A stretch of 64,000 nt of DNA from a gamma proteobacterium symbiont of Stewartia floridana (GTDB lineage Bacteria; Pseudomonadota; Gammaproteobacteria; Chromatiales; Chromatiaceae), in the NCBI GenBank assembly GCA_003676145.1, contig NAUB01000024.1, positions 310,001-374,000 of the forward strand. Reading direction: 5' to 3'. Numbering within the stretch: position 1 is the first letter of the stretch; each line of letters begins with the position of its first letter. This document shows positions 1-64,000 of this stretch, in pieces. The notes below the pieces were generated by a model. It saw only the letters and a program-made list of their open reading frames with translations. It made no database searches and was not told the origin of the DNA. Both the position numbers and the translations under genes were made by a program.

Positions 1-32
1 CGTTGCATCATTTCGAGTTCTTTTAGTGTCAT
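1..32 (-). CDS. N-terminus of a gene running off the left edge
   Basis: An ATG at 32-30 on the minus strand overlaps the TGA stop of the preceding gene in an ATGA arrangement, and the frame stays open to the window edge. It would start MTLKELEMMQR. The overlap shows translational coupling with the two small genes upstream, so this is probably the third gene of a leftward operon in the integrated element. Nothing can be said about function from eleven codons. Confidence 0.4.
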   Translation of the reverse strand, partial: MTLKELEMMQ

Positions 33-349
33 GACTCACTCCCAATTGCCCCTTGATGGCCATCCAATACAGAGCTGACTTTTGACTCTATATTACGCAA
101 TCCGTCAACTGTACCAGCTAAGACTGCCAGTAACTGACCAATATTTATCGTTTCTTCATCCTGAATCTGATGAGCTACGTCACTATATATATTACCAATG
201 GCAGCAATTCCTACTGTGATGCTGTATATCTCGCTATTACATATGGTGCTGAGCTTTTTTAAGCGCTCATATTCTGCTGGACTCAGGGGTGTTGTGTGAG
301 AATCAGGGATTGTAGGTAGACTACTGATTAGCTCTGATATTTGACTCAT
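29..349 (-). CDS. Small hypothetical protein of the integrated element
   Basis: This encodes 106 residues and I do not recognise the family. The sequence is acidic to neutral and mostly helical in character, with no signal peptide, no membrane segment and no cysteine pair. Its start overlaps the stop of the neighbouring gene at 346-663 by 4 nt and its stop overlaps the next start, so three genes are translationally coupled. It lies at the distal end of the visible part of the element, where satellites and prophages carry variable cargo. A virion-accessory or cargo role is possible but unsupported. Confidence 0.5.
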   Translation of the reverse strand: MSQISELISSLPTIPDSHTTPLSPAEYERLKKLSTICNSEIYSITVGIAAIGNIYSDVAHQIQDEETINIGQLLAVLAGTVDGLRNIESKVSSVLDGHQGAIGSES

Positions 350-663
350 GACAGCAACTCTCCATGTTTGCAGGAAAGCTCATTCAACTGAATCTGTTTG
401 GCTTTCTCAACGAGTTTCAAGAAACTCTCTCCTCCTTGTGTTTCTAAATAGGAATTTATCTCATCGCATTCGTCAAAAGTACCTGACATAGAATCTGTTA
501 ACGCCTCTGATATCAGTGTTGTATAAGTAACATGAGTTACCTGGAGATCCTCTATATCACCACACTCAATCTGCTGTAAAAGGGTGGTAGCGGCTTCAAT
601 GTGATAAAGCCTTTGATAGATGTTTTCCAGCGTTAGAGCAACACTGTGAATATGTGTGTCCAT
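346..663 (-). CDS. Small hypothetical protein, first gene of a leftward operon
   Basis: This encodes 105 residues of unrecognised family. It starts at an ATG about 20 bp left of a divergent promoter region and is followed with a 4-nt overlap by another small gene. It has no signal peptide or transmembrane segment, is rich in Glu, Leu and Thr, and is predicted helical by composition. It is transcribed divergently from the ribbon-helix-helix gene at 746-895, so that small DNA-binding protein is a plausible regulator of this operon. That link is inference from layout and the shared inverted repeat at 683-710. Confidence 0.5.
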   Translation of the reverse strand: MDTHIHSVALTLENIYQRLYHIEAATTLLQQIECGDIEDLQVTHVTYTTLISEALTDSMSGTFDECDEINSYLETQGGESFLKLVEKAKQIQLNELSCKHGELLS

Positions 664-682
664 AATAATATCCCTAGTTATA

Positions 683-710
683 ATGTAATGACAATGTGCT
701 ACAATTACAT
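683..710. promoter_or_regulatory. Inverted-repeat operator candidate in a divergent promoter region
   Basis: ATGTAAT (683-689) and ATTACAT (704-710) form a perfect 7-bp inverted repeat with centres 21 bp apart, two helical turns. It lies between the leftward gene starting at 663 and the rightward ribbon-helix-helix gene at 746. The minus strand also reads TTGACA, 16 nt, TAGTAT across this region, a usable sigma-70 promoter for the leftward operon. Small RHH proteins often bind such repeats and repress their own region; binding here is inferred. Confidence 0.4.
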
Positions 711-745
711 ACTAGCTCAACAACAGAGAATGTCAATACATCGTC

Positions 746-895
746 ATGACACCACCAAAGACAGAATTTATCCAGATAAGGATCGAACCGGAACTAAAGG
801 AAGAGGCCAAGAAATTAGCTGACAAGGAGGGTAGAACCCTGAGTAACTGGGTTGTATGGTTAATCCAAAATGAAATTTCCAAGGAATCTCAATAG
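746..895 (+). CDS. Arc/MetJ-type ribbon-helix-helix protein (49 aa)
   Basis: This 49-residue frame begins MTPPKTEFIQIRIEPELKEE. It shows the short hydrophobic beta strand (FIQIRI) followed by 'EPELKEEAKKLADKEGRTLSNWV' spread over two helices, which is the ribbon-helix-helix pattern of Arc-like DNA-binding proteins. Such proteins dimerise through the strand and insert it into the major groove. It is the only rightward protein gene in the visible element and sits between a divergent operon and three rightward small RNA genes. It is not part of an obvious toxin-antitoxin pair because no toxin frame follows it. The start has a weak ribosome-binding site. The family call is sound; the target is inferred. 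Confidence 0.7.
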   Translation: MTPPKTEFIQIRIEPELKEEAKKLADKEGRTLSNWVVWLIQNEISKESQ

Positions 896-945
896 GTTAT
901 TTTATATATACTGGATATATATCAGTAATTGCCTAGACTTAGAGA

Positions 946-1032
946 AAGGATCAGGGTTATCCTGATTCATACAAGGCTTGCCAGCCCCTCGGGCTTCTAA
1001 CCCGAGTTCATGTTGGCGAGCCTTTCTTTTTT
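946..1032 (+). ncRNA. Structured small RNA, copy 1 of a duplicated pair
   Basis: A promoter-like pair, CTGGAT (911-916), 17 nt, TAGACT (934-939), precedes about 87 nt of structured RNA. The first hairpin pairs 948-955 with 961-968 around a 5-nt loop. The second, larger one pairs 975-983 with 1014-1022 and encloses a 6-bp stem (988-993 with 1001-1006) closing the 7-nt loop CTTCTAA (994-1000). A T-rich tract (1023-1032) follows, so the large hairpin also acts as the intrinsic terminator. The same architecture recurs at 1320-1405 with a compensatory T-A to C-G change in the inner stem, which supports a real folded RNA. The loop has the form of a tRNA anticodon loop (C, U, then UCU, A, A). Function is unknown. 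Confidence 0.6.
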
Positions 1033-1035
1033 AAA

Positions 1036-1064
1036 TTGACACTGTCCAGCTTTGTAACTAAGAT
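1036..1064 (+). promoter_or_regulatory. Near-consensus sigma-70 promoter for the middle small RNA
   Basis: TTGACA (1036-1041), a 17-nt spacer and TAAGAT (1059-1064) lie directly after the terminator of the first small RNA. The expected start point (about 1069-1071) coincides with the first base of the long hairpin described next. Confidence 0.6.
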
Positions 1065-1068
1065 TTTT

Positions 1069-1145
1069 ACAAACCTCTCGTGGACTGAACCACCTATGGC
1101 AATTGGAGCCGGACGGTCGTAGATCATGAGGGGTTTTGTCTTTTT
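1069..1145 (+). ncRNA. Small RNA formed by one long hairpin with intrinsic terminator
   Basis: The predicted transcript of about 77 nt begins where the promoter at 1036-1064 would initiate. Bases 1069-1082 pair with 1125-1139 over 14 bp with a single bulged T and two wobble pairs, and a CTTTTT tract (1140-1145) follows immediately. The internal part (1083-1124) can form a further GAC/GTC pair and a GGC/GCC hairpin. It is unrelated in sequence to its two neighbours but shares their orientation and compact promoter-hairpin-terminator design. The size is similar to the CI immunity RNA of satellite phage P4; that comparison is by analogy only. Confidence 0.55.
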
Positions 1146-1284
1146 ACAAACTGATAAAACCCTAATCTTGGCTTATAGACCTTGGTCTCTTCCTCTTTAA
1201 ACTGCTAGCTTATCAAGCCGGCATAGTCTCAATAGATCGTTAGCTACTGTTTATATTGGTTTTTTTAAATCTATCTCGTTGCAA

Positions 1285-1313
1285 TTGATTTGCACTTACC
1301 ATTTACCTAATCT
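1285..1313 (+). promoter_or_regulatory. Promoter of the third small RNA
   Basis: TTGATT (1285-1290), exactly 17 nt, and TAATCT (1308-1313) sit just upstream of the second copy of the duplicated RNA. The corresponding pair upstream of copy 1 has the same spacing and alignment, so the duplication included the promoter. Confidence 0.5.
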
Positions 1314-1319
1314 TTGGAT

Positions 1320-1405
1320 AGGAGATCAGGAAATTCCTGACCCTAAAAAGGCTCGCCAACACCCCGGGCTTCTAACCTGGGTAAAAGTTGACGAGCCTTT
1401 TTTTT
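1320..1405 (+). ncRNA. Structured small RNA, copy 2 of a duplicated pair
   Basis: This matches the RNA at 946-1032 in layout: a small hairpin (1326-1330 with 1336-1340, 5-nt loop), then an 11-position outer stem (1350-1360 with 1387-1397, one C-A mismatch), an inner 6-bp stem (1363-1368 with 1376-1381) and the identical 7-nt loop CTTCTAA (1369-1375), then eight T residues (1398-1405). The loop is invariant while stem bases differ mostly in pair-preserving ways, the signature of a functional loop. A run of A residues before the stem means the hairpin can also terminate leftward transcription from the gene at 1452-2234. Confidence 0.6.
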
Positions 1406-1451
1406 AAATAGTGCCTACTTAGATGGCCAATATGATATCGAAGCTTATTCG

Positions 1452-2234
1452 CTAATCTGAAGAAAGTATCGCTAAAGCCTCGGCATCTTTGCTGATACCC
1501 TCAAAGTACTTAGAGAGCTGATCGAATTCCACGAAATCTAGTAAGAAATAGTTTGTTCTCTGATTGCCACTTTTTTCAATAAATGCGTAATCAACCTCGA
1601 ATTGAAAATTGTTTTCGATAAGAGTAGGCACAGTCTCTGTGTAAAAATCTACACTAAACATCTTCTCGAATGAGCTACATATGACAACAGGGAATTCCAT
1701 AACTTCCTGTAGAGATCGATTCTCTATCTTAACACCTGGAATTGAAACAGGTCGCTTACTCATCGACGTCATTGCGTTAAGCACCTGATTAACTGCTTTG
1801 TAGAAGATTTCTTTATCAGGTTCTTTTTTCGATTTTGTTGCAAAAAGTTTTGCAACCCTTTCTCCTTGGGACAAGTAGTGATGCTCTTTCGTATAACTGT
1901 TATTTGCACGAAATCCACTGGTTGAACAAACAAGCTTTTTTGCCGATTCCATATCTTTATCGGCAAACCAAAATACTGAATAAGATGAGACAAACTTGCA
2001 TTCAACAAAAAGCCGTACAGCAATATCACCATTTCTACGGCCGGCATAATCAGTTGTAGGCCACAAGCGTTCTGCAATGAGATCGATCTCACGTGCTTTA
2101 TTCTGAACTTGATCCATGTAGTATGGGCTAACAATTACATGCCACCCTTGCTCTGACAACCACCGCGCAACCCTCGCATGAAAGTTATTCCCGCTGCTTC
2201 TAACGAGATCCACGATATCCTTCGGTACATCCAT
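1452..2234 (-). CDS. PD-(D/E)XK nuclease-like protein
   Basis: The 260-residue product contains 'REIDLIAE' followed about 25 residues later by 'LFVECKF'. This is the D...ECK arrangement of the restriction-endonuclease-like fold, with Asp and Glu-x-Lys as the metal-binding and catalytic residues. An upstream helix with Trp-rich text (ARWLSEQGWHV) matches the usual first helix and strand of that fold. The remaining 150 residues carry no motif I recognise. I chose the ATG at 2234 because a GGTGGA sequence lies 7 nt before it; a GTG at 2249 is the alternative. It is the second gene of a pair with 2262-2873 (27-nt gap), inside element cargo space. A DNA-targeting or defence role is plausible but not shown. 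Confidence 0.6.
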   Translation of the reverse strand: MDVPKDIVDLVRSSGNNFHARVARWLSEQGWHVIVSPYYMDQVQNKAREIDLIAERLWPTTDYAGRRNGDIAVRLFVECKFVSSYSVFWFADKDMESAKKLVCSTSGFRANNSYTKEHHYLSQGERVAKLFATKSKKEPDKEIFYKAVNQVLNAMTSMSKRPVSIPGVKIENRSLQEVMEFPVVICSSFEKMFSVDFYTETVPTLIENNFQFEVDYAFIEKSGNQRTNYFLLDFVEFDQLSKYFEGISKDAEALAILSSD

Positions 2235-2261
2235 TGCTAGTTCCACCACATTTGAATTAGA

Positions 2262-2873
2262 TTAATACTCTCTTTCTATGATTTTTTGGACAATATCGTT
2301 ACACACAGGAATTTGTACTTGTGCAAAAGCAATAGTATGAGCCTTCAAGCTTAAATGAGTTTCAAGGTTGGAATTGTTTATATCCATATTTGGTTTCCGA
2401 ATTGGTTTAGGACCACCGCAGTTATGCTCTAGAATTAATGCAAAACGCTCTGTAGCATCCTTGAGATTCGGTGAATACCCTCTAGCTAGTGAAAACTCAT
2501 ACGCCCCTGTAATATCCGACTTACTTTCGACAAATGTCAATGCTGCACCAAGAGCTGAGTTTAGGGCACTCAACCCTTCATCCTCATCATATACTTCATC
2601 CATGAATAAATAACTTAGCGCTGAATGGAGATAATATATTGTCTCAAGGACAACAAGATCTGTATTAACAGTTTGATAGTATTTGCGAAGTTTTTTGTCA
2701 TTGCTAATGTCTCTTATAAAGCTTCCCGCTTGGTAGAGAAGAAGCATGGCAAGTGGTACAACTACTGATTCTCCATCTACTGACGACGTATGAGAGCTAA
2801 CCAGATCGTCAATAGTGAGATTGCTACAAAACTCTTCAAGTTGTGTTTTTTTTAATCGAAAAATACCAAACAT
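2262..2873 (-). CDS. Hypothetical helical protein paired with the PD-(D/E)XK gene
   Basis: This encodes 203 residues of unrecognised family. It is largely helical by composition, with a hydrophobic stretch (VVVPLAMLLLYQAG) that is too short and interrupted to call a membrane anchor. It has no nucleotide-binding or zinc motif. The start is supported by AGGA 9 nt upstream, and this gene begins right at the stop of the large polyvalent protein gene. It is followed 27 nt later by the nuclease-like gene, so the two are probably co-transcribed and could act together. Confidence 0.5.
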   Translation of the reverse strand: MFGIFRLKKTQLEEFCSNLTIDDLVSSHTSSVDGESVVVPLAMLLLYQAGSFIRDISNDKKLRKYYQTVNTDLVVLETIYYLHSALSYLFMDEVYDEDEGLSALNSALGAALTFVESKSDITGAYEFSLARGYSPNLKDATERFALILEHNCGGPKPIRKPNMDINNSNLETHLSLKAHTIAFAQVQIPVCNDIVQKIIEREY

Positions 2874-2877
2874 TACA

Positions 2878-5800
2878 TTAATCCTTTTCCCGGTACATTA
2901 AATAGTCCATTAGCTCAACATCTTCACCTTCAATATCTTTCACGAGGGAATCGAATGCCCTATTGGTCGCACTCGATGGATACTTAAAGGCTATTCCACC
3001 TAGTTTATTGATAGATTTAACCAATGCCACATCTAACTCGCCCTGCCCAATTTGGGTTGCTGCATTACCAATTGCCTCATAAAACGTAGCGGCTGTCGAT
3101 CCCCCTCTGAATCCATTGATCTCACTACCTATTTCTCGGAATAATGGGAATGCACCAAGCACAGAGAGCCCCACCTCTTTTGCTATGTATGCCGCCTTTG
3201 ATTCATCATCGTCATCCCCATCGGGCCATTCACCACGTATGAGGCCCACTAAGATCGCTTCTACAGCAAATAGGAACATCATGTCAGTGACATACCGGGC
3301 TATTTCAGTAGGATTCCGGAAATCCGTTTTCCCAAACAGCTCCATGGCCACATTACCCTTTGCAAAGAAATAAGAGCCCAGGGCTGTCCAGATCTTCACA
3401 AATTCGGCCTGTCGTATGGTCGGGCTGAGACTGCCCCGCTCGATCGGAGTTCGATCGGACCACACCCCAGAGGCCTGAGATCGTGCTACTGCTCGGTCTG
3501 CTGCATGGATCAGATCTTCCTGTTTATCCGAGTTCTGTTTTGCGCCCTCATAAGCCCCCAGCCAGGTGATGGTATCGACATACCGCTGAACGAAGACAAT
3601 ACCTGCAAAATAGGACTTTCGGACCACAGGCGGGATAAAGGATGGCTTGTTGGGATCGCCGTGCAGTGTCCTGAGGGTATCGTGGATATCCTTGTTGAAG
3701 GTCTTCCCACGATTATGCATGAATGGGGATATTGACTGCACTTCCTTAATGACCTTCACTGGATGTGCAGATAGCGCCATCAATCCCTTAAGGGTGTTTC
3801 GGTACCCGATCACCGGCATAGTCTGCAGTAGGCCGAGGGGCTGCATCAATATGGTGCCAACGTTCCAGGCGATAACCGATACTGAGAAACCAGAGCGGAT
3901 GCCACGCAAGACCCTTGAAAGGATATCACCAGGCATCAGTTCACCGGCAGCCGTGTCCTTGATCCAGACATCCAGGGCCGTAATCAGCTCCTGATTGCCG
4001 GTCTCTACGGCTGCATTCCGCACCGCACTACTCGCAATGATGGACTGTGCCTGATTGACTGCTTCAGTGAGGTGAATTCTCCTCAGAACATCATGAACAT
4101 GCTGATGCCAAACCATCATATCCAGGCGGACAGGATTACCACCAGAGCCCACACGTTCTTTCGTCATGCCATCTTTTGTATGAGCGTGTGCTGACCGCCC
4201 TGCGGTCATGGCCTTGGACATCTCATTGTATTCGCTTTCCTGTATCTTCAGCGATGCCTTGCGATCGTACATCAAAGGATAATAGCCACCCTTATAGATA
4301 CCGTGTTTCGTCAGCAAGGGCATAGGCTCGACTGATGGCGGCGCTACCCCATTCTGCCTACGCTCAAGAGCAAAAAGCTCAGGCTTGTATTGCTCAATGT
4401 TGTCCCAGACATCCTGAATGAAGTCCATGTCCTTTTTATCCAGGGAATCAATGACCTTGGTCATCATATCCTCTGAGTAAGGCTTGACTCCATCGAGAAC
4501 GCTATCATGCACGGCTTCACGGCTGGACTTATTCCCGTAATTAAGCACCAGTGAGATCCGCTCCCACTTTGAAAGAGAAAGCCCCTCAAAATCCTCCTGC
4601 TTGTTCATTTTCCGCATCTCACTGTCCTTGTAGTAGCGGTGATAGATCTCATCCATCTCTTCACCCGCTTTTTCCTCAGCAGGCATGAGATTCTGTGTGA
4701 TGGCGTCATCTATAGGCCGCTTGATCAACTGATACATCAACCCATCTTTGTACCCATCCAGTCTCCGTAACACTGAGTCTGCATGTAGCAAGACATTCGC
4801 GCCATATTCGTAGGCTGCCTTTTTGGCCTTTCCTTTTATGGTGCCACTCTCCCCCTGTTTCGGACCCTTGACAGCGTTTTCTCGTATCGAGTTACCTGCG
4901 GCATCCGCTTTCAGCGAAAATTCACCTCTCGCTTCCTCAGCCATTTTCCCACCTACATAGCGCAAGTGCCTGGCCATGGCATCGATGCCCTCCAGTTCCT
5001 CGATAGTCATTTCAGACCATTCCCGGAGGCTAACACTCGCCAGGAGACCTTTACTGTCTGCATCCAGGATCTTGATCAGGTTCTGATCGTAGATAGAAAC
5101 AGTAATACCCTGTTCTTGATCGAACTGGTTTTTAGCCCAATTCGCCAGCTCCCTAAGCTTTCTGATGGCATCCTGCTCTTCTCCGTGTGATCGCTGGAAA
5201 TCGTAGGCTGAGACCAGTAGTTTCAAATAGTGGATGTAATCCTTGTGAACCTGTTTGGGATCATACTTCTTGGTCTGGATGGCGCGTAGGTGCTTTCTGA
5301 TCCGCTCAGCCTTGGCTTTCGTTTCAGACACTTCCTTGTACAGATAGTGATTGATGATCTGCTGGACCTTCGCATCCAGTTGATCCTGTGGATCTGTAGC
5401 GGTCACAGCCTTCTTTGCAGCCCGGATCTCAGCGTAGTAGTACTTCCCTGGTTTTAATTCCTGGACAGTCATCTGAGAGACGATTTGACGAACGTGGGCT
5501 TTCAGATAATCCCGATCGATCTGGCGTTTTGCTGAAGTCTGCTTGTTTAAGGCCTTGATCTCATCAAGTAATACCTTGGCCTGTTCCTCATTGTGAACGG
5601 CCTGGCGAATCTCCTCTTCAATAGATCCATCATTCAAGATGTCGCCATATTTGCCAATCATCCTCGATTCTGCTGCGGTATCGGCGGCCTGATGTAGCGA
5701 GGGTGTAGAAAGGATCGCCTCCAGCATTGCCTTTGTCGTGGCGAATCCATAGGCCTGGGCATACTCATCCGGATTGACACCACCTTTCTTAGTTTTTTTG

Positions 5801-6912
5801 AGGAGCCCTGCAGGAACACCGTTCATGATATCTTTCACAAGAAAGTAGTCCATCGGGGCATTCTTTAGGTTCTCCATGAGTTGATAGATGGGCTCTTTTG
5901 ATAGCCTCTCTTTCTCCTCTTCAATGATCGGAGCCTTTTCCGTTGCCCACTCTTTCGATCTACGCTTCGTCAGTTCGGTTAGAAGCTTCTCATCGAGAGT
6001 CTGAGTTGCTTTATCCCTAGCCTTGGCCTGGCTTTTCTGATAGGTCTCCCACTCCTTGTCACTCATTCCAGCCTGTTCTTTTGACCGGAAGAATTGATCA
6101 TAGGCGGGATTGGCAAAGGCCCGTTCGATTTCCTCCTCAGTGGCTAACAGACGATCCATGTATTGACGGATCTCGTCATTGAGCTCCACATCCAGGGATC
6201 TGATACTCTGGTAAATACTGATCAACCACCGACGAAAAGCGGCAAAGGCCTCGCTGAGTTCAATCGAGGGAGCCTTACCTTCTCTCAGATAGGACTCGAA
6301 ACCACGAGCAAATTTCTCGTGGTGCTGTTTCTCGATCTGATCAAAAGATTCGATCTCAAGCCAGTTGAATAGGGCCTGTTGGTCTTCTGGTGCCCCATAG
6401 GCTTTGGACATTTTGGCCTCAGTTTCTAAAAACAGATGCCCAGCTTCGTGAAGGAATGTAGAGAGGTTGGAGTGCTCTGTGAGCTGAATTATGCTTTGCA
6501 CATCAGTGAAGGTGATTGAACCATGTTTCAAGTCACTGTTTTCATTATCGAAATCTTGATGGTACAGGTTCCCATCGTCGTCCTTTACTCCACCAATCAA
6601 ATCACCTAGACTTATTTTTGAAGCCCCTGCTGACGGCGATGGAGTACCCTCTGAAGATTCAGAGTTCTGCTGCACCGAGATACCAGCGGGGGTTTTCTTT
6701 GCTATATCAGTATCATCCGGCATCTCCATATCTAATCCGGAATTAGCTGGCTGATACGGTGTTTTGTCTGTAGCGCCTTCTTGCAACGATTTAAGGTGTA
6801 CCTCTACCGCAGCCCTCTCGCTCATTCCTGAATCAATCAACGCCTGAATAGCAGTGATATCCTGCTCATCAACACCAATATCAGAATTACGAATACAATC
6901 AGCAAAGCTCAT
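2878..6912 (-). CDS. Large polyvalent phage-type protein with HExxH metallopeptidase motif
   Basis: The product is 1344 residues from the ATG at 6912, chosen because AGGAG lies 9 nt upstream; an in-frame ATG at 6921 abuts that site. Near residue 155 it has HEAGHLFLE, a zinc-peptidase HExxH helix, followed by 'LSEAFAAFRRWL', an arrangement common in phage-encoded polyvalent proteins. The middle is long, charged and coiled-coil-like. A hydrophobic segment (VSVIAWNVGTILMQPLGLL) and a second one (DMMFLFAVEAILVGLI) near the C-terminus resemble the LPD38-type terminal domain of such proteins. Relatives are thought to be virion proteins ejected with DNA. It follows the terminase small subunit gene by 50 nt, where structural genes would be expected. 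Confidence 0.65.
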   Translation of the reverse strand: MSFADCIRNSDIGVDEQDITAIQALIDSGMSERAAVEVHLKSLQEGATDKTPYQPANSGLDMEMPDDTDIAKKTPAGISVQQNSESSEGTPSPSAGASKISLGDLIGGVKDDDGNLYHQDFDNENSDLKHGSITFTDVQSIIQLTEHSNLSTFLHEAGHLFLETEAKMSKAYGAPEDQQALFNWLEIESFDQIEKQHHEKFARGFESYLREGKAPSIELSEAFAAFRRWLISIYQSIRSLDVELNDEIRQYMDRLLATEEEIERAFANPAYDQFFRSKEQAGMSDKEWETYQKSQAKARDKATQTLDEKLLTELTKRRSKEWATEKAPIIEEEKERLSKEPIYQLMENLKNAPMDYFLVKDIMNGVPAGLLKKTKKGGVNPDEYAQAYGFATTKAMLEAILSTPSLHQAADTAAESRMIGKYGDILNDGSIEEEIRQAVHNEEQAKVLLDEIKALNKQTSAKRQIDRDYLKAHVRQIVSQMTVQELKPGKYYYAEIRAAKKAVTATDPQDQLDAKVQQIINHYLYKEVSETKAKAERIRKHLRAIQTKKYDPKQVHKDYIHYLKLLVSAYDFQRSHGEEQDAIRKLRELANWAKNQFDQEQGITVSIYDQNLIKILDADSKGLLASVSLREWSEMTIEELEGIDAMARHLRYVGGKMAEEARGEFSLKADAAGNSIRENAVKGPKQGESGTIKGKAKKAAYEYGANVLLHADSVLRRLDGYKDGLMYQLIKRPIDDAITQNLMPAEEKAGEEMDEIYHRYYKDSEMRKMNKQEDFEGLSLSKWERISLVLNYGNKSSREAVHDSVLDGVKPYSEDMMTKVIDSLDKKDMDFIQDVWDNIEQYKPELFALERRQNGVAPPSVEPMPLLTKHGIYKGGYYPLMYDRKASLKIQESEYNEMSKAMTAGRSAHAHTKDGMTKERVGSGGNPVRLDMMVWHQHVHDVLRRIHLTEAVNQAQSIIASSAVRNAAVETGNQELITALDVWIKDTAAGELMPGDILSRVLRGIRSGFSVSVIAWNVGTILMQPLGLLQTMPVIGYRNTLKGLMALSAHPVKVIKEVQSISPFMHNRGKTFNKDIHDTLRTLHGDPNKPSFIPPVVRKSYFAGIVFVQRYVDTITWLGAYEGAKQNSDKQEDLIHAADRAVARSQASGVWSDRTPIERGSLSPTIRQAEFVKIWTALGSYFFAKGNVAMELFGKTDFRNPTEIARYVTDMMFLFAVEAILVGLIRGEWPDGDDDDESKAAYIAKEVGLSVLGAFPLFREIGSEINGFRGGSTAATFYEAIGNAATQIGQGELDVALVKSINKLGGIAFKYPSSATNRAFDSLVKDIEGEDVELMDYLMYREKD

Positions 6913-6962
6913 GGGTATCATCTCCTATGTGATTCTGTTAGAGGAAAAAAGAACAAATATGA

Positions 6963-7568
6963 TCAAACCAGCGCATCCTTGCCATCGATATGAATGTGAA
7001 TATCACTACTATCAGCATCTCTTTCGAATGCTCGGACAGATTTGTGTTTGCCAAGAAGTTCTATCAGCTTTGTGCGATCAACAAACCTGACCTCTTTCAT
7101 TTCGACTATTTCTTCGTCATCACCCCGAGCCTGAATTACTCTAATCTTCAGGCTAGCGACTAATCCACAACGAAAGACGCGAGGCCATTCCTTCACGGGT
7201 TTCAGGTTGCCATTTTCCTTAAAAAGATCTGATATATCTGCTTCAACATCATCTCTGAGCACCTCCAGGAGGTAATCTGCATCAACCATGATCCGTTCCT
7301 GCTGTGCCTTGACCTGCTCTGAAATTGCTTCTTGAATGTCATCAATTGTTAACAACCGAGATGCAGACTGACGTGCTGATTTCTCACTGTAACCGGCATC
7401 AATTGCTGCTTTTGTGGCGTTGAAATTGTGCTTGAGTAGCTCTAAAACAAATTGCTGTTGCTGGGGTTTGAGCTGATCGAATGCGCCAAATGCCAGACCA
7501 CTGGGATTCGGTTGCTGAACCAGGTCTCTACTTTCGTCTACTTTAGATAAATGCTGATTTTCTGACAT
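6963..7568 (-). CDS. Terminase small subunit (Terminase_2 type)
   Basis: Residues about 30-80 read 'LKPQQQQFVLELLKHNFNAT' followed by 'KAAIDAGYSEKSARQSASRLL', the helix-turn-helix DNA-recognition domain of phage small terminases (PF03592 type). The family binds the packaging site and hands DNA to the large terminase. The length of 201 aa is normal. GGAG lies 8-9 nt before the ATG. No large terminase gene is visible in this window. In phage-inducible islands a lone TerS redirects a helper phage's packaging machine, which is one reading of this gene. The large subunit could equally lie beyond the left edge. Confidence 0.8.
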   Translation of the reverse strand: MSENQHLSKVDESRDLVQQPNPSGLAFGAFDQLKPQQQQFVLELLKHNFNATKAAIDAGYSEKSARQSASRLLTIDDIQEAISEQVKAQQERIMVDADYLLEVLRDDVEADISDLFKENGNLKPVKEWPRVFRCGLVASLKIRVIQARGDDEEIVEMKEVRFVDRTKLIELLGKHKSVRAFERDADSSDIHIHIDGKDALV

Positions 7569-7592
7569 TTCAATAACTCCAAATATTCGATA

Positions 7593-7988
7593 TCAATGTA
7601 TGTGGGAATTGGCCTGTTTGACCGCCAGATAGTAAGCATCCTTCAACCGTTGGCCTTCTGTGCAATACCGCCCTGAGCGTGGATAACAGCAGTGAGTTCT
7701 CTTTGCTTCACCAAAGATGTGGGAGTAGAAGTCTTCAGCGAGCTCGGCCACCTTCTCGGCGCTAGTCCTGTCCAGGTTGCCCTCATATTCAAGAATTGCC
7801 TTTCTTTCCTCGACAGCTTCTTGAACATCTTCTTGCTGTTCGTGATGGGAATTTGAACAAGCCATGACGGCGACAGTGGCGACACTGGCGACAGTTGAGG
7901 TGATTTCCTGCTTAGGTGTCGCCGTTGTCGCAGGTGTCGCCGTCGCCAGACTGTCTAAACTCTCTTTTATCAAAGCTTCAAGTTTCAC
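7593..7988 (-). CDS. Small Thr/Ala-rich hypothetical protein after the primase
   Basis: This encodes about 131 residues. The N-terminal third is low complexity (SLATATPATTATP), written with repeated GGCGACA-like units at the DNA level. The C-terminal part has a conserved-looking 'HCCYPRSGRYCTEGQRLKDAYY' cysteine-containing segment, given here as a loose description of 22 positions, that could bind metal. I prefer the GTG at 7988 because AGGA sits 8-9 nt upstream; a GTG at 7997 is possible. It overlaps the end of the primase gene by 11 nt, so the two are translationally coupled. Similar small proteins often follow DUF3987 primases in proteobacterial elements; the function is unknown. Confidence 0.5.
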   Translation of the reverse strand: MKLEALIKESLDSLATATPATTATPKQEITSTVASVATVAVMACSNSHHEQQEDVQEAVEERKAILEYEGNLDRTSAEKVAELAEDFYSHIFGEAKRTHCCYPRSGRYCTEGQRLKDAYYLAVKQANSHIH

Positions 7989-10398
7989 TCTGTACACTCC
8001 TCTGGATTGCCGGATTCAGGTGAATCTCTTTCTTTTGTCCATCCTGAACCAATCTCACCCGCCCAAACTCCACTAGGTCATTCAAAGCGATATCCAGGGT
8101 TAATTTCTGCCTTAGGTGGTGTGGGGTGATATTTCGTTGAATCTCACGGCGAGGGATAATGTTGGTATTCTCACGCCTGCTATAGTCGACTAACCAACTA
8201 TCCAACCGAATTACGTCCGATTGCTCATTCGGCAAGGCTAATTCACCGAAGAATCGGCGAGCTTCTGTCAGGTGCCAGGCAGCAATAATTGAAGCCCGCT
8301 TAAAGGCGTCTAGCGATATAGCCCCACTCGCGCCATGCTCAAAGAACTGGAAAAGCGCGGCAATTCGAGCGGCATTGTCAGCGATCTTGCTGGCTACATC
8401 TCGCACATCATAAAGTTCACCACCCGATCTCAATTCAGACTCAATGGCATCATGGAAGCTCACCCAGGCCTGTTTTGCATCTGGGGCCATCGAGTAAACT
8501 GCAGGAGTTAAACCTCCAGCTTCATCAAATAGAACCTCCTGACCAAGGATTGCAGAAATACGGTGATTGAACTTCGCTAATGCTGGCCATGCCGCTGGTG
8601 CTTCAGTGAAAGGTCTGTAGCCTTGTGTGCTCTCGGGCCATGCAACAAGGAATCGCGCTAGAAATCCCGTACCTCTTGCCAAGCCACCAGATTTTTCAAA
8701 AAAGGCCCTGAGTGTGGTCTCCTGGACCTGCAGTGCAATGGATAGCCTTGCGCCACGCACCTTAAACGACTCACTGCTACGCCTTTCAGTAACAATGTCG
8801 GCACCGTCCCACAATATATTCAACGTTGCCAAATTCCGCATAACAGAATCTTTTGACATCCCATGCGAACCAAAGACCAATCCAGCCTCACTCGATACAA
8901 CACCCCCACTCGGCCAACCTGTGGCCAGGCTCCATCTCAGGGCCTCAGGTGTGGCATCACTGTAGATAAGGCGCGGTTGCTTTGGTGCAACGGGTTCATT
9001 GTGCTCAAGATCTTGCAAGTTCAGCTCCTGGTTCCTTGTTGGTTTCTCCTGTTTGGTGAGCTGTCGTATCTTTTCCTTAATTCCATCTCGTTTAGCTTTC
9101 CATGCAGCATGTGCTGCCTTATGGTCTTTTTGTAAGGGCTTGAACAATTCATGTTGCTCAGCCTCATATTCCTTGATTGGCTTCATAAAGAAGTTGTCAG
9201 CGGTCGATTTTCGCTCACCAGAATCCGCAATCGTCAAAAGGAACAATCCAGATGGGCCGGTTAATTGCTCCGCTCTCATAACATCAACTTGGGCCTGTGT
9301 AGCTAATGAGATTGCTGCCAAGGCGCTTGATGCGACGAGGGGTATAGGTGCCTTGGTAAAAGACTGCACCTCACTGACCGCTGCCCTGATGGGCTCTGGC
9401 AAAGCATCTAATGGGTAGGGCTGGGGATCAAACTGAGCAATAAGAGGTTGTGGCTCAGGCCAATCATCGAGCGCAGTTAAACCGTCTTCAGTTGAAAGTT
9501 GCGCGACCTCAAATGAGGCCTTAACCGATTCTAAGCCATTAATCTGGTGAAGGTCGTTAAAGTCAGTTGCACCCTCAGGCCGGCTATCCCCAAAATCAGG
9601 GACAACCACAACACCGCCAACCGCTTTAGCGGCTTCAGTTGCTTTTGTGATCCCTGGATTCCCTTCAGTGTTTACATCATCATCAGCACACAGAAGTAAC
9701 TTGATGTTAGGTAGTTTCTTTCTGAGGGCCTCTGCTACAGGCTTTAGATTGCCGCTGTTGAATGCAACCGCTACCGCTTGCCCTGTTGCCTCATGAATGC
9801 TCGCACCAGTGGCGAAACCTTCAGCAATACACAACGCACCATTTGGTTTTCCGATCGGGTAGTAACAACCCTTTACTCGACCACCAGATAGGAATTTCTT
9901 GCTGCCATTGGGATCAATAGACTGGATTGAGTGGAGCGTTCCATTTTCATCACGCAGTGGCACTAGTAGATTGAATCCATCTGATCTTAATCCATGCCCT
10001 GAAATACCCTTATTTGACAGGTACTTATGAATCCCGGTTTCTGGCTTTGCGTTAGTCCATTTCTCTTCAGCTGTTTGTCTTGCCTGTGCCTTACGTTTTT
10101 GATCTTCAGCTGCTCTCTTCTCTCGGATCATCTCCATCCGTTGGGCATACTCCCGCTTTTCCTCGGCACTAAACGCTTGGCCGGTATCAGCTCGCCAATC
10201 CTGAGAAATACCAGTACGCCAGCAACCGAAATGACCTGCTGGGATACCATCTCCATGCAAAATGTAGTAACCAGCTGAGTCGGTAGGCTTACCATTAGAG
10301 GAAAATCGATGAAGTTCACCATCAGCAATGAGATTCTCTGGTGGTTCAATGCCAGTCTCTCTCATCGCTGATTCAAATTGATTGAAGTACTCACTCAT
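7978..10398 (-). CDS. Replication protein with Toprim primase and DUF3987 helicase-like domains
   Basis: The product is 806 residues. Residues about 1-110 resemble the accessory N-terminal part of phage primases (GHFGCWRTGISQDWRA). Residues about 130-300 form a Toprim module, with AEGFATGASIHEATG supplying the catalytic Glu and LCADDD the acidic pair. From about 325 on, the DUF3987 domain carries a P-loop-like 'TIADSGERKST'. Proteins of this type start replication of P4-like satellites and integrative elements by priming and unwinding at the element origin. It lies between the AlpA gene and the terminase small subunit gene, the usual satellite order. The ATG at 10398 has a weak ribosome-binding site. 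Confidence 0.8.
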   Translation of the reverse strand: MSEYFNQFESAMRETGIEPPENLIADGELHRFSSNGKPTDSAGYYILHGDGIPAGHFGCWRTGISQDWRADTGQAFSAEEKREYAQRMEMIREKRAAEDQKRKAQARQTAEEKWTNAKPETGIHKYLSNKGISGHGLRSDGFNLLVPLRDENGTLHSIQSIDPNGSKKFLSGGRVKGCYYPIGKPNGALCIAEGFATGASIHEATGQAVAVAFNSGNLKPVAEALRKKLPNIKLLLCADDDVNTEGNPGITKATEAAKAVGGVVVVPDFGDSRPEGATDFNDLHQINGLESVKASFEVAQLSTEDGLTALDDWPEPQPLIAQFDPQPYPLDALPEPIRAAVSEVQSFTKAPIPLVASSALAAISLATQAQVDVMRAEQLTGPSGLFLLTIADSGERKSTADNFFMKPIKEYEAEQHELFKPLQKDHKAAHAAWKAKRDGIKEKIRQLTKQEKPTRNQELNLQDLEHNEPVAPKQPRLIYSDATPEALRWSLATGWPSGGVVSSEAGLVFGSHGMSKDSVMRNLATLNILWDGADIVTERRSSESFKVRGARLSIALQVQETTLRAFFEKSGGLARGTGFLARFLVAWPESTQGYRPFTEAPAAWPALAKFNHRISAILGQEVLFDEAGGLTPAVYSMAPDAKQAWVSFHDAIESELRSGGELYDVRDVASKIADNAARIAALFQFFEHGASGAISLDAFKRASIIAAWHLTEARRFFGELALPNEQSDVIRLDSWLVDYSRRENTNIIPRREIQRNITPHHLRQKLTLDIALNDLVEFGRVRLVQDGQKKEIHLNPAIQRSVQSET

Positions 10399-10467
10399 TC
10401 ACATGCCCAGAGACTAAGTAAGTAATTCGCATAATAGAGGTTTGTTGTACTCATAACTAAACCTCTA

Positions 10468-10686
10468 CTAAGTATGATCTATCGTACGTCTTTCGATAAA
10501 ACTCTGGACATCTTCAGTCCTATACATAACACGACCACCCACTTTTACAAATGGGAGGTTATATCGTCCTGTTGATCGCCAGACCTGTAGTGTTCCGATT
10601 GAGATTCCAAGAGTCTGAGCAGCTTGACCCGGTGGTATTAAGGTTTGGAGCTGAATAGCCCCTGTTGTTTGCTTTGGTGTTGTCAC
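10468..10686 (-). CDS. AlpA/excisionase-type helix-turn-helix regulator
   Basis: This is a 72-residue winged-helix protein of the MerR/HTH_17 type. The motif 'IPPGQAAQTLGISIGTLQVW' is the recognition helix-turn-helix and 'PFVKVGGRVMYRTEDVQSFI' the wing plus final helix. AlpA-like proteins activate integrase expression or act as excision factors in P4-like elements and phage-inducible islands. The start is a GTG preceded by AGGAG at good spacing. It sits upstream of the primase gene and on the same strand, with an AT-rich 125-bp region on its other side. Confidence 0.8.
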   Translation of the reverse strand: MTTPKQTTGAIQLQTLIPPGQAAQTLGISIGTLQVWRSTGRYNLPFVKVGGRVMYRTEDVQSFIERRTIDHT

Positions 10687-10811
10687 TGTAAAACTCCTAA
10701 TGTTCAGTTCACAGTGACTATTTTTCCGTATGATAAATTCTTAGTTTAAGTCTGTATATTCGCTATTTACTGAAAACCCTGACATGACGGTAACTATCAA
10801 TTATATCAAAA

Positions 10812-11909
10812 TTACCGACATGCTAACCATGGGTATTTATATTCTGAGTCACGATCTCTTTGCTTACTAGCTATTTCCTGCACTTTTCTTTCAGTTACAT
10901 CATCATCAGAGAAGTCTTCTATAATTCCTAACAAATTAACAATCACATCGGCATGTATAGTTGGCATTTTTTTAGCCACTATAATACCTAATCCTTCTTT
11001 AACATCATCGCATAGTGCATTCTGGAATTGACGAATTATAGTTTTATAAGTCTTACTTTCAGAAGGTTTAATATTATTTACAACCTTAAGTCTCCCAAAA
11101 TTCCACATATAATGAGATACTATTTTTCTGATAAGTATTTCTCTCCGAGCTTTTGTATGTCTTCTTCGAACTCTGTAACGAACAATCTCTCTATCAATAT
11201 GCACATATTTATTTGAATCTTCAGCTACTCCGTGAGATAGCTCTCTCAGTTTTTTCATAAAGTAGCTATTTAAACCATCTTCAATTGGATAGTCAGAGCT
11301 TTCAATAACTCTTAATAGTTCTGATGACTTTTCAGAAATTCTAGTAAGCTCTTGCAAAGGTAACTCTTGATAATTCTCAATCGAGTCGTTAGAGATAAAA
11401 TGCCAAATAACAATTGCTTTGGCCGCGATCTTATCTAAAAACACCTCAAGTGGTAGAGGTTCTACATCTCTAGGAGAGTACCCATAATCAACTATTTTAT
11501 ATATATTTTTCTTCCTAAACTTCCGTAGTGCCTCGTTATATGCTGGCTGGCGATCTAGCCATTTTTGAAACTCTTCTTTTCTACTACTTAATCGTTCGTA
11601 GTATTCTTGATAATAATCTTCAAGAAAAAAACGATCTTTTAGAGTATTCACCTGTTTTACATACAGCGCCCCCCTCTTTAACAAATTCTTATGAGATGTA
11701 ATTGGAAATGATATTCCGCTGAAAATTGAGTCTTTATCAAGCTGTAGTAAATACTTTTCACCTGACACCCTACTTTCACGGCCGTGCAATTCTTCTTCTT
11801 CTTTTAAGATATATGGATTTACTGCTGAAAAATAGCGATCCTCACATATTTGACCTCTCTCCATGGTAGTAATAAAACTCTCTGCTAAATGTAAAAGTTC
11901 ATCATTCAT
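10812..11909 (-). CDS. AT-rich hypothetical cargo protein between alpA and int
   Basis: This encodes 365 residues starting at the ATG at 11909, chosen because GGAAGG lies 8 nt upstream; an ATG at 11939 lacks such a site. I do not recognise the family. It is helical and highly charged, with a basic patch 'YRVRRRHTKARREILIRKIV' in the last third that could contact nucleic acid. The gene is visibly richer in A and T than the primase and integrase genes that flank it, which suggests separate acquisition. Its position between the regulator and integrase genes is a known site for defence or superinfection-exclusion cargo in satellites; a role of that kind is conjecture. Confidence 0.55.
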   Translation of the reverse strand: MNDELLHLAESFITTMERGQICEDRYFSAVNPYILKEEEELHGRESRVSGEKYLLQLDKDSIFSGISFPITSHKNLLKRGALYVKQVNTLKDRFFLEDYYQEYYERLSSRKEEFQKWLDRQPAYNEALRKFRKKNIYKIVDYGYSPRDVEPLPLEVFLDKIAAKAIVIWHFISNDSIENYQELPLQELTRISEKSSELLRVIESSDYPIEDGLNSYFMKKLRELSHGVAEDSNKYVHIDREIVRYRVRRRHTKARREILIRKIVSHYMWNFGRLKVVNNIKPSESKTYKTIIRQFQNALCDDVKEGLGIIVAKKMPTIHADVIVNLLGIIEDFSDDDVTERKVQEIASKQRDRDSEYKYPWLACR

Positions 11910-12068
11910 ATAGCAATCCTTCCAGTGCCACCTTCGCAATTAACAACCAAGCCAGAGCGGCGAAGGTTTCCGCCTTTTCGGGAGCTACCCTAGACTCGGT
12001 TTACTCGACAATGCATCAACCCTGTTTTGTTAAATTATTCATCTCAGTTGCATAGGTGGCAGGAATAG

Positions 12069-13292
12069 TCATCCTGCTGATTTGATATGCACAATATTCC
12101 CAGAATTTATATCAGCAATCCTTAAAATTTCACTTTCTATCCGTTTAGATGCTTTAGCCAGTCTCTCAGGAGTTTGCACTACATACCCGGCGGTAACATC
12201 AGTAGTCACCTTATGATTAACAAGCGCCTTAATGGTGTAAACTGAAAGATCCAGACTCTCAGCTATCGAAATATAGGTTCGGCGTAGGTCATGGGGGGAG
12301 AAAGTGGTTTTCGACGCTTCCCGGACTATTGCTATACTTTTCCGGGGATCGGAGAGGTACCCTGTCCTACCTGCCTTTGCCGGGAATACCCACCCTCCTC
12401 GCTTCCGCCCCTTCCTCTCCAATAGACGGACTGCTACGAATTCGGGTAGAGGCAGATCCACCACTTCACGGTTTTTCGTATCAGTGAGGCGGAATGTCTT
12501 AGCCTGAAAGTTGATATCCTGCCATTCGAGACTTGCTGCCTCCTCCCGTCTTGCCCCTGTGAACAGCAAAAACAGGAAATAATCTCTTGAGACCTCATTT
12601 TTCAGCCCATTAACCGCTTTGAACCAGGCCGGGAATACATCTCTTGAGAGGATGCGTTTTTTCCGGGGTATCTTGTAACGGGTCTTTGTCTCCTTGATGA
12701 TATCCACAGGATTTCGGGGAAATAGGGTAGCTCCATCATTATCCCGATATTTTGCCTGAGCATATCGGAAAACAGCCGCGAGTACTCGTGCAGCATTGTC
12801 AGTACGCGCCTTGCTGGTCTTACCCCTCTCCTGATAGCGGATTTGTACCATACGGTCAGTAATGGAGGATAGAGGTTTATCCATCCAAGCATCAAATGTT
12901 TCTTTGAATGCCCGCCGGTAGTCCTTCACTGTCCCCGGTTTCAGATCCCTATCTGCTAAATAGGATTCAAAAACCTCTCGCAGCGTGACAGAGAGTGATT
13001 TCTTCACACGCCTTTTCTCGACAGGATCGATACTGTCTGCCACCTCGGAGAGTATTTTTTGTGCTTTTTTCCTGGCTTTCTCTATCGTCATTTCAGGGAA
13101 AGTCCCATTTTTCAGGGCAATACGCTTGGTCATGCCGCTAACCGTGGTCCGGACATGGAAAGATTTGGTTCCTTTCGGAGTAATGGTCAAGCCAAGACGA
13201 AGAACTTTGGTATCGAGGTAGTAGGTGCGCTTGTTCTCGGGGATCGGTAGTCCCTCTAGTGATTTCTTTGTGAAATTAAGCTTTTCCACCAT
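12069..13292 (-). CDS. int: Tyrosine integrase (DUF4102 arm-binding type)
   Basis: The product is 407 residues. Residues 1-90 form the arm-type DNA-binding domain typical of integrases that enter tRNA genes (YYLDTKVLRLGLTITPKGTK). The core-binding domain covers about 105-190. The catalytic domain shows Arg in 'FTGARREEA', the HxxR box in 'SPHDLRRTYIS', the second His in 'LVNHK' and the nucleophile Tyr in 'TDVTAGYV'. It would insert and excise the element at the tRNA-Ile2 3' end lying 177 bp from its start codon. The reading frame is intact, so the element may still be mobile. It is transcribed away from the attachment site, as in P4-type elements. Confidence 0.9.
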   Translation of the reverse strand: MVEKLNFTKKSLEGLPIPENKRTYYLDTKVLRLGLTITPKGTKSFHVRTTVSGMTKRIALKNGTFPEMTIEKARKKAQKILSEVADSIDPVEKRRVKKSLSVTLREVFESYLADRDLKPGTVKDYRRAFKETFDAWMDKPLSSITDRMVQIRYQERGKTSKARTDNAARVLAAVFRYAQAKYRDNDGATLFPRNPVDIIKETKTRYKIPRKKRILSRDVFPAWFKAVNGLKNEVSRDYFLFLLFTGARREEAASLEWQDINFQAKTFRLTDTKNREVVDLPLPEFVAVRLLERKGRKRGGWVFPAKAGRTGYLSDPRKSIAIVREASKTTFSPHDLRRTYISIAESLDLSVYTIKALVNHKVTTDVTAGYVVQTPERLAKASKRIESEILRIADINSGNIVHIKSAG

Positions 13293-13319
13293 GGTTTAAA
13301 CTACCCCCCCAAAATACTC

Positions 13320-13358
13320 GGTGCACATCTGGTGCACATTGATGCATCAATAATGCAT
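13320..13358. repeat. Helically phased TGCA repeats upstream of the integrase
   Basis: GGTGCACAT occurs at 13320-13328 and again at 13331-13339, followed by ATGCAT at 13342-13347 and 13353-13358. The TGCA cores fall at intervals of 11, 10 and 11 bp, one DNA turn each. They lie between the integrase start and the attachment scar, where arm-type integrase sites or AlpA binding sites are expected. Confidence 0.5.
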
Positions 13359-13468
13359 ATGTTACGTTAAGTTCTATTATAGGTCATTAAGGAGGTTATA
13401 CAACATATATTCAATTACTTACGTTATTTATGGCTAGAAAACGGAGCGTTGGAAATGTGGAAAGAATA

Positions 13469-13516
13469 GGACTCATAATCCCTTGGTCCTAGGTTCGAGT
13501 CCTAGTGGGCCCACCA
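13469..13516 (+). other. Attachment site: 3' half of tRNA-Ile2(CAT)
   Basis: The 48 bp hold the tRNA anticodon loop CTCATAA (13472-13478), variable loop, T arm with TTCGAGT and acceptor strand TGGGCCC followed by ACCA. The 5' half (acceptor, D arm) is absent upstream, so this is not a functional tRNA gene. The sequence matches the layout of the tRNA-Ile that reads AUA (CAT anticodon, modified to lysidine). Integrases of this type recombine within tRNA 3' ends and leave one intact gene and one 3' fragment as direct repeats. The intact gene should lie beyond the left edge, with the element between. Confidence 0.75.
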
Positions 13517-14192
13517 ATAGAATCAGGGTGCTTACCGGGCACATAGGTAACACTTTATTCCGAGGACATAGGTAACAGTTTTGGAGCAAATGGGTTATGA
13601 CCCACAGGCTCTAATCGATTTACCTCTTTGTCAACAAACCCAAAATATTTTTTTAATTATTTAGTTGATCACTACACCATCCAGCCTGATGAGCTATTAG
13701 TGTGCCGCGAGAGAGAATCTTTTATCGTGACCATTGACGTACTCACCGCACCGATAGCCGCAACTAGCAGCTCTCTTCCTTATATCATTAAAGACTACCA
13801 GACTATTTTTGGGACGATTCTGGGTACTTCGCACATCATGTGGACACTGCACATAAACAACAATAACCAGCAGGAACTACAGTGAGAGCAAAAGGAGCAC
13901 GACTTAAAGATCCAGTGACCTTCCTTATGACTATCCTCCAAAATATCCATTTCACCATTGGTGCGACTTTATGAAAATAGATGATGAGACAACAGGCAAC
14001 CAACTTTATTGATAGTTTTACTTGTGTTTTTATTTATAGAGCAAAGCCGACAATAGTTTACTCATCATTATTTTTAACGCCCCCACCCATAACAGGCAGG
14101 GGCATTAACAGTCTGGATAGTAGTTATTAAGAAGTGATTTTGATTTTTCCAATCGGAATTTATATCATGTCTGTGCCATAATCAAATCAAAA
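13517..14192. other. Gene-free stretch right of the attachment scar
   Basis: Apart from the IS-end relic noted separately, I see no supportable gene in these 676 bp. An open frame at 13628-13885 lacks a ribosome-binding site and family likeness. A loose inverted repeat (TTAACGCCCC with GGGGCATTAA, near 14078-14113) has no T tract. The region looks like eroded accessory DNA. Confidence 0.4.
13537..13580. mobile_element. Relic of an insertion-sequence end
   Basis: ACATAGGTAACA occurs twice in direct orientation (13541-13552 and 13566-13577), 25 bp apart, within the wider motifs GGGCACATAGGTAACA and GAGGACATAGGTAACA. Tandem short repeats of this kind are transposase-binding sites at IS ends, and ACATAGGTAAC-type ends are familiar to me from IS481-like elements. 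No transposase gene is left. It sits directly beside the tRNA scar, a common insertion hotspot. Confidence 0.35.
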
Positions 14193-14558
14193 TTATCGAC
14201 ACATATCCCTAAAGCTTAGAGCTTTTGTGTTTTCGGGAATTCCATCTGTCAGACAGAGATTAGAATCACCAATTTCTTGGATTTGCAATACTATTTGATC
14301 AAGTTCATTTTCTGAATCTGCAGTATTGTAAATACGATTCCAAAAACTAATAACATCTTCTCGATTTGCATCACCCTTCAAGTACAGTTCATACGATGTA
14401 TCAATTCTCTCATACGGCTCACCACTAAATAGCATTTCAATTTCGTTGGCAGTAATTTGGCTATTTAGAGAATCGAGGAATGCATGATCTGCAAAGGTAC
14501 TCATTGGAGAAACAATGAAACCTAGCCCACAAAAGAAAGATAGTAGAGATTTTTTCAT
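14193..14558 (-). CDS. Small exported protein of unknown function
   Basis: This encodes 121 residues with a clear Sec signal peptide (MKKSLLSFFCGLGFIVSPMS, cleaved near TFA-DH). The mature part is acidic, with two cysteines close to the C-terminus (SNLCLTDGIPENTKALSFRDMCR region) that could form a disulfide. I do not recognise a family. It follows the lipoprotein gene at 14571-15503 by 12 nt on the same strand, so the two are likely co-transcribed and both end up outside the cytoplasm. Confidence 0.6.
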   Translation of the reverse strand: MKKSLLSFFCGLGFIVSPMSTFADHAFLDSLNSQITANEIEMLFSGEPYERIDTSYELYLKGDANREDVISFWNRIYNTADSENELDQIVLQIQEIGDSNLCLTDGIPENTKALSFRDMCR

Positions 14559-14570
14559 TGAATCAACTCC

Positions 14571-15503
14571 TTAATCGATTGTTACATCTGAAACTTTGAC
14601 CCATGGTCCGGGAGCGGAACTAGGAGCACTAATTCTACCTGTATCTTCTCCGACTATTCTTTGACCATCATATAGCCTCAATCTGTAGTTTATCGATCCG
14701 GATCTCCCGCGATACCAACGTAAACCGTAGTCATATGAGCCTAGCGTGATTGAACCGGTGAAATAAATCCTCTCAGGCCCACCACCATTGCCTGAACCAA
14801 ATCCACCAAGATCATCTACATCTAATCTCATGTTACTTCCGGACCTGTTAACACCAGAGATACGTGTACCATTAGGATGTAAAACCCATAAGTCTATATC
14901 TGGACCTTCTGCTGTTTCAGATCCAGTATATGACCAGGTTAAAGTCCATGAAATATCACCTCTACCACCTACATCTTGCCCAGCATCACCATCACCACCC
15001 CCGGAACCAGATCTAGAGATAGTTATCGTGTAGGAACCTCCTGATGAAGATCCAGCAGAAATCCTAATATAGTAAGTACCAGTTGAAGTAATATTTCTCG
15101 TGATTCTAAAATTATTTCCTGATCCACCATCATCATTTACCGCTATAGTATTGCCATTAGCGTCTAATAAACGTCCAACTGTGTCGGTGCTACCCGAACT
15201 GGATATAACATACTCACCTGCAACTGAGATATTTATACGATAATAGTCTCTATCAGAAGAGTTCCTCAGGCTAGCACTGTAAGAACCACTGCCAGAACTG
15301 TTTAAACTGATTGTTCTAGAGCTATTAATGGATGTATTTCCATCTGTATCAGAATTACTAGGGGGAGGAGGCGAGGTACCACCACCTCCACCACCACTGG
15401 ATGAGGTATCACTACTTCCACAACCAGCCAATGCAATTATTAAAACTAGCAAGAGAATATGTGACTTGCTAAAAAGCAAATCTACTAAGCCTGAACTCTT
15501 CAT
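14571..15503 (-). CDS. Lipoprotein with PPC-like and DUF2135-like beta domains
   Basis: The product is 310 residues. The signal peptide ends in LIIALAGC, a lipobox with the acylated Cys at about residue 28, followed by a Ser/Gly/Pro linker. Residues about 60-165 resemble the bacterial pre-peptidase C-terminal (PPC) beta sandwich (DRDYYRINISVAGEYVIS, TGTYYIRISA). Residues about 180-305 carry 'DIDLWVLHPNGTRIS' and 'RLDVDDLGG', the acidic pattern of DUF2135/YfaP-like domains, which probably bind calcium. It is likely anchored in the outer membrane as an adhesive or carbohydrate-contacting protein. The downstream small exported protein may be its partner. Confidence 0.65.
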   Translation of the reverse strand: MKSSGLVDLLFSKSHILLLVLIIALAGCGSSDTSSSGGGGGGTSPPPPSNSDTDGNTSINSSRTISLNSSGSGSYSASLRNSSDRDYYRINISVAGEYVISSSGSTDTVGRLLDANGNTIAVNDDGGSGNNFRITRNITSTGTYYIRISAGSSSGGSYTITISRSGSGGGDGDAGQDVGGRGDISWTLTWSYTGSETAEGPDIDLWVLHPNGTRISGVNRSGSNMRLDVDDLGGFGSGNGGGPERIYFTGSITLGSYDYGLRWYRGRSGSINYRLRLYDGQRIVGEDTGRISAPSSAPGPWVKVSDVTID

Positions 15504-15714
15504 TAGTCGAACCCTTTTTATTTATTAACTACTTTCCAGTGCGTGAATGCGTCACGCATGCATCTCTGCAAGAAATTCGAAATGCAAATAGTTCGCTAAT
15601 AACAAAATAATAAAGTTGACCAATCATTCAACTGCGCAAAATATAAATACACCGTTCAATTGAATTCTATACGGGCGTCATTGATACACCCGACCACATT
15701 AGTATTCTGCTAAT

Positions 15715-15728
15715 TTGATCGATATCAT
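15715..15728. promoter_or_regulatory. FNR/CRP-type binding site candidate
   Basis: TTGAT-CGAT-ATCAT matches the FNR consensus TTGAT-N4-ATCAA at nine of ten fixed positions. It lies 212 bp upstream of the lipoprotein gene at 14571-15503. This is far for direct activation, so the assignment is tentative. Confidence 0.3.
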
Positions 15729-15781
15729 CTTGCATTAAAAGCAGGTTATTTTTTACCTTGAGGACATTCAAGGACAATTAT

Positions 15782-16747
15782 TCAATTACTTTCGAACAGG
15801 CTTATAGCCGCACGTATCCTTTTGAAAATACTTAATGTTTCCGTCCAATTAGCTTGAAATACACAGCAGCCATCGCCTCGTGCGGCACAAGCTAACTCTT
15901 TGATACTGATGTTCTTGGCACCGCCTAAGGCCATATATCCATGGTAAAGCCCTTTATTCCAGGCGCATATAGCAGGAATAACGAATTCACCTGAGTCTAA
16001 ATGTGTTATGTTTTGTTTGTATTCAGCTTTGATGACTGCACTGTTAGCACAGATACTTTCAATCGTTACAACTTTTGTTCTGTTATAAGACTCATTCTCT
16101 TTTGTAACACGTTCGATAACTTTAGCTGGTGACATCATTAGAATGGCCCAAGCAGCTTTAAATCTGAGGTCTGTATTTAAAACTGAATATTTACCTGCCC
16201 TTTCTATTTCGACTTCGTCGCCAAGTAAATTTAGAGCTTCTTTGAATACACTTAAAGATAACCTGTTTGGTATCCAAACATTTGTACCGTTAACTAGATT
16301 TTCATAAGTAAGCGGAATTAAACTCTGGCTTGTAGAGTCGTAAACAGTGTAGTGAGATAGATCAAGGTTATCTTTGAGATGTTTTATCGAGGATGGACCT
16401 AATTTATGTTCCAGATATGATAGGAGGCTAGAGATATTTGTGCCTAAAACTTCTTCTTGTGTCCATATTTTTTTGTCATAAGATAATGTTGAAAATATCT
16501 TATCTATGCATCTTTCCAAACACAGTAAACTCGTATGTGTGAGTTGTTCTCCACGCTTTAGTCTTTTATATAGTTGATATTCAGAACTGCTATTCGATAG
16601 GAAAATAGTTGATATCTTCACGCCGTGTTTTTCATGTAGAAATTCTACACGCTTAACTACGTCTATTCCTCGAGTGGTTTTTATTGAATATCGACTAGAC
16701 AATCCTATCTTCCCAAGCGATATATGCACTCGACACTGTTGTGTCAA
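15782..16747 (-). CDS. Hypothetical protein with a V4R-like C-terminus
   Basis: This encodes 321 residues. The C-terminal 100 residues end in 'ELACAARGDGCCVFQANW', which resembles the terminal motif of V4R/4VR small-ligand domains (Cys, Gly-Asp, Cys-x-Phe). Such domains sense or bind small hydrophobic compounds. The N-terminal 150 residues have no motif I recognise; they include a helical region that could be a degenerate DNA-binding part. It has no signal peptide or membrane span. The gene stands alone, flanked by AT-rich spacers of 278 and 679 bp. The V4R likeness is moderate, so treat the function as unknown. Confidence 0.5.
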   Translation of the reverse strand: MTQQCRVHISLGKIGLSSRYSIKTTRGIDVVKRVEFLHEKHGVKISTIFLSNSSSEYQLYKRLKRGEQLTHTSLLCLERCIDKIFSTLSYDKKIWTQEEVLGTNISSLLSYLEHKLGPSSIKHLKDNLDLSHYTVYDSTSQSLIPLTYENLVNGTNVWIPNRLSLSVFKEALNLLGDEVEIERAGKYSVLNTDLRFKAAWAILMMSPAKVIERVTKENESYNRTKVVTIESICANSAVIKAEYKQNITHLDSGEFVIPAICAWNKGLYHGYMALGGAKNISIKELACAARGDGCCVFQANWTETLSIFKRIRAAISLFESN

Positions 16748-17344
16748 TTTGAACGCTACTCTAATAATTGAAAAAGCATTTTAATGATCTTTTTAATTCT
16801 TATTAAATACTTAAATATTATACACCCATTAGTTTTAAGTTATATTCAATTACTAAATACCTGTGATTCATAAGGTTTTAGAGTCTATCCATTCAAACCG
16901 TTACATCAAGCATTCGCGAAAGAATCCTACGATTTTGAACGATATGATTTTAGATACACAATCTCTCCTAGTTACTACAAGTGGTGATTGTTTCTTGACT
17001 GAAATCCCTGTTAGGTACGTCCAATTCATGCCACCTGATGTCGAAGAGTCACTGTTAACCCCAAGTCAACACTGGGTTCGGGGGTTGTAGGGGAGAATCA
17101 TCGACAATCCGAACATATGAATGTATGAAAATGTTTTATTAGAAGAACCACAATGTCGTTCACTTCGTGGGACAACCATTGATTTCTGGATCAAAACGGT
17201 TCATCTGACAGGATGTATATTGTATCTAGCGTACTTGTGGCCACAAAAAAGGAACAGCCTAACGTATTGATATATATGCCAATTATAAATCTTCAGTACA
17301 TATTGGAAAAGTCATTAAGTATTTTTGGTTCATTTTATTATATA
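16748..17344. other. AT-rich spacer without a supportable gene
   Basis: These 597 bp contain a 75-codon open frame (16863-17090) without ribosome-binding site or family likeness. I see no RNA gene, repeat or terminator that I can defend. It is probably eroded accessory DNA left of the AbiE pair. Confidence 0.4.
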
Positions 17345-17397
17345 ATACTATACCTTTAGTATATTTATTTGATTATCATTGAACTATGCAGTATCTA
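17345..17397 (+). promoter_or_regulatory. Promoter and operator of the AbiE pair
   Basis: TTGATT (17369-17374), 17 nt, TATCTA (17392-17397) forms a good sigma-70 promoter 30 bp before the antitoxin ATG. Just upstream, ATACTA (17345-17350) and TAGTAT (17357-17362) form a perfect 6-bp inverted repeat. AbiEi antitoxins are known to repress their own promoter by binding inverted repeats, so this is the likely autoregulatory operator. Confidence 0.5.
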
Positions 17398-17426
17398 AGG
17401 TTCACTAATTTACTAACACATAAACC

Positions 17427-18212
17427 ATGGGTATACGAAAAGACGAAAAATTAAAATGGCTCCAACAGCAGATTCCTGAGGGCGTGGCGATACCCAGCAC
17501 TTGGCTATCGGCCAATGGCTACAACCCCCAGCTGGTTCGCAAGTACGTACAAAGTGGATGGCTTAACGCGGTTGGCAGTCGTGTTTACGCTCGACCGGGG
17601 GAACCGGTTACCTGGGAAGGGGTAGTACTAGGGCTACAAAAGTTGGCGCAATTACGGCTGCATATCGGGGGAGTCAGCGCCCTCAACCGCCAGGGTTTGG
17701 CCCACTACCTTTCGCTCAGCGGCGATGCCAGTGTGCATGTGTGGGGCAAAGACCGACCTCCCTCCTGGGTCGAACAGGTTTCTACCGATGTGCCGTTGTC
17801 TTTTCATCGCCGGTGTCTCTTCGGCCAAGACCCTGAAGAGGCTTGGGTGATGCTACCAACAAAGATGCGCGACTGGACAATACGCATATCTGCTCCGGAG
17901 CGGGCGATCCTTGAAGTTTTAAGCGAAGTGGATGAAACACCCGCCTCATTTTCGTTTGCCGCAGAGCTCTTCGAAGGGTTGACCACAGCACGACCAAGCG
18001 TAGTCAACACCTTGTTGGGGGCTTGTGTTCACAATAAGGCAAAACGACTGTTCCTTTTTCTCGCCAGCCACTATGCCTACCCGTGGACAAAGCGCATAGA
18101 CTTAGACGCTATCGAGCTGGGGCGCGGCAAGCGCCTGGTGACGCGAGGGGGCAGACTGGACAAGCACTACCAAATAACGGTGCCTGACGCCTTCCATGCT
18201 AAACCGAAGTAA
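17427..18212 (+). CDS. abiEi: AbiEi-type antitoxin / autorepressor
   Basis: This encodes 261 residues. The N-terminal winged-helix part ('IPSTWLSANGYNPQLVRKYV...WLNAVGSRVYARP') matches AbiEi antitoxins of type IV systems; the C-terminal part covers the antitoxin domain with 'ISAPERAILEVL'. AbiEi represses the operon and neutralises AbiEii without direct binding. It overlaps the downstream toxin gene by 17 nt, the typical coupling. Base composition rises sharply compared with the AT-rich DNA to the left, consistent with a transferred module. Confidence 0.85.
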   Translation: MGIRKDEKLKWLQQQIPEGVAIPSTWLSANGYNPQLVRKYVQSGWLNAVGSRVYARPGEPVTWEGVVLGLQKLAQLRLHIGGVSALNRQGLAHYLSLSGDASVHVWGKDRPPSWVEQVSTDVPLSFHRRCLFGQDPEEAWVMLPTKMRDWTIRISAPERAILEVLSEVDETPASFSFAAELFEGLTTARPSVVNTLLGACVHNKAKRLFLFLASHYAYPWTKRIDLDAIELGRGKRLVTRGGRLDKHYQITVPDAFHAKPK

Positions 18213-19122
18213 TCCTTATTACCGTCAGGTCGAGCTTGTCATGCGTGTTCTACCGCTGGTGGCACAGGAGCCTCGATTTGCCCTGAAGGGCGGCACAGCA
18301 ATCAATCTGTTTGTTCGTGACCTGCCACGCCTCTCTGTGGATATCGATCTGACTTATCTTCCATTGGATGATCGGGATACCGCGTTGTCTGCGATTGAAG
18401 AGGGAGTGAAAAGGATTGCCACTGATGTAGAGCGCGTACTTGCAAAAACATCTGTGAATGGGATACCAGGGGAAGGTAATAACATTCAACGTCTGCAAAT
18501 AACCGCTGGCGGTGTCGCGATCAAGATTGAGGTCTCCCCGGTTCTCCGTGGCAGCGTGCTTGATGCCAGTGAGATCCCTGTCATGGATTCGGTAGCCGAT
18601 CAGTTTGGTTACGTTGAAACCCAGGTTTTGCCGCTGGAAGAGCTGTATGCCGGCAAGCTGGTAGCCGCACTCGACAGGCAACATCCCCGCGACCTGTTTG
18701 ACGTAAAGATTCTGCTTGAAAATGAAGGCATAACCTCCGAGTTGATGGAGCTGTTCGTTGTCTATCTGATCAGCAGTAACCGCCCTATCGCTGAACTACT
18801 CGCACCGAGACTGCAGCCGCTGCAACCGGTCTTTGAGCAACAGTTCCAAGGCATGTCTCTACAAACTGTTACTGTCAAACAGTTGGAAGATGCCCGTCAT
18901 AGAATGATAGAAACCATAAGGCACCAATTGACCGACAGTCACAAACGTTTTCTGCTGTCACTCAAGAGTGGAGAACCATACTGGGATCTTCTGAAACACT
19001 CTCATGCACAACAGCTACCCGCTGTGATTTGGAAACTGCAGAACATACAGAGCCTATCGACAAAGCAGCGTGAGGAAGCATTGAGCAAGTTACGAAAAAC
19101 CCTTGATGATATGCCCGCATAG
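18196..19122 (+). CDS. abiEii: AbiEii nucleotidyltransferase toxin
   Basis: The product is 308 residues. 'FALKGGTAINLF' followed by 'RLSVDIDLTYLP' is the GG...DxD nucleotidyltransferase signature, with the two Asp residues binding metal. 'LEELYAGKLVAALDRQHPRDLFDV' spans the conserved third region (quoted loosely as 24 positions in two helices: LEELYAGKL and RHPRDLFD-type text). Related MenA/AbiEii toxins transfer nucleotides to tRNA or use GTP and arrest growth, giving phage abortive infection. All key motifs are intact. The gene starts inside the end of the antitoxin frame. It is probably active and held in check by AbiEi. Confidence 0.88.
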   Translation: MLNRSNPYYRQVELVMRVLPLVAQEPRFALKGGTAINLFVRDLPRLSVDIDLTYLPLDDRDTALSAIEEGVKRIATDVERVLAKTSVNGIPGEGNNIQRLQITAGGVAIKIEVSPVLRGSVLDASEIPVMDSVADQFGYVETQVLPLEELYAGKLVAALDRQHPRDLFDVKILLENEGITSELMELFVVYLISSNRPIAELLAPRLQPLQPVFEQQFQGMSLQTVTVKQLEDARHRMIETIRHQLTDSHKRFLLSLKSGEPYWDLLKHSHAQQLPAVIWKLQNIQSLSTKQREEALSKLRKTLDDMPA

Positions 19123-19177
19123 CAGATCCTATCTGTACCCACATTGAGATTGTGTCAACTGATTCTACAGCTAGCAG

Positions 19178-19432
19178 CTAGCGTGCAAACTCAGTTGGCT
19201 TTTCAATCTCATACAGAGCCTCATCGATGTTATCCAAGCGACTCTCAAGCACTGCCCGGGCATCTTGCAAACCGCGGTTGTAGTAATATGAACCGATCTC
19301 TTCAGAGAAGAAGTCCAGTAGAAACTCCGCATCGAACTGACCAATCTCCTGATCGAGTTTTTCACTGAAATAGTTTTTGATCTTATGCACGATGAGTGCT
19401 TTCTCATCGTTGGAAAACTCTATTGCTGACAT
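19178..19432 (-). CDS. DUF2164 family protein
   Basis: The 84-residue sequence has the family pattern: 'FSNDEKALIVHKIKNYFSEK' then 'LDQEIGQFDAEFLLDFFSEE' and 'IGSYYYNRGLQDARAVL'. DUF2164 proteins are small, helical and of unknown function. It begins 3 bp after the stop of the yajD-like gene, so the two form a short operon. Nothing is missing in length. Confidence 0.8.
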   Translation of the reverse strand: MSAIEFSNDEKALIVHKIKNYFSEKLDQEIGQFDAEFLLDFFSEEIGSYYYNRGLQDARAVLESRLDNIDEALYEIEKPTEFAR

Positions 19433-19435
19433 CTG

Positions 19436-19804
19436 TTACTTCTTCTCCTTGAGCATGCTTGCCAGATCGGCAAAAGGGTTATGGGTCGCTCTGTTTGTCT
19501 GCTTACTGTCGGAGGCATCACCGTAACTGGAATCTTTATAGCGGGAGTGCTCGTTATCATGGCAGTAGACGCACAATAACTCCCAGTTGCTGCCATCGGC
19601 CGGATTGTTGTCGTGATTATGATCCCGATGATGGACAGTCAGCTCGCGCAGGTTTTCCCGGGTAAACTCCCTTGCGCAACGCCCGCATACCCAGGGGTAC
19701 ATCTTCAACGCCTGTTCACGATAGCCTTTTTCCCGCTGCTCCCGGTTACGGCGTGCTTCGGCTACGATCTGGTCCAGTTTGTCTGAAGAGCTTTCCGATA
19801 TCAT
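19436..19804 (-). CDS. yajD: YajD-like HNH nuclease
   Basis: The product has about 122 residues. 'YPWVCGRCAREF' supplies the first CxxC, 'LRELTVHHRDHNHDNNPADG' the HH of the HNH box, and 'NWELLCVYCHDNEHSRY' the second CxxC and the final His, all as in E. coli YajD. The C-terminal 'ATHNPFADLASMLKEKK' is also a YajD hallmark. The ATG at 19804 is preceded by GGGA at 8 nt; ATG 19813 is possible. Family members have the zinc-stabilised beta-beta-alpha-metal nuclease fold, but their substrate is not established. It heads a two-gene unit with DUF2164. Confidence 0.88.
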   Translation of the reverse strand: MISESSSDKLDQIVAEARRNREQREKGYREQALKMYPWVCGRCAREFTRENLRELTVHHRDHNHDNNPADGSNWELLCVYCHDNEHSRYKDSSYGDASDSKQTNRATHNPFADLASMLKEKK

Positions 19805-20080
19805 GGCTATCATCCCGTAATATTTGCGTTCATCCAAAGTAAATCATTGTAACAAGGTCATTTGTTTAAACCTCAGCACTTTACTCAGAACCTCCAGAAT
19901 CGCTCATCTAAAGGCTCTCATCATCTCCACCGATTCAGGGCTCCTGCGAATTCTTACATCCGGATTCCGACAGTCACCGGAATGGCGGAATGATCAAAGG
20001 GCTTCTCTGGTTTCTCTATTTATCAATTACCGGCCATACTACCTGTAATAGTAGCGAAATAAACTCAGTAGGATATAACA

Positions 20081-21046
20081 ATGTATGCTAAAGCAAGTGT
20101 GTTTTCGATTACGACTTTCTTACTCGTATTTTCTCCGATAATCCATCAGACGCAGGCCGCAGAGAAAAGCTCAACCCCCGTCACCCCCTCCGACACTGTG
20201 GTTGGCCGGCTACTTGAGGCCCCTGTTAATACCAGACCCATATCTGAGAAATTCTGGTTCAACGAGAGCTGGCATGAGCAGGGCATACTACAACCCCCTT
20301 CAAATTATGAAGTCATTGAAAGAAAAGTGACCTATCTGAATCCGGATGACAATACGGAGATTCCGGCTATTCTCTACAGGCCCAGCAAACAAGGTAAGTA
20401 CCCTGGCGTATTGTTTCAGCACGGTCGCCGTGGCCTGGATAACCTGGTACAAAGATTACCTCGCCGTATGGCCGCACGTGGCTTTGTCGTTTTGGCACCC
20501 GATGTCTATAGCGCCCGGTTCATAGACAAGCTACCCATCGAGCATCTCGAGGCCACAGAAGGTGACACCAATGCGGGCGTGGATTATCTGCTTGCCCAAC
20601 CCGATGTTTCAACTTCCAGAGTCTGTCTCTACTCCCACACACGCGGCGGTTACTACACCTTACAGGTAGCGGTTAAATTCAATCGGCAACAGAAAGATGT
20701 CGCTTGTTATGTCGCCTTCTACCCCCATTGGCAGAATCCCAACGCCGAAGAGCCGATGCAGGTATACCGCTATGCGATTGAAGCCGATCGCCTGGAGATT
20801 CCTGCCATGATTGTGATTGGCGAGTATGAACAGTACCAGCGCCGGCGTTCCATAGAGACTGCCGTTAAATCGATGAAACAATCCGGTAAGGATGTACGCC
20901 TGATCACCTATCCAGGAGTTGGTCGAGGATTCGATTTTCGACCGATACACGTTCGTACCTTTGCGGATGACCTGGCAACCAAAGACGCAACCGTTCGCGC
21001 CGCCATGTTTATGCGAAAGCATTTGGAGTCCTGGAAGAGAGAGTGA
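20081..21046 (+). CDS. Exported dienelactone-hydrolase-like protein with altered triad
   Basis: This encodes 321 residues with a Sec signal peptide ending near TQA-AE. The alpha/beta hydrolase core is recognisable: 'YPGVLFQHGRRGLDN', 'RGFVVLAPDVYSARF', 'DVSTSRVCLYSHTRGGYYTL', 'PAMIVIGEYEQYQR' and 'LITYPGVGRGFDFR'. In dienelactone hydrolases these carry Cys/Ser (GxCxGG), Asp and His (GxHGF). Here the three positions read Thr (SHTRGG), Glu (GEYE) and Arg (GRGF), so a classical triad is absent. It may be a non-catalytic binding protein or use other chemistry. It is a single gene followed by a GC-rich imperfect repeat near 21131-21160 that might terminate transcription. Confidence 0.65.
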   Translation: MYAKASVFSITTFLLVFSPIIHQTQAAEKSSTPVTPSDTVVGRLLEAPVNTRPISEKFWFNESWHEQGILQPPSNYEVIERKVTYLNPDDNTEIPAILYRPSKQGKYPGVLFQHGRRGLDNLVQRLPRRMAARGFVVLAPDVYSARFIDKLPIEHLEATEGDTNAGVDYLLAQPDVSTSRVCLYSHTRGGYYTLQVAVKFNRQQKDVACYVAFYPHWQNPNAEEPMQVYRYAIEADRLEIPAMIVIGEYEQYQRRRSIETAVKSMKQSGKDVRLITYPGVGRGFDFRPIHVRTFADDLATKDATVRAAMFMRKHLESWKRE

Positions 21047-21436
21047 CTCGATAACACACTCTATCGAAACTGAGAAACCAGTGACCAACAGATAGAAAAG
21101 GCTAGATTCATCGTCAGTATATTGGGTACTCACTCCCCTCGCCTCTTGCGGGAGAGGGACTTTTATAGCTGGGTGAGACGGCTAAGAACTTAAAGTTTCA
21201 TCACAGTTTGCGCTTAACCATAATATGTCAATGGTGATTTCAAATGCATCGGCATATTTCATTTGAAATCACCGATGTAACACGCAAAGTTCATTCTCCA
21301 TGCAACCAATCCAGCAACAACCTGACCGGTATACAGACTAGCCTAAGTCTGATTTAGGTATATCCTTCTATTTCCATACCTTTTTTACCCCGTGGCCAAA
21401 CAGTTAACAACAGTGCCGATATAAAAGGAAAAACAG
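21047..21436. other. Intergenic region with a palindrome, upstream of the WD40-cytochrome gene
   Basis: The 390 bp hold no supportable gene. A weak hairpin with a TTTT end near 21131-21160 may terminate the hydrolase-like gene. The perfect 14-bp inverted repeat at 21233-21273 is described separately. The ATG at 21437 is preceded by AAAGGAAA. Confidence 0.4.
21233..21273. repeat. Perfect 14-bp inverted repeat
   Basis: GGTGATTTCAAATG (21233-21246) and CATTTGAAATCACC (21260-21273) are exact inverted repeats separated by 13 bp. No T tract follows, which argues against an intrinsic terminator. Lying 164 bp before the WD40-cytochrome start, it could be an operator or an mRNA leader hairpin. Confidence 0.5.
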
Positions 21437-22753
21437 ATGAAAGCCTTAAAAAGCTCTTTTTTTGCTTTCCTGTTGTTTAGCCATTTTTCATCAACAGGTG
21501 CTGAAACCCCTGACGCCAACAGGCAGCTCAATGGTCATGGAGGACCGGTGAATTGTGTATCGATCAGCCCGGATGGTAAACAGGCGATCTCCGGCAGCCT
21601 CGATTACACCGTGATGTTATGGGACCTTGATTCCCCACAACCCAAGAGTACGAAACGTTTCCTGGAGCATCGGGGTGCTGTCGCTGAAGTCCGCTTTCTG
21701 CCTTCAGGAACAGAGGCAGTTTCCGGTGGCGACGACGGCACGATTTATCTGTGGGATGTGAAAGATCAGAAACTGCTGCACCGATTCGTCGGTCATCAGG
21801 CCAAGGTGGTTTCAGTTGATGTCACAGCAGATGGAAGCCTGCTTGCTTCGGCAAGTTGGGATGGCACTGTACGTCTCTGGGATCTGCAATCCAGGAAGGC
21901 TCTGCATGAGATCAAAGTACATAAAGAGACCATGCACTCCGTGCTGCTCTCAGACGATGGCAAAACCGTCTACTCAGGGGGCTATGATGGCAAGATCAGA
22001 AGTTGGGATACGCAAACGGGGAATTTTATAAAAATTCTTCATGACCATGACTGGCCCATCAACATCATGCGTTGGTTTGCCGATCAGATTCTGTTTGGCG
22101 CCAGTAGTGGGGATGTACAACTGCTCGATGTGAAATCCGAGACGATATCCAAAGTCCTGATCCCGCATGAAAAGCCAGTAATGGGACTCGCGGTTTCTGA
22201 CAAACATGGTCTGATCGCCAGCGGCGGCATTGATGGTGTAATCCGGGTATGGGACTCTCAGGAGTGGTCAGTGGTCGGTGAAACGACCGGGATACCTGGC
22301 CCGGTGTGGGCACTGGCGTTTACCGCTGATGGCAAGGGCGTCTATTTCGGCTCGCTCGATGATGAGGTTAAATACTGGAAGATATCGGATACCGATAGCA
22401 CGGACTGGGGCAGACACCATAGCCAGAGACGTTTCCAGGTGACATCCGGCGTGCCCCTTGGCGAATTGCAGTTTGCCCGTAAATGCAGCGTCTGTCACAG
22501 CCTCAATCCGGAAGTGACCAATCGTGCGGGACCATCCCTGTATAAAATCATGGGGCGTAAGGCGGGTACCCTCACTGAATACCCCTACTCTCAGGGATTG
22601 ATTCAATCCGAGGTGGTGTGGACTGAACAGACCATGGATGAACTGTTTGCCAAAGGGCCGAATCATGTTGTCCCCGGATCCAAAATGCCACTGCAGAGAA
22701 TCCCGGATGCTGAAAAACGCGCGGCCTTGATCGATTATCTGAAAAACCAATAA
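21437..22753 (+). CDS. Exported WD40 propeller fused to a c-type cytochrome
   Basis: The product has 438 residues: Sec signal peptide (cleaved near STGA-ET), then about seven WD40 repeats ('LDYTVMLWDL', 'DDGTIYLWDV', 'WDGTVRLWDL', 'YDGKIRSWDT', 'IDGVIRVWDS'), then a cytochrome c domain from about residue 345. The haem site is 'CSVCH' and the distal ligand Met lies in 'GSKMPLQRI'. Haem attachment requires the periplasm, so the propeller is periplasmic too. Such fusions pair a protein-binding scaffold with an electron carrier; the redox partner is unknown. It is convergent with the metalloprotease-like gene and ends before a strong hairpin at 22821-22846. Confidence 0.8.
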   Translation: MKALKSSFFAFLLFSHFSSTGAETPDANRQLNGHGGPVNCVSISPDGKQAISGSLDYTVMLWDLDSPQPKSTKRFLEHRGAVAEVRFLPSGTEAVSGGDDGTIYLWDVKDQKLLHRFVGHQAKVVSVDVTADGSLLASASWDGTVRLWDLQSRKALHEIKVHKETMHSVLLSDDGKTVYSGGYDGKIRSWDTQTGNFIKILHDHDWPINIMRWFADQILFGASSGDVQLLDVKSETISKVLIPHEKPVMGLAVSDKHGLIASGGIDGVIRVWDSQEWSVVGETTGIPGPVWALAFTADGKGVYFGSLDDEVKYWKISDTDSTDWGRHHSQRRFQVTSGVPLGELQFARKCSVCHSLNPEVTNRAGPSLYKIMGRKAGTLTEYPYSQGLIQSEVVWTEQTMDELFAKGPNHVVPGSKMPLQRIPDAEKRAALIDYLKNQ

Positions 22754-22820
22754 GCCAAGCCCGAATAGACTAATCCGTGAAGTCGGTGAATGAGTTTTGA
22801 TCCCTTATTACGAAACAGGC

Positions 22821-22846
22821 CGGGGGCCATGTTGATCTGGCCCCCG
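22821..22846. terminator. Terminator-like hairpin between convergent genes
   Basis: CGGGGGCCA (22821-22829) pairs perfectly with TGGCCCCCG (22838-22846) around an 8-nt loop. Its position 68 bp after the WD40-cytochrome stop and 10 bp before the end of the convergent gene suits a bidirectional terminator, although T tracts are weak on both sides. Confidence 0.5.
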
Positions 22847-22855
22847 TGATTGTAA

Positions 22856-25800
22856 TTAGCAGTCGTCGCCCTCTTCAGCGCAACCCTCATCGAAGCAACA
22901 GGCATCGATGCTTTGCGGTGTACAACCCCGATCGCAGCAACACTCATCGCAACCACAATCGCCACACGCCTTACCTGAGCTCTTTTCCCAAACTGTATAG
23001 GCTAGCAGATCTAAGGTTAGTTTCCGGTTCTCAGGGTCGTCGCTCTTGATCACCAGTCCCTGGGCGCGAGGACATTTCTCCTCGGCTTTGTAGCGGATCA
23101 GCAGATCGAGACTTGCACCTGGCTGAAGTGTTGCCGGAAAAGGATTGTTGACCAACTTCCAGTACTTACTCTGTCTAGCCAGTCCAACATGAGCCACATC
23201 TAATGGGCAGTGGCCAACGTTTGCCAGGGTCAGTATCCGCTCACCCACACAGCAGGCCTTGACGCCACCGATGCAGGTCGAACCGGTGATTGAGAGACGT
23301 CCCGAAGGCGCCGTACCACTGACACGGATGGTCTTGGGCCCCTGCGGATCATCGCTCTTGATCTTGAGAATACCCGTTTTGACTCCAAAGTCGGATGGCT
23401 GGAAACGGATCGGGATCTGGACAGAGTCACCTGCGCCGATCATGATCGGCAGGCTCAGCACACTTGGCAGTACGAATTCCGTACTCGATGATTCGATACT
23501 TTGAATGGTCAACGGACATTGGCCACTGTTGGAGAGGGTCAGCATCCGATCGCTGATTTCGCCGACACAGGTTTTTCCGAAATCCCCATTATCGGCAATC
23601 ACAGAAACCAGACGCGGCGGCTCGGCATTTCCGGAGACGTTCAGCACACGATTCCCATCGGGGTCGTTGGAGAAGACCCGGATCAAAGCGGTCTTGTTAC
23701 CGAAGGATGTGGGTTGGAACCTTATCGGAATATCGATACTGTCCCCCGAGTCGATCACGATTGGGTATGTGCCGACACCTGGAGCAATGAATTCCCCCGA
23801 ATTCGAAACGATATTCGTGATCGAGAGCATGCCAAACCCACTGTTGGAGAGAGTCAGTAGCATATCCTTCGCCCCCCCAACGCAGACATTCAAGAAGGCA
23901 CCGTTATCGGGTAGTACAGTGACCAGTCTGGGACGCAGTTGCACGGTGCGGATCGCGATGTTGTTGTCGTTGGGTACCAGCCGCCAATCCTCGATGGTGC
24001 GCCCTGCATGGTATTTATCTGCATGGTCATCATCACCTTCGGCCGACACCACCATCATCATACTGTCGTCACCATCCTGGTTCGGGTTGGGAATCCACTC
24101 GAAGGGACCGACGGTGACCTCTTCCGCATTGTTCGGTTGGATCGAAGGCGCACCGATCTCCGCGGTCTGCATGGCGTTGAAATCTGTTGGCCAGATATGT
24201 CCCGCCAATGGCTTGCAGTGGAAACCCCGGACGTTGACATGATTGGCTTGTGAGCTGCCACGGTTCCTGATCCGGACATAGGCGTAGTTGGTCCCCATCA
24301 CCGGCTCCTGGTGGGTACCGCCTCCATCCGGCTGATGTCGATTCCAGATGGTTGTGGTAGCGCGGTGATCGGCCAGATACTCATACTCACCACTGCGTCC
24401 GTCATCGATATAGACATCCACCAGCGGTGGATCGCCATCATTCAGGTCCTGCATCTCGAATGACCACTCCAGGACCTTCGCATAGGCGCCACCCGAGAGA
24501 CCACGGGTTGTCCAATCACCCGCATCGGCGGTCAACAACGCATCGAGAAAACCGGCCGGCGAGTTTGGATTGGTCGCAGGCGACAGGGTAGCTACGGCTC
24601 GCAGCATCAAATAGCTCATGAGATGGGCCGAGAACTCCCGCCGGGTAAGATCGGTGGAATCACCGCCAATGGCGCGATAGGCACGGAACAGGGTCGTCGA
24701 GAGGATCTGCTCCGAGGAGTAACTGCCCACATCGTTGGTGCCGCCCCAACCCCAGCCGGCTGCAGGGTCACGGTCTGAGCGACGCCCCAGGGCGGAATAG
24801 GGCCAGAGCAGGAAGCGGTCGTTATTACCGCCATCGTGCCAACCGGAATAGGGATCGTTCAGGATCATACCGAAGCTGTCACCGGCACTGTGGGCAAAAC
24901 CGAAGTTGGCGCTGTTCACATGGTCGTAGAGGATGCCGTGACCACCCAGTTCGTGCAGCACCAGATACCAGTCCGAGGCGTTCCCTGTGGGTGTCCCGCC
25001 GGTGTTGTCGATACGGCCGTAACAGGTATGGTCGATACCATCCCCGTCACCGATGCAGTGACCATTGTTACTGCCGCCGAATCCTCTGTGGTCCACGTCG
25101 ATCGGAAAATTTGTACCATCGAAATAGGTATCCAGGGGAAAACCCAACGCTTCGACCAAACGGAAAAAACGGTCGTTGTGATAGTAGGCGTTGACCGCAA
25201 GAAACTCGTCAGTGCGTACGTCGTAATCGAAATCCACACCTTCAGGCTGAGTAGGCGCTGCGATATTGGGATTATGCACGTTCGTCACCTGAACATACTC
25301 CCCGCTGAGGGACTGGGTTCCGGCCACCGCAGGATCCAGCCCAAGCAGCTCCACATCGTCCCTCAGTGGGTTGAGCACGGCATTGCTTTGACTCGCATCG
25401 TTTGCCGTATCCCCGGTTGATATGATCGGGTCGTAGGTAAAGACCAAACCGTTGACGTGGGAGGTAAGCGCCCGCAGATAGAGAATCTCGTCTGTCGAGA
25501 CATTGACCAACAAACGCCAGTTCATCTTATGTCCCTGGTAGGGAAGCCGGATAACAAGTTCGGCGACAAGATGCCAGCTACCATCCACTAACGAGTCCGA
25601 CAAGACGGGAAGCGGCAGGGTAGGCAGATCTTCATGCTCATGGGTTTCCGCTGGGTACTCCTGTTCTTCAGATGGCTCCGGATGGTCATGCTGGCGTTTT
25701 GCACGATCGAGTTGATGTACATAGAAACGTCCGGAGATCAGTTCAGGTGTCGCTCGTTGCTTACCCTTACCCGTCCCCTCGATACTTGAGCCGAGAATCT

Positions 25801-26311
25801 CTGTGAGCAGTGAAGCTGCTGCATTTATTGACTGTTTCGATCGGCTCTCTTCTGCAGCCGGGCCCGACTCTCCCGCGCAAAAAAGTTTACGGTAGCGGTT
25901 GATGTCACGTGCTGCTGGAAGCTCAGCATCAATTCCTACCTTGCTTGTATTGACAATTGATAGAATACGGCCGGTTTCATCATTCAGGGTTACTGAAATC
26001 CCCGCTCCCCAAACCGGTGTATCGAGATAGGTCTGGTCATAGACGTAAGTGGTGGTATCGAAGAAGCTCTTTTTGTCTGCAAGATGGAAGGATGGCCCGG
26101 TTTTTTTAGGCTCGACGTGAGACGCACTACGATCCAGCTCATTCAGCTCAGTGATATCAAGCCCGATTTTATCGGCGAGTCGTCGTACATGAGACTTGGC
26201 CGAGGCAGTACCTGGCGGCGAGTCTTTGCCGGTAAATGTGATTGCTCGGATGGTGCCGTCCTCATTGCGGGTGATTGTGGCGTTAAGATCTGCTTCGACT
26301 CCATGTTTCAT
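22856..26311 (-). CDS. Large metalloprotease-like protein with HExxxH motif, Hydin-type repeats and Cys-rich tail
   Basis: The product is 1151 residues from the ATG at 26311, chosen because GGAGGAG lies 6 nt upstream. Residues about 20-130 resemble a protease propeptide (FTP-like). Residues about 360-620 hold the catalytic-looking region with 'LVLHELGGHGILYDHVNS' near 453, then 'FGFAHSAGDSFG', as in M36-like peptidases; the zinc motif is HELGGH, with three residues between Glu and His. Three or four choice-of-anchor D/ASPM-SPD-2-Hydin beta repeats follow ('LTLSNSG', 'IPIRFQP', 'SNDPDG'). The last 40 residues hold 11 cysteines. No Sec signal peptide is visible, so export, if any, uses another route. 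It is a single-gene unit. Confidence 0.65.
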   Translation of the reverse strand: MKHGVEADLNATITRNEDGTIRAITFTGKDSPPGTASAKSHVRRLADKIGLDITELNELDRSASHVEPKKTGPSFHLADKKSFFDTTTYVYDQTYLDTPVWGAGISVTLNDETGRILSIVNTSKVGIDAELPAARDINRYRKLFCAGESGPAAEESRSKQSINAAASLLTEILGSSIEGTGKGKQRATPELISGRFYVHQLDRAKRQHDHPEPSEEQEYPAETHEHEDLPTLPLPVLSDSLVDGSWHLVAELVIRLPYQGHKMNWRLLVNVSTDEILYLRALTSHVNGLVFTYDPIISTGDTANDASQSNAVLNPLRDDVELLGLDPAVAGTQSLSGEYVQVTNVHNPNIAAPTQPEGVDFDYDVRTDEFLAVNAYYHNDRFFRLVEALGFPLDTYFDGTNFPIDVDHRGFGGSNNGHCIGDGDGIDHTCYGRIDNTGGTPTGNASDWYLVLHELGGHGILYDHVNSANFGFAHSAGDSFGMILNDPYSGWHDGGNNDRFLLWPYSALGRRSDRDPAAGWGWGGTNDVGSYSSEQILSTTLFRAYRAIGGDSTDLTRREFSAHLMSYLMLRAVATLSPATNPNSPAGFLDALLTADAGDWTTRGLSGGAYAKVLEWSFEMQDLNDGDPPLVDVYIDDGRSGEYEYLADHRATTTIWNRHQPDGGGTHQEPVMGTNYAYVRIRNRGSSQANHVNVRGFHCKPLAGHIWPTDFNAMQTAEIGAPSIQPNNAEEVTVGPFEWIPNPNQDGDDSMMMVVSAEGDDDHADKYHAGRTIEDWRLVPNDNNIAIRTVQLRPRLVTVLPDNGAFLNVCVGGAKDMLLTLSNSGFGMLSITNIVSNSGEFIAPGVGTYPIVIDSGDSIDIPIRFQPTSFGNKTALIRVFSNDPDGNRVLNVSGNAEPPRLVSVIADNGDFGKTCVGEISDRMLTLSNSGQCPLTIQSIESSSTEFVLPSVLSLPIMIGAGDSVQIPIRFQPSDFGVKTGILKIKSDDPQGPKTIRVSGTAPSGRLSITGSTCIGGVKACCVGERILTLANVGHCPLDVAHVGLARQSKYWKLVNNPFPATLQPGASLDLLIRYKAEEKCPRAQGLVIKSDDPENRKLTLDLLAYTVWEKSSGKACGDCGCDECCCDRGCTPQSIDACCFDEGCAEEGDDC

Positions 26312-27186
26312 CGCTCTCCTCCGTAATTGGAACAATCAAACCTGTTGGGAACCCAGTACAAACAGTACTTTTCCAACTTCCTCCCAAAGATAATTCTTAC
26401 TGCTCAGACTTCTTTCTTTTCAGACATTTTTTACTTTTCCAGCTGGTGCCCATCCATCTGCTGAGACAATGCGGATTCAAAACCAGATAGCTGAGTCATC
26501 TGCAAATCAGCGTACCGGGATTTATTCGGATCCCTTTGAAAACAATGATGATTTATTTGCACTGATCACTGGCATGCTCCCTTGCCGGGGGTGAGATACC
26601 CACAGTTTCTGAAAAAACCGAGGTCTTGAATCCTGTTCCTCTGAGACATCCGAAGTGTTAGTCAGACAACAGCATTGAAGGAGACTCATGGGAATATAAT
26701 TCCAGTCTAGAGGTGGCAAGATATCCATTCAAAGTGAATGTTACCGTGCAATTCGAGTAAAAATCGGTTATGGGATCGAAGTGGTGATTATCGATTCGCA
26801 AGTCTCAACTTAATGTGAATTGCTTGGAAGCTTTTTCAGGCTATCGATCAGTTCAGCACTGATCGTTTTAAGTTTATCCAATCCTCGCTCGGCGCTATTC
26901 CTCTGCCCCAAGTCAAACAATCCACAAATGCACCAGCCTGTTCATGAAGCTGATGATGAATATGGTTAGTTTTTTGAAATTCGAATGAGTGTAGTATCGG
27001 GCATGACCGATACCATTATACCAATGGGCAAAACTACAGGTATGCTCCCCAGGTGGCAGTAAGCTCCGGTCACTCATTTTCACTGTTTACCAATGATTTT
27101 GCTAAGCTTGTATCCTGCATATTTGAAACTTGATTTTCTGATAATTGTCTATCTATTCACTCTCTGAACAGGAAGGAATTGGCTTC
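26312..27186. other. 875-bp spacer with no supportable gene
   Basis: I find no gene here with family likeness. The minus strand from about 26925 to 26812 has a short open stretch ending 'AELIDSLKKLPSNSH' that could be the C-terminal remnant of a decayed gene. A 26845-26865 hairpin (8-bp stem, TTTT after) lies inside that remnant. A GGAAGGA ribosome-binding site at the right end belongs to the next gene. Confidence 0.35.
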
Positions 27187-27663
27187 ATGCGCGCTGTATC
27201 ACTTCTATTGGTACTTTTGTTTTCAATTCCGGTTATGGCTGATAGCGAGATCGACCGTCTCCTGCAGGCCAAGGAGGAACCGGCGGGCGTGGTCTTTGAG
27301 ATCCTTGAGGATGATGATGACGCTCTGGGTTGGGCTCTGCCAAAAATAGTAAAACTCAGCGCCCGTTTAAGGGAGCGCTATCCCGATCTGGCGATAGCCG
27401 TGGTCACTCATGGCCAGGAACAATTTGCCTTGTTGGCGGACGAAGCCGATGGTCTGTTGGCCCCAATCCATGACGATGCACGTCAGCTGCAAGCCGAGGA
27501 GATCGATCTGCATGTCTGCGGTACCCATGCCAGTTGGGATGGCTACACACCCGAGGATTTTCCGGACTATATCGACGTCTCACCTTCCGGTCCGGCACAG
27601 ATACGTGACTACCAGAATCTTGGCTTTGAATTGATTATGCTGCAAGGGCCGGACTACGATTGA
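27187..27663 (+). CDS. Exported DsrE-like protein
   Basis: This encodes 158 residues from the ATG at 27187, preceded by GGAAGGA; it then starts with a clean Sec signal peptide (MRAVSLLLVLLFSIPVMA). The mature part shows the DsrE/F fold pattern: 'VVFEILEDDDDALGWALPKI' then 'LAIAVVTHGQEQFALL' and 'IDLHVCGTHASW', with a single conserved-type Cys. Cytoplasmic DsrE proteins carry sulfur on cysteine; periplasmic relatives of this kind are uncharacterised. It stands alone and is followed by a palindromic MITE-like element. Confidence 0.65.
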   Translation: MRAVSLLLVLLFSIPVMADSEIDRLLQAKEEPAGVVFEILEDDDDALGWALPKIVKLSARLRERYPDLAIAVVTHGQEQFALLADEADGLLAPIHDDARQLQAEEIDLHVCGTHASWDGYTPEDFPDYIDVSPSGPAQIRDYQNLGFELIMLQGPDYD

Positions 27664-27756
27664 CCTGTAATCACTATTGCCAGGGGTCGGATGATCCTGC
27701 TCTTATATGGCAGTGGGTTCTGCATTGGAAGCCTGTAGCGAATTGTTGTTATTTTA

Positions 27757-27933
27757 AGTCCGCAAATGAACGCGAATAAACGCTAATGGTTTTGCTGATG
27801 CAGCTGAGCCTTGAGCAGTTGAATCAAGCCGTGCAATGTTCACAAGACATATTGATCTATGAGGCCAATTCAACCTCAACACAATCACAAAATTCGACTC
27901 CTATTTGCGTTAATTGGCGTTCATTTGCGGACT
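27757..27933. mobile_element. MITE-like palindromic element (177 bp)
   Basis: The ends are inverted repeats: AGTCCGCAAATGAACGC (27757-27773) is exactly repeated in reverse at 27917-27933, and the similarity continues inward to about 33 bp per arm with four mismatches. The inside has no convincing gene. Short AATGAACGC-containing palindromes of this type are common dispersed repeats in gammaproteobacteria. A related smaller one lies at 54967-55048. Confidence 0.6.
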
Positions 27934-28011
27934 ATTTTCCTTATTCAGTAGCCTGTTTATACGGCAATGGGCATTCACTAAGATAGGCCACTTCTGATGT
28001 AGATGTAGTGC

Positions 28012-28046
28012 AATAAAAAAAACCCACCCTGATAACAGGATGGGTT
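28012..28046 (-). terminator. Intrinsic terminator of the decahaem cytochrome gene
   Basis: On the minus strand AACCCATCCTG and CAGGGTGGGTT form an 11-position stem (one G-T) with a 4-nt loop, followed by a run of T residues. It lies 48 bp after the stop codon of the gene at 28094-30769. Confidence 0.85.
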
Positions 28047-28093
28047 TGATTTTGAGTTCTATGCAGCGTCCCTGCTGTCAATCCATCTTGCTT

Positions 28094-30769
28094 TTAGTCC
28101 TCTACGAACTGGGCAATATTTGTATTCAAGCCACGTTCCGGTCTGCTGAACTCATGGCAGGTTGAGCAATCATAGCCCTTATCCTTGACGTGCTTTTCAT
28201 GAATTTTGCTAAAACTCATGCTGCCTTTGTTCTCGTGGCACTGAGTACAGACCTCAGCTTCCTTGCCTTTCATGCCGTAACCCAGGTCATTCGCCAGATC
28301 CATGCGCAGAGGACCACCACTCAGGCTCGCATGACAGGCGCCACACTCAAGTGCTGCCGAGGAGGCTTCCACGCCATGGTTGAGAGTCTGGAAGGTATGC
28401 ACTTTTTTGACGCTGTAGCTGTCGCCTGACCGACCTGTCTGCTCCAGCGCATGCTGTACAGCGGTGTCGAAGCTGCCGGTGCGGAAGAACTCAAAGGTCG
28501 AATGGGCAATCAGGCTGTTGCTTGCATCATGCACGGCAGACTTGGACGTATGCTCCTTCATCGGATAGATCTTGGCATTCTGCTTATTGACCCAACCATT
28601 CGGCAGACCCAGAGTGATCGCATCGCTGCCATCTTCCAATACAGTTACCGGATAGTCCGCCAGATCTTCACCCAGCACATAGACCTGACTGGTGCCATCG
28701 AACCAATGGTAGGTCGGTGTCAGGTTGAGGGCCTTATCCTCTCTAGGCAACCAACCACCGCGTCCGTTACAGGCTGCTGCTGAGAAGTGTGGGTCTTCCC
28801 AGTCACGATTGGTTTCAGTAGGCACGCCCTTGGCGTAGGTTGGAATATGGCAGGTCTGACAAGCAACCCGTGTGGCATGCTTGTCGCGGCTGCCGCCGTT
28901 ACGGTTGCTGTAGTCGCCGTGTGGCTGATCATGGCAGCTTTCACAGGTAAAGTGCTCAGGAACATCGTTCGGTCTGAGATCGAGACCACGCCCTTTCACC
29001 CGATGTCCACCCGCATCATGACAATCGGCACATGAGAGGTTTTCACCACTTGAGCTCATATGAATGTCGATGCTGGGAGCCGGATCGATCAGAGCGGATG
29101 ACAGATCACCACGTTTGGTTCCGTCGCCGCCACCCGCTTTGGCATGACAGTTAAGGCAGGACTTTCTGGTGGTCGCGTGTACAGATTGTGCTGCAGAGAC
29201 GCGATCCTGCATCATCGGGGAACCACCCAGATCTACCAGAGTACTGTTGGCGTCAGCCGGCTCGAACTCGAAATCGAGCGTCACTGGATCGACCACAGGG
29301 ATACCCTGGGAACCGGTTCTTACGATCGGTGGCAGGCTTGGATCGGGCTTACCGTCCGTACCCATTTCAACGATCTCCAGAGGCTCGAAGTCGCCGCTCG
29401 GGAAGCGCTTGTAAGTATCCTGATGACACATCAGACAGTCGATGTTGCTCAGCTCTGCCTGGCGCTCTGTTTCGTCCAATGGCAGTTCCGAATTGGGGAA
29501 TCGACCATTACCCACATGGCAGCCCGCACAGGTAAAACGGGGCGAGTTCAAGTGTGAACCACAATAGGTGTTGATACCGATTGCGCCATCACCACGCTCA
29601 CCGGCACGCGGCAGACCGCTGCTGCTGAAGGGTGTCACATCATTGGTCAGGTTGATGGTATCCCCGGACTGTTGATAGTGAACAGAACCGTGCATGGCCA
29701 CTGCCTCATCTTCATGACAGCTGATGCAGGTTGAGGGGCCTTCATAGATGACGATACTGGCATGAGCCTCTGCCGCAGTCGCAGGTGGCTCTGTGGTTGC
29801 GGCATTGACAGTAATCCATACGCTGTCAGAGACACTTATTTCACCTAGATTATCTTCAACCATCAGGGTGAACTCATAGCTGCCTTCTGCAAGGGTGACA
29901 CTTGGTGAAGCGGTATCGGCCGGGTTGGGGGAACCGTCCCATACATAGCTCACCACGGAGCCGTCCGGATCCATTGAGCCACTACCGTCCAGGGTCACTG
30001 TCAGACTGCTTTGGCCAACCTGCAGTTGGTGAGTCTGGTCTGCACCCGCATCGGCGACAGGTACTTCATTGGCCGGTGGTGGTGGCGGTTCGACAGGCGC
30101 AGCTTCCACTGTAATCAAAACAGAGTCAGATGCGCTTGATTCACCTTGATCATCCACCACGATCAAACTGAATTTATGGGTTCCTTCGTTGAGCGAAATT
30201 GAAGGAGATACTACATCGGCAGGATCCGGCGAACCGGTCCAGATATAGTCCGCAACCTTACCGTCCGGGTCGCTTGAACCGCTACCATCCAGGGTAACTG
30301 TCATGCTGGTCTGTCCTGCCTGCAGTTGATGCAACTGATCGATACCGGCATCTGCAACAGGTGCTTTATTGGCTGGTGGTTCCGAAGGACCGGTTGGAGA
30401 GCAGCCTTGAGGAATCTGTCCCGTATCACTGCTCTTGACATCCTGCTCCAACTCACGACCTGTGGTTAGATTTACAACCCTGATCCGACAGGGAAGCTGC
30501 TCCGGTGAGCGAACTCTGGAGGTGAGAGTCTCCTTTTTTCTCAACTTGGACTCTTTTAACACTTGAGTCGAATCATAGGCATTTTCGATACGTAGTCTCT
30601 GTCCGATGTCGGCCGTAGCCTTGACGATCAACAGGGACTTTTCTGCCTTCCATAGCGCCTTCTCGATTTTAAACTCTGCACCAATAGCTACGCTGCTTGA
30701 TAGCAAAACCAAAACCACTATTGACAACATCTGGAAAGACAATCTGTTCATAGTTCTCATCCCAACCAT
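28094..30769 (-). CDS. Decahaem c-type cytochrome with two PKD domains
   Basis: The product has up to 891 residues with a Sec signal peptide ending near AIGA-EF. Two PKD-type beta domains follow at about 135-225 and 235-325 ('APVADAGIDQLHQLQAGQTS', 'VPVADAGADQTHQLQVGQSS'); they are near duplicates. The C-terminal part has ten CxxCH haem sites: CISCH, CAGCH, CLMCH, CLNCH, CADCH, CESCH, CQTCH, CGACH, CTQCH and CSTCH. It is thus a periplasmic or surface electron-transfer protein; the substrate is not deducible, although octahaem and decahaem relatives act on sulfur or nitrogen compounds or solid acceptors. It is a single gene with its own terminator and an FNR-like site upstream. The start may be one of three close ATGs. 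Confidence 0.82.
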   Translation of the reverse strand: MVGMRTMNRLSFQMLSIVVLVLLSSSVAIGAEFKIEKALWKAEKSLLIVKATADIGQRLRIENAYDSTQVLKESKLRKKETLTSRVRSPEQLPCRIRVVNLTTGRELEQDVKSSDTGQIPQGCSPTGPSEPPANKAPVADAGIDQLHQLQAGQTSMTVTLDGSGSSDPDGKVADYIWTGSPDPADVVSPSISLNEGTHKFSLIVVDDQGESSASDSVLITVEAAPVEPPPPPANEVPVADAGADQTHQLQVGQSSLTVTLDGSGSMDPDGSVVSYVWDGSPNPADTASPSVTLAEGSYEFTLMVEDNLGEISVSDSVWITVNAATTEPPATAAEAHASIVIYEGPSTCISCHEDEAVAMHGSVHYQQSGDTINLTNDVTPFSSSGLPRAGERGDGAIGINTYCGSHLNSPRFTCAGCHVGNGRFPNSELPLDETERQAELSNIDCLMCHQDTYKRFPSGDFEPLEIVEMGTDGKPDPSLPPIVRTGSQGIPVVDPVTLDFEFEPADANSTLVDLGGSPMMQDRVSAAQSVHATTRKSCLNCHAKAGGGDGTKRGDLSSALIDPAPSIDIHMSSSGENLSCADCHDAGGHRVKGRGLDLRPNDVPEHFTCESCHDQPHGDYSNRNGGSRDKHATRVACQTCHIPTYAKGVPTETNRDWEDPHFSAAACNGRGGWLPREDKALNLTPTYHWFDGTSQVYVLGEDLADYPVTVLEDGSDAITLGLPNGWVNKQNAKIYPMKEHTSKSAVHDASNSLIAHSTFEFFRTGSFDTAVQHALEQTGRSGDSYSVKKVHTFQTLNHGVEASSAALECGACHASLSGGPLRMDLANDLGYGMKGKEAEVCTQCHENKGSMSFSKIHEKHVKDKGYDCSTCHEFSRPERGLNTNIAQFVED

Positions 30770-31792
30770 TTCAGTATAAAAACGGGCAACATCGGTTGTC
30801 CTGGAACACTTCTGTTATTGATCATCAACATGACCAATCAGTATTTAATTGAAAATCTCAATAACCTACTGGTATGGAAAAATGCTACTGCTACGAACAA
30901 ATGAAAACTGTGAGGTACTGCCTTCATTACTTTATTAGTATCTGTTGGAAATCGAATTTTGGGATAATGATCACAAATCCCCCATGGTTTACATTCATCC
31001 AGAAAAACGACTTGAACGACAAAAACACCTAAGTCATAAAGTATTGATTTAGATCATAATTAATTCAGAATTCTCGCCGAAACAGTGTGAATACCCGCTA
31101 AGAAACCGGCAACAAAAAAGCACTTTTCCAACGCAAAATCAGCCCTCTAGCGTCTACATTTCACTCAAAAACGATCTCAAGAGCGACTATTTCGGGCCCC
31201 CGTCTTGCAGTGAAACCGCTTAGACGTTCCACTCAAAAAGGGTTCTTGATTAATCAGGAACCAAACGATTATTAGCTGTGTGTCAGCGAATTAACATCAG
31301 GAGTGCCTGAGCCGAATAGCCGTACCCGTTCCACATGGAGTAAGCAGCTCAACTCGGTCGAGAGGCATCGTATTCCCCCACTTTAAATCAGGACATAAAG
31401 GCTCCCTGAATAGGGGATCACTAAACCATCTATCGATCACTTTGGATCTGGTAGTCAGTGCCAGAACGGCTATTATTTAACAGACCTGCAGAGAGCAGTG
31501 ACAAGACTACTATCTTCAGTGTGATAAACAATTTTGTCACGATCGAACACTTCAATGAAGTTGAATCCTCTGCGTCTTATCTACTATTAAGGCTTAACGA
31601 GTTTGGGAATCACAGACGATAGAGAGTAATAAGCGGTCTCGATTCAATTCTCTTAGGGAACATCACGGCGCATACCCAAATTCAGGTCACTGATCAAATA
31701 AGTTCTGACGCCCACCGGCATCAAAGCATAAAAAAGACCTTGCATTAAGGCTCACCATCAACAGATGTTACGGGTCATATAGCCACATACTG
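30770..31792. other. Divergent 1-kb regulatory spacer
   Basis: No gene is supportable in this 1023-bp stretch between the leftward decahaem gene and the rightward transporter gene. It contains the FNR-like site at 31044-31057. The size is unusual for this densely packed region and could hide a small RNA, but I found no promoter-terminator pair I can defend. Confidence 0.35.
31044..31057. promoter_or_regulatory. FNR-like binding site upstream of the decahaem gene
   Basis: TTGAT-TTAG-ATCAT matches the FNR consensus TTGAT-N4-ATCAA at nine of ten fixed bases. It is 275 bp upstream of the decahaem cytochrome start, inside a long AT-rich leader. Oxygen-limited expression of a multihaem cytochrome would fit. 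Confidence 0.45.
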
Positions 31793-33127
31793 ATGAACAG
31801 CGGCACGAAACATTTAACCTCGGTATGGCAGTCGTTATTACAACGCCTGGCTTCAGTTCAACCTGGAGAAGGCCGTGCACTCTTCTGGTCGTTTCTCTAT
31901 TTCTTTTCACTTCTTAGCAGCTACTATGTACTAAGACCGATTCGCGACGAAATGGGCATAGTTGCAGGTATCGATCAGCTGCAGTGGCTTTTCACCGGCA
32001 CCTTCATCGCCATGTTGCTGGTGGTGCCTCTGTTCGGCTTCATTACCTCCAGATTGCAGCGGCGTCAGTTTCTTCCCTACGTCTATCTCTTCTTCATTTT
32101 CAATCTGATCCTTTTCTACCTGATCTTTGAATCCGCCGAATCTCTGACAAATGTCGCTCGTGTGTTTTTCATCTGGCTGAGTGTTTTCAATCTCTTCGTG
32201 GTCTCTGTCTTTTGGAGTTTCATGGCCGATCTATACCGGAACGAACAGGCAAAACGCCTGTTCGGTTTGATCGCCAGTGGTGGAACGATCGGTGCAATGA
32301 CCGGACCGCTTTTGACTGCCACACTGGTGCAGCAGTTGGGTACCAGTCAGATGATGTTGATTTCCGCCGGGTTGCTCTGCCTGTCGATTCTATGCATTAA
32401 CCGGTTGATCCGTTGGCAGGCGACAAACGATGACCGGGAGGAACAGAACGACCGATCGAGTGAAAGGGTTGAGAAGCCGATTGGCGGAAGCATCTGGGAT
32501 GGCATCCTGCTGGTGTTACGCTCCCCCTACCTGATGGGGATCTGTGTGCTGATGCTGCTGTTCACCCTACTCTCCACCTTTCTCTATTTCCAGCAGGCAC
32601 AGATCATCAAACTTGCAGTTGCCGATTCCGAAGCCCGCACCGCCCTGTTTGCAACCATCGATCTCTCCGTGAACGCCCTCACCCTGCTCATTCAGACCTT
32701 GATCACCGCTCGCCTGATAAAGGGTCTCGGCCTGGCAATGGTGCTGGCATTGGTCCCACTGCTGCTCTGTTTTGGCTTCGTGCTGCTGGCCCTTTTTCCG
32801 GCACTTCCCGTCTTGGTTGCTGTCCAGGTATTGAGACGTGCCGGTAACTACGCGGTGATGCGTCCATCCAGGGAGATGCTCTATGTGGTACTCAGACGGG
32901 ATGAGAAATACAAGGCAAAGAACTTTATCGATACGGTCGTCTACCGGGGAGGCGATGCTGTCAGCTCCTGGGTCTATACCGGATTCAGAACACTCGGCAT
33001 GAGTCTCTCGACCATTGCCTGGATCGCAGCCCCGATCGCTCTGATCTGGGCCTGGGTGGCCTACAGGCTCGGTCAGCAGCAGAACCGGATTGCGACTCAA
33101 ACCAATTCACAGAATGGAGATGAGTGA
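31793..33127 (+). CDS. NTP/NDP-exchange-type (MFS-like) membrane transporter
   Basis: The product has 444 residues with about 12 hydrophobic segments. The N-terminal signature 'SSYYVLRPIRDEMGIVAG' is typical of the bacterial family annotated as NTP/NDP exchange or ADP/ATP-carrier-like transporters, which share the MFS fold. The central 'LFGLIASGGTIGAMTGPLL' matches the family too. Free-living bacteria carry these with unknown substrates, so nucleotide exchange should not be assumed. The Tat-exported aldo/keto reductase begins 1 nt after its stop, so the two form an operon. Confidence 0.7.
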   Translation: MNSGTKHLTSVWQSLLQRLASVQPGEGRALFWSFLYFFSLLSSYYVLRPIRDEMGIVAGIDQLQWLFTGTFIAMLLVVPLFGFITSRLQRRQFLPYVYLFFIFNLILFYLIFESAESLTNVARVFFIWLSVFNLFVVSVFWSFMADLYRNEQAKRLFGLIASGGTIGAMTGPLLTATLVQQLGTSQMMLISAGLLCLSILCINRLIRWQATNDDREEQNDRSSERVEKPIGGSIWDGILLVLRSPYLMGICVLMLLFTLLSTFLYFQQAQIIKLAVADSEARTALFATIDLSVNALTLLIQTLITARLIKGLGLAMVLALVPLLLCFGFVLLALFPALPVLVAVQVLRRAGNYAVMRPSREMLYVVLRRDEKYKAKNFIDTVVYRGGDAVSSWVYTGFRTLGMSLSTIAWIAAPIALIWAWVAYRLGQQQNRIATQTNSQNGDE

Positions 33128-33128
33128 G

Positions 33129-34064
33129 ATGAAAAAAACCGATATCCATTTAAGCAGACGCTCGCTATTGAAAAGCATCGCCGCTATTGGTGGCTCTCTG
33201 CTGCTTCCCTCCAGCCGGTTATTTGCCAATCCTGCCACGATCATAAAGAAACCAATCCCAGCCAGTGGTGAGTTGCTGCCGGTAATCGGTATGGGAACTT
33301 CACGGACATTCGATTCAGCGGGCGATCCAAGCCAGATGGAGAAGCTTGCCAAGGTACTCAGCCTGTTCTTTGAAAACGGCGGAACTTTAATCGACTCCTC
33401 ACCCATGTACGGCAGCTCAGAAGCGGTGCTTGGTCAGTTACTCGAGACGGAAGCCAAAAAATCTGAGCTGTTTGCGGCAACAAAGGTGTGGACCAGCGGC
33501 AAGGATTCCGGTATCAGGCAGATGGAAAACTCCCGCAAACTTTGGGGAGTGGGACAATTCGATCTGATGCAGATTCACAACCTGGTGGACTGGCAGGTCC
33601 ACCTGAAGACACTGCAAGCCATGAAAGAGGCCGGAAAGATTCGCTACACCGGTATTACAACCTCCCATGGCCGCGACCACAGTGAACTCTACCAGGCGTT
33701 GAAACAGCATCAGTTCGACTTCGTACAACTGAGCTATAACATCGTTGACCGGGAAGTGGAGCAGCGCCTGTTACCGCTCGCCCGGGATCGCAATATCGCT
33801 GTATTGGCCAATCGGCCCTATGCCCGGGGCGCGCTCTTCAGAAAGACCAGAGGGAGAAGCCTGCCCGAATGGGCCAAGGCGTTCGACTGTCACAGCTGGG
33901 GGCAGTTTTTCCTCAAATACATCGTCTCCCATCCAGCGATCACCTGTGCGATCCCGGCTACCAGTAAGCCCCATCATATGGTGGACAACATGGGAGCCTG
34001 CCATGGAGCCCTGCCCGATGAGAAGACACGGCAAAAGATGGCGCAATATATTCGGCAGCTTTAA
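33129..34064 (+). CDS. Tat-exported aldo/keto reductase
   Basis: The product has 311 residues from the ATG at 33129, preceded by GGAG at 9 nt and placed 1 nt after the upstream stop. 'LSRRSLLKSIAAIGGSLLLP' is a twin-arginine signal, so the protein folds in the cytoplasm and crosses through Tat. The (beta/alpha)8 aldo/keto reductase core is clear: 'TLIDSSPMYGSSEAVLG' holds the catalytic Asp and Tyr, 'AATKVWTSG' the Lys, and 'LMQIHNLVDW' the His. The C-terminal 'AIPATSKPHHMVDNMGA' is the cofactor-binding segment. NADPH use in the periplasm is unclear because the protein may carry bound cofactor. The tatABC genes lie at 58.9-60.6 kb. Confidence 0.8.
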   Translation: MKKTDIHLSRRSLLKSIAAIGGSLLLPSSRLFANPATIIKKPIPASGELLPVIGMGTSRTFDSAGDPSQMEKLAKVLSLFFENGGTLIDSSPMYGSSEAVLGQLLETEAKKSELFAATKVWTSGKDSGIRQMENSRKLWGVGQFDLMQIHNLVDWQVHLKTLQAMKEAGKIRYTGITTSHGRDHSELYQALKQHQFDFVQLSYNIVDREVEQRLLPLARDRNIAVLANRPYARGALFRKTRGRSLPEWAKAFDCHSWGQFFLKYIVSHPAITCAIPATSKPHHMVDNMGACHGALPDEKTRQKMAQYIRQL

Positions 34065-34108
34065 ACAACAGGCTCTAATTAAATGAGGCAAGTGTTGTTC
34101 GATGTAAA

Positions 34109-35413
34109 TTATAAACCGTCTTTTTTGACAACTCTCGAGACCTTCCATGGATTCCATCGGTCTGCATAGGAGGCTTTGTGTATGAACTCCATGATGTAGG
34201 CATAGGTTCTCACGACACGCAGATAGAGACCGGTATAGAGAGGCATCAATGGCAGGTAGAGAAACAGCAGCAGATCCTGCTTGCGCAGGGTTTTTCGCAA
34301 TAACACCGTAGCCACCAGAAACTCAGCGAGGTTGGCCAGGGTATAGAGCAGGTAGTTGACCACAATGATATGTTGCAATAAAGCGCCGTAAAAGAAGATC
34401 ACCTGCGCCACATAGAACCACCACTTGAAATTCAGGAACAGGTTGTAAAAGAGGTTCTCCACCGTTGCGACGAAATTACTCAACCTGAAATTCGATGTCG
34501 GCATCAACACATCGACATGCTTACGGGCACGAAAACGCACCATCGACCTGTCCCAGCGAAATCGCTGCCGGGCCAGTTTTCGGAAACTCGTGGGCACATT
34601 GGTGTAGCAGACCGCATGGGGTTCATGCACCACCTTCAGACCAAGCTTGCGGATCTTCATGGTGATATCACCATCCAGTCCCGGCCCCACATCCCAACCT
34701 CCGAGTCGATCCAGTGTATCGCGACGAAATGCACCATAGGCACCCGCGATGATACGCAGAATACCAAGCATCGATGACACGGTTCGTCCGGTCGATATCC
34801 CTTTGAAATACTCGATTGCCTGAGTTCGGGTTGCCATGGTTTGGCTGAGATTGGCAACCCGGATATCACCACCGACGGCAGCTATATTGGCATCCATATA
34901 AAATGGTAACAGGATGGTCTCGATCGAATCGTAGCGAAGCTCTGAATCCGCATCGAGATGGATGACATACTTACCAGTTGAGTAGTAGAGTGCGGTATTT
35001 GCCGCCGATGCCTTGCCACCCCGCACTTCATTGCGCACATATTGATCGATCTTGCCATCCCTATGCAGCTTCCGGCAGATGATCTCCGTATCATCATCGG
35101 AACCATCATCGACGATCACGATTTCAAGCTTTTTATAGGTTTGTCGGGTCAATGATTCGGCAAGTCTGGGAATGTGCTTGCCTTCATTTTTTCCAGGAAC
35201 GATCACTGAGACCAGTGGCTTTTCGTGAAAAAGCAGCTTCCTGGCTTCAGCACGCCGTTGTTTATTTCGTTTACGTCTTGGCAGATAAAGGGTCAGGATA
35301 AGAACATCAAACACCACATAGCGGGTTAAATCAAACAGGAAGAAGGGCCAGAAGTAGCTGATCAGCTGTGCCGCACTCAGTCCTGTAATGAAGTCCCAGG
35401 TATCATTCAGCAT
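34109..35413 (-). CDS. Processive family-2 glycosyltransferase (polysaccharide synthase)
   Basis: The product is 434 residues: one or two N-terminal membrane helices, then a GT-A domain with 'VSVIVPGKNEG', 'VIVDDGSDDDT' (first Asp), 'HLDADSEL' (DxD), 'GLDGDITM' (acid near the acceptor site) and 'RQRFRWDR', the QxxRW motif of processive synthases such as cellulose, hyaluronan and poly-GlcNAc synthase. Three or four hydrophobic segments follow. It is thus likely to make and extrude a polysaccharide through the inner membrane. It is the last gene of a four-gene operon (11-nt overlap with the TackOD1 gene). The sugar is not deducible. Confidence 0.8.
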   Translation of the reverse strand: MLNDTWDFITGLSAAQLISYFWPFFLFDLTRYVVFDVLILTLYLPRRKRNKQRRAEARKLLFHEKPLVSVIVPGKNEGKHIPRLAESLTRQTYKKLEIVIVDDGSDDDTEIICRKLHRDGKIDQYVRNEVRGGKASAANTALYYSTGKYVIHLDADSELRYDSIETILLPFYMDANIAAVGGDIRVANLSQTMATRTQAIEYFKGISTGRTVSSMLGILRIIAGAYGAFRRDTLDRLGGWDVGPGLDGDITMKIRKLGLKVVHEPHAVCYTNVPTSFRKLARQRFRWDRSMVRFRARKHVDVLMPTSNFRLSNFVATVENLFYNLFLNFKWWFYVAQVIFFYGALLQHIIVVNYLLYTLANLAEFLVATVLLRKTLRKQDLLLFLYLPLMPLYTGLYLRVVRTYAYIMEFIHKASYADRWNPWKVSRVVKKDGL

Positions 35414-36818
35414 GATGTTCGCTTAAAAAGGATTCCAGATACTCGGTCAAATCCAGCGCATTATCCACGTTGACGATTTGTGAGATAATCTCCGGACTGG
35501 CTCCCAGGCTGGCTTTCAGCAACTCCCCCACACCACTACTCAGCCGTCCCTCGACGATCTTTGCATCGTCAGGCGAAGTCTCTGTCAGCAGCATCAGAAA
35601 CATGGACTCATTACGACTACTGATCAGATCGGAACTACGCAACATGGCGTAAAAAAGATTGGCCAGCTCTTCATAAACCTCGCTGGTTCTCTCTCCCAGC
35701 GTAAGATAGATCTCCTCCAAACCTTTGATATCGAGTAACAGCAGACTTGAGTGGGAAACCTTATAGCGACCTATTCTCGCCTTTTCGACAGCGATAAAGC
35801 GTTCGAAAACATCCAGCGGCAATAACTGAAGTCTGCGTTCAAGTATCGAGGCAAAAAGCGAATCCAAACCATAAAGAGCCGCGTTGACACCGAGCATACT
35901 CAGTTTATAGGCTTCGATATTGCGATGAATCTGATTTTCAGGTGGCGCAGTTCGATGACAGTCAAAACAGGTGGTTACAATTTCCGGCTCCTGAAATCGA
36001 TGATCACAACTCCTGCAGTGATACATCATCGAGGGCTTGTCATAGTCGACACCGATATGCCTCAAGGTCTGATCACACTTGGGACAGACCAACCGATCAT
36101 CTTGCCTGAAGTCTGACAGCTCCGCCGTATAGCCACAACGGAAGTGGTGTATCAGGTCATCCGCATCAAGCTCTTCCGACTCACATTGGGGGCAGGTCTC
36201 TTTGAAATTGAGGAACGCACAGCCACAGCTGGCACACTGATGTGTACGGGTTACAAAGCGCGTCTGAACCAGATGTTGTGAGTTGAGAAAATCGAGGGTC
36301 TGCCAGATGCTTTGATCATGGCCACCGAACAAGCTTTCGATACCGGTAAAAGTATAACCGCCACGATTCTGAATCGATGCTATCGGTTCCACCTCTCTGT
36401 CTCTGCTGTAGAGATAGCGGACGACCCGTAGAGCAATATTGGTATCCGCTTTCAAGCGCTGCTCCTGAAGCGCATCGATACGTCGATTAATGGACTCGAC
36501 TTCATCCAACAGCTTGGCAGGCAGCTGTTGCTCCAATTGCTGGGAAGAGATCACAAAATCGACCTGGTCCTGCAGGGATTTCGACACATCTCCACCACGA
36601 TTGATCAGAATCAGAGGCTTCAGATAGACCGCTGGGAGCAATTTCTGCCTTACCAATCCGATTATTCTATAGGCTTCTGATTCACTGCTAACCTCTAAAA
36701 GAAAATAGTCAGCCTCCGCACCCACATCCAGACTGCGCCATTGAGTATCATCTGTAGCCTTTTTGGCAGGCAGATGCAGCGGGTTCTGATCCCCTGTAAT
36801 CAACACTCCTTCGCTCAT
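35403..36818 (-). CDS. TackOD1 zinc-ribbon protein with degenerate GGDEF domain
   Basis: The product has 471 residues. After an N-terminal receiver-like alpha/beta part, residues about 190-300 carry a series of zinc-binding pairs (CASC, CPQC, FRCGY, CPKC, CRSC, CFDC), the TackOD1 type of metal-binding module. Residues about 330-460 follow the GGDEF cyclase fold ('LLLLDIKGLEEIYLTLGE') but the active-site loop reads RNESMF instead of GGDEF, so no cyclase activity is expected. A cytoplasmic regulatory role for the adjacent synthase, perhaps sensing c-di-GMP or a partner, is inferred. It overlaps both neighbours by 11 and 4 nt. Confidence 0.7.
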   Translation of the reverse strand: MSEGVLITGDQNPLHLPAKKATDDTQWRSLDVGAEADYFLLEVSSESEAYRIIGLVRQKLLPAVYLKPLILINRGGDVSKSLQDQVDFVISSQQLEQQLPAKLLDEVESINRRIDALQEQRLKADTNIALRVVRYLYSRDREVEPIASIQNRGGYTFTGIESLFGGHDQSIWQTLDFLNSQHLVQTRFVTRTHQCASCGCAFLNFKETCPQCESEELDADDLIHHFRCGYTAELSDFRQDDRLVCPKCDQTLRHIGVDYDKPSMMYHCRSCDHRFQEPEIVTTCFDCHRTAPPENQIHRNIEAYKLSMLGVNAALYGLDSLFASILERRLQLLPLDVFERFIAVEKARIGRYKVSHSSLLLLDIKGLEEIYLTLGERTSEVYEELANLFYAMLRSSDLISSRNESMFLMLLTETSPDDAKIVEGRLSSGVGELLKASLGASPEIISQIVNVDNALDLTEYLESFLSEHHAE

Positions 36819-37801
36819 CTTTCCCCCTCAACAGTCACTGCCATTCGGTCGAACTCCAGCCACCGTTTTGCCTCGTCGCTATTGATGGGCTTGACCCTTA
36901 GATGCAAAGCGCTCTCTTTTGGTGTGTAGTCATCAAACTTTCTGTCAGGAAAGGGCACGGCAGCCGACTTCAGGCTGGAAACCTCTGCTCGGCTCAGAGT
37001 TCCGTCCGGCAACCTGACATTCACGGATTGCCCGCTCAAAACCGGCAATTGATCATCCGCCCTGGTAAAGGCATCGACCCATACCTCCGGAGTTTCGGGC
37101 ACCAGAATCAGAATCGTCTCTTTTCGGTTGACGATCTCATGCAGATGATAATTAACAGCAATCACATCACCATCCACCGGAGCGGCGATTCGCTCAAAGC
37201 CACAATCTTCAACCTCACTATGGCTTTTCAGTTGCAGCTCCAGCTCCTGCTGCTGTAACTCGATCTCCTGCGCGAGGATTTCAATCTCTACGTCCAACTC
37301 ATCCAGCAGTCTCTGCAGCGACTGGGACTCCGTCTGCTTGCGTCGTTCCAGTTCCAACACCCGGCCAAGACGCCGCTCATCGATCAGCTGCTGTTTCCTC
37401 GCCGCACTCTTATCCCTGCGAAGCTTCAAGCCCTTCAATCTCTGCTTATCCAGCGCAATCGATTGCCGGAGCTTTCTGATCGCCTTATCGGATTTGGCTG
37501 CACACTGCTGGTTGGTTTCAAGCACCACGATTTGCTCACCCGAAACCACCCGATCTCCCGCTTTTACTTTGAGTGTGGCGATGCGTCCACCCTGTAGCGC
37601 GGCAACTCGAACCCGTTCAACGGCCACTTGTCCGTCAACCTTGAATTGGGTAAACCGGGTGAAAGTGAAATAGATCAGATAGATCGCCAGTAGTGCCAGA
37701 AACAGCAGGTAGAGCGCATGCGTCAAGCGAGACCAGATCGACTTGGGCGCCTGCCCTTCCGGTCCGACCACCACAAAACTTTTTTTGTTTCTAATTCTCA
37801 T
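36815..37801 (-). CDS. HlyD-family membrane-fusion adaptor
   Basis: This encodes 328 residues with one N-terminal membrane helix (LYLLFLALLAIYLIYFTF). It has a split lipoyl domain ('GGRIATLKVKAGDRVVSGEQ' and 'IAAPVDGDVIAVNYHLHEIV') enclosing a long alpha-hairpin of about 110 residues, and ends with a beta-barrel domain. The adaptor bridges an inner-membrane machine to an outer-membrane duct. Here its neighbours are a synthase and a TolC-like protein, so it probably plays the Alg44-like role in polysaccharide export. It starts immediately after the stop of the TolC-like gene. Confidence 0.8.
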   Translation of the reverse strand: MRIRNKKSFVVVGPEGQAPKSIWSRLTHALYLLFLALLAIYLIYFTFTRFTQFKVDGQVAVERVRVAALQGGRIATLKVKAGDRVVSGEQIVVLETNQQCAAKSDKAIRKLRQSIALDKQRLKGLKLRRDKSAARKQQLIDERRLGRVLELERRKQTESQSLQRLLDELDVEIEILAQEIELQQQELELQLKSHSEVEDCGFERIAAPVDGDVIAVNYHLHEIVNRKETILILVPETPEVWVDAFTRADDQLPVLSGQSVNVRLPDGTLSRAEVSSLKSAAVPFPDRKFDDYTPKESALHLRVKPINSDEAKRWLEFDRMAVTVEGER

Positions 37802-39871
37802 CTATTGACCATCACTGAGTTGCAGATAACTGTCGAGATCGTGTAGTGCGAACTGCTCAACTCCAAATGCTGAAGCGAGCTCTTCAATGACTGATTCCAG
37901 TTCGACTTCATGCATGAAATCCTCAGGGCGCAAAGCCACCACCACTTTCGCCACCGACAAATGAGGCAATACTTTGGCGAGTCGGCGTTTTAAACTCTCA
38001 ACCCGGTTTATTTCGTAGGCCATGAGATAGACCCGGTCAACATTGCGATCCAGTGTTTGATAATCCTCAGCATCCCAATGCAATGGTACAGACACAGCGA
38101 GTTTCACCTGTTCACCAAGACGTTGCTGAATGTCGCTTATGAGTTGTTGATAGCGATCCAGATAGTTGCGCCTGTTCGGTTTGAAATCCGCTAAGGTATG
38201 AGGCTCCACATCGATATGCAGATAACCGCCGCCTTCCGTTAACTGTTCGAGCCTGTCCAGTAAACCGGCTTGTCTGGATTGTTTCAGCCAGCCGTTATCC
38301 CCTACCAGGGTCTGGATATCAATCCCCTGTTGTTGGGCATCATTCATAAAGTCGATCAGTTTCAGCTCAGGTATCCTGGCACTCCCGCTCAGCACAACCT
38401 TTGAAACACCTTTCGCGCGCAGAAACTCCTGAATCACACCATTCGGCAACTTGATGAAGCTGTCAGACCAGATGTAGATGGAGCGCTCTCCCCGTCTGGC
38501 CCGGTAAAAACTGTTCTTCAATGGTATCGTCTCTACCAGCTCGGTACTGTAGGCAACCCCGGACCGGGCAAACACCCGATGTACCCGGCGATACATCTCT
38601 TCAACAGCACGCATCAACTCCACCGCACCTTCTATTAAGGTTGTCATCTGGGTTACTGCCGACTTGAAACCACCCTCTTGAGGCAACCAGTGGTGTCGCC
38701 CAATGGAGCGGCGTAACTGTTCGTAGGCAGCCAGGTAGCGGTAGTTCTGTTTGACTACCCGCTCCCGCTGTTCCAACAGTTCACCATAGGCCAGCTCGGC
38801 CCGTCTCAGCCGGCGCCTTTGCTCTTCCTTCAGCTCCTGTTCAAGTTCCTTTTTGTGGAGGTCAACCACCGATTCGGAGTAGCGACCACCGGCAAGCGGC
38901 ATGGAAAACGCAGCCCCGACCGTCGCTCCGTTTTCGTCACGATCCTCATCGATGTTGTAGCGCAGATAAAAACGCAATCGCTTGTCGTCGTTGGCAACGC
39001 TCTGCTCATCCAGAATCGAATGCCGTAACTCGACCAATCGTTGCTGTTCCGGGTCATTCGTTATACGCCGCCTGATCTCTGCCATATCCATATCCAGCAG
39101 CGGCGGCATTCCGGCTCCGACCTCGTCCAGTTGGCGATCCAGCCCTCTCTGCAGCATTCGATAGTGTTCCAGGATCGATTTCAGCTCTCTTTGGCTGTCG
39201 AGCAGGTCATCCAGATAGAGCCCCCCCATCAGATAACTCTCTTTCTGCATCGCAAAGAGTTTTGCCAGAAACGCCTCCTTGAGCGTCAGCAACGGCAACC
39301 AGACAGGGGCAAAGCTGTCTCTGGTTGAGTCGTAGCGGCAGTTCTCCAGGGTCTTACGAAGATCGAGTTTCGCCTGTAAGGCCTCGGTCTCTGCTCTTGT
39401 CTCTGCGAGATTGGCGCGGTGCCTTTTTTCCCGATACCCATCCTCGAGTACTCGCCAGGTCAGCCCCACATAGGCGCGTTGCCTGTCTTCGGATTCGAAG
39501 TCCGAATCCCACTCGTCCCGTACACCGGCATCGAAATAGAGGCCCAGATCCTTACGTGAAAGGTCGGCCTCCTTCAACAGGGCCTGTTGCCGGTAGTTTA
39601 CCGATTGGGATCTTTCACAATTCGTCTTCAAAAGATTTCTGGTCGACCGGTCAGACATTTGATGTGAGATCAACTGATCGAGCTGATCGGCCTGCTCGGA
39701 GAGCCATTGCCAATGCAGTTCAGCTTCTTGATCGATTGATGCAGCTGAACTCGGTGTTAGCAGAACTGTCTCTGAATCGGTGGAGTTCCGCTCAGCAGCA
39801 ATTGAGAACAGAGGGGATATCAGGCCAAGGAGTAACAGAAACGGAAGATTTAAACGACTAGAGTGTTTCAC
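37802..39871 (-). CDS. TolC-like outer-membrane protein fused to a GH18-like TIM barrel
   Basis: The product has 689 residues with a Sec signal peptide (ending near SIAA-ER). Residues about 60-430 are alternating coiled-coil helices and short strands ('YVGLTWRVLEDGYREKRHRA', 'AAFSMPLAGGRYSES'), as in TolC/OEP efflux ducts. Residues about 455-685 look like a TIM barrel: 'RSIYIWSDSF', 'VVLSGSARIPELKL', 'GYLHIDVEPH' (a DxE pair as in GH18-type hydrolases), 'LAVSVPLHWD' and 'RVYLMAYEIN'. I know of no standard TolC with such an extension. It could trim or guide a nascent polysaccharide at the periplasmic end of the duct. First gene of the operon. Confidence 0.65.
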   Translation of the reverse strand: MKHSSRLNLPFLLLLGLISPLFSIAAERNSTDSETVLLTPSSAASIDQEAELHWQWLSEQADQLDQLISHQMSDRSTRNLLKTNCERSQSVNYRQQALLKEADLSRKDLGLYFDAGVRDEWDSDFESEDRQRAYVGLTWRVLEDGYREKRHRANLAETRAETEALQAKLDLRKTLENCRYDSTRDSFAPVWLPLLTLKEAFLAKLFAMQKESYLMGGLYLDDLLDSQRELKSILEHYRMLQRGLDRQLDEVGAGMPPLLDMDMAEIRRRITNDPEQQRLVELRHSILDEQSVANDDKRLRFYLRYNIDEDRDENGATVGAAFSMPLAGGRYSESVVDLHKKELEQELKEEQRRRLRRAELAYGELLEQRERVVKQNYRYLAAYEQLRRSIGRHHWLPQEGGFKSAVTQMTTLIEGAVELMRAVEEMYRRVHRVFARSGVAYSTELVETIPLKNSFYRARRGERSIYIWSDSFIKLPNGVIQEFLRAKGVSKVVLSGSARIPELKLIDFMNDAQQQGIDIQTLVGDNGWLKQSRQAGLLDRLEQLTEGGGYLHIDVEPHTLADFKPNRRNYLDRYQQLISDIQQRLGEQVKLAVSVPLHWDAEDYQTLDRNVDRVYLMAYEINRVESLKRRLAKVLPHLSVAKVVVALRPEDFMHEVELESVIEELASAFGVEQFALHDLDSYLQLSDGQ

Positions 39872-40139
39872 TTAAACAGTTAGATATACAGTTGTTTTCA
39901 AGAGTATGGATTGTTGGCCTATGGAGTCAAGTTAACTTTTGAAAACTTAATGTCAAATATTCTTGATGAAGATCGTTTTTAGCACTATTGACCATCGAGA
40001 TCCAGCGACTGAATCCTCTACCAGCGAAGTTGTTGCTACAGCATAATCAACTGCCCTGATAGAAACCGGTCAAGCCAACTATTTCTAACTGCGATTTCAG
40101 AAATAAAATCTATTTCTTAAGACTTTCTTAATATATCAG

Positions 40140-43100
40140 CTATGAAGACTTGGACTCCATCAACGGGTCCCCGGACAGCTTTCTGAAACCTGCTGAGATG
40201 CTGGCCGAGAGATTCTCTCCCAGCACCAAAAGACAGGGCGTCAGAATCAGTGTCAACAGCGTCGCAAATGAGAGGCCGCCTGCAATGGCGCTGGCAAGTT
40301 GGGTCCACCATTGAGTGGATGGTGCACCGAAACTGATAGCGCGGTGAATCAGGTCGATATTCATTGCCAGTACCATCGGCATCAATCCCAATACCGTAGT
40401 GAATGCGGTCAGAAACACCGGGCGCAAGCGTCTACGCCCGGTTGTCAGTGCCGCATTGAAACTGTCCAATCCTTCACGACGCAATCGGTTATAGGTATCG
40501 ATAAGGACGATATTGTTGTTCACCACAATACCGGCCAAAGCGATGATGCCCAAACCAACCATGACCACACCGAACGGTTGCGCAGTAATCAGCAGTCCGA
40601 GCAGAACCCCTGCAGTTGAAAACACAATGGCGGAAAGCACCAGGAACGCCTGATAAATGGAATTGAACTGAATCACCAATACCAGCGCCATCAGAAAGAT
40701 GGCACTGATGAAGGCCCCCATAAGAAAGTTCATGGCTTCTCTCTGGTCTTCATCCTCACCTTTAAAGCTAATCTTTACCATGGCATCCAGATCAGCATCC
40801 GCAATCAGCTGTTGCAGTCCTTTCAACTGGGTGTCGGGCAGCAGTCCTTCCTCCACATCCGCCTGGATGGTAATCACCCGTTGCGCATCGACACGGCGCA
40901 AGTTACCGCTTTTCGCCGCAGGTTGCAGCGTAACGAAATTACTGATCGGCACCATACCTTTTACGGTGGAAACCTTGAGTTGATCCAGCTGACCCAGATT
41001 ACGCTCGCTGTAGGGAAAGCGAATTCTGATATCCACTTCATCATCCGTATCGTCGGGCCGGTACTCGGTTACCTTGATTCCGCTGGTGATCATCTGTACC
41101 GCACTACCCAGCATCGACACACTCGCGCCATAGCGAGCGGCAAGTTCACGATCGACTTCAAGCCGCCAATCGATACCGGGCAGAGGTCGATCATCCTCAA
41201 TGTCCACGTAACCACCCTGGTCAGCCATCAATCCACGTAATTGGGAGACCACTTTGGATACCCGTTCGAACTCTCGACTGCTGAGTTCGATCTGAATCGG
41301 TTTGCCTCCGGATGGACCATTCTCCGCTTTGCGAAACTCAAGCTGAATACCCGGAATGTCTTGTGTGCGTTGACGCATCTCTTCAAGAATTTCAGCAGCC
41401 GGACGTCGTTGGTCCCAGTCGATGAATTCAAGCTGTATGACACCAACTACATCTTCTGCCATATTCTGTCCCTGGGCCGAATTGAAAGAGCGCGCATAGA
41501 CCGAATCAAGCTCAGCAAAGTCCAACACCCGCTGTTCGACCTGGCGCACAATGGCATCTTTTTCATGGACAGAGAGATCACCCCGGGCATGCACCTGTAT
41601 CTGAGCAAACTCCGGTTCAACATCCGGAAAGAACTCCATACCCTTACCAAACTGCGCATAGGAGAGGTAGGCCACAAACATCGCCAACAAGGCGACTCCC
41701 AGGGTCTTTGCCGGATGATGCAGGACCATTGCAAGCAGTTTAGTATAGCGCTGAGTGAAGCTTCCTTCTGCAACTGTGTCGGTCGATTGCCCACGCCGGG
41801 TGATCGTTCCACCCAGCACAGGCACAAACACCAATGCCATTGCCAGCGATGCACTCAAGGCGATAATCACTGTGATCGGCAGATACTTCATAAACTCCCC
41901 AACCAAACCTGGCCAGAACAGCAATGGGGCAAATACCGCCAGGGTGGTCAAAGTGGATGCGGTAATCGGCCAGGACATACGTTTTGCCGCTGACGCATAG
42001 GCCTCCATGGGCGCTTTCCCCTGCTGCATTTTGCGGTCAGCCATTTCAATCACCACGATGGCACCGTCTACCAGCATACCCACCACCAGGATCAGGCTGA
42101 AAAGCACTACGATATTGAGCGTGAAGCCCATTGAGTCGAGTACCAGTATTGCCGCAAGGAATGAACCGGGGATAGCCAATCCGACCAGAACGGCAGACCT
42201 CGGTCCCAATGCGGCGATGATCACGATCATCACCAGAATGATGGCCGAGAGAATGTTATTCTGCAGGTCGCTGAGCATCTCTCTGATCTGGTCCGACTTA
42301 TCCTGCATGTAGGAGACATTCAATCCGGCTGGCCAATGTTTGCGCTCAGCCTCGACAACGTTTCTAACATCAGTGATGGTATCGATGATGTTGGCACCAA
42401 CCCGCTTTTTCACCTCGAGCGTCAATGCGGGTTGGCCATCCACTCGGGCAAAACTCTCTGGATCCTTGAAACTGCGCCGGATGCTCGCCACTTCACCAAA
42501 GGTAATCACCCGATCGCCGTCCACCTTGACCGGCAGTCGTAACACATCATCCAACTCTTCGATGACACCGGGTACCTTGAGCACCAGCCGACCCGCACCT
42601 GTGTCCATCGCCCCGGCGGCAACCAACCGGTTGTTATTCGTCACCATGGAGATCAATTCGTCATATTCGACACCGTAGGTCTCCATGATCGCTGGATCGA
42701 CAACCACCTCGAGCACCGCTTCACGATCACCACCAATCTCCGCTTCCAATACCCCGGGCAGGGCCTCGATTCGATCCTGCAGATCCCTGGCAATATTCAC
42801 CAGACTGCGCTCCGGAATGGGACCGGAGAGGGAGACAGTCAAGACTGGGAACAGAGCGACATTCACCTCTACCACTTCAGGCTCATCTGTCGCATCCGGC
42901 AGCTTCACTTTTGCGATATCGACCTTTTCACGCACATCGGTCAATGCCTGTTTACTGTCAAAGCCTGCGCTGAACTCCAGCTGTACCGAAGCATGCCCTT
43001 CCCCTGCCGTACTCTTCATCTCTTTGAGACCGGCGATGGACTGCAGCTCTTTCTCCATCGGTCTGACCAGCAACCTTTCAGCATCCTCAGGCGAAATGCC

Positions 43101-43259
43101 TTCATGACTCATCGAGACATAGATGATGGGTACGGCAATATCGGGTTCCGACTCTTTTGGTATGCCGTTATAGGCCATCGCGCCGGCAAGCAGAATAAAC
43201 AGCAGCGAGAGCAGAACGGCGCGACTGCGCGAGAAGGCAAGATCGATCAGGTTATTCAT
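40140..43259 (-). CDS. RND-family efflux permease
   Basis: The 1039-residue protein is a complete AcrB-type trimeric pump subunit. It starts with the usual short helix (MNNLIDLAFSRSRAVLLSLL) and has two sets of six membrane segments with large porter loops. The motif 'LILVVGMLVDGAIVVIEMADR' (quoted as landmarks VGMLVDGAIVV and EMADR) contains the proton-relay Asp of TM4. It is the distal gene after its adaptor (15-bp gap). Drugs, metals or lipophiles could be substrates. No outer-membrane channel gene is adjacent, so a shared TolC is needed. Confidence 0.88.
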   Translation of the reverse strand: MNNLIDLAFSRSRAVLLSLLFILLAGAMAYNGIPKESEPDIAVPIIYVSMSHEGISPEDAERLLVRPMEKELQSIAGLKEMKSTAGEGHASVQLEFSAGFDSKQALTDVREKVDIAKVKLPDATDEPEVVEVNVALFPVLTVSLSGPIPERSLVNIARDLQDRIEALPGVLEAEIGGDREAVLEVVVDPAIMETYGVEYDELISMVTNNNRLVAAGAMDTGAGRLVLKVPGVIEELDDVLRLPVKVDGDRVITFGEVASIRRSFKDPESFARVDGQPALTLEVKKRVGANIIDTITDVRNVVEAERKHWPAGLNVSYMQDKSDQIREMLSDLQNNILSAIILVMIVIIAALGPRSAVLVGLAIPGSFLAAILVLDSMGFTLNIVVLFSLILVVGMLVDGAIVVIEMADRKMQQGKAPMEAYASAAKRMSWPITASTLTTLAVFAPLLFWPGLVGEFMKYLPITVIIALSASLAMALVFVPVLGGTITRRGQSTDTVAEGSFTQRYTKLLAMVLHHPAKTLGVALLAMFVAYLSYAQFGKGMEFFPDVEPEFAQIQVHARGDLSVHEKDAIVRQVEQRVLDFAELDSVYARSFNSAQGQNMAEDVVGVIQLEFIDWDQRRPAAEILEEMRQRTQDIPGIQLEFRKAENGPSGGKPIQIELSSREFERVSKVVSQLRGLMADQGGYVDIEDDRPLPGIDWRLEVDRELAARYGASVSMLGSAVQMITSGIKVTEYRPDDTDDEVDIRIRFPYSERNLGQLDQLKVSTVKGMVPISNFVTLQPAAKSGNLRRVDAQRVITIQADVEEGLLPDTQLKGLQQLIADADLDAMVKISFKGEDEDQREAMNFLMGAFISAIFLMALVLVIQFNSIYQAFLVLSAIVFSTAGVLLGLLITAQPFGVVMVGLGIIALAGIVVNNNIVLIDTYNRLRREGLDSFNAALTTGRRRLRPVFLTAFTTVLGLMPMVLAMNIDLIHRAISFGAPSTQWWTQLASAIAGGLSFATLLTLILTPCLLVLGENLSASISAGFRKLSGDPLMESKSS

Positions 43260-43261
43260 TA

Positions 43262-43281
43262 GTGTTAACAGGCCCTAGGAT
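43262..43281. repeat. 20-bp repeat, copy 1
   Basis: GTGTTAACAGGCCCTAGGAT lies between the permease and adaptor genes and overlaps the adaptor stop codon. The same 20-mer with one change occurs at 49446-49465, outside any gene. It contains the small palindromes GTTAAC and CCTAGG. Confidence 0.45.
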
Positions 43282-44330
43282 GCCGGCACCGGTATGACGG
43301 TTTCACCCGCGTTGACGAAGCCCTGTCCCTGGGAAATGATCCGTACAGATTCAGGTAATCCGGAAACCCAGATTCCATCTGCTTCGGTACGTACGAATTC
43401 GATCGGATAAAACGCCGTCAAACCGGCCTGATCAACACTCTTGATACCAACGGTGCCACTGTCGTTCAACGCAAGCACGGCCGGTGAAATGAAATGTGCC
43501 TGCTCCTTGCCGATGACGATTCGCAACTCCGCACTGACGCCGGCATTGATTCGGCCATGCTGGTTGTCGATCTCAGCTTCCACCCGAAAGCTGTGGGTTT
43601 CCGAATCACCGAGCTGGGAGATGTAGGTGATATGGCCTTCAGCCTCCTGGCCGTCCAACAGACGTACTTTGATCAGCTGTCCCATAGCCAGTTTTCCAGC
43701 CGCCTGCTGTGAGACCAGCCCAACCGCTTTGAGTACCGATTCATCGAGAATCAAGGCAACCTTGTCACCCTTTTCCAGATGACTGCCCAATTCCACATAG
43801 CGCTGTTCGAGAATACCGCTGAAGGGCGCTTTGATCCGGATATAGTCCAACTCAAGCCTGGCCCGCTTCAGATCAGCCTCTGCCGCCGCCAGTGAGGCGA
43901 GAGCCGATTTCAACTGCTTCTCCGACTGAAGCCCACGCTGCTCTAGCTTACGCGCCCCGGCCACTTCGAGTTTAAAGCGATCCACCGCCGCCTCAGCCTG
44001 CTTCAGCTGCGCATGGCGATCTTCAGCATCCAGTTCAACGATCACGTTTTCTGCAACAACCCTTTGGCCTTTTGCGAAAGGTAATTCAGCCACTTTTGAT
44101 GCGGTCTGTGCACGTACTTCAATGGTGCGATTCGGTATCAATTCACCCTGCACCACGATCTCCCGATCGATCATCTCAGCCTTGATATCAAGCACCTGAA
44201 CCTGCATCACCGGCTTGGATGTGATCTCCTCTGTGGCAACAGGGTCGTTCACTTTCGCCATGGCACCACTCAACATCCATACCACAACCAGCATCAGGAG
44301 CCCGATGGATAGATAGGTAGAATTCTTCAT
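43275..44330 (-). CDS. RND periplasmic adaptor
   Basis: This encodes 351 residues with an N-terminal membrane anchor or uncleaved signal (YLSIGLLMLVVVWMLSGAMA). The lipoyl halves 'RAQTASKVAELPFAKGQRVV' and 'IRIKAPFSGILEQRYVELGS' enclose a short helical hairpin; the beta-barrel and membrane-proximal domains follow. It links the RND permease to an outer-membrane channel. It is the first gene of the efflux operon and starts 15 bp from the paired operator at 44345-44375, downstream of the tetR-type gene on the same strand. Confidence 0.87.
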   Translation of the reverse strand: MKNSTYLSIGLLMLVVVWMLSGAMAKVNDPVATEEITSKPVMQVQVLDIKAEMIDREIVVQGELIPNRTIEVRAQTASKVAELPFAKGQRVVAENVIVELDAEDRHAQLKQAEAAVDRFKLEVAGARKLEQRGLQSEKQLKSALASLAAAEADLKRARLELDYIRIKAPFSGILEQRYVELGSHLEKGDKVALILDESVLKAVGLVSQQAAGKLAMGQLIKVRLLDGQEAEGHITYISQLGDSETHSFRVEAEIDNQHGRINAGVSAELRIVIGKEQAHFISPAVLALNDSGTVGIKSVDQAGLTAFYPIEFVRTEADGIWVSGLPESVRIISQGQGFVNAGETVIPVPAS

Positions 44331-44344
44331 TACGTCCTCATTAC

Positions 44345-44375
44345 TGACTCATGGTCAGTTTGTGACCAGCGGTCA
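44345..44375. promoter_or_regulatory. Paired TetR operators before the efflux operon
   Basis: TGAC-TCATG-GTCA (44345-44357) and TGAC-CAGCG-GTCA (44363-44375) are two TGAC-N5-GTCA palindromes with centres 18 bp apart. They lie between the regulator gene and the adaptor start. The same pair with the same spacing precedes the regulator gene. Confidence 0.75.
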
Positions 44376-44393
44376 CCTAATAGCAAATTTTTT

Positions 44394-45032
44394 TTACCGT
44401 TGGCCGATTACGCCAGCCATCATAAAAGCCGTTACGGCTTCCAGTATTTCAGTTTCGTCGCCATGCAGGCACCAGTCACTACCGGCCCACAACATCTCAA
44501 TCGCGCCATTGAAACAGGCGTGCATACCCATATGGATATCGCCTGTAGGACGATTCGCGATCAGGCCCTGCTCCATGGCCGAGATCAACATCGGGTCTCC
44601 CCATTCACTGAATGCCCTGTCGAGATCCAGGAAGGAGGAGCGCCAGGCCTCTTCTGCCCGCTCCCTGAAATCGATTCTTTTACAATATTCAACAACATAG
44701 CGATATTCCCGGTGATCAAGGTGGTACTTGAAGGCAAGCCTGAAAATACGCTCAAAACTCGTTAGTGTCTGATTGGGGTCAAAAGTTTCTTGCTTCACCT
44801 GAACTAACAGGCCCTCATAAAACCTCAACATCAGACGAAACAGCAGTTCATCTTTGCTGCCAAAGTGGTTGTAAACCGTGCCCTTGCCGATTTCCGCCAG
44901 TCTGGCAATCTGGTCAATCGATACGGACTCCCAGCCCGGGCCTGAAAACAGTGTCAATGCGGCATCCAGGATATCCTCTTCCCGGCGCTCAAACTCTCTC
45001 TGTTTTCTGAGTGATTTCATGATCGTTGCCAT
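44394..45032 (-). CDS. TetR-family repressor of the efflux operon
   Basis: The product is 212 residues. The N-terminal helix-turn-helix is typical: 'REEDILDAALTLFSGPGWES' then 'VSIDQIARLAEIGKGTVYNH' and 'FGSKDELLFRL'. The C-terminal part is the ligand-binding helical domain. The ATG at 45032 is used here; a second ATG at 45020 is possible. It is followed by the RND adaptor and permease genes on the same strand, and both its own promoter and the gap before the adaptor hold matching double palindromes. This makes autorepression and repression of efflux the obvious scheme. Confidence 0.88.
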   Translation of the reverse strand: MATIMKSLRKQREFERREEDILDAALTLFSGPGWESVSIDQIARLAEIGKGTVYNHFGSKDELLFRLMLRFYEGLLVQVKQETFDPNQTLTSFERIFRLAFKYHLDHREYRYVVEYCKRIDFRERAEEAWRSSFLDLDRAFSEWGDPMLISAMEQGLIANRPTGDIHMGMHACFNGAIEMLWAGSDWCLHGDETEILEAVTAFMMAGVIGQR

Positions 45033-45041
45033 CGAAATTTC

Positions 45042-45072
45042 TGACTAATGGTCATTTTATGACTATTGGTCA
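45042..45072. promoter_or_regulatory. Paired TetR operators before the regulator gene
   Basis: TGAC-TAATG-GTCA (45042-45054) and TGAC-TATTG-GTCA (45060-45072) repeat the TGAC-N5-GTCA palindrome with centres 18 bp apart. The first ends 10 bp from the repressor start codon, so bound repressor would block its own transcription or early elongation. Confidence 0.78.
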
Positions 45073-45214
45073 TATTTTTCAAGGATCATAGTGTTTGATC
45101 ACTCACTGAAGCGTTATTGAGGATCTGGAAACGGGAGTAGCCGGCTGTGCAATTTAGAAATACCGGACGCCATCATCGGCCTTGCGAAACGGCAGGTTGA
45201 ATCAAGCCGTATAA

Positions 45215-45871
45215 TCATTCATCAAGCAAGTCGCCATCGGGAGAGACCACAGGCAAACCGTATATCCGCCATAGCTGCATACCTCCCCGATAGTAGAGTA
45301 GTTTCTGCTTGGGGTATCCAATGCCAATCAAGCCTTGGATTGCGGTAGGCGATTGACCGCACCAGGGACCGTTACACCAAATAACCAGTTGTTTTGCCTG
45401 GCTGAAGTCCCATTCCCCGTCGACAATTCGTGCGCCTAAGCGTTGCAGGGACTCCTCAAGGGTGAATTCATCAGCGCCCTGAGCAGGATTGAGGTGGGTA
45501 AATGGAATATTGATTGAGCCGGGTATGGTACCGCGCTCATGCCAATCTTCGGTCCTGGCATCGATCATCAAGCCTTGTTGCTCAGCAAGCTGATTCTGTA
45601 AAAAAGCGATCAGTTCAACCTCACCGATGGTTTCTATCCCATCCGCAACCTTCATTGGCTGGGCGCAGAAAGGCGGACATGGGCGAGAGGTCCGTGCAAA
45701 ATCAAACTCCAGCATGGCCTCGGTATCCTGATTCCGACGGATGGTGATCACCTTACCCTGATGCTTGACCTCAAATTCGTCGACCTGCGGGGTTATGTTC
45801 ACCTCAAGGCCTTGAGCTGTGATTGTAAAAAGCATTCCCAGGAGAGTTGAGACAATCAGTTTAGAGTTCAT
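45215..45871 (-). CDS. Periplasmic rhodanese-like protein
   Basis: The 218-residue product has a Sec signal peptide (cleaved near TAQG-LE). The rhodanese domain occupies about residues 85-215, with 'GLMIDARTEDWHERGTIPGS' and the active-site loop 'VIWCNGPWCGQSP', whose first or second Cys would carry persulfide sulfur. An additional Cys pair, CPPFC, lies before the domain and could form a disulfide. Such proteins move or detoxify sulfane sulfur in the periplasm, fitting a sulfur-oxidiser. It is a single gene, with an unrelated membrane-protein gene next on the same strand 141 bp further left. Confidence 0.82.
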   Translation of the reverse strand: MNSKLIVSTLLGMLFTITAQGLEVNITPQVDEFEVKHQGKVITIRRNQDTEAMLEFDFARTSRPCPPFCAQPMKVADGIETIGEVELIAFLQNQLAEQQGLMIDARTEDWHERGTIPGSINIPFTHLNPAQGADEFTLEESLQRLGARIVDGEWDFSQAKQLVIWCNGPWCGQSPTAIQGLIGIGYPKQKLLYYRGGMQLWRIYGLPVVSPDGDLLDE

Positions 45872-46012
45872 TCCGCAGTCCGCTTAAAAGCCTAATGAGG
45901 CGTTTCGTGCTGATCCGAACTATCGCTGGTCAGCACCAGTTGATGTTTTTTTATATCTTAAACGGACAAGTGTTACCAACCCTTGAAAGATATGGATATT
46001 GAAAATCGCCAA

Positions 46013-47161
46013 TCAATTCCGACTCTCTGGCAGCTGCATATACGCCTGCCATTGGTGATCCAATAAGTCACACAGGACCTCCGCTGAGCGGCAACTCAAT
46101 GGTTCGTTTTGTTGTTCGATAAGTTTGTATTCAACAAGTTTTTTTAGACCATCCTCGATATCAAAATCGATTGTGCAATCAAACTGTTCCATCAGCCAGG
46201 CTTCACAAGCCGAGTCGAGCTCCATGCTGTTGTTCAACTTCTGCAGATTGATCAGCCCATAGGCGAGCAGGGTCTCTTTGATCTCTTCCTGGCGGGCCTG
46301 ATCGACCAGGTAGGTGATTGCCCCCATGTTGTTGTCAAGATTATTAAAATAGAGATTCTGAGCCAGCGAGGCCATATACCGGGTTCGCTGCACGAACACT
46401 TTGTTGATTTGACGCCAGAGTAGTGCCGCAAATCCTGCCACCGCCATAACGATAGCCAGTGGTGAAACGGCGGCGGTTAATTTTCCAATGGTAGCCACCA
46501 AGCCACCAGCCGTACCACCACCGCCGGTGATCGCAAGCTTGATCTTATCAGTGGTTTTCATTCTTATTTTACAGTCAGGAAAAAGCATCTCCAGATCAGG
46601 TCGTAAAATATCCTTGAACAACTTGATGTGAATTCCCGACTTGTGATGCTCTTTTGGATAGTGAAGCAGCAGACAGATTCTCTGATAGGCGATCAGATTG
46701 ACACTGCGTTTTTTGATAAACAAGGTCTTCCAGTCCCGAACCATCACGGTACGCTGACTTTTAGCACGATAAAACAGCGAGACGTCGCTGAATTGTTCGA
46801 AATCGATCTTTACATCCAGACCGTAGGGAGAGGTCTGCTCCAATGCATATTCGATCTGCTGCCGGGTGAGTTCGCTATAATTCGCCTCCTGTAGCAGCTG
46901 CTTTACCTGTTGGATGGTATCTGCCGATTGAATCGTTTCAACCTCCTCTGCCAACAGCTCCCGGTCAGGATTGAAAGGTTGATAGAGCCGCTTCAACTTT
47001 ATCAATCGATCAGAGTATTGCAGAGTAATCAGCCTGCGGATCTTATGCACGACCCTTACCTGTTCGGAGGAGAGGCCTGCTCTGACCAACGCGGTAATCA
47101 ATCGGGATGTACTAACCGGTATAAAATGATCGAATTGAGCAATACTTTTGTGTTCTTCCAT
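46013..47161 (-). CDS. TMEM143/DUF3754-family membrane protein
   Basis: The product has 382 residues. The central part 'VMVRDWKTLFIKKRSVNLIA' followed by 'LFKDILRPDLEMLFPD' is typical of DUF3754 (TMEM143-like) proteins. Two hydrophobic segments follow ('GGTAGGLVATIGKLTAAVSP' and 'LAIVMAVAGFAALLW'), then 'YFNNLDNNMGAITYLVDQA', also family-typical. The biochemical role of this family is unknown. The gene is monocistronic, with convergent or same-strand neighbours at more than 100 bp. Confidence 0.75.
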   Translation of the reverse strand: MEEHKSIAQFDHFIPVSTSRLITALVRAGLSSEQVRVVHKIRRLITLQYSDRLIKLKRLYQPFNPDRELLAEEVETIQSADTIQQVKQLLQEANYSELTRQQIEYALEQTSPYGLDVKIDFEQFSDVSLFYRAKSQRTVMVRDWKTLFIKKRSVNLIAYQRICLLLHYPKEHHKSGIHIKLFKDILRPDLEMLFPDCKIRMKTTDKIKLAITGGGGTAGGLVATIGKLTAAVSPLAIVMAVAGFAALLWRQINKVFVQRTRYMASLAQNLYFNNLDNNMGAITYLVDQARQEEIKETLLAYGLINLQKLNNSMELDSACEAWLMEQFDCTIDFDIEDGLKKLVEYKLIEQQNEPLSCRSAEVLCDLLDHQWQAYMQLPESRN

Positions 47162-47279
47162 CAGGTCAGTAACCGTTTTTTGCGATTGACGGATCAGGGC
47201 ATGTTAGCCCGGTTATTGAGACTCTTATGGCCTGCAACTGTTTCGATTCAAGCGAGCAGCCGGCTCCAGTCAGATTCAA

Positions 47280-48158
47280 TCAGGCGGATTTCAACTGAGC
47301 AGTCCGATTGTCTTTTTCTGCCGACTCGATGACTGACTGGGCCAGGGTCTCCAACGCTTTCATCGGCACCCCCTGTTTATGCCGGATCATAACGGTTGGC
47401 ACCATGGCCAGGTGTGGTGGAATCTGCTCGATCGCCAGCTCATCAGCATAACGACTTTGCGCAACTACCCAAGCAGGCATCAAGGTACAACCCAGGCCGA
47501 CCGAGACACATCCGAGTATGCCGTCCAGGGTTCCCAGTTCCATCACCTCACTGACCTGCTGACCACACTCTCTGTGCCAGGCCAGCGCCCGGGCCCGATA
47601 GGCGCAACCTTCACGAAACAGGATAAGCTGGGATTGGCAGTCACTTCCTTTGGCCCGAACCAGGACCAGTTCTTCACGACCGATATCACAGACCAACAGC
47701 TCCTCCTGATCCACCCTGCCGGCTACAAAAGCACAGTCCAGTTTATGATTCAACACCCGCTCAACCAGCGCTGAGGAAGTATCGGTCACGACTCTCAGTT
47801 CCACCCCTTTGTGGGAGGCTTTCAATCTTTTCAATGCAGGTGCCAGACGCAGGGAAGCAAAGGTCTCCATGGCACCGATGCGTAATTCACCGGACTGCTC
47901 ACCAACCTGACGAACCGCCACACCTGCCTGAGATTCCAGTTGCAGAATCTGGCACGCATACTCATACAACACATGACCGGCAGGCGCCAGAGCCAGACCT
48001 CGCCCCTTGCGATAGAAGAGCTCTGAATTCAGCTCCTGCTCGAGCCTTTTGATCCTGCTGGTGACATTGGATTGCACGGTATTCAGCTTTCTGGAAGCCG
48101 AGAGAATTCCCCCCTCCTCCACTACCGCCTTGAATGTTAAGAGTGAATTCAACTCCAT
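47280..48158 (-). CDS. LysR-family regulator divergent from an MFS gene
   Basis: The product is 292 residues from the ATG at 48158, chosen because GGAG lies 7 nt upstream. The N-terminal winged helix-turn-helix is standard (LLTFKAVVEEGGILSASRKL then NTVQSNVTSRIKRLEQEL), and the rest is the two-lobed effector domain. It is transcribed away from the YbfB/YjiJ-type transporter gene, whose start is 97 bp off. LysR regulators usually control such divergent partners in response to a ligand. A 21-bp palindrome at 48172-48192 is the likely binding site. Confidence 0.87.
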   Translation of the reverse strand: MELNSLLTFKAVVEEGGILSASRKLNTVQSNVTSRIKRLEQELNSELFYRKGRGLALAPAGHVLYEYACQILQLESQAGVAVRQVGEQSGELRIGAMETFASLRLAPALKRLKASHKGVELRVVTDTSSALVERVLNHKLDCAFVAGRVDQEELLVCDIGREELVLVRAKGSDCQSQLILFREGCAYRARALAWHRECGQQVSEVMELGTLDGILGCVSVGLGCTLMPAWVVAQSRYADELAIEQIPPHLAMVPTVMIRHKQGVPMKALETLAQSVIESAEKDNRTAQLKSA

Positions 48159-48171
48159 AACCATTCTCCAA

Positions 48172-48192
48172 TACAGAATGAATTCTTCTGTA
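48172..48192. promoter_or_regulatory. LysR-type operator in the divergent promoter region
   Basis: TACAGAA (48172-48178) and TTCTGTA (48186-48192) form a perfect 7-7-7 palindrome in the 97-bp gap between the LysR gene and the MFS gene. Its position 13 bp from the LysR start suits autoregulation with activation of the transporter. Confidence 0.6.
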
Positions 48193-48255
48193 ATATTCGC
48201 TTTATTTGATAGGTAGAAGTATGTAAGTTTTGTCCATCAAACTCAAGGGCGGCCG

Positions 48256-49425
48256 ATGAACCCAAAAACAGAGCGATTGAAGATACTGGTAGCCGGCATT
48301 CTCAGCCTGATCCTCACCCTGGGTATCGCCCGGTTTGCCTACACGCCCCTGCTGCCGATCATGCAGCAGCAAGCCGGACTTGGAATCTCGGAAGCGGGCT
48401 GGCTGGCCTCGATCAACTACATCGGCTACCTGAGCGGCGCGATTATCGCAGCCCTGATCAGCGACCTCATGCTGAAAGACCGCTTATACCGGATTGGATT
48501 GATCGTCGCGGTAGTGACCACAATCGGCATGGGTATGACGGAAAACTTCTGGATCTGGTCCATGCTCAGGTTTTTTGCCGGCTTGAGCAGCGCCGCGGGG
48601 CTTTTGTTGGGCTCCGGGCTGATTCTCAATTGGCTGATTCGACACGACCATCGAAGTGAACTGGGTATCCATTTCAGCGGTTTAGGGGCAGGCATCGCAA
48701 TCTGTGCTGCGCTGGTAGAAGTGATGAAGTCACATCTGGACTGGAGCCAGCAGTGGCTATTACTCTCCCTGCTCGGATTGATCCTGATCTTTCCTGCCTG
48801 GCGTTGGCTGCCACGCCCAGAAACCCAAAGCGTGACCCAGAGCGGGCAGTCGATGACTGACAATCCACCGAGCCCACTGTTTCTAAGACTTTTCATGGTG
48901 GTCTACTTCTGTGCCGGTGTGGGATATGTGGTCAGTGCCACATTCATTGTGGCCATTGTGGACCGATTGCCCGGACTTGATGGTCAGGGAGCCTGGACAT
49001 TTCTGCTGCTCGGCCTGGCGGCAACACCGGCCTGTATCTTGTGGGATCTGATTGCACGTAAAACCGGCTACCTGAATGCTTTGATCATCGCTTCAATCCT
49101 GCAAATCATCGGTATTCTGCTACCGGTTGTTAAGGCTGACCTGATCCTGGCCATGCTTGGCGCCCTGTTATTCGGAGCCACTTTCATCGGCATTGTCAGC
49201 CTGGTACTCACTATGGCAGGCCGTTACTACCCAACCCGGCCCGCAAAAATGATGGGCAAAATGACGGTGGCATATGGCATTGCCCAAATCCTGGCGCCTG
49301 CGGTGACTGGTGCTGTTGCAGCTTATAGCGGCAACTACCACCTCGGGCTCTATTTGGCTGCCGGGATGATGTCCATTGGCACAACGCTATTGTGGTATTT
49401 GAAGCGCATTGAACAAGCCAATTGA
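48256..49425 (+). CDS. YbfB/YjiJ-family MFS transporter
   Basis: The product has 389 residues and about 12 membrane segments. The opening 'LTLGIARFAYTPLLPIMQQQ' followed by 'AGWLASINYIGYLSGAI' is the hallmark of the YbfB/YjiJ subgroup of the major facilitator superfamily. Substrates of this subgroup are poorly known; export of small metabolites is likely. It is driven from the divergent region shared with the LysR gene. No further gene follows on the same strand for 311 bp. Confidence 0.85.
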   Translation: MNPKTERLKILVAGILSLILTLGIARFAYTPLLPIMQQQAGLGISEAGWLASINYIGYLSGAIIAALISDLMLKDRLYRIGLIVAVVTTIGMGMTENFWIWSMLRFFAGLSSAAGLLLGSGLILNWLIRHDHRSELGIHFSGLGAGIAICAALVEVMKSHLDWSQQWLLLSLLGLILIFPAWRWLPRPETQSVTQSGQSMTDNPPSPLFLRLFMVVYFCAGVGYVVSATFIVAIVDRLPGLDGQGAWTFLLLGLAATPACILWDLIARKTGYLNALIIASILQIIGILLPVVKADLILAMLGALLFGATFIGIVSLVLTMAGRYYPTRPAKMMGKMTVAYGIAQILAPAVTGAVAAYSGNYHLGLYLAAGMMSIGTTLLWYLKRIEQAN

Positions 49426-49736
49426 AGCTAGGGCCGATTGGATTCGTGTTAACAGGTCCTAGGATATTGAATAATAAACTTAGCCTGAGATATTAATAAA
49501 ACACCCAATCCCAACAGCATCTACCTCACTCCCGATTGCAATAGATCAATTAAATCCCATTGTCTTTTATCGCTTTTGTGCTTTTTGAATTACAATAGAT
49601 GTAACGAGTAAAGCGTCTTAATTCTTTTTTTAAGCTGCCCTGAAATTGATGACCTATTATCACTCAATTCATTGCATCTACCTCTCTTGCTTTGAAATGA
49701 ACCAGCATTGTTGGACTAAAAAAGCACTGTTAAATA
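49426..49736. other. Spacer holding the second 20-bp repeat
   Basis: No gene is visible in these 311 bp. GTGTTAACAGGTCCTAGGAT at 49446-49465 repeats the 20-mer found at 43262-43281 with one change. The rest is AT-rich and should contain the promoter of the TonB-receptor operon. Confidence 0.45.
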
Positions 49737-51812
49737 ATGTTCCATAAAAACATTTACACGCTATCACTCCTGTTACTTTTCGGACCACAGGTTCACGCCC
49801 TACACGACGAGAAACTTGACCATTTCCTCTCCCTCAGCCTGGAACAGTTGATGGATCTGGAAGTGACCATCTCCACCGACACAAGGCAGACGGTAGCCAA
49901 AGCCCCCTCTGCGGTAACCGTGATTACTGAAGAGGATATCAAGGCAACCGGAGCGACAAATCTTGTTGACGTTCTCGAGAGTGTTCCGGGGATACACATC
50001 AGAGCCAATCAGTTTGGTTTCCGCCCACTGATACAGATAAGAGGCGCCACGGCCACCCAGACCCTGCTAATGGTCAATGGCGTCTCAATGCGTGATCTGT
50101 TGTGGGGCTTTGGTTTTTTCTGGAAAGGCATGCCAGTCAGCAGCATCGAGCGAATTGAGATAATTCGCGGCCCCGGCTCTGCTCTGTTTGGTGCTGACGC
50201 CTCAGCCGGTGTCATCAATGTCATTACCAAAGCAGCCAGCAAGATCAGCCACAACGAAGTTGGTGTTCGCAGTGGCAGTTTTGATACGGATAACGGCTGG
50301 GTTCAATACGCTGATAGCCTGAATGGTGTCGATGTCGGACTGACGATGGATTTTTTCAATACCGACGGTCACGACCCCCAGATCGATACAGATGCCCAAT
50401 CGATCTCAGACAGACGATCCGGCACCACTGCCTCGCTCGCAGCGGATAATGCCCAATATGGTTGGAAGAGTGAAGAGATCCGCTTTTCAGCAGCCTACTC
50501 AAACTGGCGCCTGAATCTTGACTATGCCAAACATGACGATATTGAAACCGGCATGACGGGACTCGGTGTACTGGACCCAATCACCAAAGCCAATGATAAA
50601 AGGATCAATGCAGACGTTTTTTACAACGACAGTCAATTCCATCCAGACTGGATTGTCGATGCAGAATTACGTTTTCAGGACTACAGCTACTCATCCGGCG
50701 ACGGCTTTCAGGAGCGCCCCCCAGGCGCCCTGTCTGAGGCAAACAGATCCGGAATAATCAATCAGATGCGTTCGGCTGAACGCAGAGTATCCGCTGAAGC
50801 CAGCGGTCTCTACAGTGGTTTTCAGGGGCAATCCGTTCGCCTCGGGACCGGTTACATCTGGCAGGATCTCTATCAGGTAGAGCAGTATGTGAACTTCGGA
50901 ACCGGGCCCGATGGCGAAGAGATCCCGTTGGGTAGTGAACTGGTTGACCTCAGCGACACCCCTTATGCCTTTTCTCCGGAAAAGAGACGTAAGATTTACT
51001 ATGTTTTCGCCCAGGATATCTGGCAGCTGGCGAGCGATTGGGAACTGACTGCCGGAGCCAGGTATGATCACTACTCAGACTTCGGCAGCACATTCAATCC
51101 ACGTCTTGGCCTGGTCTGGCAAAGCACTGATCAGCTGACAACCAAACTCTTCTATGGACGGGCTTTCCGCCCGCCATCGTTTCAAGAGCTCTATGCCAGC
51201 ACCTCGAATGCCCTACCCAACCCGGAACTGAAGCCCGAACGCTCTGAGACATGGGAGCTGGCCTTCTCTTATAGACTCAATTCGAATCTGAATTTCGGCA
51301 TGAATCTGTTCCACTACCAGCAGACCGATCTGATTGACGATGTAAAAGCACCGGAAGACACAGTCGGCACCTTTACCAATATCGGAGAGCACACCATTCA
51401 AGGTATTGAGCTGGAGGCTAAATGGCAACTGGCAAATAATCTGAGAATTTCCGGAAACTACACCATTCGGGATCAGGACGACAGTGGGTTTCGCGCGTTT
51501 GATCAACCGGAGCAGGATGCCTATCTACGAGGTGACTGGTATTTTCTTCACCATTGGAACTGGAATCTTCAGCTCAACTGGATCGGCGAACGGGAACGCA
51601 GGGCAAACGACAGCCGAGCCACTCTTGATGACTACCTGATTGTCGACACGACATTCAGATACTTTCCGGGTCATAACTGGGAGTTTGCCACTTCAATTCG
51701 CAATCTTTTCGATGAAGATGCAAGGGAATACACCAGCCCGAACATTCCTGAAGGCCTGCCTCTACCGGAGAGAAATTTTTACGCAGAGATCAGATATAAA
51801 TTTCACGACTGA
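49737..51812 (+). CDS. TonB-dependent outer-membrane receptor
   Basis: The product has 691 residues with a Sec signal peptide (ending near QVHA-LH). The plug domain spans about 45-165 ('AKAPSAVTVITEEDIKATGA', 'VPGIHIRANQFGFRPLIQIR' and 'IEIIRGPGSALFGADAS'), and the 22-strand barrel follows to the C-terminus, which ends in the aromatic-containing 'AEIRYKFHD'. The length is normal. Neighbours are a YfiR-type periplasmic protein and a hybrid kinase, not iron genes. The receptor could therefore act as a signalling or import partner in that trio. The ligand is not deducible. Confidence 0.87.
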   Translation: MFHKNIYTLSLLLLFGPQVHALHDEKLDHFLSLSLEQLMDLEVTISTDTRQTVAKAPSAVTVITEEDIKATGATNLVDVLESVPGIHIRANQFGFRPLIQIRGATATQTLLMVNGVSMRDLLWGFGFFWKGMPVSSIERIEIIRGPGSALFGADASAGVINVITKAASKISHNEVGVRSGSFDTDNGWVQYADSLNGVDVGLTMDFFNTDGHDPQIDTDAQSISDRRSGTTASLAADNAQYGWKSEEIRFSAAYSNWRLNLDYAKHDDIETGMTGLGVLDPITKANDKRINADVFYNDSQFHPDWIVDAELRFQDYSYSSGDGFQERPPGALSEANRSGIINQMRSAERRVSAEASGLYSGFQGQSVRLGTGYIWQDLYQVEQYVNFGTGPDGEEIPLGSELVDLSDTPYAFSPEKRRKIYYVFAQDIWQLASDWELTAGARYDHYSDFGSTFNPRLGLVWQSTDQLTTKLFYGRAFRPPSFQELYASTSNALPNPELKPERSETWELAFSYRLNSNLNFGMNLFHYQQTDLIDDVKAPEDTVGTFTNIGEHTIQGIELEAKWQLANNLRISGNYTIRDQDDSGFRAFDQPEQDAYLRGDWYFLHHWNWNLQLNWIGERERRANDSRATLDDYLIVDTTFRYFPGHNWEFATSIRNLFDEDAREYTSPNIPEGLPLPERNFYAEIRYKFHD

Positions 51813-52034
51813 TCCCACAAGCAACATTCAATAATACCGAAATAACAGAGTTAAACGACACTATGAACAAAATTCCACAATCCAAGGCAACAGCCAGAGT
51901 AAGCAACTCATCTCTGTTCCACACCCATAAAGGTGATCAACAAGTTTCGATTCAGTGGCAACCGGCAACAGTCAGGTAACGAATAGAGAACAGTATTGAA
52001 ATAACAGAATAACACTTGCAAGTGGATTGAGATC

Positions 52035-52586
52035 GTGGCAACAAGGCTGTTGACCTACATATCGATAGTGGTGCTTTCATTGTCCGCAATGACAGCCTCT
52101 GCCGCTCAGGATTCTGAGCTGGAGACAGCTCTATTGAAAACAGTTTTTATCTACAATTTTGCGAAGTTCACTCGCTGGCCTGAGAATCGATCCATACCAA
52201 AACAGGACGCCTTAACACTATGCTCGATCGGCGACGACAATATAACCAACAACCTGCCTAAACTGGCAGGCCGGGTGCTACGAGGAAAGCCTATCAAGAG
52301 CGTCAAAATCAGCAACGAATCAGAGCTGGGTGAGTGCCATGTACTCTATATTGCACAATCAATACATAATCGCATTCAGGAAATCCTACAGCCGATCAAG
52401 ATGAGACCAATATTAACAATCAGTGAAATGCAGCAATTCAGTCAAAATGGTGGAATGATCGAACTGACACAGGATCAGGAAAAACTTCGTTTCATCATCA
52501 ATCTCAACACGACGCGATCATCCGGCTTAAGACTCAGTTCACAGCTACTTGACCTGGCCATCATTATCGACAATGAGGCTCAGTAA
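52035..52586 (+). CDS. YfiR-like periplasmic protein (DUF4154)
   Basis: This encodes 183 residues with a GTG start at 52035 and a Sec signal peptide (cleaved near ASA-AQ). '[18 protein letters not shown]' is the signature of the YfiR/DUF4154 family; 'CSIGDDNI' and '[11 protein letters not shown]' supply two of the family's cysteines. In Pseudomonas YfiR holds a membrane cyclase in check from the periplasm. Here the neighbour is a hybrid histidine kinase whose start overlaps this stop (TAATG), so the likely partner is the kinase sensor. Translation of the two is coupled. Confidence 0.85.
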
Positions 52587-54913
52587 TGAACCTGCTGCGC
52601 AACGCATCAATCAAACAAAAAATTGAGGCGATCATTCTCGCCACTGCGGCCTCTGTGCTGTTGCTCAGTCTGTTTCTGTTTATGATTCTGGAGATCACCT
52701 CGACTCACGATGAAACCGTCTCAAGGCTACAGACACTGGCAAGGGTGTTAGGCGCCAACAGCAGCGCAGCGATTACTTTTCGTGACGACCAGGCTGCTGA
52801 GGAGATTCTCTCAACCCTGGCCACACAAAGCGATGTTGTCAGTGCGAAAATACTTAATTTGAATCGAACCCCATTTGCAAAGTATCAAAGCGCAGCAACT
52901 GCCCCGGATGAACAACATACCGACGCTTCGAATAGCTCTTTTGTGCTGTTTGGGTTTATTGAAGTCGAAGAGCCGATTGTGCTCGATGACGAGCTGATCG
53001 GCTATTTCGTTATCGTTGGCGATATGAGTAATGCCCGATCAGTATTGATTCAACAGGCACTCCTGATACTTGGTGTTTTCATTGTCTCCATGCTTTTTGC
53101 TTTGCTGCTCTCCAATCGATTTCAAAAAATCGTCTCTGCCCCAGCCAAACAGCTGTTAACCACCATAGAAGCCATTACAGCAGACCAGGATTTCAGCCGT
53201 CGTGCGATACGGGTTAGTAATGACGAACTGGGTACACTGGTTGATGAGTTCAACATCATGCTGAATAAAATCGAGCAATATGACCGGGACTTGAATGCAT
53301 ACCAACAGGATCTGGAACAACTGGTTGCAGAACGCACACAGGAATTGGAATGGGCAAAAGAAGGAGCAGAAGCGGCCAGCCAGGCAAAAAGCGATTTTCT
53401 GGCAACCATGAGCCACGAAATTCGTACCCCAATGAGCGGTGTCATCGGCTTTGCTCACTTGCTTGAGAAAACCAGACTGGATGATCAACAAACAGACTAT
53501 CTGCGTATCATAACCAGCTCCGCAAACTCTCTGCTCGATATCATCGACGACATTCTTGACTTCTCAAAAATGGAAGCCGGTAAGGTAAAGCTGGAAAACA
53601 GTAATTTCGTCCTGGAATCGATGATCAAGAGCGTGCAGGTTCTGTTTACCCCCAAAGCACTGGAAAAGGGTTTAAAACTGGTCACCTATGTGGCCCATGA
53701 CATACCCCCTGTCCTGTACGGCGATTCAACACGATTGAGACAGATCTTAATCAACCTGGTGGGTAACGCCATCAAATTCACCGACCAGGGTCAGGTCACC
53801 ATCAATATTGAGAAGCAGCGACAGAAAAATGAGCGAATTGCCCTCACCATCAGAATCCGTGATACCGGAATCGGCATAGCGCAGGAACAGCAGGAACAAC
53901 TCTTTCAGCCGTTTCAGCAAGCCGACGGATCATTGACCCGGCACTATGGAGGTACCGGTTTGGGTCTGGTAATCGCCAAACGCCTGATCCACCTGATGGG
54001 CGGCAGCATCTCTCTGAAGAGTGCTCCCGACAAAGGATCGGAGTTCACCATCACCATCTACCTGTCGCTCCCTCAGAAAGAGAAGATGGAGAACATGTCG
54101 GTCATCGATCACTCGGATGAAGTGAAAGCTGCATCATTGGAGCCACATGGTTCACTGCTTAAAAATATGAAGATCCTGGTGGTAGACGACAGTAACGTCA
54201 ATCTGATGCTGGCCAAGACATTGCTGCTCAACGAAGGGGCGGAAGTGGTGGCTGTATACAGTGCCATAGAGGCAATGGAGAGAATCTCTGAAATCAATTT
54301 CGATCTGATTCTGATGGACCTCGAGATGCCCGTTATGAGCGGTATCGAAGCAGCCATTCAGTTGAGGCAACCCAACTCAGCCACGGAAAACATACCGATC
54401 ATTGCTGTGACCGCCCATGTGCTGCCAGAAAAACGTAAGGAGGTGGCCGATGCAGGAATGAATGACCTGCTGCCAAAACCCTACCTGCCTGAGCAGTTAT
54501 ACGGCATCATCGCAAAATGGTGCAAGAACATTAACTATCAAAACTCAACCGGCCAACGAAAGCACAATCTGCAAACGGGCAACCCAATCTATGACCGTGA
54601 TACAGCCCTGGCCAGTGTGGCGGGAAACGAAAAGGCCGCTCGCCTGATCCTGAAAGAGTTTTTAGCCATGCTGCCGGAAATATCCGATGTCATGCAACAG
54701 GCTTCACTGAAAAAGGATAAGGCCGCGCTCTATCAGGCGGTACACAAACTGGCGGGATCCGCGAGCAACAGCGGAGCCACATCGATCCATGCCAAAGCCA
54801 TGTACCTGAAGTCGATCATGAAACGTGAAAATCAACCGGAAGCACAGATTGACGATGAACTCTCGCAGCTATTGGCTCACATCGAAAGCTTTTCAGATCA
54901 TTTCAAAGCCTGA
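52586..54913 (+). CDS. Hybrid histidine kinase with CHASE8-like, HAMP, REC and HPt domains
   Basis: The product is 775 residues. Order: TM1 (about 15-36), a periplasmic CHASE8-type domain, TM2 (about 155-175), HAMP, coiled coil, HisKA with '[15 protein letters not shown]' (phospho-His near 276), HATPase with '[20 protein letters not shown]' and 'GGTGLGL', a receiver domain with 'KILVVDDSN' and '[10 protein letters not shown]' (phospho-Asp), and a C-terminal HPt with '[10 protein letters not shown]'. All phosphorelay residues are present. The output regulator is not encoded nearby. The sensor domain is probably gated by the YfiR-like protein encoded just upstream, and perhaps by the TonB receptor. 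Confidence 0.87.
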
Positions 54914-54966
54914 GAGATAAGCGGTCCAAACACCGGAAGAAATTGGACCACCCTAAGAGATTAACC

Positions 54967-55048
54967 GCCAATGAACGCTAGTCACCGCAATTCTTCGCTA
55001 ATAAACTCCGCTGTATAAAGTATTTCGTGGTGACTGGTGTACATTGGC
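54967..55048. repeat. 82-bp palindromic element
   Basis: GCCAATGAACGCTAGTCACC (54967-54986) is repeated in reverse at 55029-55048 with three mismatches, around a 42-bp centre. The AATGAACGC core is shared with the ends of the 177-bp element at 27757-27933, suggesting related dispersed repeats. Confidence 0.5.
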
Positions 55049-55083
55049 AGATTATCCCCTTAAGTTAAGTGGCTGTTTATCGA

Positions 55084-55482
55084 TTACCAGCCCTTGTTCT
55101 GATGTGCATATCGATCGTGATAGATCACGTAGCGCTCCAGATCGTTATGCTTATACTCCCAGATTCTATCACTCAGTCTGTCGAGTTTTCGGCTCAACCG
55201 CTTGAACTCCTTTCGGGAGAGATAGCCATCCTCTTGATACTCTCGAGACAATCTTCTAATTTTTCTGTGTTTTTTCTTTAATTGCTTACTCTCCTTGTAG
55301 CTAAGGCTATGTTGATCAACACCCCGCTGTATGCGTCGATGCTGACGATCCAAGCGCTGGTCAATTCTTTCCACCCATTCGTGATCGCAAGCTCTCTGTC
55401 GATCCGTATGGCCAGCCAAGGCTGGACCGGTAATGATCAGACTCAATGTGGTGGCAACAACCAGTTTGTGGATTGCGTTCAT
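55084..55482 (-). CDS. Small exported basic protein, helical
   Basis: The product has 132 residues with a Sec signal peptide (cleaved near ALA-GH). The mature part is very rich in Arg, Lys, His and Asp ('RIDQRLDRQHRRIQRGVDQH', 'LSRKEFKRLSRKLDRLSDRI'), with helix-rich repeated units that resemble a family of uncharacterised periplasmic proteins. A metal-binding or stress-related role like that of Spy/CpxP proteins can be imagined, but their motif is absent. It is monocistronic. Confidence 0.6.
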   Translation of the reverse strand: MNAIHKLVVATTLSLIITGPALAGHTDRQRACDHEWVERIDQRLDRQHRRIQRGVDQHSLSYKESKQLKKKHRKIRRLSREYQEDGYLSRKEFKRLSRKLDRLSDRIWEYKHNDLERYVIYHDRYAHQNKGW

Positions 55483-55702
55483 CAGATGTCTCCTGTGATC
55501 TTTTGCTTTGTTTCGAGTTCAGCATAATCGGGGCTTACTGAACGGAAACTGAACAGACCGGGAAGACCGGGATTTCAGTGAACCAGGCCTCACTGGCAAG
55601 ATTGGGACTAGTATGCGGGTCACCTATTCGATATGCTTTTTTCTCACTGATTGTTTGATTTGATGCGGATTTCCCGCGAGATAGGTTAGGCCTTTAACTC
55701 TA

Positions 55703-56326
55703 ATGAAGTTCTATATCGTTTCACTGCTCTGCAGCTGTCTGCTCTGTGTCAGTTTGTCTGCCCATGCCGAGACCCGTTATGTCACAGATGAACTGAATCT
55801 ATCTCTCTATGAACTGATCAACTCCAAAGGCAAGCTTTTAAAACGCCTCAAAAGCGGAACTGAGCTGGAATTACTCAGTGAAGAGGGTTTTTTCGCCGAA
55901 GTACGAACAAAAGACGGCACGGTCGGTTGGACCAAAGCCGGTTTTTTGATCAAATCCAAACCTGCCCGTACCCTTGTGATCGAGCTGACCGATGAAAACA
56001 GCGAGCTGAAGGAGCGTTTGCAGACAAAGGAACAACAGCTCAGTGAGACAGAAAAGCTGCTCAATAGTCTGAAAAGCCAGGAACAGCAAGCCAATACCGA
56101 ACTACAGGATCAGTTGGAAAATACCGAGGGAATCGTTGCGGCTCTGGATCGTATTCAGCAGGAGAACGAGAGTCTCAGAGCGCAGCAGGGGGAGTTTGGA
56201 ACCATGCTCCCGCTGAAATGGGGGCTGATTGCATCTGCGATCACTTTCATTGTGGGCATAGTCGCCGGGATTGCCCTATTCGACTATCGCAGCCGTAGAC
56301 GCCACGGCGGTTTCAGAATCTACTGA
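55703..56326 (+). CDS. YgiM-like SH3-domain membrane protein
   Basis: The product is 207 residues: Sec signal peptide (cleaved near AHA-ET), a bacterial SH3 domain at about 25-90 ('LNLSLYELINSKGKLLKRLK', 'GTVGWTKAGFLIK'), a coiled coil (about 95-160) and a C-terminal membrane helix ('LIASAITFIVGIVAGIALF') with a basic tail. This is the TIGR04211/YgiM layout. The domain should face the periplasm and touch peptidoglycan. It is convergent with the sigma-54 activator gene. Confidence 0.83.
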   Translation: MKFYIVSLLCSCLLCVSLSAHAETRYVTDELNLSLYELINSKGKLLKRLKSGTELELLSEEGFFAEVRTKDGTVGWTKAGFLIKSKPARTLVIELTDENSELKERLQTKEQQLSETEKLLNSLKSQEQQANTELQDQLENTEGIVAALDRIQQENESLRAQQGEFGTMLPLKWGLIASAITFIVGIVAGIALFDYRSRRRHGGFRIY

Positions 56327-56350
56327 GACCGACTGGACCACCAGGCCCGG

Positions 56351-57298
56351 TTAACAATCGATCGCGTATTTCTTCATCCTGTAGAGCAGTGTATCCCGGG
56401 TGAGGCCAAGCAGGCGAGCCGCCTTGCTGCGGTTACCCAGCGTTTTGGAGAGCGCCTGTTCAATCAGGTCTGCTTCAAGCTGATCCATGCTCAACCCCTG
56501 TTCCGGCAGGACAAACCCACCTTCCTTGACCGCACTCCGTTTTACCTGAGTTCGGAACTCATTCGGCAGATTTTCAACTTCGACTTTTCTGCCTGAGAAG
56601 AGAATCAGCATACGTTCAGCAAAATTCTTCAATTCGCGAACATTTCCAGGCCAAGGATAGGCGTTCAAAGTCTTCAACACCTGCCTGCTGTAGATCGGCG
56701 CACGCAGATTGTAACTTTTGGAGAGCTCAAAGGTCAGCCCGTTGAGCAACAATTCCATATCGCCGGCACGCTCACGCAGGGGCGGCAGCTCCAATGGAAC
56801 CACATTCAGGCGATAATAGAGATCACTTCGGAATGTTCCCTCATCAAGGGATTTGGAGAGGTCTCGATTGGTTGCGGCAATGATTCGCACATCGACCCGC
56901 TGGTTGTTGGCCCGGCCAACCATCTGACATTCGCCGGTCTCAAGAAAGCGCAACAGCTTTGCCTGTACGCTGAGTGGCAATTCACCGATCTCGTCCAGAA
57001 ACAGAGTGCCGCCCTGTGCCGCCTGAACCTTACCCATACTGTCAGAGGTCGCTCCGGTATAAGCACCTTTGCGATGACCAAACAGCTCGCTCTCGGCCAA
57101 CTGGGTGGGCAGCGCAGCACAATTCACCGTGACAAAAGGCTTATTGCACCGACGACTGTTATCGTGCAGTGCCTGAGCAAGCAACTCCTTGCCAGTACCA
57201 CTTTCGCCGGTCACCAGCACAGTTGCATCTGTGGCAGAGACAATTCGCATGGCGCGAAGCAGGGTTTGAAATTCCGGGGCCTTTCCGATCATATCCAT
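56351..57298 (-). CDS. Sigma-54 activator lacking a sensor domain
   Basis: The product is 315 residues and starts directly with the AAA+ domain: Walker A 'GESGTGKE', the sigma-54 contact loop 'GAYTGA' (Phe replaced by Tyr, as in several active members), Walker B 'TLFLDEIGEL', and the arginine-finger region 'FRSDLYYRLNVVPLELPPLR'. A Fis-type helix-turn-helix closes the protein ('LGNRSKAARLLGLTRDTLLY'). No receiver, GAF or PAS domain precedes it, so it resembles PspF. Control must come from a separate protein or from expression level. Target promoters are unknown. Confidence 0.85.
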   Translation of the reverse strand: MDMIGKAPEFQTLLRAMRIVSATDATVLVTGESGTGKELLAQALHDNSRRCNKPFVTVNCAALPTQLAESELFGHRKGAYTGATSDSMGKVQAAQGGTLFLDEIGELPLSVQAKLLRFLETGECQMVGRANNQRVDVRIIAATNRDLSKSLDEGTFRSDLYYRLNVVPLELPPLRERAGDMELLLNGLTFELSKSYNLRAPIYSRQVLKTLNAYPWPGNVRELKNFAERMLILFSGRKVEVENLPNEFRTQVKRSAVKEGGFVLPEQGLSMDQLEADLIEQALSKTLGNRSKAARLLGLTRDTLLYRMKKYAIDC

Positions 57299-57441
57299 CT
57301 CCTCTACAAGCCGGTCTATTCTAAAACACTTTTTTGCGTGAGGAAAATAACAATGACCAAACAGACAGGAATACTGCTAACCTGCTGAAAATAGAGGATT
57401 TTTTACCTCTCAATAATAGGAAAAAGAGTTGTTTTCAGCGG

Positions 57442-58371
57442 TTAGTTATAGAGTTCGCGGACAATCTCCAGAAATCGCTTGGCCTGGGGCGACAGAAACT
57501 TGCCCCGCCTGAGCACGATGCCGTAGCTCCGATCAGGGAAATAGTCACCCAACGGGATGGTCGCCACTTGCTCCTCCCCAGTCAGACAGACATCGGTGAC
57601 AATCGAGATACCAAGGCCGATCTCCACATATTTTTTGATCACTTCCCAACCCCCTGCTTCCAGGGTCACGTTATAACTGGCGTTGTGCTGTTTGAACACC
57701 AGATCAACCATCCGCCAGGTGCTCAGGTGGTGGGGCGGCAGGATCAAACCATATGGGCTGATATCGTGCAGCCGAATCTGCTCTTTCTTGGCCAAGGGAT
57801 GATCCTGGGGAGTAATCAGTACCGGTGCATAGTTGACCACCGGTTGATAGGTTACATCATCCGGAATCTCGATCATCGAGCCAATGGCGAGATCGGTCTC
57901 ATCCGCCCTGAGCATGGCCATGCCGTCTCGGCCGGTCACATTGTGCAGCTTTACCCGTATGCCTGGATATCGCTCAGCAAATCGGCGAATCGGCTCGGGC
58001 AGGATGTAGAGAATGGTGGACTCACCAGCGGCGATATTCAGTTCACCGCTCTCCAGTTTTCCGCAGGAGGCGGAGAAGGTCTCCTGAAGTTTGTCCATAC
58101 CTTCGACCAGGGGCTGAGAGAGCTTGTAGAGCGTCTCACCTTCCGGGGTGAGCTTGATCTTCGGCCCCCGCCGCTCAAACAGCACGGTCTCCAGCTCCCG
58201 CTCCAGGGCTTGTATCTGCAGTGACACAGTAGGTTGACTCAAATAGAGTCGCTCTGCCGCTTCGCTGATGGATCCCGTTTGCGCCGCATGGCAAAAGGCC
58301 CTCAACTGCTTTAGTCGGTTTTGTTTATAATGAATTTGTGGGGTGCCAGCCATTTTCGTCACTCGAAGCAT
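57442..58371 (-). CDS. CysB-like LysR-family regulator
   Basis: The product is 309 residues from the ATG at 58371; an ATG at 58353 with better spacing to a GAGTGA sequence is also possible. The helix-turn-helix 'LKQLRAFCHAAQTGSISEAA' then 'ERLYLSQPTVSLQIQALERE' is standard, and the effector domain text ('AAGESTILYILPEPIRRFAE', 'ADLAIG'-like regions) resembles CysB/Cbl-type and CbbR-type regulators. Sulfur or carbon-fixation control would suit the organism, but the ligand cannot be read from sequence. It stands between the activator gene and a divergent pentapeptide-repeat gene. Confidence 0.8.
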   Translation of the reverse strand: MLRVTKMAGTPQIHYKQNRLKQLRAFCHAAQTGSISEAAERLYLSQPTVSLQIQALERELETVLFERRGPKIKLTPEGETLYKLSQPLVEGMDKLQETFSASCGKLESGELNIAAGESTILYILPEPIRRFAERYPGIRVKLHNVTGRDGMAMLRADETDLAIGSMIEIPDDVTYQPVVNYAPVLITPQDHPLAKKEQIRLHDISPYGLILPPHHLSTWRMVDLVFKQHNASYNVTLEAGGWEVIKKYVEIGLGISIVTDVCLTGEEQVATIPLGDYFPDRSYGIVLRRGKFLSPQAKRFLEIVRELYN

Positions 58372-58515
58372 TAATATTTCCAATACTAGATGCAGAGTGC
58401 GTTAAGATCAACAATAAATACATACATCGTTAATATCGGCTCCTCGCATCTATGAACTAAATTATCACTTTGAGAATTCCAAAAACCCGAAACGATTTGA
58501 TTGAAAGAGGTCGCC

Positions 58516-58857
58516 ATGGCACACCGAGAGCTTAGTCAGGATCCCATGTATCAGCTGTTGAAACATGGACAGGTCGAGGAGTTCAATGAGCGGCGGGCAG
58601 CAGGCGAGGAGTGCAGCCTGGAGAGCGCCGACCTGCGCGGTGTGGATTTGAGAAACCTGGATGCCAGAGGCCTGAACATGGCCGACGCCTATCTGCGTCA
58701 TGCGGATCTGCGAGGGGTAGACTTGAGACAGACGATACTCGAAGGCGCCAGCATCAATAGCGCAAAGATCTCAGGAACTTACTTCCCGGCATCCATATCG
58801 GCTGAAGAGATTACCCTGTCACTGGTTCACGGTACCCGACTGCGGGTAAGCGGATGA
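58516..58857 (+). CDS. Pentapeptide-repeat protein
   Basis: The product has 113 residues from the ATG at 58516, which follows GAGG at 6-7 nt. Residues about 35-95 consist of A(D/N)Lxx repeats: 'SADLRGVDLRNLDARGLNMA' and 'HADLRGVDLRQTILEGASIN'. These form a right-handed quadrilateral beta helix. Function is open; most such proteins bind partner proteins. It is convergent with tatC, with only 1 bp between the stops. Confidence 0.8.
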   Translation: MAHRELSQDPMYQLLKHGQVEEFNERRAAGEECSLESADLRGVDLRNLDARGLNMADAYLRHADLRGVDLRQTILEGASINSAKISGTYFPASISAEEITLSLVHGTRLRVSG

Positions 58858-58858
58858 T

Positions 58859-59980
58859 TCAATCCTCGGAATCGAGCTGAGCCAGGATGTTTCTGGCCAC
58901 CATGCGCTGATCTGAATTGCCATCCTGAAGGATCTCGTAGAGCAGCTCTCGCGCCTGCTCCAGGTCACCAGCCGCCCGATACTGCTGCACCTGTTGGAGC
59001 TTGGTCTCAACCGGAGACTGGCTCTGCGCCGGCTCAGCCGGTGCACTCTCCTCATCGGCTTCGATGGCGTCCAGCTCCTCTTCCATCTCCTCATCGGTCA
59101 TGGGGACGAATCGATCGGGATCGACATAGGCACTGGCCGGATCGATATCACTCCCCACAGGTGCTTCGGCCGGCTCCAGCGGCGCCTCTTCCACTGCCTC
59201 TGAGGTGGTTTCTACGGCCGCAGTTTCGGACTCCTCATCGGGCTTCTTCACAAACCCTTTGGAGAAGATCACACCCAGCTCGAACAGCACCCACATCGGC
59301 AGTGCCAGCAGGGTTTGGGAGATCACATCGGGGGGGGTGAGGAACATGCCCACCACAAAGGCACCAACAATCACATAGGGACGCTTATGACGCAGTTTTT
59401 CCGGTGTGGTGATGCCAAGCCACACCAGAATGATGGTAGCGATAGGCACTTCGAAGGCCACACCGAAGGCAAAAAACAGGGTCATCACAAAATCGAGATA
59501 ACTGCCCATGTCGGTGGCCACCTCGACACCTTCCGGGGCGGTTCCGGCGAGGAAGGTGAAGACCAGGGGAAAGACCGCAAAGTAGGCAAACGCCATACCC
59601 AGATAGAACAGCAGCGTACTTGAGACCAGCAGCGGTACCACCATACGCTTTTCATGCCGGTAGAGTCCTGGCGCCACGAACGCCCAGAACTGGGACAGGA
59701 TGAAAGGTATGGCGATGAAGATGGCCAGCTGAAGACTCAGCTTGAAAGGAATCAGAAACGGATCGATGGGCTTGGTGGAGATCATGGTGCTGCCTTCCGG
59801 CAGGGCGGCGCGCATCGGTCCGGCAATCGCACTGTAGAGATCGTTGGCGAAGGGGAACAGCACCGCAAAAACCACCAATACCGCCAATACCATGCGCAGC
59901 ACACGATCACGGAGTTCGATCAGGTGCGAGACCAGCGGTTGCTCTTGATTGGTGGTTTCTGGGGAATTGGGTGCCGACAT
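58859..59980 (-). CDS. tatC: TatC with acidic, FimV-like C-terminal extension
   Basis: The product is 373 residues, about 120 more than usual. Residues 1-245 are a normal six-span TatC, the twin-arginine signal receptor ('[20 protein letters not shown]', '[20 protein letters not shown]'). After the last span a Glu/Ala-rich region runs to about 325, and the final 45 residues read '[20 protein letters not shown]' then '[19 protein letters not shown]', which is close to the C-terminal motif of FimV and to TPR-type repeats. The extension is cytoplasmic. It could recruit Tat substrates or assembly partners at the pole; that is inference. TatB stops right before its start. Confidence 0.88.
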
Positions 59981-60334
59981 CTATTCTGCTTGATTCGGTT
60001 TTTTATTCTCGGGGGCCTGTGCAGAGTCCACTTCATCCCGGGCCGCTTCAATCTGGCTCTCCGTACGCTGCTTGAACTGGGTCAGATCCTGTTTCGTCTC
60101 TTCCAGTATCTCATGTACAGGGTTGGCCATTTTTGCCTGTTTATCGAGGATATCCTTCAGCTCTTCCGCTTTGATCTCCTGATCGATATCAGCCTTTACA
60201 TTGGCGATGAAACGCCGGCCACGGCCCAGCCAATGGCCGGCTGTACGGGCCACTTTGGGTAAACGTTCGGGACCGATGACGATCAAGGCAACCAGTGCAA
60301 TAATCGTCAGCTCCCAGAAACCGACATCAAACAT
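59981..60334 (-). CDS. tatB: TatB
   Basis: The product is 117 residues. 'MFDVGFWELTIIALVALIVI' is the single membrane helix with the conserved Glu8-like residue, followed by 'GPERLPKVARTAGHWLGRGR', the amphipathic helix, and a charged tail. TatB joins TatC to recognise twin-arginine signals. Its stop codon directly abuts the tatC start, so the genes are coupled. Confidence 0.93.
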   Translation of the reverse strand: MFDVGFWELTIIALVALIVIGPERLPKVARTAGHWLGRGRRFIANVKADIDQEIKAEELKDILDKQAKMANPVHEILEETKQDLTQFKQRTESQIEAARDEVDSAQAPENKKPNQAE

Positions 60335-60373
60335 AGTGTGCTCTGTTCAGCTGTGGGTATGAATTAGGACGTT

Positions 60374-60616
60374 TTACTGCTTATCACGCTCTTTCGAGGT
60401 GACTTCGCCATCCACAACCGTTCCGGACTCGGACTGCTCGATCTGCTCTTTGGCCTTTGCCGACTCTTTCTCACCATCTTTCATGGCACCCTTGAAGCCT
60501 TTGATGGCACCACCCAGGTCAGAGCCGATGTTTTTCAGCCGTTTGGTTCCGAACAGCAACAGGACAATCGCCAGGATAATCAACAGTTGCCAGATACTGA
60601 TACCACCAAAACCCAT
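60374..60616 (-). CDS. tatA: TatA
   Basis: The product is 80 residues from the ATG at 60616, chosen for the GGAGGTGGAG sequence before it; a longer frame to 60649 is not needed. '[20 protein letters not shown]' is the membrane helix and '[20 protein letters not shown]' the amphipathic helix, both classical. TatA forms the translocation pore for folded proteins such as the aldo/keto reductase encoded at 33129-34064. The gene lies between hisE (156-bp gap) and tatB. Confidence 0.93.
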
Positions 60617-60772
60617 AATTTTCTCCACCTCCGGACATGCCGGTTTCATTTGAATGTAGCGCGGCTATTAAACCTGATCAGTCTCTGCGCGCCTAGTTTG
60701 TTTATTCAGTACAGCCCCGGAATGATACCTAAGAGTGCTCTCTCATACTAATGAGACAACAAACGGCTCCTG

Positions 60773-61099
60773 TCATGAGGCCGATTTGCCCCTTTGAGCC
60801 TTCTCTTCCAGTCCGGAGAGCCCAAAACGACGCTGCAACTCCTGCAGTACCAGATCGGGCCCCAGCCCCTGATGTGCCAGCAGTACCAGGGTATGAAACC
60901 ACAGATCCGCGATTTCATAGACAATTTTATCGGCATCTCCATCTTTCGCCGCCATCACGGTCTCGGTGGCCTCTTCGCCGATCTTCTTCAGGATCCCGTC
61001 GAGCCCTTTGTCGTAGAGCTTGGCCACGTAGGAGCTGTCCGGCGCCGCCTGCTTTCGCTCTTCGAGCACCTGTGCCAGTTGTTGCAGTAGATCACTCAT
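60773..61099 (-). CDS. hisE: Phosphoribosyl-ATP pyrophosphatase
   Basis: The 108-residue protein matches HisE: '[20 protein letters not shown]' then '[20 protein letters not shown]' and '[19 protein letters not shown]', with the metal-binding Glu and Asp residues of the MazG-like fold. It splits PR-ATP to PR-AMP and pyrophosphate, the second step of histidine synthesis. It follows hisI by 8 bp and is the last his gene before tatA. Confidence 0.94.
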
Positions 61100-61107
61100 G
61101 CCTCAGC

Positions 61108-61488
61108 TCACTTGTAAATCTGCTTGGGGTCTTTCAGTACCGGCAGTATCTCCTGCCACTGATCGCCCTGCAATTCCCGGAAGAAACAGTTGTGTCTTCC
61201 TGTATGACAGGCAATTCCACCTTTTTGCTCAACCTCCAACAATACAACATCGCCGTCACAATCGAGGCGTATTGCATGCACAACCTGCTGATTTCCGGAC
61301 TCTTCCCCTTTATGCCAGAGTTTTTTTCGCGATCTGGACCAATACACGGCATGCCCGGTCTGCCTGGTCAGTTCCAGTGCTTCTGCATTCATCCAGGCCA
61401 TCATCAGAATCTTGCCGCTACCCGACTCCTGGGCAATCGCAGGCACCAGGCCATCCTGATCCCACTTGATCTGTTCGAGCCAGGTCAT
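61108..61488 (-). CDS. hisI: Phosphoribosyl-AMP cyclohydrolase
   Basis: The product is 126 residues. '[20 protein letters not shown]' and '[18 protein letters not shown]' are family signatures, and the zinc-binding cysteines occur in '[11 protein letters not shown]' and '[13 protein letters not shown]'. It opens the purine ring of PR-AMP in the third step of histidine synthesis. The start overlaps the stop of hisF by 4 nt (ATGA), and hisE is encoded separately, as usual in this group. Confidence 0.94.
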
Positions 61489-62255
61489 TGTCTTACCTCG
61501 ACACCCTGTTGATCCATAAACTGTTTTGCCTCACCGATGGAGTACTCGGCAAAGTGGAAGATACTCGCGGCCAATACCGCATCCGCACCACCCTTTTTGA
61601 CCCCATCCACCAGATGCTGCAACTCTCCGACACCGCCGGAGGCAATCACCGGGATCGGCACCGCCTCAACGATCGCCCGGGTCAACTCATTATCGAAGCC
61701 GATTTTGGTACCGTCACGATCCATACTGGTCAGCAGGATCTCCCCGGCACCGTAGTCACTCATCCGTTGCGCCCATTCGATGGCATCCAGGCCGGTGGGC
61801 TTGCGTCCGCCATGGGTGAATATCTCCCACTTCAGGGGTTCACCTTCAGCGCTGACCTTTTTCGCATCAATCGCCACCACGATGCACTGGGAGCCGAATC
61901 GATCGGTGGCCTGCTTGACGAACTCCGGGTTGAATACCGCTGCGGTGTTGATGGCGACCTTATCCGCGCCTGCGTTGAGCATCCTGCGGATATCCTCCTC
62001 GGTGCGTATCCCGCCGCCAACGGTCAGCGGGATGAAGACCTCACTGGCCACCTGTTCAACCACATGAACGATGGTCTCCCGGTTGTCGGAACTGGCGGTG
62101 ATGTCGAGGAAGGTGATCTCATCCGCACCCTCTTCGTTATAGCGCCGTGCCACCTCTACCGGATCCCCGGCATCCCGTATATCGACAAACTTTACCCCTT
62201 TCACCACGCGTCCCGCATCGACGTCGAGACAGGGAATAATTCGTTTCGCTAGCAT
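61485..62255 (-). CDS. hisF: Imidazole glycerol phosphate synthase, cyclase subunit
   Basis: The 256-residue (beta/alpha)8 barrel has '[20 protein letters not shown]' with the catalytic Asp11 equivalent, '[15 protein letters not shown]' and 'VVAIDAKKV' with the second Asp (Asp130 equivalent), and '[16 protein letters not shown]'. HisF accepts ammonia from HisH and makes IGP and AICAR. It is in the operon after hisA with a 15-bp gap. Confidence 0.96.
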
Positions 62256-62270
62256 TCCGGTAGACCCTTG

Positions 62271-63011
62271 TTATGAACCCGTCAGTTGATCGGCCAGGCG
62301 CTGCCCTTCCGCCAGGTCCAGTGTACCCTCATAGATCGCCCGACCGGTGATGGCACCCATGATGTTGTCGGTTTGCGCCTGACAAAGGGCCTCGATGTCA
62401 CCAATATCGGTGATACCGCCGGAGGCGATGACCGGAATGGTGATCGCGTTGGCCAGATCCCTGGTGGCCTCCACATTCGGCCCGCTGAGCATGCCATCCC
62501 GCCCGATATCGGTGTAGACGATGGCTGAGACCCCGTCATCCTGAAAACGTCTGGAGAGTTCGGTGACTTCCTGATCGGTCACTTCCGCCCAGCCATTGAT
62601 CGCCACCATACCCTCTTTGGCATCCAGTCCGACAATCACATGACCGGGAAATTCACGACAGGCCCGGGCAACGAACTCAGGTTCCTTGACCGCCTGGGTT
62701 CCGATGATGCAATAGTCCACCCCGGCCTTCAGGTAGGCTTCGATGGTCGCTTCGTCGCGTATTCCGCCACCCACCTGGATCGGAAGATCCGGATAGGCAT
62801 TGCCAATTTCACGAATCGCGCTGCCATTCACCGGCTCACCGGCAAAGGCGCCATTCAGATCCACCAGATGGAGTCTTCGCCCACCAGCCTCAACCCATCG
62901 GGTTGCCATCTGCAAGGGGTTGTCGGAAAACACGGTATCGTCTTCCATGCGGCCCTGGCGTAAGCGCACACATTGGCCATCTTTAAGGTCTATTGCAGGT
63001 ATTAACAGCAC
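62271..63011 (-). CDS. hisA: ProFAR isomerase
   Basis: The 246-residue protein is a (beta/alpha)8 barrel: '[20 protein letters not shown]' carries the catalytic Asp, '[16 protein letters not shown]' and '[10 protein letters not shown]' follow, with the second Asp-region '[15 protein letters not shown]'. It isomerises ProFAR to PRFAR. It lies between hisH and hisF in operon order. Confidence 0.95.
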
Positions 63012-63077
63012 AAGCGATATCCTGATTGTTTGGTTACTTGATTCAGCCTATCCCAACTCAGCCGGGTGAGTTGGGTC

Positions 63078-63719
63078 TCAATGCTTCCAGTTGACGAAAT
63101 TCTTCAGCAGGCGCAAGCCGTCATCCGCACTCTTTTCCGGATGAAATTGCACGGCAAACAGATTCTCCCGGGCAATGGCGCTGGCAAAACTGACCCCGTA
63201 ATCGGTGGTCGCGGCAATCAGATCCTGCTGTTCCGGGTCGACATAATAGCTGTGCACAAAATAGAAACGGCTATCCTGGTCGATACCCTGCCAGAGCGGG
63301 TGGTCGCTCTGTCGGTTGACTTTGTTCCAGCCCATATGCGGGATCTTCAACGCCTCGCCATCCGGGGCCACGCCACCGGGAAAGTGCCTTACCTGACCGG
63401 CAAACAGTCCCAGCAGTTCGGTACCGCCATTCTCCTCACTCTTTTCGAGCAGCACCTGCTGCCCCATACAGATACCAAGAAACGGTTTACTGTTGGCTGC
63501 CTGCAGAACCGCCCGGTTGAGATGGTGATCGGAGATGGCCGCCATGCAGTCCCTGGCAGCGCCCTGACCGGGGAATACCACCCGGTCCGAATTCAGAATC
63601 AACTCAGGATCATCGGTAACCAGTACCTCATCCCGGGCAGATGCAACATGCTCAACCGCTTTGGCGACTGAGCGCAGATTTCCCATACCGTAGTCGATGA
63701 CGGTGATACGCTGTGACAT
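63078..63719 (-). CDS. hisH: Imidazole glycerol phosphate synthase, glutaminase subunit
   Basis: The 213-residue protein has the class-I amidotransferase triad: Cys in 'FLGICMGQQVLLEKSEE', and His/Glu in 'FAVQFHPEKSADDGL'. 'VIDYGMGNLRSVAKAVEHV' is the HisH opening. It makes ammonia from glutamine for HisF. It starts 23 bp after hisB ends. Confidence 0.95.
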   Translation of the reverse strand: MSQRITVIDYGMGNLRSVAKAVEHVASARDEVLVTDDPELILNSDRVVFPGQGAARDCMAAISDHHLNRAVLQAANSKPFLGICMGQQVLLEKSEENGGTELLGLFAGQVRHFPGGVAPDGEALKIPHMGWNKVNRQSDHPLWQGIDQDSRFYFVHSYYVDPEQQDLIAATTDYGVSFASAIARENLFAVQFHPEKSADDGLRLLKNFVNWKH

Positions 63720-63742
63720 CTTGATACCTGTGAAGCGTTTCT

Positions 63743-64000
63743 TTACAGAGAGCCCTTGGTCGAGGGTATTTGCTCAGCCATGCGTGGATCCGGCTCCAGC
63801 GCAAAGCGCAACGCCCGACCTAACGCCTTGAAGATCGTCTCTGCCTGGTGGTGCGCATTTGTACCACGCAGGTTGTCGATGTGCAGGGTGATACCCGCGT
63901 GGTTGACCAGCGCCTGAAAAAACTCCTGAAACAGGTCAACATCGAACTCGCCGATTCGGCCACGGGTGAACACCACTTCGTAGACCAGCCCCGGTCGTCC
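63743..64000 (-). CDS. hisB: Imidazoleglycerol-phosphate dehydratase, C-terminal part
   Basis: The gene runs off the right edge. The 85 visible residues begin [20 protein letters not shown] and contain '[20 protein letters not shown]', the second metal-binding HH/E motif of HisB, and end '[16 protein letters not shown]', the usual terminus. It converts IGP to imidazole-acetol phosphate. The absence of an N-terminal phosphatase domain cannot be judged here. It precedes hisH by 23 bp. Confidence 0.93.

Follow-up and report, generated by a model that had tools for sequence, protein, structure and literature searches.

Compact candidate small-RNA genes in a tRNA-Met-integrated element and the probable kinship of their A type with hairpins nested antisense after the LPD3 domain of phage proteins

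Introduction

What do three compact tandem units do at the edge of the cargo of an integrated element? In a stretch of 64,000 nt from a gammaproteobacterial symbiont of Stewartia floridana (hereafter the window), the three rightward units A1, B and A2 follow each other in this order within 515 bp of the + strand (896–1410). Re-reading of the sequence confirmed the description given by a first-pass annotation; as re-read, each unit consists of a promoter-like pair (16–17 nt spacing), a structured RNA of about 76–87 nt and a U-rich end. The annotation took the units for small-RNA genes of a regulatory or immunity locus, by analogy with the CI RNA of phage P4, or for a set of decoy or antitoxin RNAs.

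We consider P4 CI RNA together with the C4 antisense RNA of phages P1 and P7 (Rfam RF01695) and its Acinetobacter relatives. C4 is a compact and structured RNA of about 77 nt which is processed by RNase P from a longer transcript and acts by its loops in phage immunity, and numerous phage-derived C4-like copies in A. baumannii are suggested to target incoming phage (PMC5320573). A further precedent is STnc6030 of the Salmonella prophage BTP1, which is antisense to late phage genes and in trans gives superinfection exclusion (PMC7067206). We herein explore the anatomy, the relatives and the possible function of the A1-B-A2 block.

Results

Anatomy of the block and promoter evidence

The positions of all features are collected in Table 1. 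The product of the ribbon-helix-helix (RHH) gene in front of A1 matches Pfam RHH_5 with an E value of 4.5e-5, a match that falls short of the curated cut-off of this family. The 5' ends of the A1, B and A2 RNAs were placed from the position of the -10 element. The predicted long hairpin of A1 comprises an outer stem of 13 pairs, a 2-nt spacer, an inner stem of 6 pairs, the loop CUUCUAA, a 5-nt spacer and the U-tract, and A2 takes the same form with a single mismatch in the outer stem. Fold z-scores are -6.2 for A1 and -5.6 for A2, and for B -2.5 on an 87-nt stretch and -1.0 on a 112-nt stretch. A1 and A2 share 76% identity over 82 nt, and sequence comparison within the block found no repeat linking B to either, in agreement with the view of the outer units as diverged copies and of the middle one as unrelated.

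Table 1. Features of the block, of its carrier element and of the match to a kinase-like gene end, in window coordinates unless a locus is named
Feature	Position	Strand	Remark
RHH gene, 49 aa	746..895	+	directly 5' of A1
A1 promoter-like pair CTGGAT-17-TAGACT	911..939	+	-35 911-916, -10 934-939; kept in position in G002
A1 RNA	946..1032 (approx.)	+	5' hairpin 948-968; U-tract 1025-1032
A1 long hairpin	973..1024	+	outer stem 973-985/1012-1024; inner stem 988-993/1001-1006; loop CUUCUAA 994-1000
B promoter-like pair TTGACA-17-TAAGAT	1036..1064	+	-35 1036-1041, -10 1059-1064
B RNA	1071..1146 (approx.)	+	single long interrupted hairpin 1071-1136, then U-rich tail
A2 promoter-like pair TTGATT-17-TAATCT	1285..1313	+	-35 1285-1290, -10 1308-1313; kept in A1 of G010
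A2 RNA	1320..1406 (approx.)	+	5' hairpin, then long hairpin, then U-tract
A2 long hairpin	1348..1399	+	outer stem 1348-1360/1387-1399; inner stem 1363-1368/1376-1381; loop 1369-1375
B core / kinase-end match	1093-1121; L033 1501-1528; L031 1501-1529	antisense	
Polyvalent protein gene, 1347 aa	2878..6921	-	phrog_9880; no LPD3 domain
Possible further unit	6584..6703	+	antisense, within the N-terminal region of the polyvalent gene above
int-alpA RNA (RF02996)	11931-12000	-	Rfam match
Integrase gene	12069-13292		of the element
Right 49-bp repeat	13469..13517	.	copy of tRNA-Met end
Left 49-bp repeat	L022 5471-5519 = window -12529 to -12481		end of tRNA-Met(CAT) gene
SIR2-like gene	L022 8701-9789	+	left part of element
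PDC-S64 candidate defence gene	L022 15945-16904	-	left part of element

A simple consensus scan flagged only B among the three promoters of the block, and its terminator rule flagged, within the block, the inner hairpin of A1 alone. Promoters were additionally scored with approximate sigma-70 weights, where 500 shuffles set a floor of p = 0.002. Taken alone, the A1 and A2 promoters score no better than shuffles (p = 0.63 and p = 0.29), and for A1 the scorer favoured TGGATA at 16 nt as an alternative -35. Support for the A promoters comes from their place, since the distance from the -10 to the 5' hairpin is a constant 9–10 nt in all five full A copies (two near-identical pairs included) and the best pair sits there, with weak single scores (p 0.05–0.63). 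The A copies of two relatives, G001 and G003, lack a pair at the promoter position. In all five B copies TTGACA and the 17-nt spacing are kept while the spacers have diverged, and the -10 ends 8–12 nt before the hairpin. Each B promoter beats its shuffles (p 0.002–0.024; window B 0.002), giving a Fisher p of about 1e-8 that is uncorrected for relatedness among the copies; the copy of G016 has a poor -10, CAGAAT.

The carrier element

The block is situated at the margin of the cargo of an element of about 26 kb, integrated at tRNA-Met (window coordinates -12529 to 13517) and bounded on both sides by a 49-bp direct repeat of the end of the tRNA-Met(CAT) gene. With P4-like satellites the element shares a tRNA-end repeat next to the integrase, an int-alpA RNA and a primase-like gene, whose product has DUF3987 and Toprim domains. 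It also encodes a Terminase_2 small subunit and the phrog_9880 polyvalent protein. From this gene content, we consider the element satellite- or prophage-like, a reduced prophage and a P4-like satellite being equally possible. The first-pass description of the block, with the RHH gene, as the only rightward part of the visible element holds inside the window; to the left of the window the element has other rightward genes such as the SIR2-like one.

Relatives in the genus and family

Among 22 genomes of the genus, taken to be Candidatus Thiodiazotropha, we found seven copies of A in five genomes (two each in G000, the host genome of the window, and G010, one each in G002, G001 and G003) and five copies of B in four (two in G010, one each in G000, G002 and G016). 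Read in the direction of the window, the order is RHH-A-B-A in the host genome, RHH-A-B in G002 and B-A-B-A in G010, where the units point away from an excisionase-like gene (phrog_66); G016 has B alone, G001 and G003 have A alone. The A copy of G001 lies near an internal-virion-protein gene (phrog_342), and the neighbours in G003 are similar by eye. A degraded A in G019 (L059, about 1501–1561) has a flank that by eye resembles that of the G003 copy. The elements of G002, G010 and G016 have primase, terminase, polyvalent and small genes in common with the element of the window (the polyvalent gene of G010 being a remnant), and in each of them the RNA units have the polyvalent gene on one side and the cluster of small genes on the other.

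At E ≤ 0.01, an A model (R1) had matches in 27 of the 210 genomes of the family, with 76–87 bits for the seven copies alone and at most 36 bits for the remaining 25 rows. Seven of these weak rows were inspected, and one of the other 18 is the reverse strand of A2. Five (L047, L048, L049, L052 and L053) turned out to be ordinary short terminators, L071 is neither an A unit nor an ordinary terminator, and L059 is the degraded A of G019. The B model (R2) matched four of the 210 genomes, the same four that carry B. A third model, R3, gave three candidate matches outside the host genome among 398 genomes. A strict A pattern matched only the host genome among 369 genomes of the class, finding A2 and missing A1.

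The A hairpin outside the genus

Pattern scans retrieved the A core from the phage contigs L035, L036, L105 and L106, the last two being identical over the stretch compared, and, in a remnant-like form, from a Castellaniella MAG (L073). A2 shares an exact 26 nt with L035 and an exact 24 nt with L036. The phage units lie antisense inside genes for polyvalent or portal proteins of uncultivated phages, in or near the peptide stretch DPDxLxEKRKAP-LPRxEARGxEP. In L036, L105, L106 and the second site of L035 they follow an LPD3 domain (PF18798; a Pfam hit in L035 and L036, a reading of the sequence in L105/L106), while the first, closer copy of L035 lies elsewhere in the same gene, where Pfam gives no LPD3 hit. 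Antisense promoter-like pairs precede the hairpin in L105 (TTGACA-17-TATATT), at the first site of L035 (TTGATA-17-TATACT) and in L036 (TTGAGG-17-TATACT), each with p = 0.002, the floor of 500 shuffles; at the second site of L035 and in L073 they are not significant (p 0.22 and 0.12).

Eleven A-type hairpins, A1 and A2 included, follow one plan, in which spacers of 2 nt on the 5' side and 5 nt on the 3' side set an outer stem apart from the inner stem with its loop, and a U-tract comes last. Their outer stems vary widely in sequence and yet keep their pairing almost fully, with 17–19 of 19 pairs in the seven host copies and all 16 or 17 in the four phage or MAG copies. The loop CUUCUAA is constant in them except for CUUCUAC in the second copy of L035, and CUUCUAC is also found in L105, which stands outside the count of eleven. 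As a check of its proposal, the first-pass annotation had asked whether other genomes conserve the stems through compensatory changes; the stems of A passed it, whereas in B a two-sided change is seen in one of 24 pairs only. The blocks thus go beyond chance, since related ones recur in the genus, pairing survives sequence change and five B promoters beat shuffles. By this comparison A and B are very probably real small-RNA genes, and their assignment to an integrated element, made before, is well supported.

Seven further matches (L037–L041, L072 and L076) were rejected as chance matches of the pattern. Two IMG/VR pattern scans for B in viruses brought up nothing beyond one chance match (L078), and BLAST of the block and of the L105 unit against phage and plasmid collections gave no match. 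An antisense peptide KRKA..LPRLEARGxEP can be excluded as a real feature of the window; stops close the antisense frame of both A1 and A2, so that peptide coding is not the function of A there.

Antisense terminators at LPD3 loci in general

A survey of polyvalent proteins counts LPD3 among forty domains of elusive function (PMC5512222). A strict antisense-terminator rule, applied within 150 nt after the LPD3 end, is satisfied at eight of 12 loci, where the hairpin starts 18–39 nt after the domain end. Without L035 and L036, both found through the A pattern, ten loci from protein search alone remain, six of which have an antisense terminator against 0.27 expected from a background of 0.027 per 150 nt and locus (6 hits across 33,442 nt of these loci), a comparison to be read with the rule having been written after the hairpins of L079 and L081 were seen by eye, and the 150-nt zone having been chosen later. 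Two of the five loci fetched after the rule (L094, L095, L096, L098 and L099) have a terminator under it and three have bulged forms. The six positive loci are L079, L081, L082, L084, L095 and L099, all phage or plasmid genes, with L081 qualifying only through an 8-pair stem and a 68-nt loop; L083 shows no hairpin after LPD3. By eye, the ten loci represent about five lineages (L079; L081, L094, L095, L096 and L098; L082 and L099; L083; L084). Left out were the duplicates L093 (plasmid length and place as in L081), L097 (linker as in L096) and L080/L092 (the contig of L036), the fragment L100, the pair L105/L106, found later through the A pattern, and L085/L086. The latter, from G468, has two weak tandem LPD3 hits in one gene, and only one of them is followed by an antisense terminator.

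L084, which does not have the sequence of A, displays an A-like plan with a longer loop and the antisense pair TTGACA-17-TACGGT (p = 0.002). The plan of L095 is similar to that of A, as is that of L079 with a larger insert, and the antisense promoter of L079 is not significant (p 0.09). In the Pseudomonas-type LPD3 loci a promoter-like pair overlaps the conserved peptide DxNITI, and these pairs should not be taken as independent. The host genome has no LPD3 gene and one of the 22 genus genomes, G020, has one; it belongs to the phrog_9880 family and carries an antisense hairpin of other sequence with an unconvincing promoter (p 0.09).

The A copies of the window are intergenic and not antisense after LPD3. 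We call them free-standing relatives on account of sequence likeness (26 nt identical to L035), not of position. Kinship of A with the LPD3-nested units, in a direction that may have led either out of or into the LPD3 genes, is highly probable from the shared sequence, and A is probably such a nested antisense RNA gene in stand-alone form.

Discussion

We propose a model in which A1, B and A2 would be autonomous small-RNA genes ("RNA morons") in the cargo of a tRNA-integrated element, A being a free-standing copy of the antisense RNA gene nested in the post-LPD3 linker of other phages and B a second RNA of the same design. The mRNA opposite would carry the complementary hairpin, with the loop UUAGAAG facing CUUCUAA, so that A could pair loop to loop first and then extend to a duplex of about 25 nt, which would block or destabilise the transcript of the virion-type LPD3 protein. 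From the island, this copy would work in trans against LPD3 phages that enter the cell or are induced, leading to superinfection exclusion or satellite interference. Transcription, pairing in cells and exclusion are what we infer, and we give the model as a whole a probability of roughly 0.4; on this reading the regulatory or immunity locus of the first-pass annotation is plausible and preferred, but by a different route than the one suggested, with A matching antisense RNA nested in phage LPD3 genes.

For A, this model builds on its anatomy, its recurrence, its conserved structure, its kinship with LPD3-nested units and the long stretches over which it is complementary to LPD3-type genes of phages. 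For A2 paired with the mRNA of L035 (first site), L036 and L105, predicted duplexes reach -81 to -87 kcal/mol, compared to -39 to -43 for shuffles, values that follow from homology and indicate how extensive such pairing would be, complementarity alone being no demonstration of targeting. Precedents for antisense exclusion are STnc6030 (PMC7067206) and, as a suggestion, the C4-like RNAs (PMC5320573), and for this reason we favour it. Against the model we count that A pairs with the LPD3 linker of G020 no better than shuffles (20 of 200 as good for A1, 62 of 200 for A2); for B the result is borderline, with 5 of 200 as good and three RNAs tested, and the longest exact complement of the units to the contig end of G020 is 9–11 nt. 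We further count that A1 and B, but not A2, slightly exceed their five shuffles on the element's own polyvalent mRNA, that the A-complementary phages L035, L036 and L105/L106 are known here as viral contigs alone, with no known infection of Thiodiazotropha, and that these phages encode the A RNA themselves. The lack of an LPD3 gene in the host genome, the A1 and A2 promoters that are weak alone, the A copies of G001 and G003 with no pair at that position, the locus L083 with no hairpin and the non-significant promoters of L035 (second site), L073 and L079 count against it as well.

Four alternatives rank below antisense exclusion in our order, namely protein decoy, mobile palindrome, host-gene regulation and mere terminators. 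The foremost of them, though unlikely, is that A is a decoy or antitoxin-like RNA whose CUUCUAA hairpin is bound by a protein, be it the LPD3 domain, for which we know of no RNA binding, or some other protein, injected or of the host; the cognate RNA would then be nested antisense in LPD3 genes, and the satellite copies would be sponges or antidotes. A loop that is near-invariant while the stems vary, the place of the hairpin just past the LPD3 domain end in the eight loci with a strict hit, and two A copies per locus, which would suit titration, are consistent with a decoy, as is the fact that some polyvalent proteins combine LPD3 with PBECR domains, which are predicted RNases; the same survey, however, describes LPD domains as being of elusive function (PMC5512222). 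The loops moreover differ in L079, L084 and the Pseudomonas-type loci, so that the protein would have to co-vary, and a decoy would act in a host genome that does not have an LPD3 gene. Less probable again is that A and B are mobile palindromic DNA units which spread between mobile elements, even in frame, with promoter and terminator as passengers. Small hairpin elements that insert in frame inside genes exist in the Rickettsia palindromic elements, and the contexts of A do differ, since it sits between genes in satellites, next to a gene in regions that are prophage-like and in frame inside phage genes, with two A in one gene of L035 and the remnant-like copy of the Castellaniella MAG. The few copies per genome (two A in the host), the B spacers that diverge while -35 and spacing stay, and the antisense frame of A1 and A2, in which stops leave no coding to hold the hairpin, argue the other way.

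Lower still we place trans base-pairing regulators of host or element genes, unrelated to phage exclusion, of which B might pair with the end of a histidine-kinase-like mRNA. In the host genome, the B core matches antisense the end of a gene that is histidine-kinase-like by eye (89% over 28 nt, E 0.001), and the same kind of match occurs in G008 (90% over 29 nt, E 0.0003); yet such a match at E ≤ 0.05 is found in only two of the 22 genus genomes, G008 has no B, and the matched peptide motif is common in kinases. Within the element, no conserved complement of A (at least 10 nt) or B (at least 11 nt) was found, and the three complements of 10–11 nt beyond the units themselves are not conserved in relatives, which speaks against regulation of element genes and leaves P4-CI-like action on the own element unsupported. 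Least probable of all is that the units are only strong terminators or insulators, shielding the cargo and ending the RHH mRNA, with idle RNAs. The position of the block at the cargo edge, with A1 directly after the RHH gene, would suit this function; against it stand the invariant loop, the asymmetric internal loop, the 5' hairpin and the own promoter, none of which a terminator requires.

Returning to antisense exclusion, a wider form of it would be that a hidden class of antisense small-RNA genes with promoter and terminator is nested after LPD3 across diverse phages, that satellites and prophages have lifted them out as tandem immunity RNAs, and that A1-B-A2 is such an array. We regard this extension as tentative and rather doubtful. 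The putative unit inside the element's own polyvalent gene would be a further nested member; it consists of TTTACT (6584–6589), 17 nt, TAGACT (6607–6612), a hairpin (6621–6695) and a U-rich tail to 6703, and this hairpin is absent from the polyvalent genes of G016 and G002, the latter having a different, weaker one. New here is the A hairpin in uncultivated phages, antisense in the post-LPD3 linker of polyvalent or portal proteins. If the model is true, a nested antisense RNA gene beside LPD3 in unrelated phages would offer a handle on the control of large, presumably virion-packaged proteins, and its free-standing counterparts in satellites would let phages and satellites, or phages among themselves, compete by RNA only, a route through which the island may silence rival phages. 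Among the papers listed by searches of the open-access literature none deals with this arrangement, which is weak evidence of novelty, and the polyvalent-protein paper contains neither of the terms antisense and noncoding RNA (PMC5512222).

Among known systems, compared by description, STnc6030 resembles the proposed A in lying antisense opposite late phage genes and in protecting in trans from that phage, but differs in being long (annotated 786 nt, with shorter bands) and not a compact hairpin with free-standing copies (PMC7067206). The IIR transcript of PLE satellites is, like the units, a satellite non-coding RNA, abundant and with antisense homology to gene leaders, but it lies between inverted repeats and its proposed partners are leaders of the PLE's own genes (PMC7567579). 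The prophage sRNAs AgvB and AsxR are likewise small RNAs of phages with trans effects on other RNAs; their described targets, however, are the host sRNAs GcvB and FnrS, and the excerpt at hand describes no link to polyvalent genes (PMC12197685). Compared to C4, each unit comes with a promoter-like pair and a terminator of its own, folds differently and gives no C4 match, and the presence of such pairs and terminators argues against C4-type processing of the units by RNase P.

Rfam has no family that covers A or B. The whole window matches int-alpA alone at the gathering threshold, a non-coding RNA of the same element but of a different family and place, outside the block. At E ≤ 5, a search of 600–2000 gave nothing inside 896–1410, no C4 and five weak matches elsewhere in that range; together with the lack of a conserved complementary site in the element, this leaves the P4 CI analogy unsupported as family membership. 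Seven loci with LPD3 or A-like units gave no match at the gathering threshold. The family sRNA-Xcc1 (RF02221) is absent from the window and was present, among five stretches searched, beside the block of G010 alone, where its match (L024 7854–7937) adjoins the B-A-B-A array.
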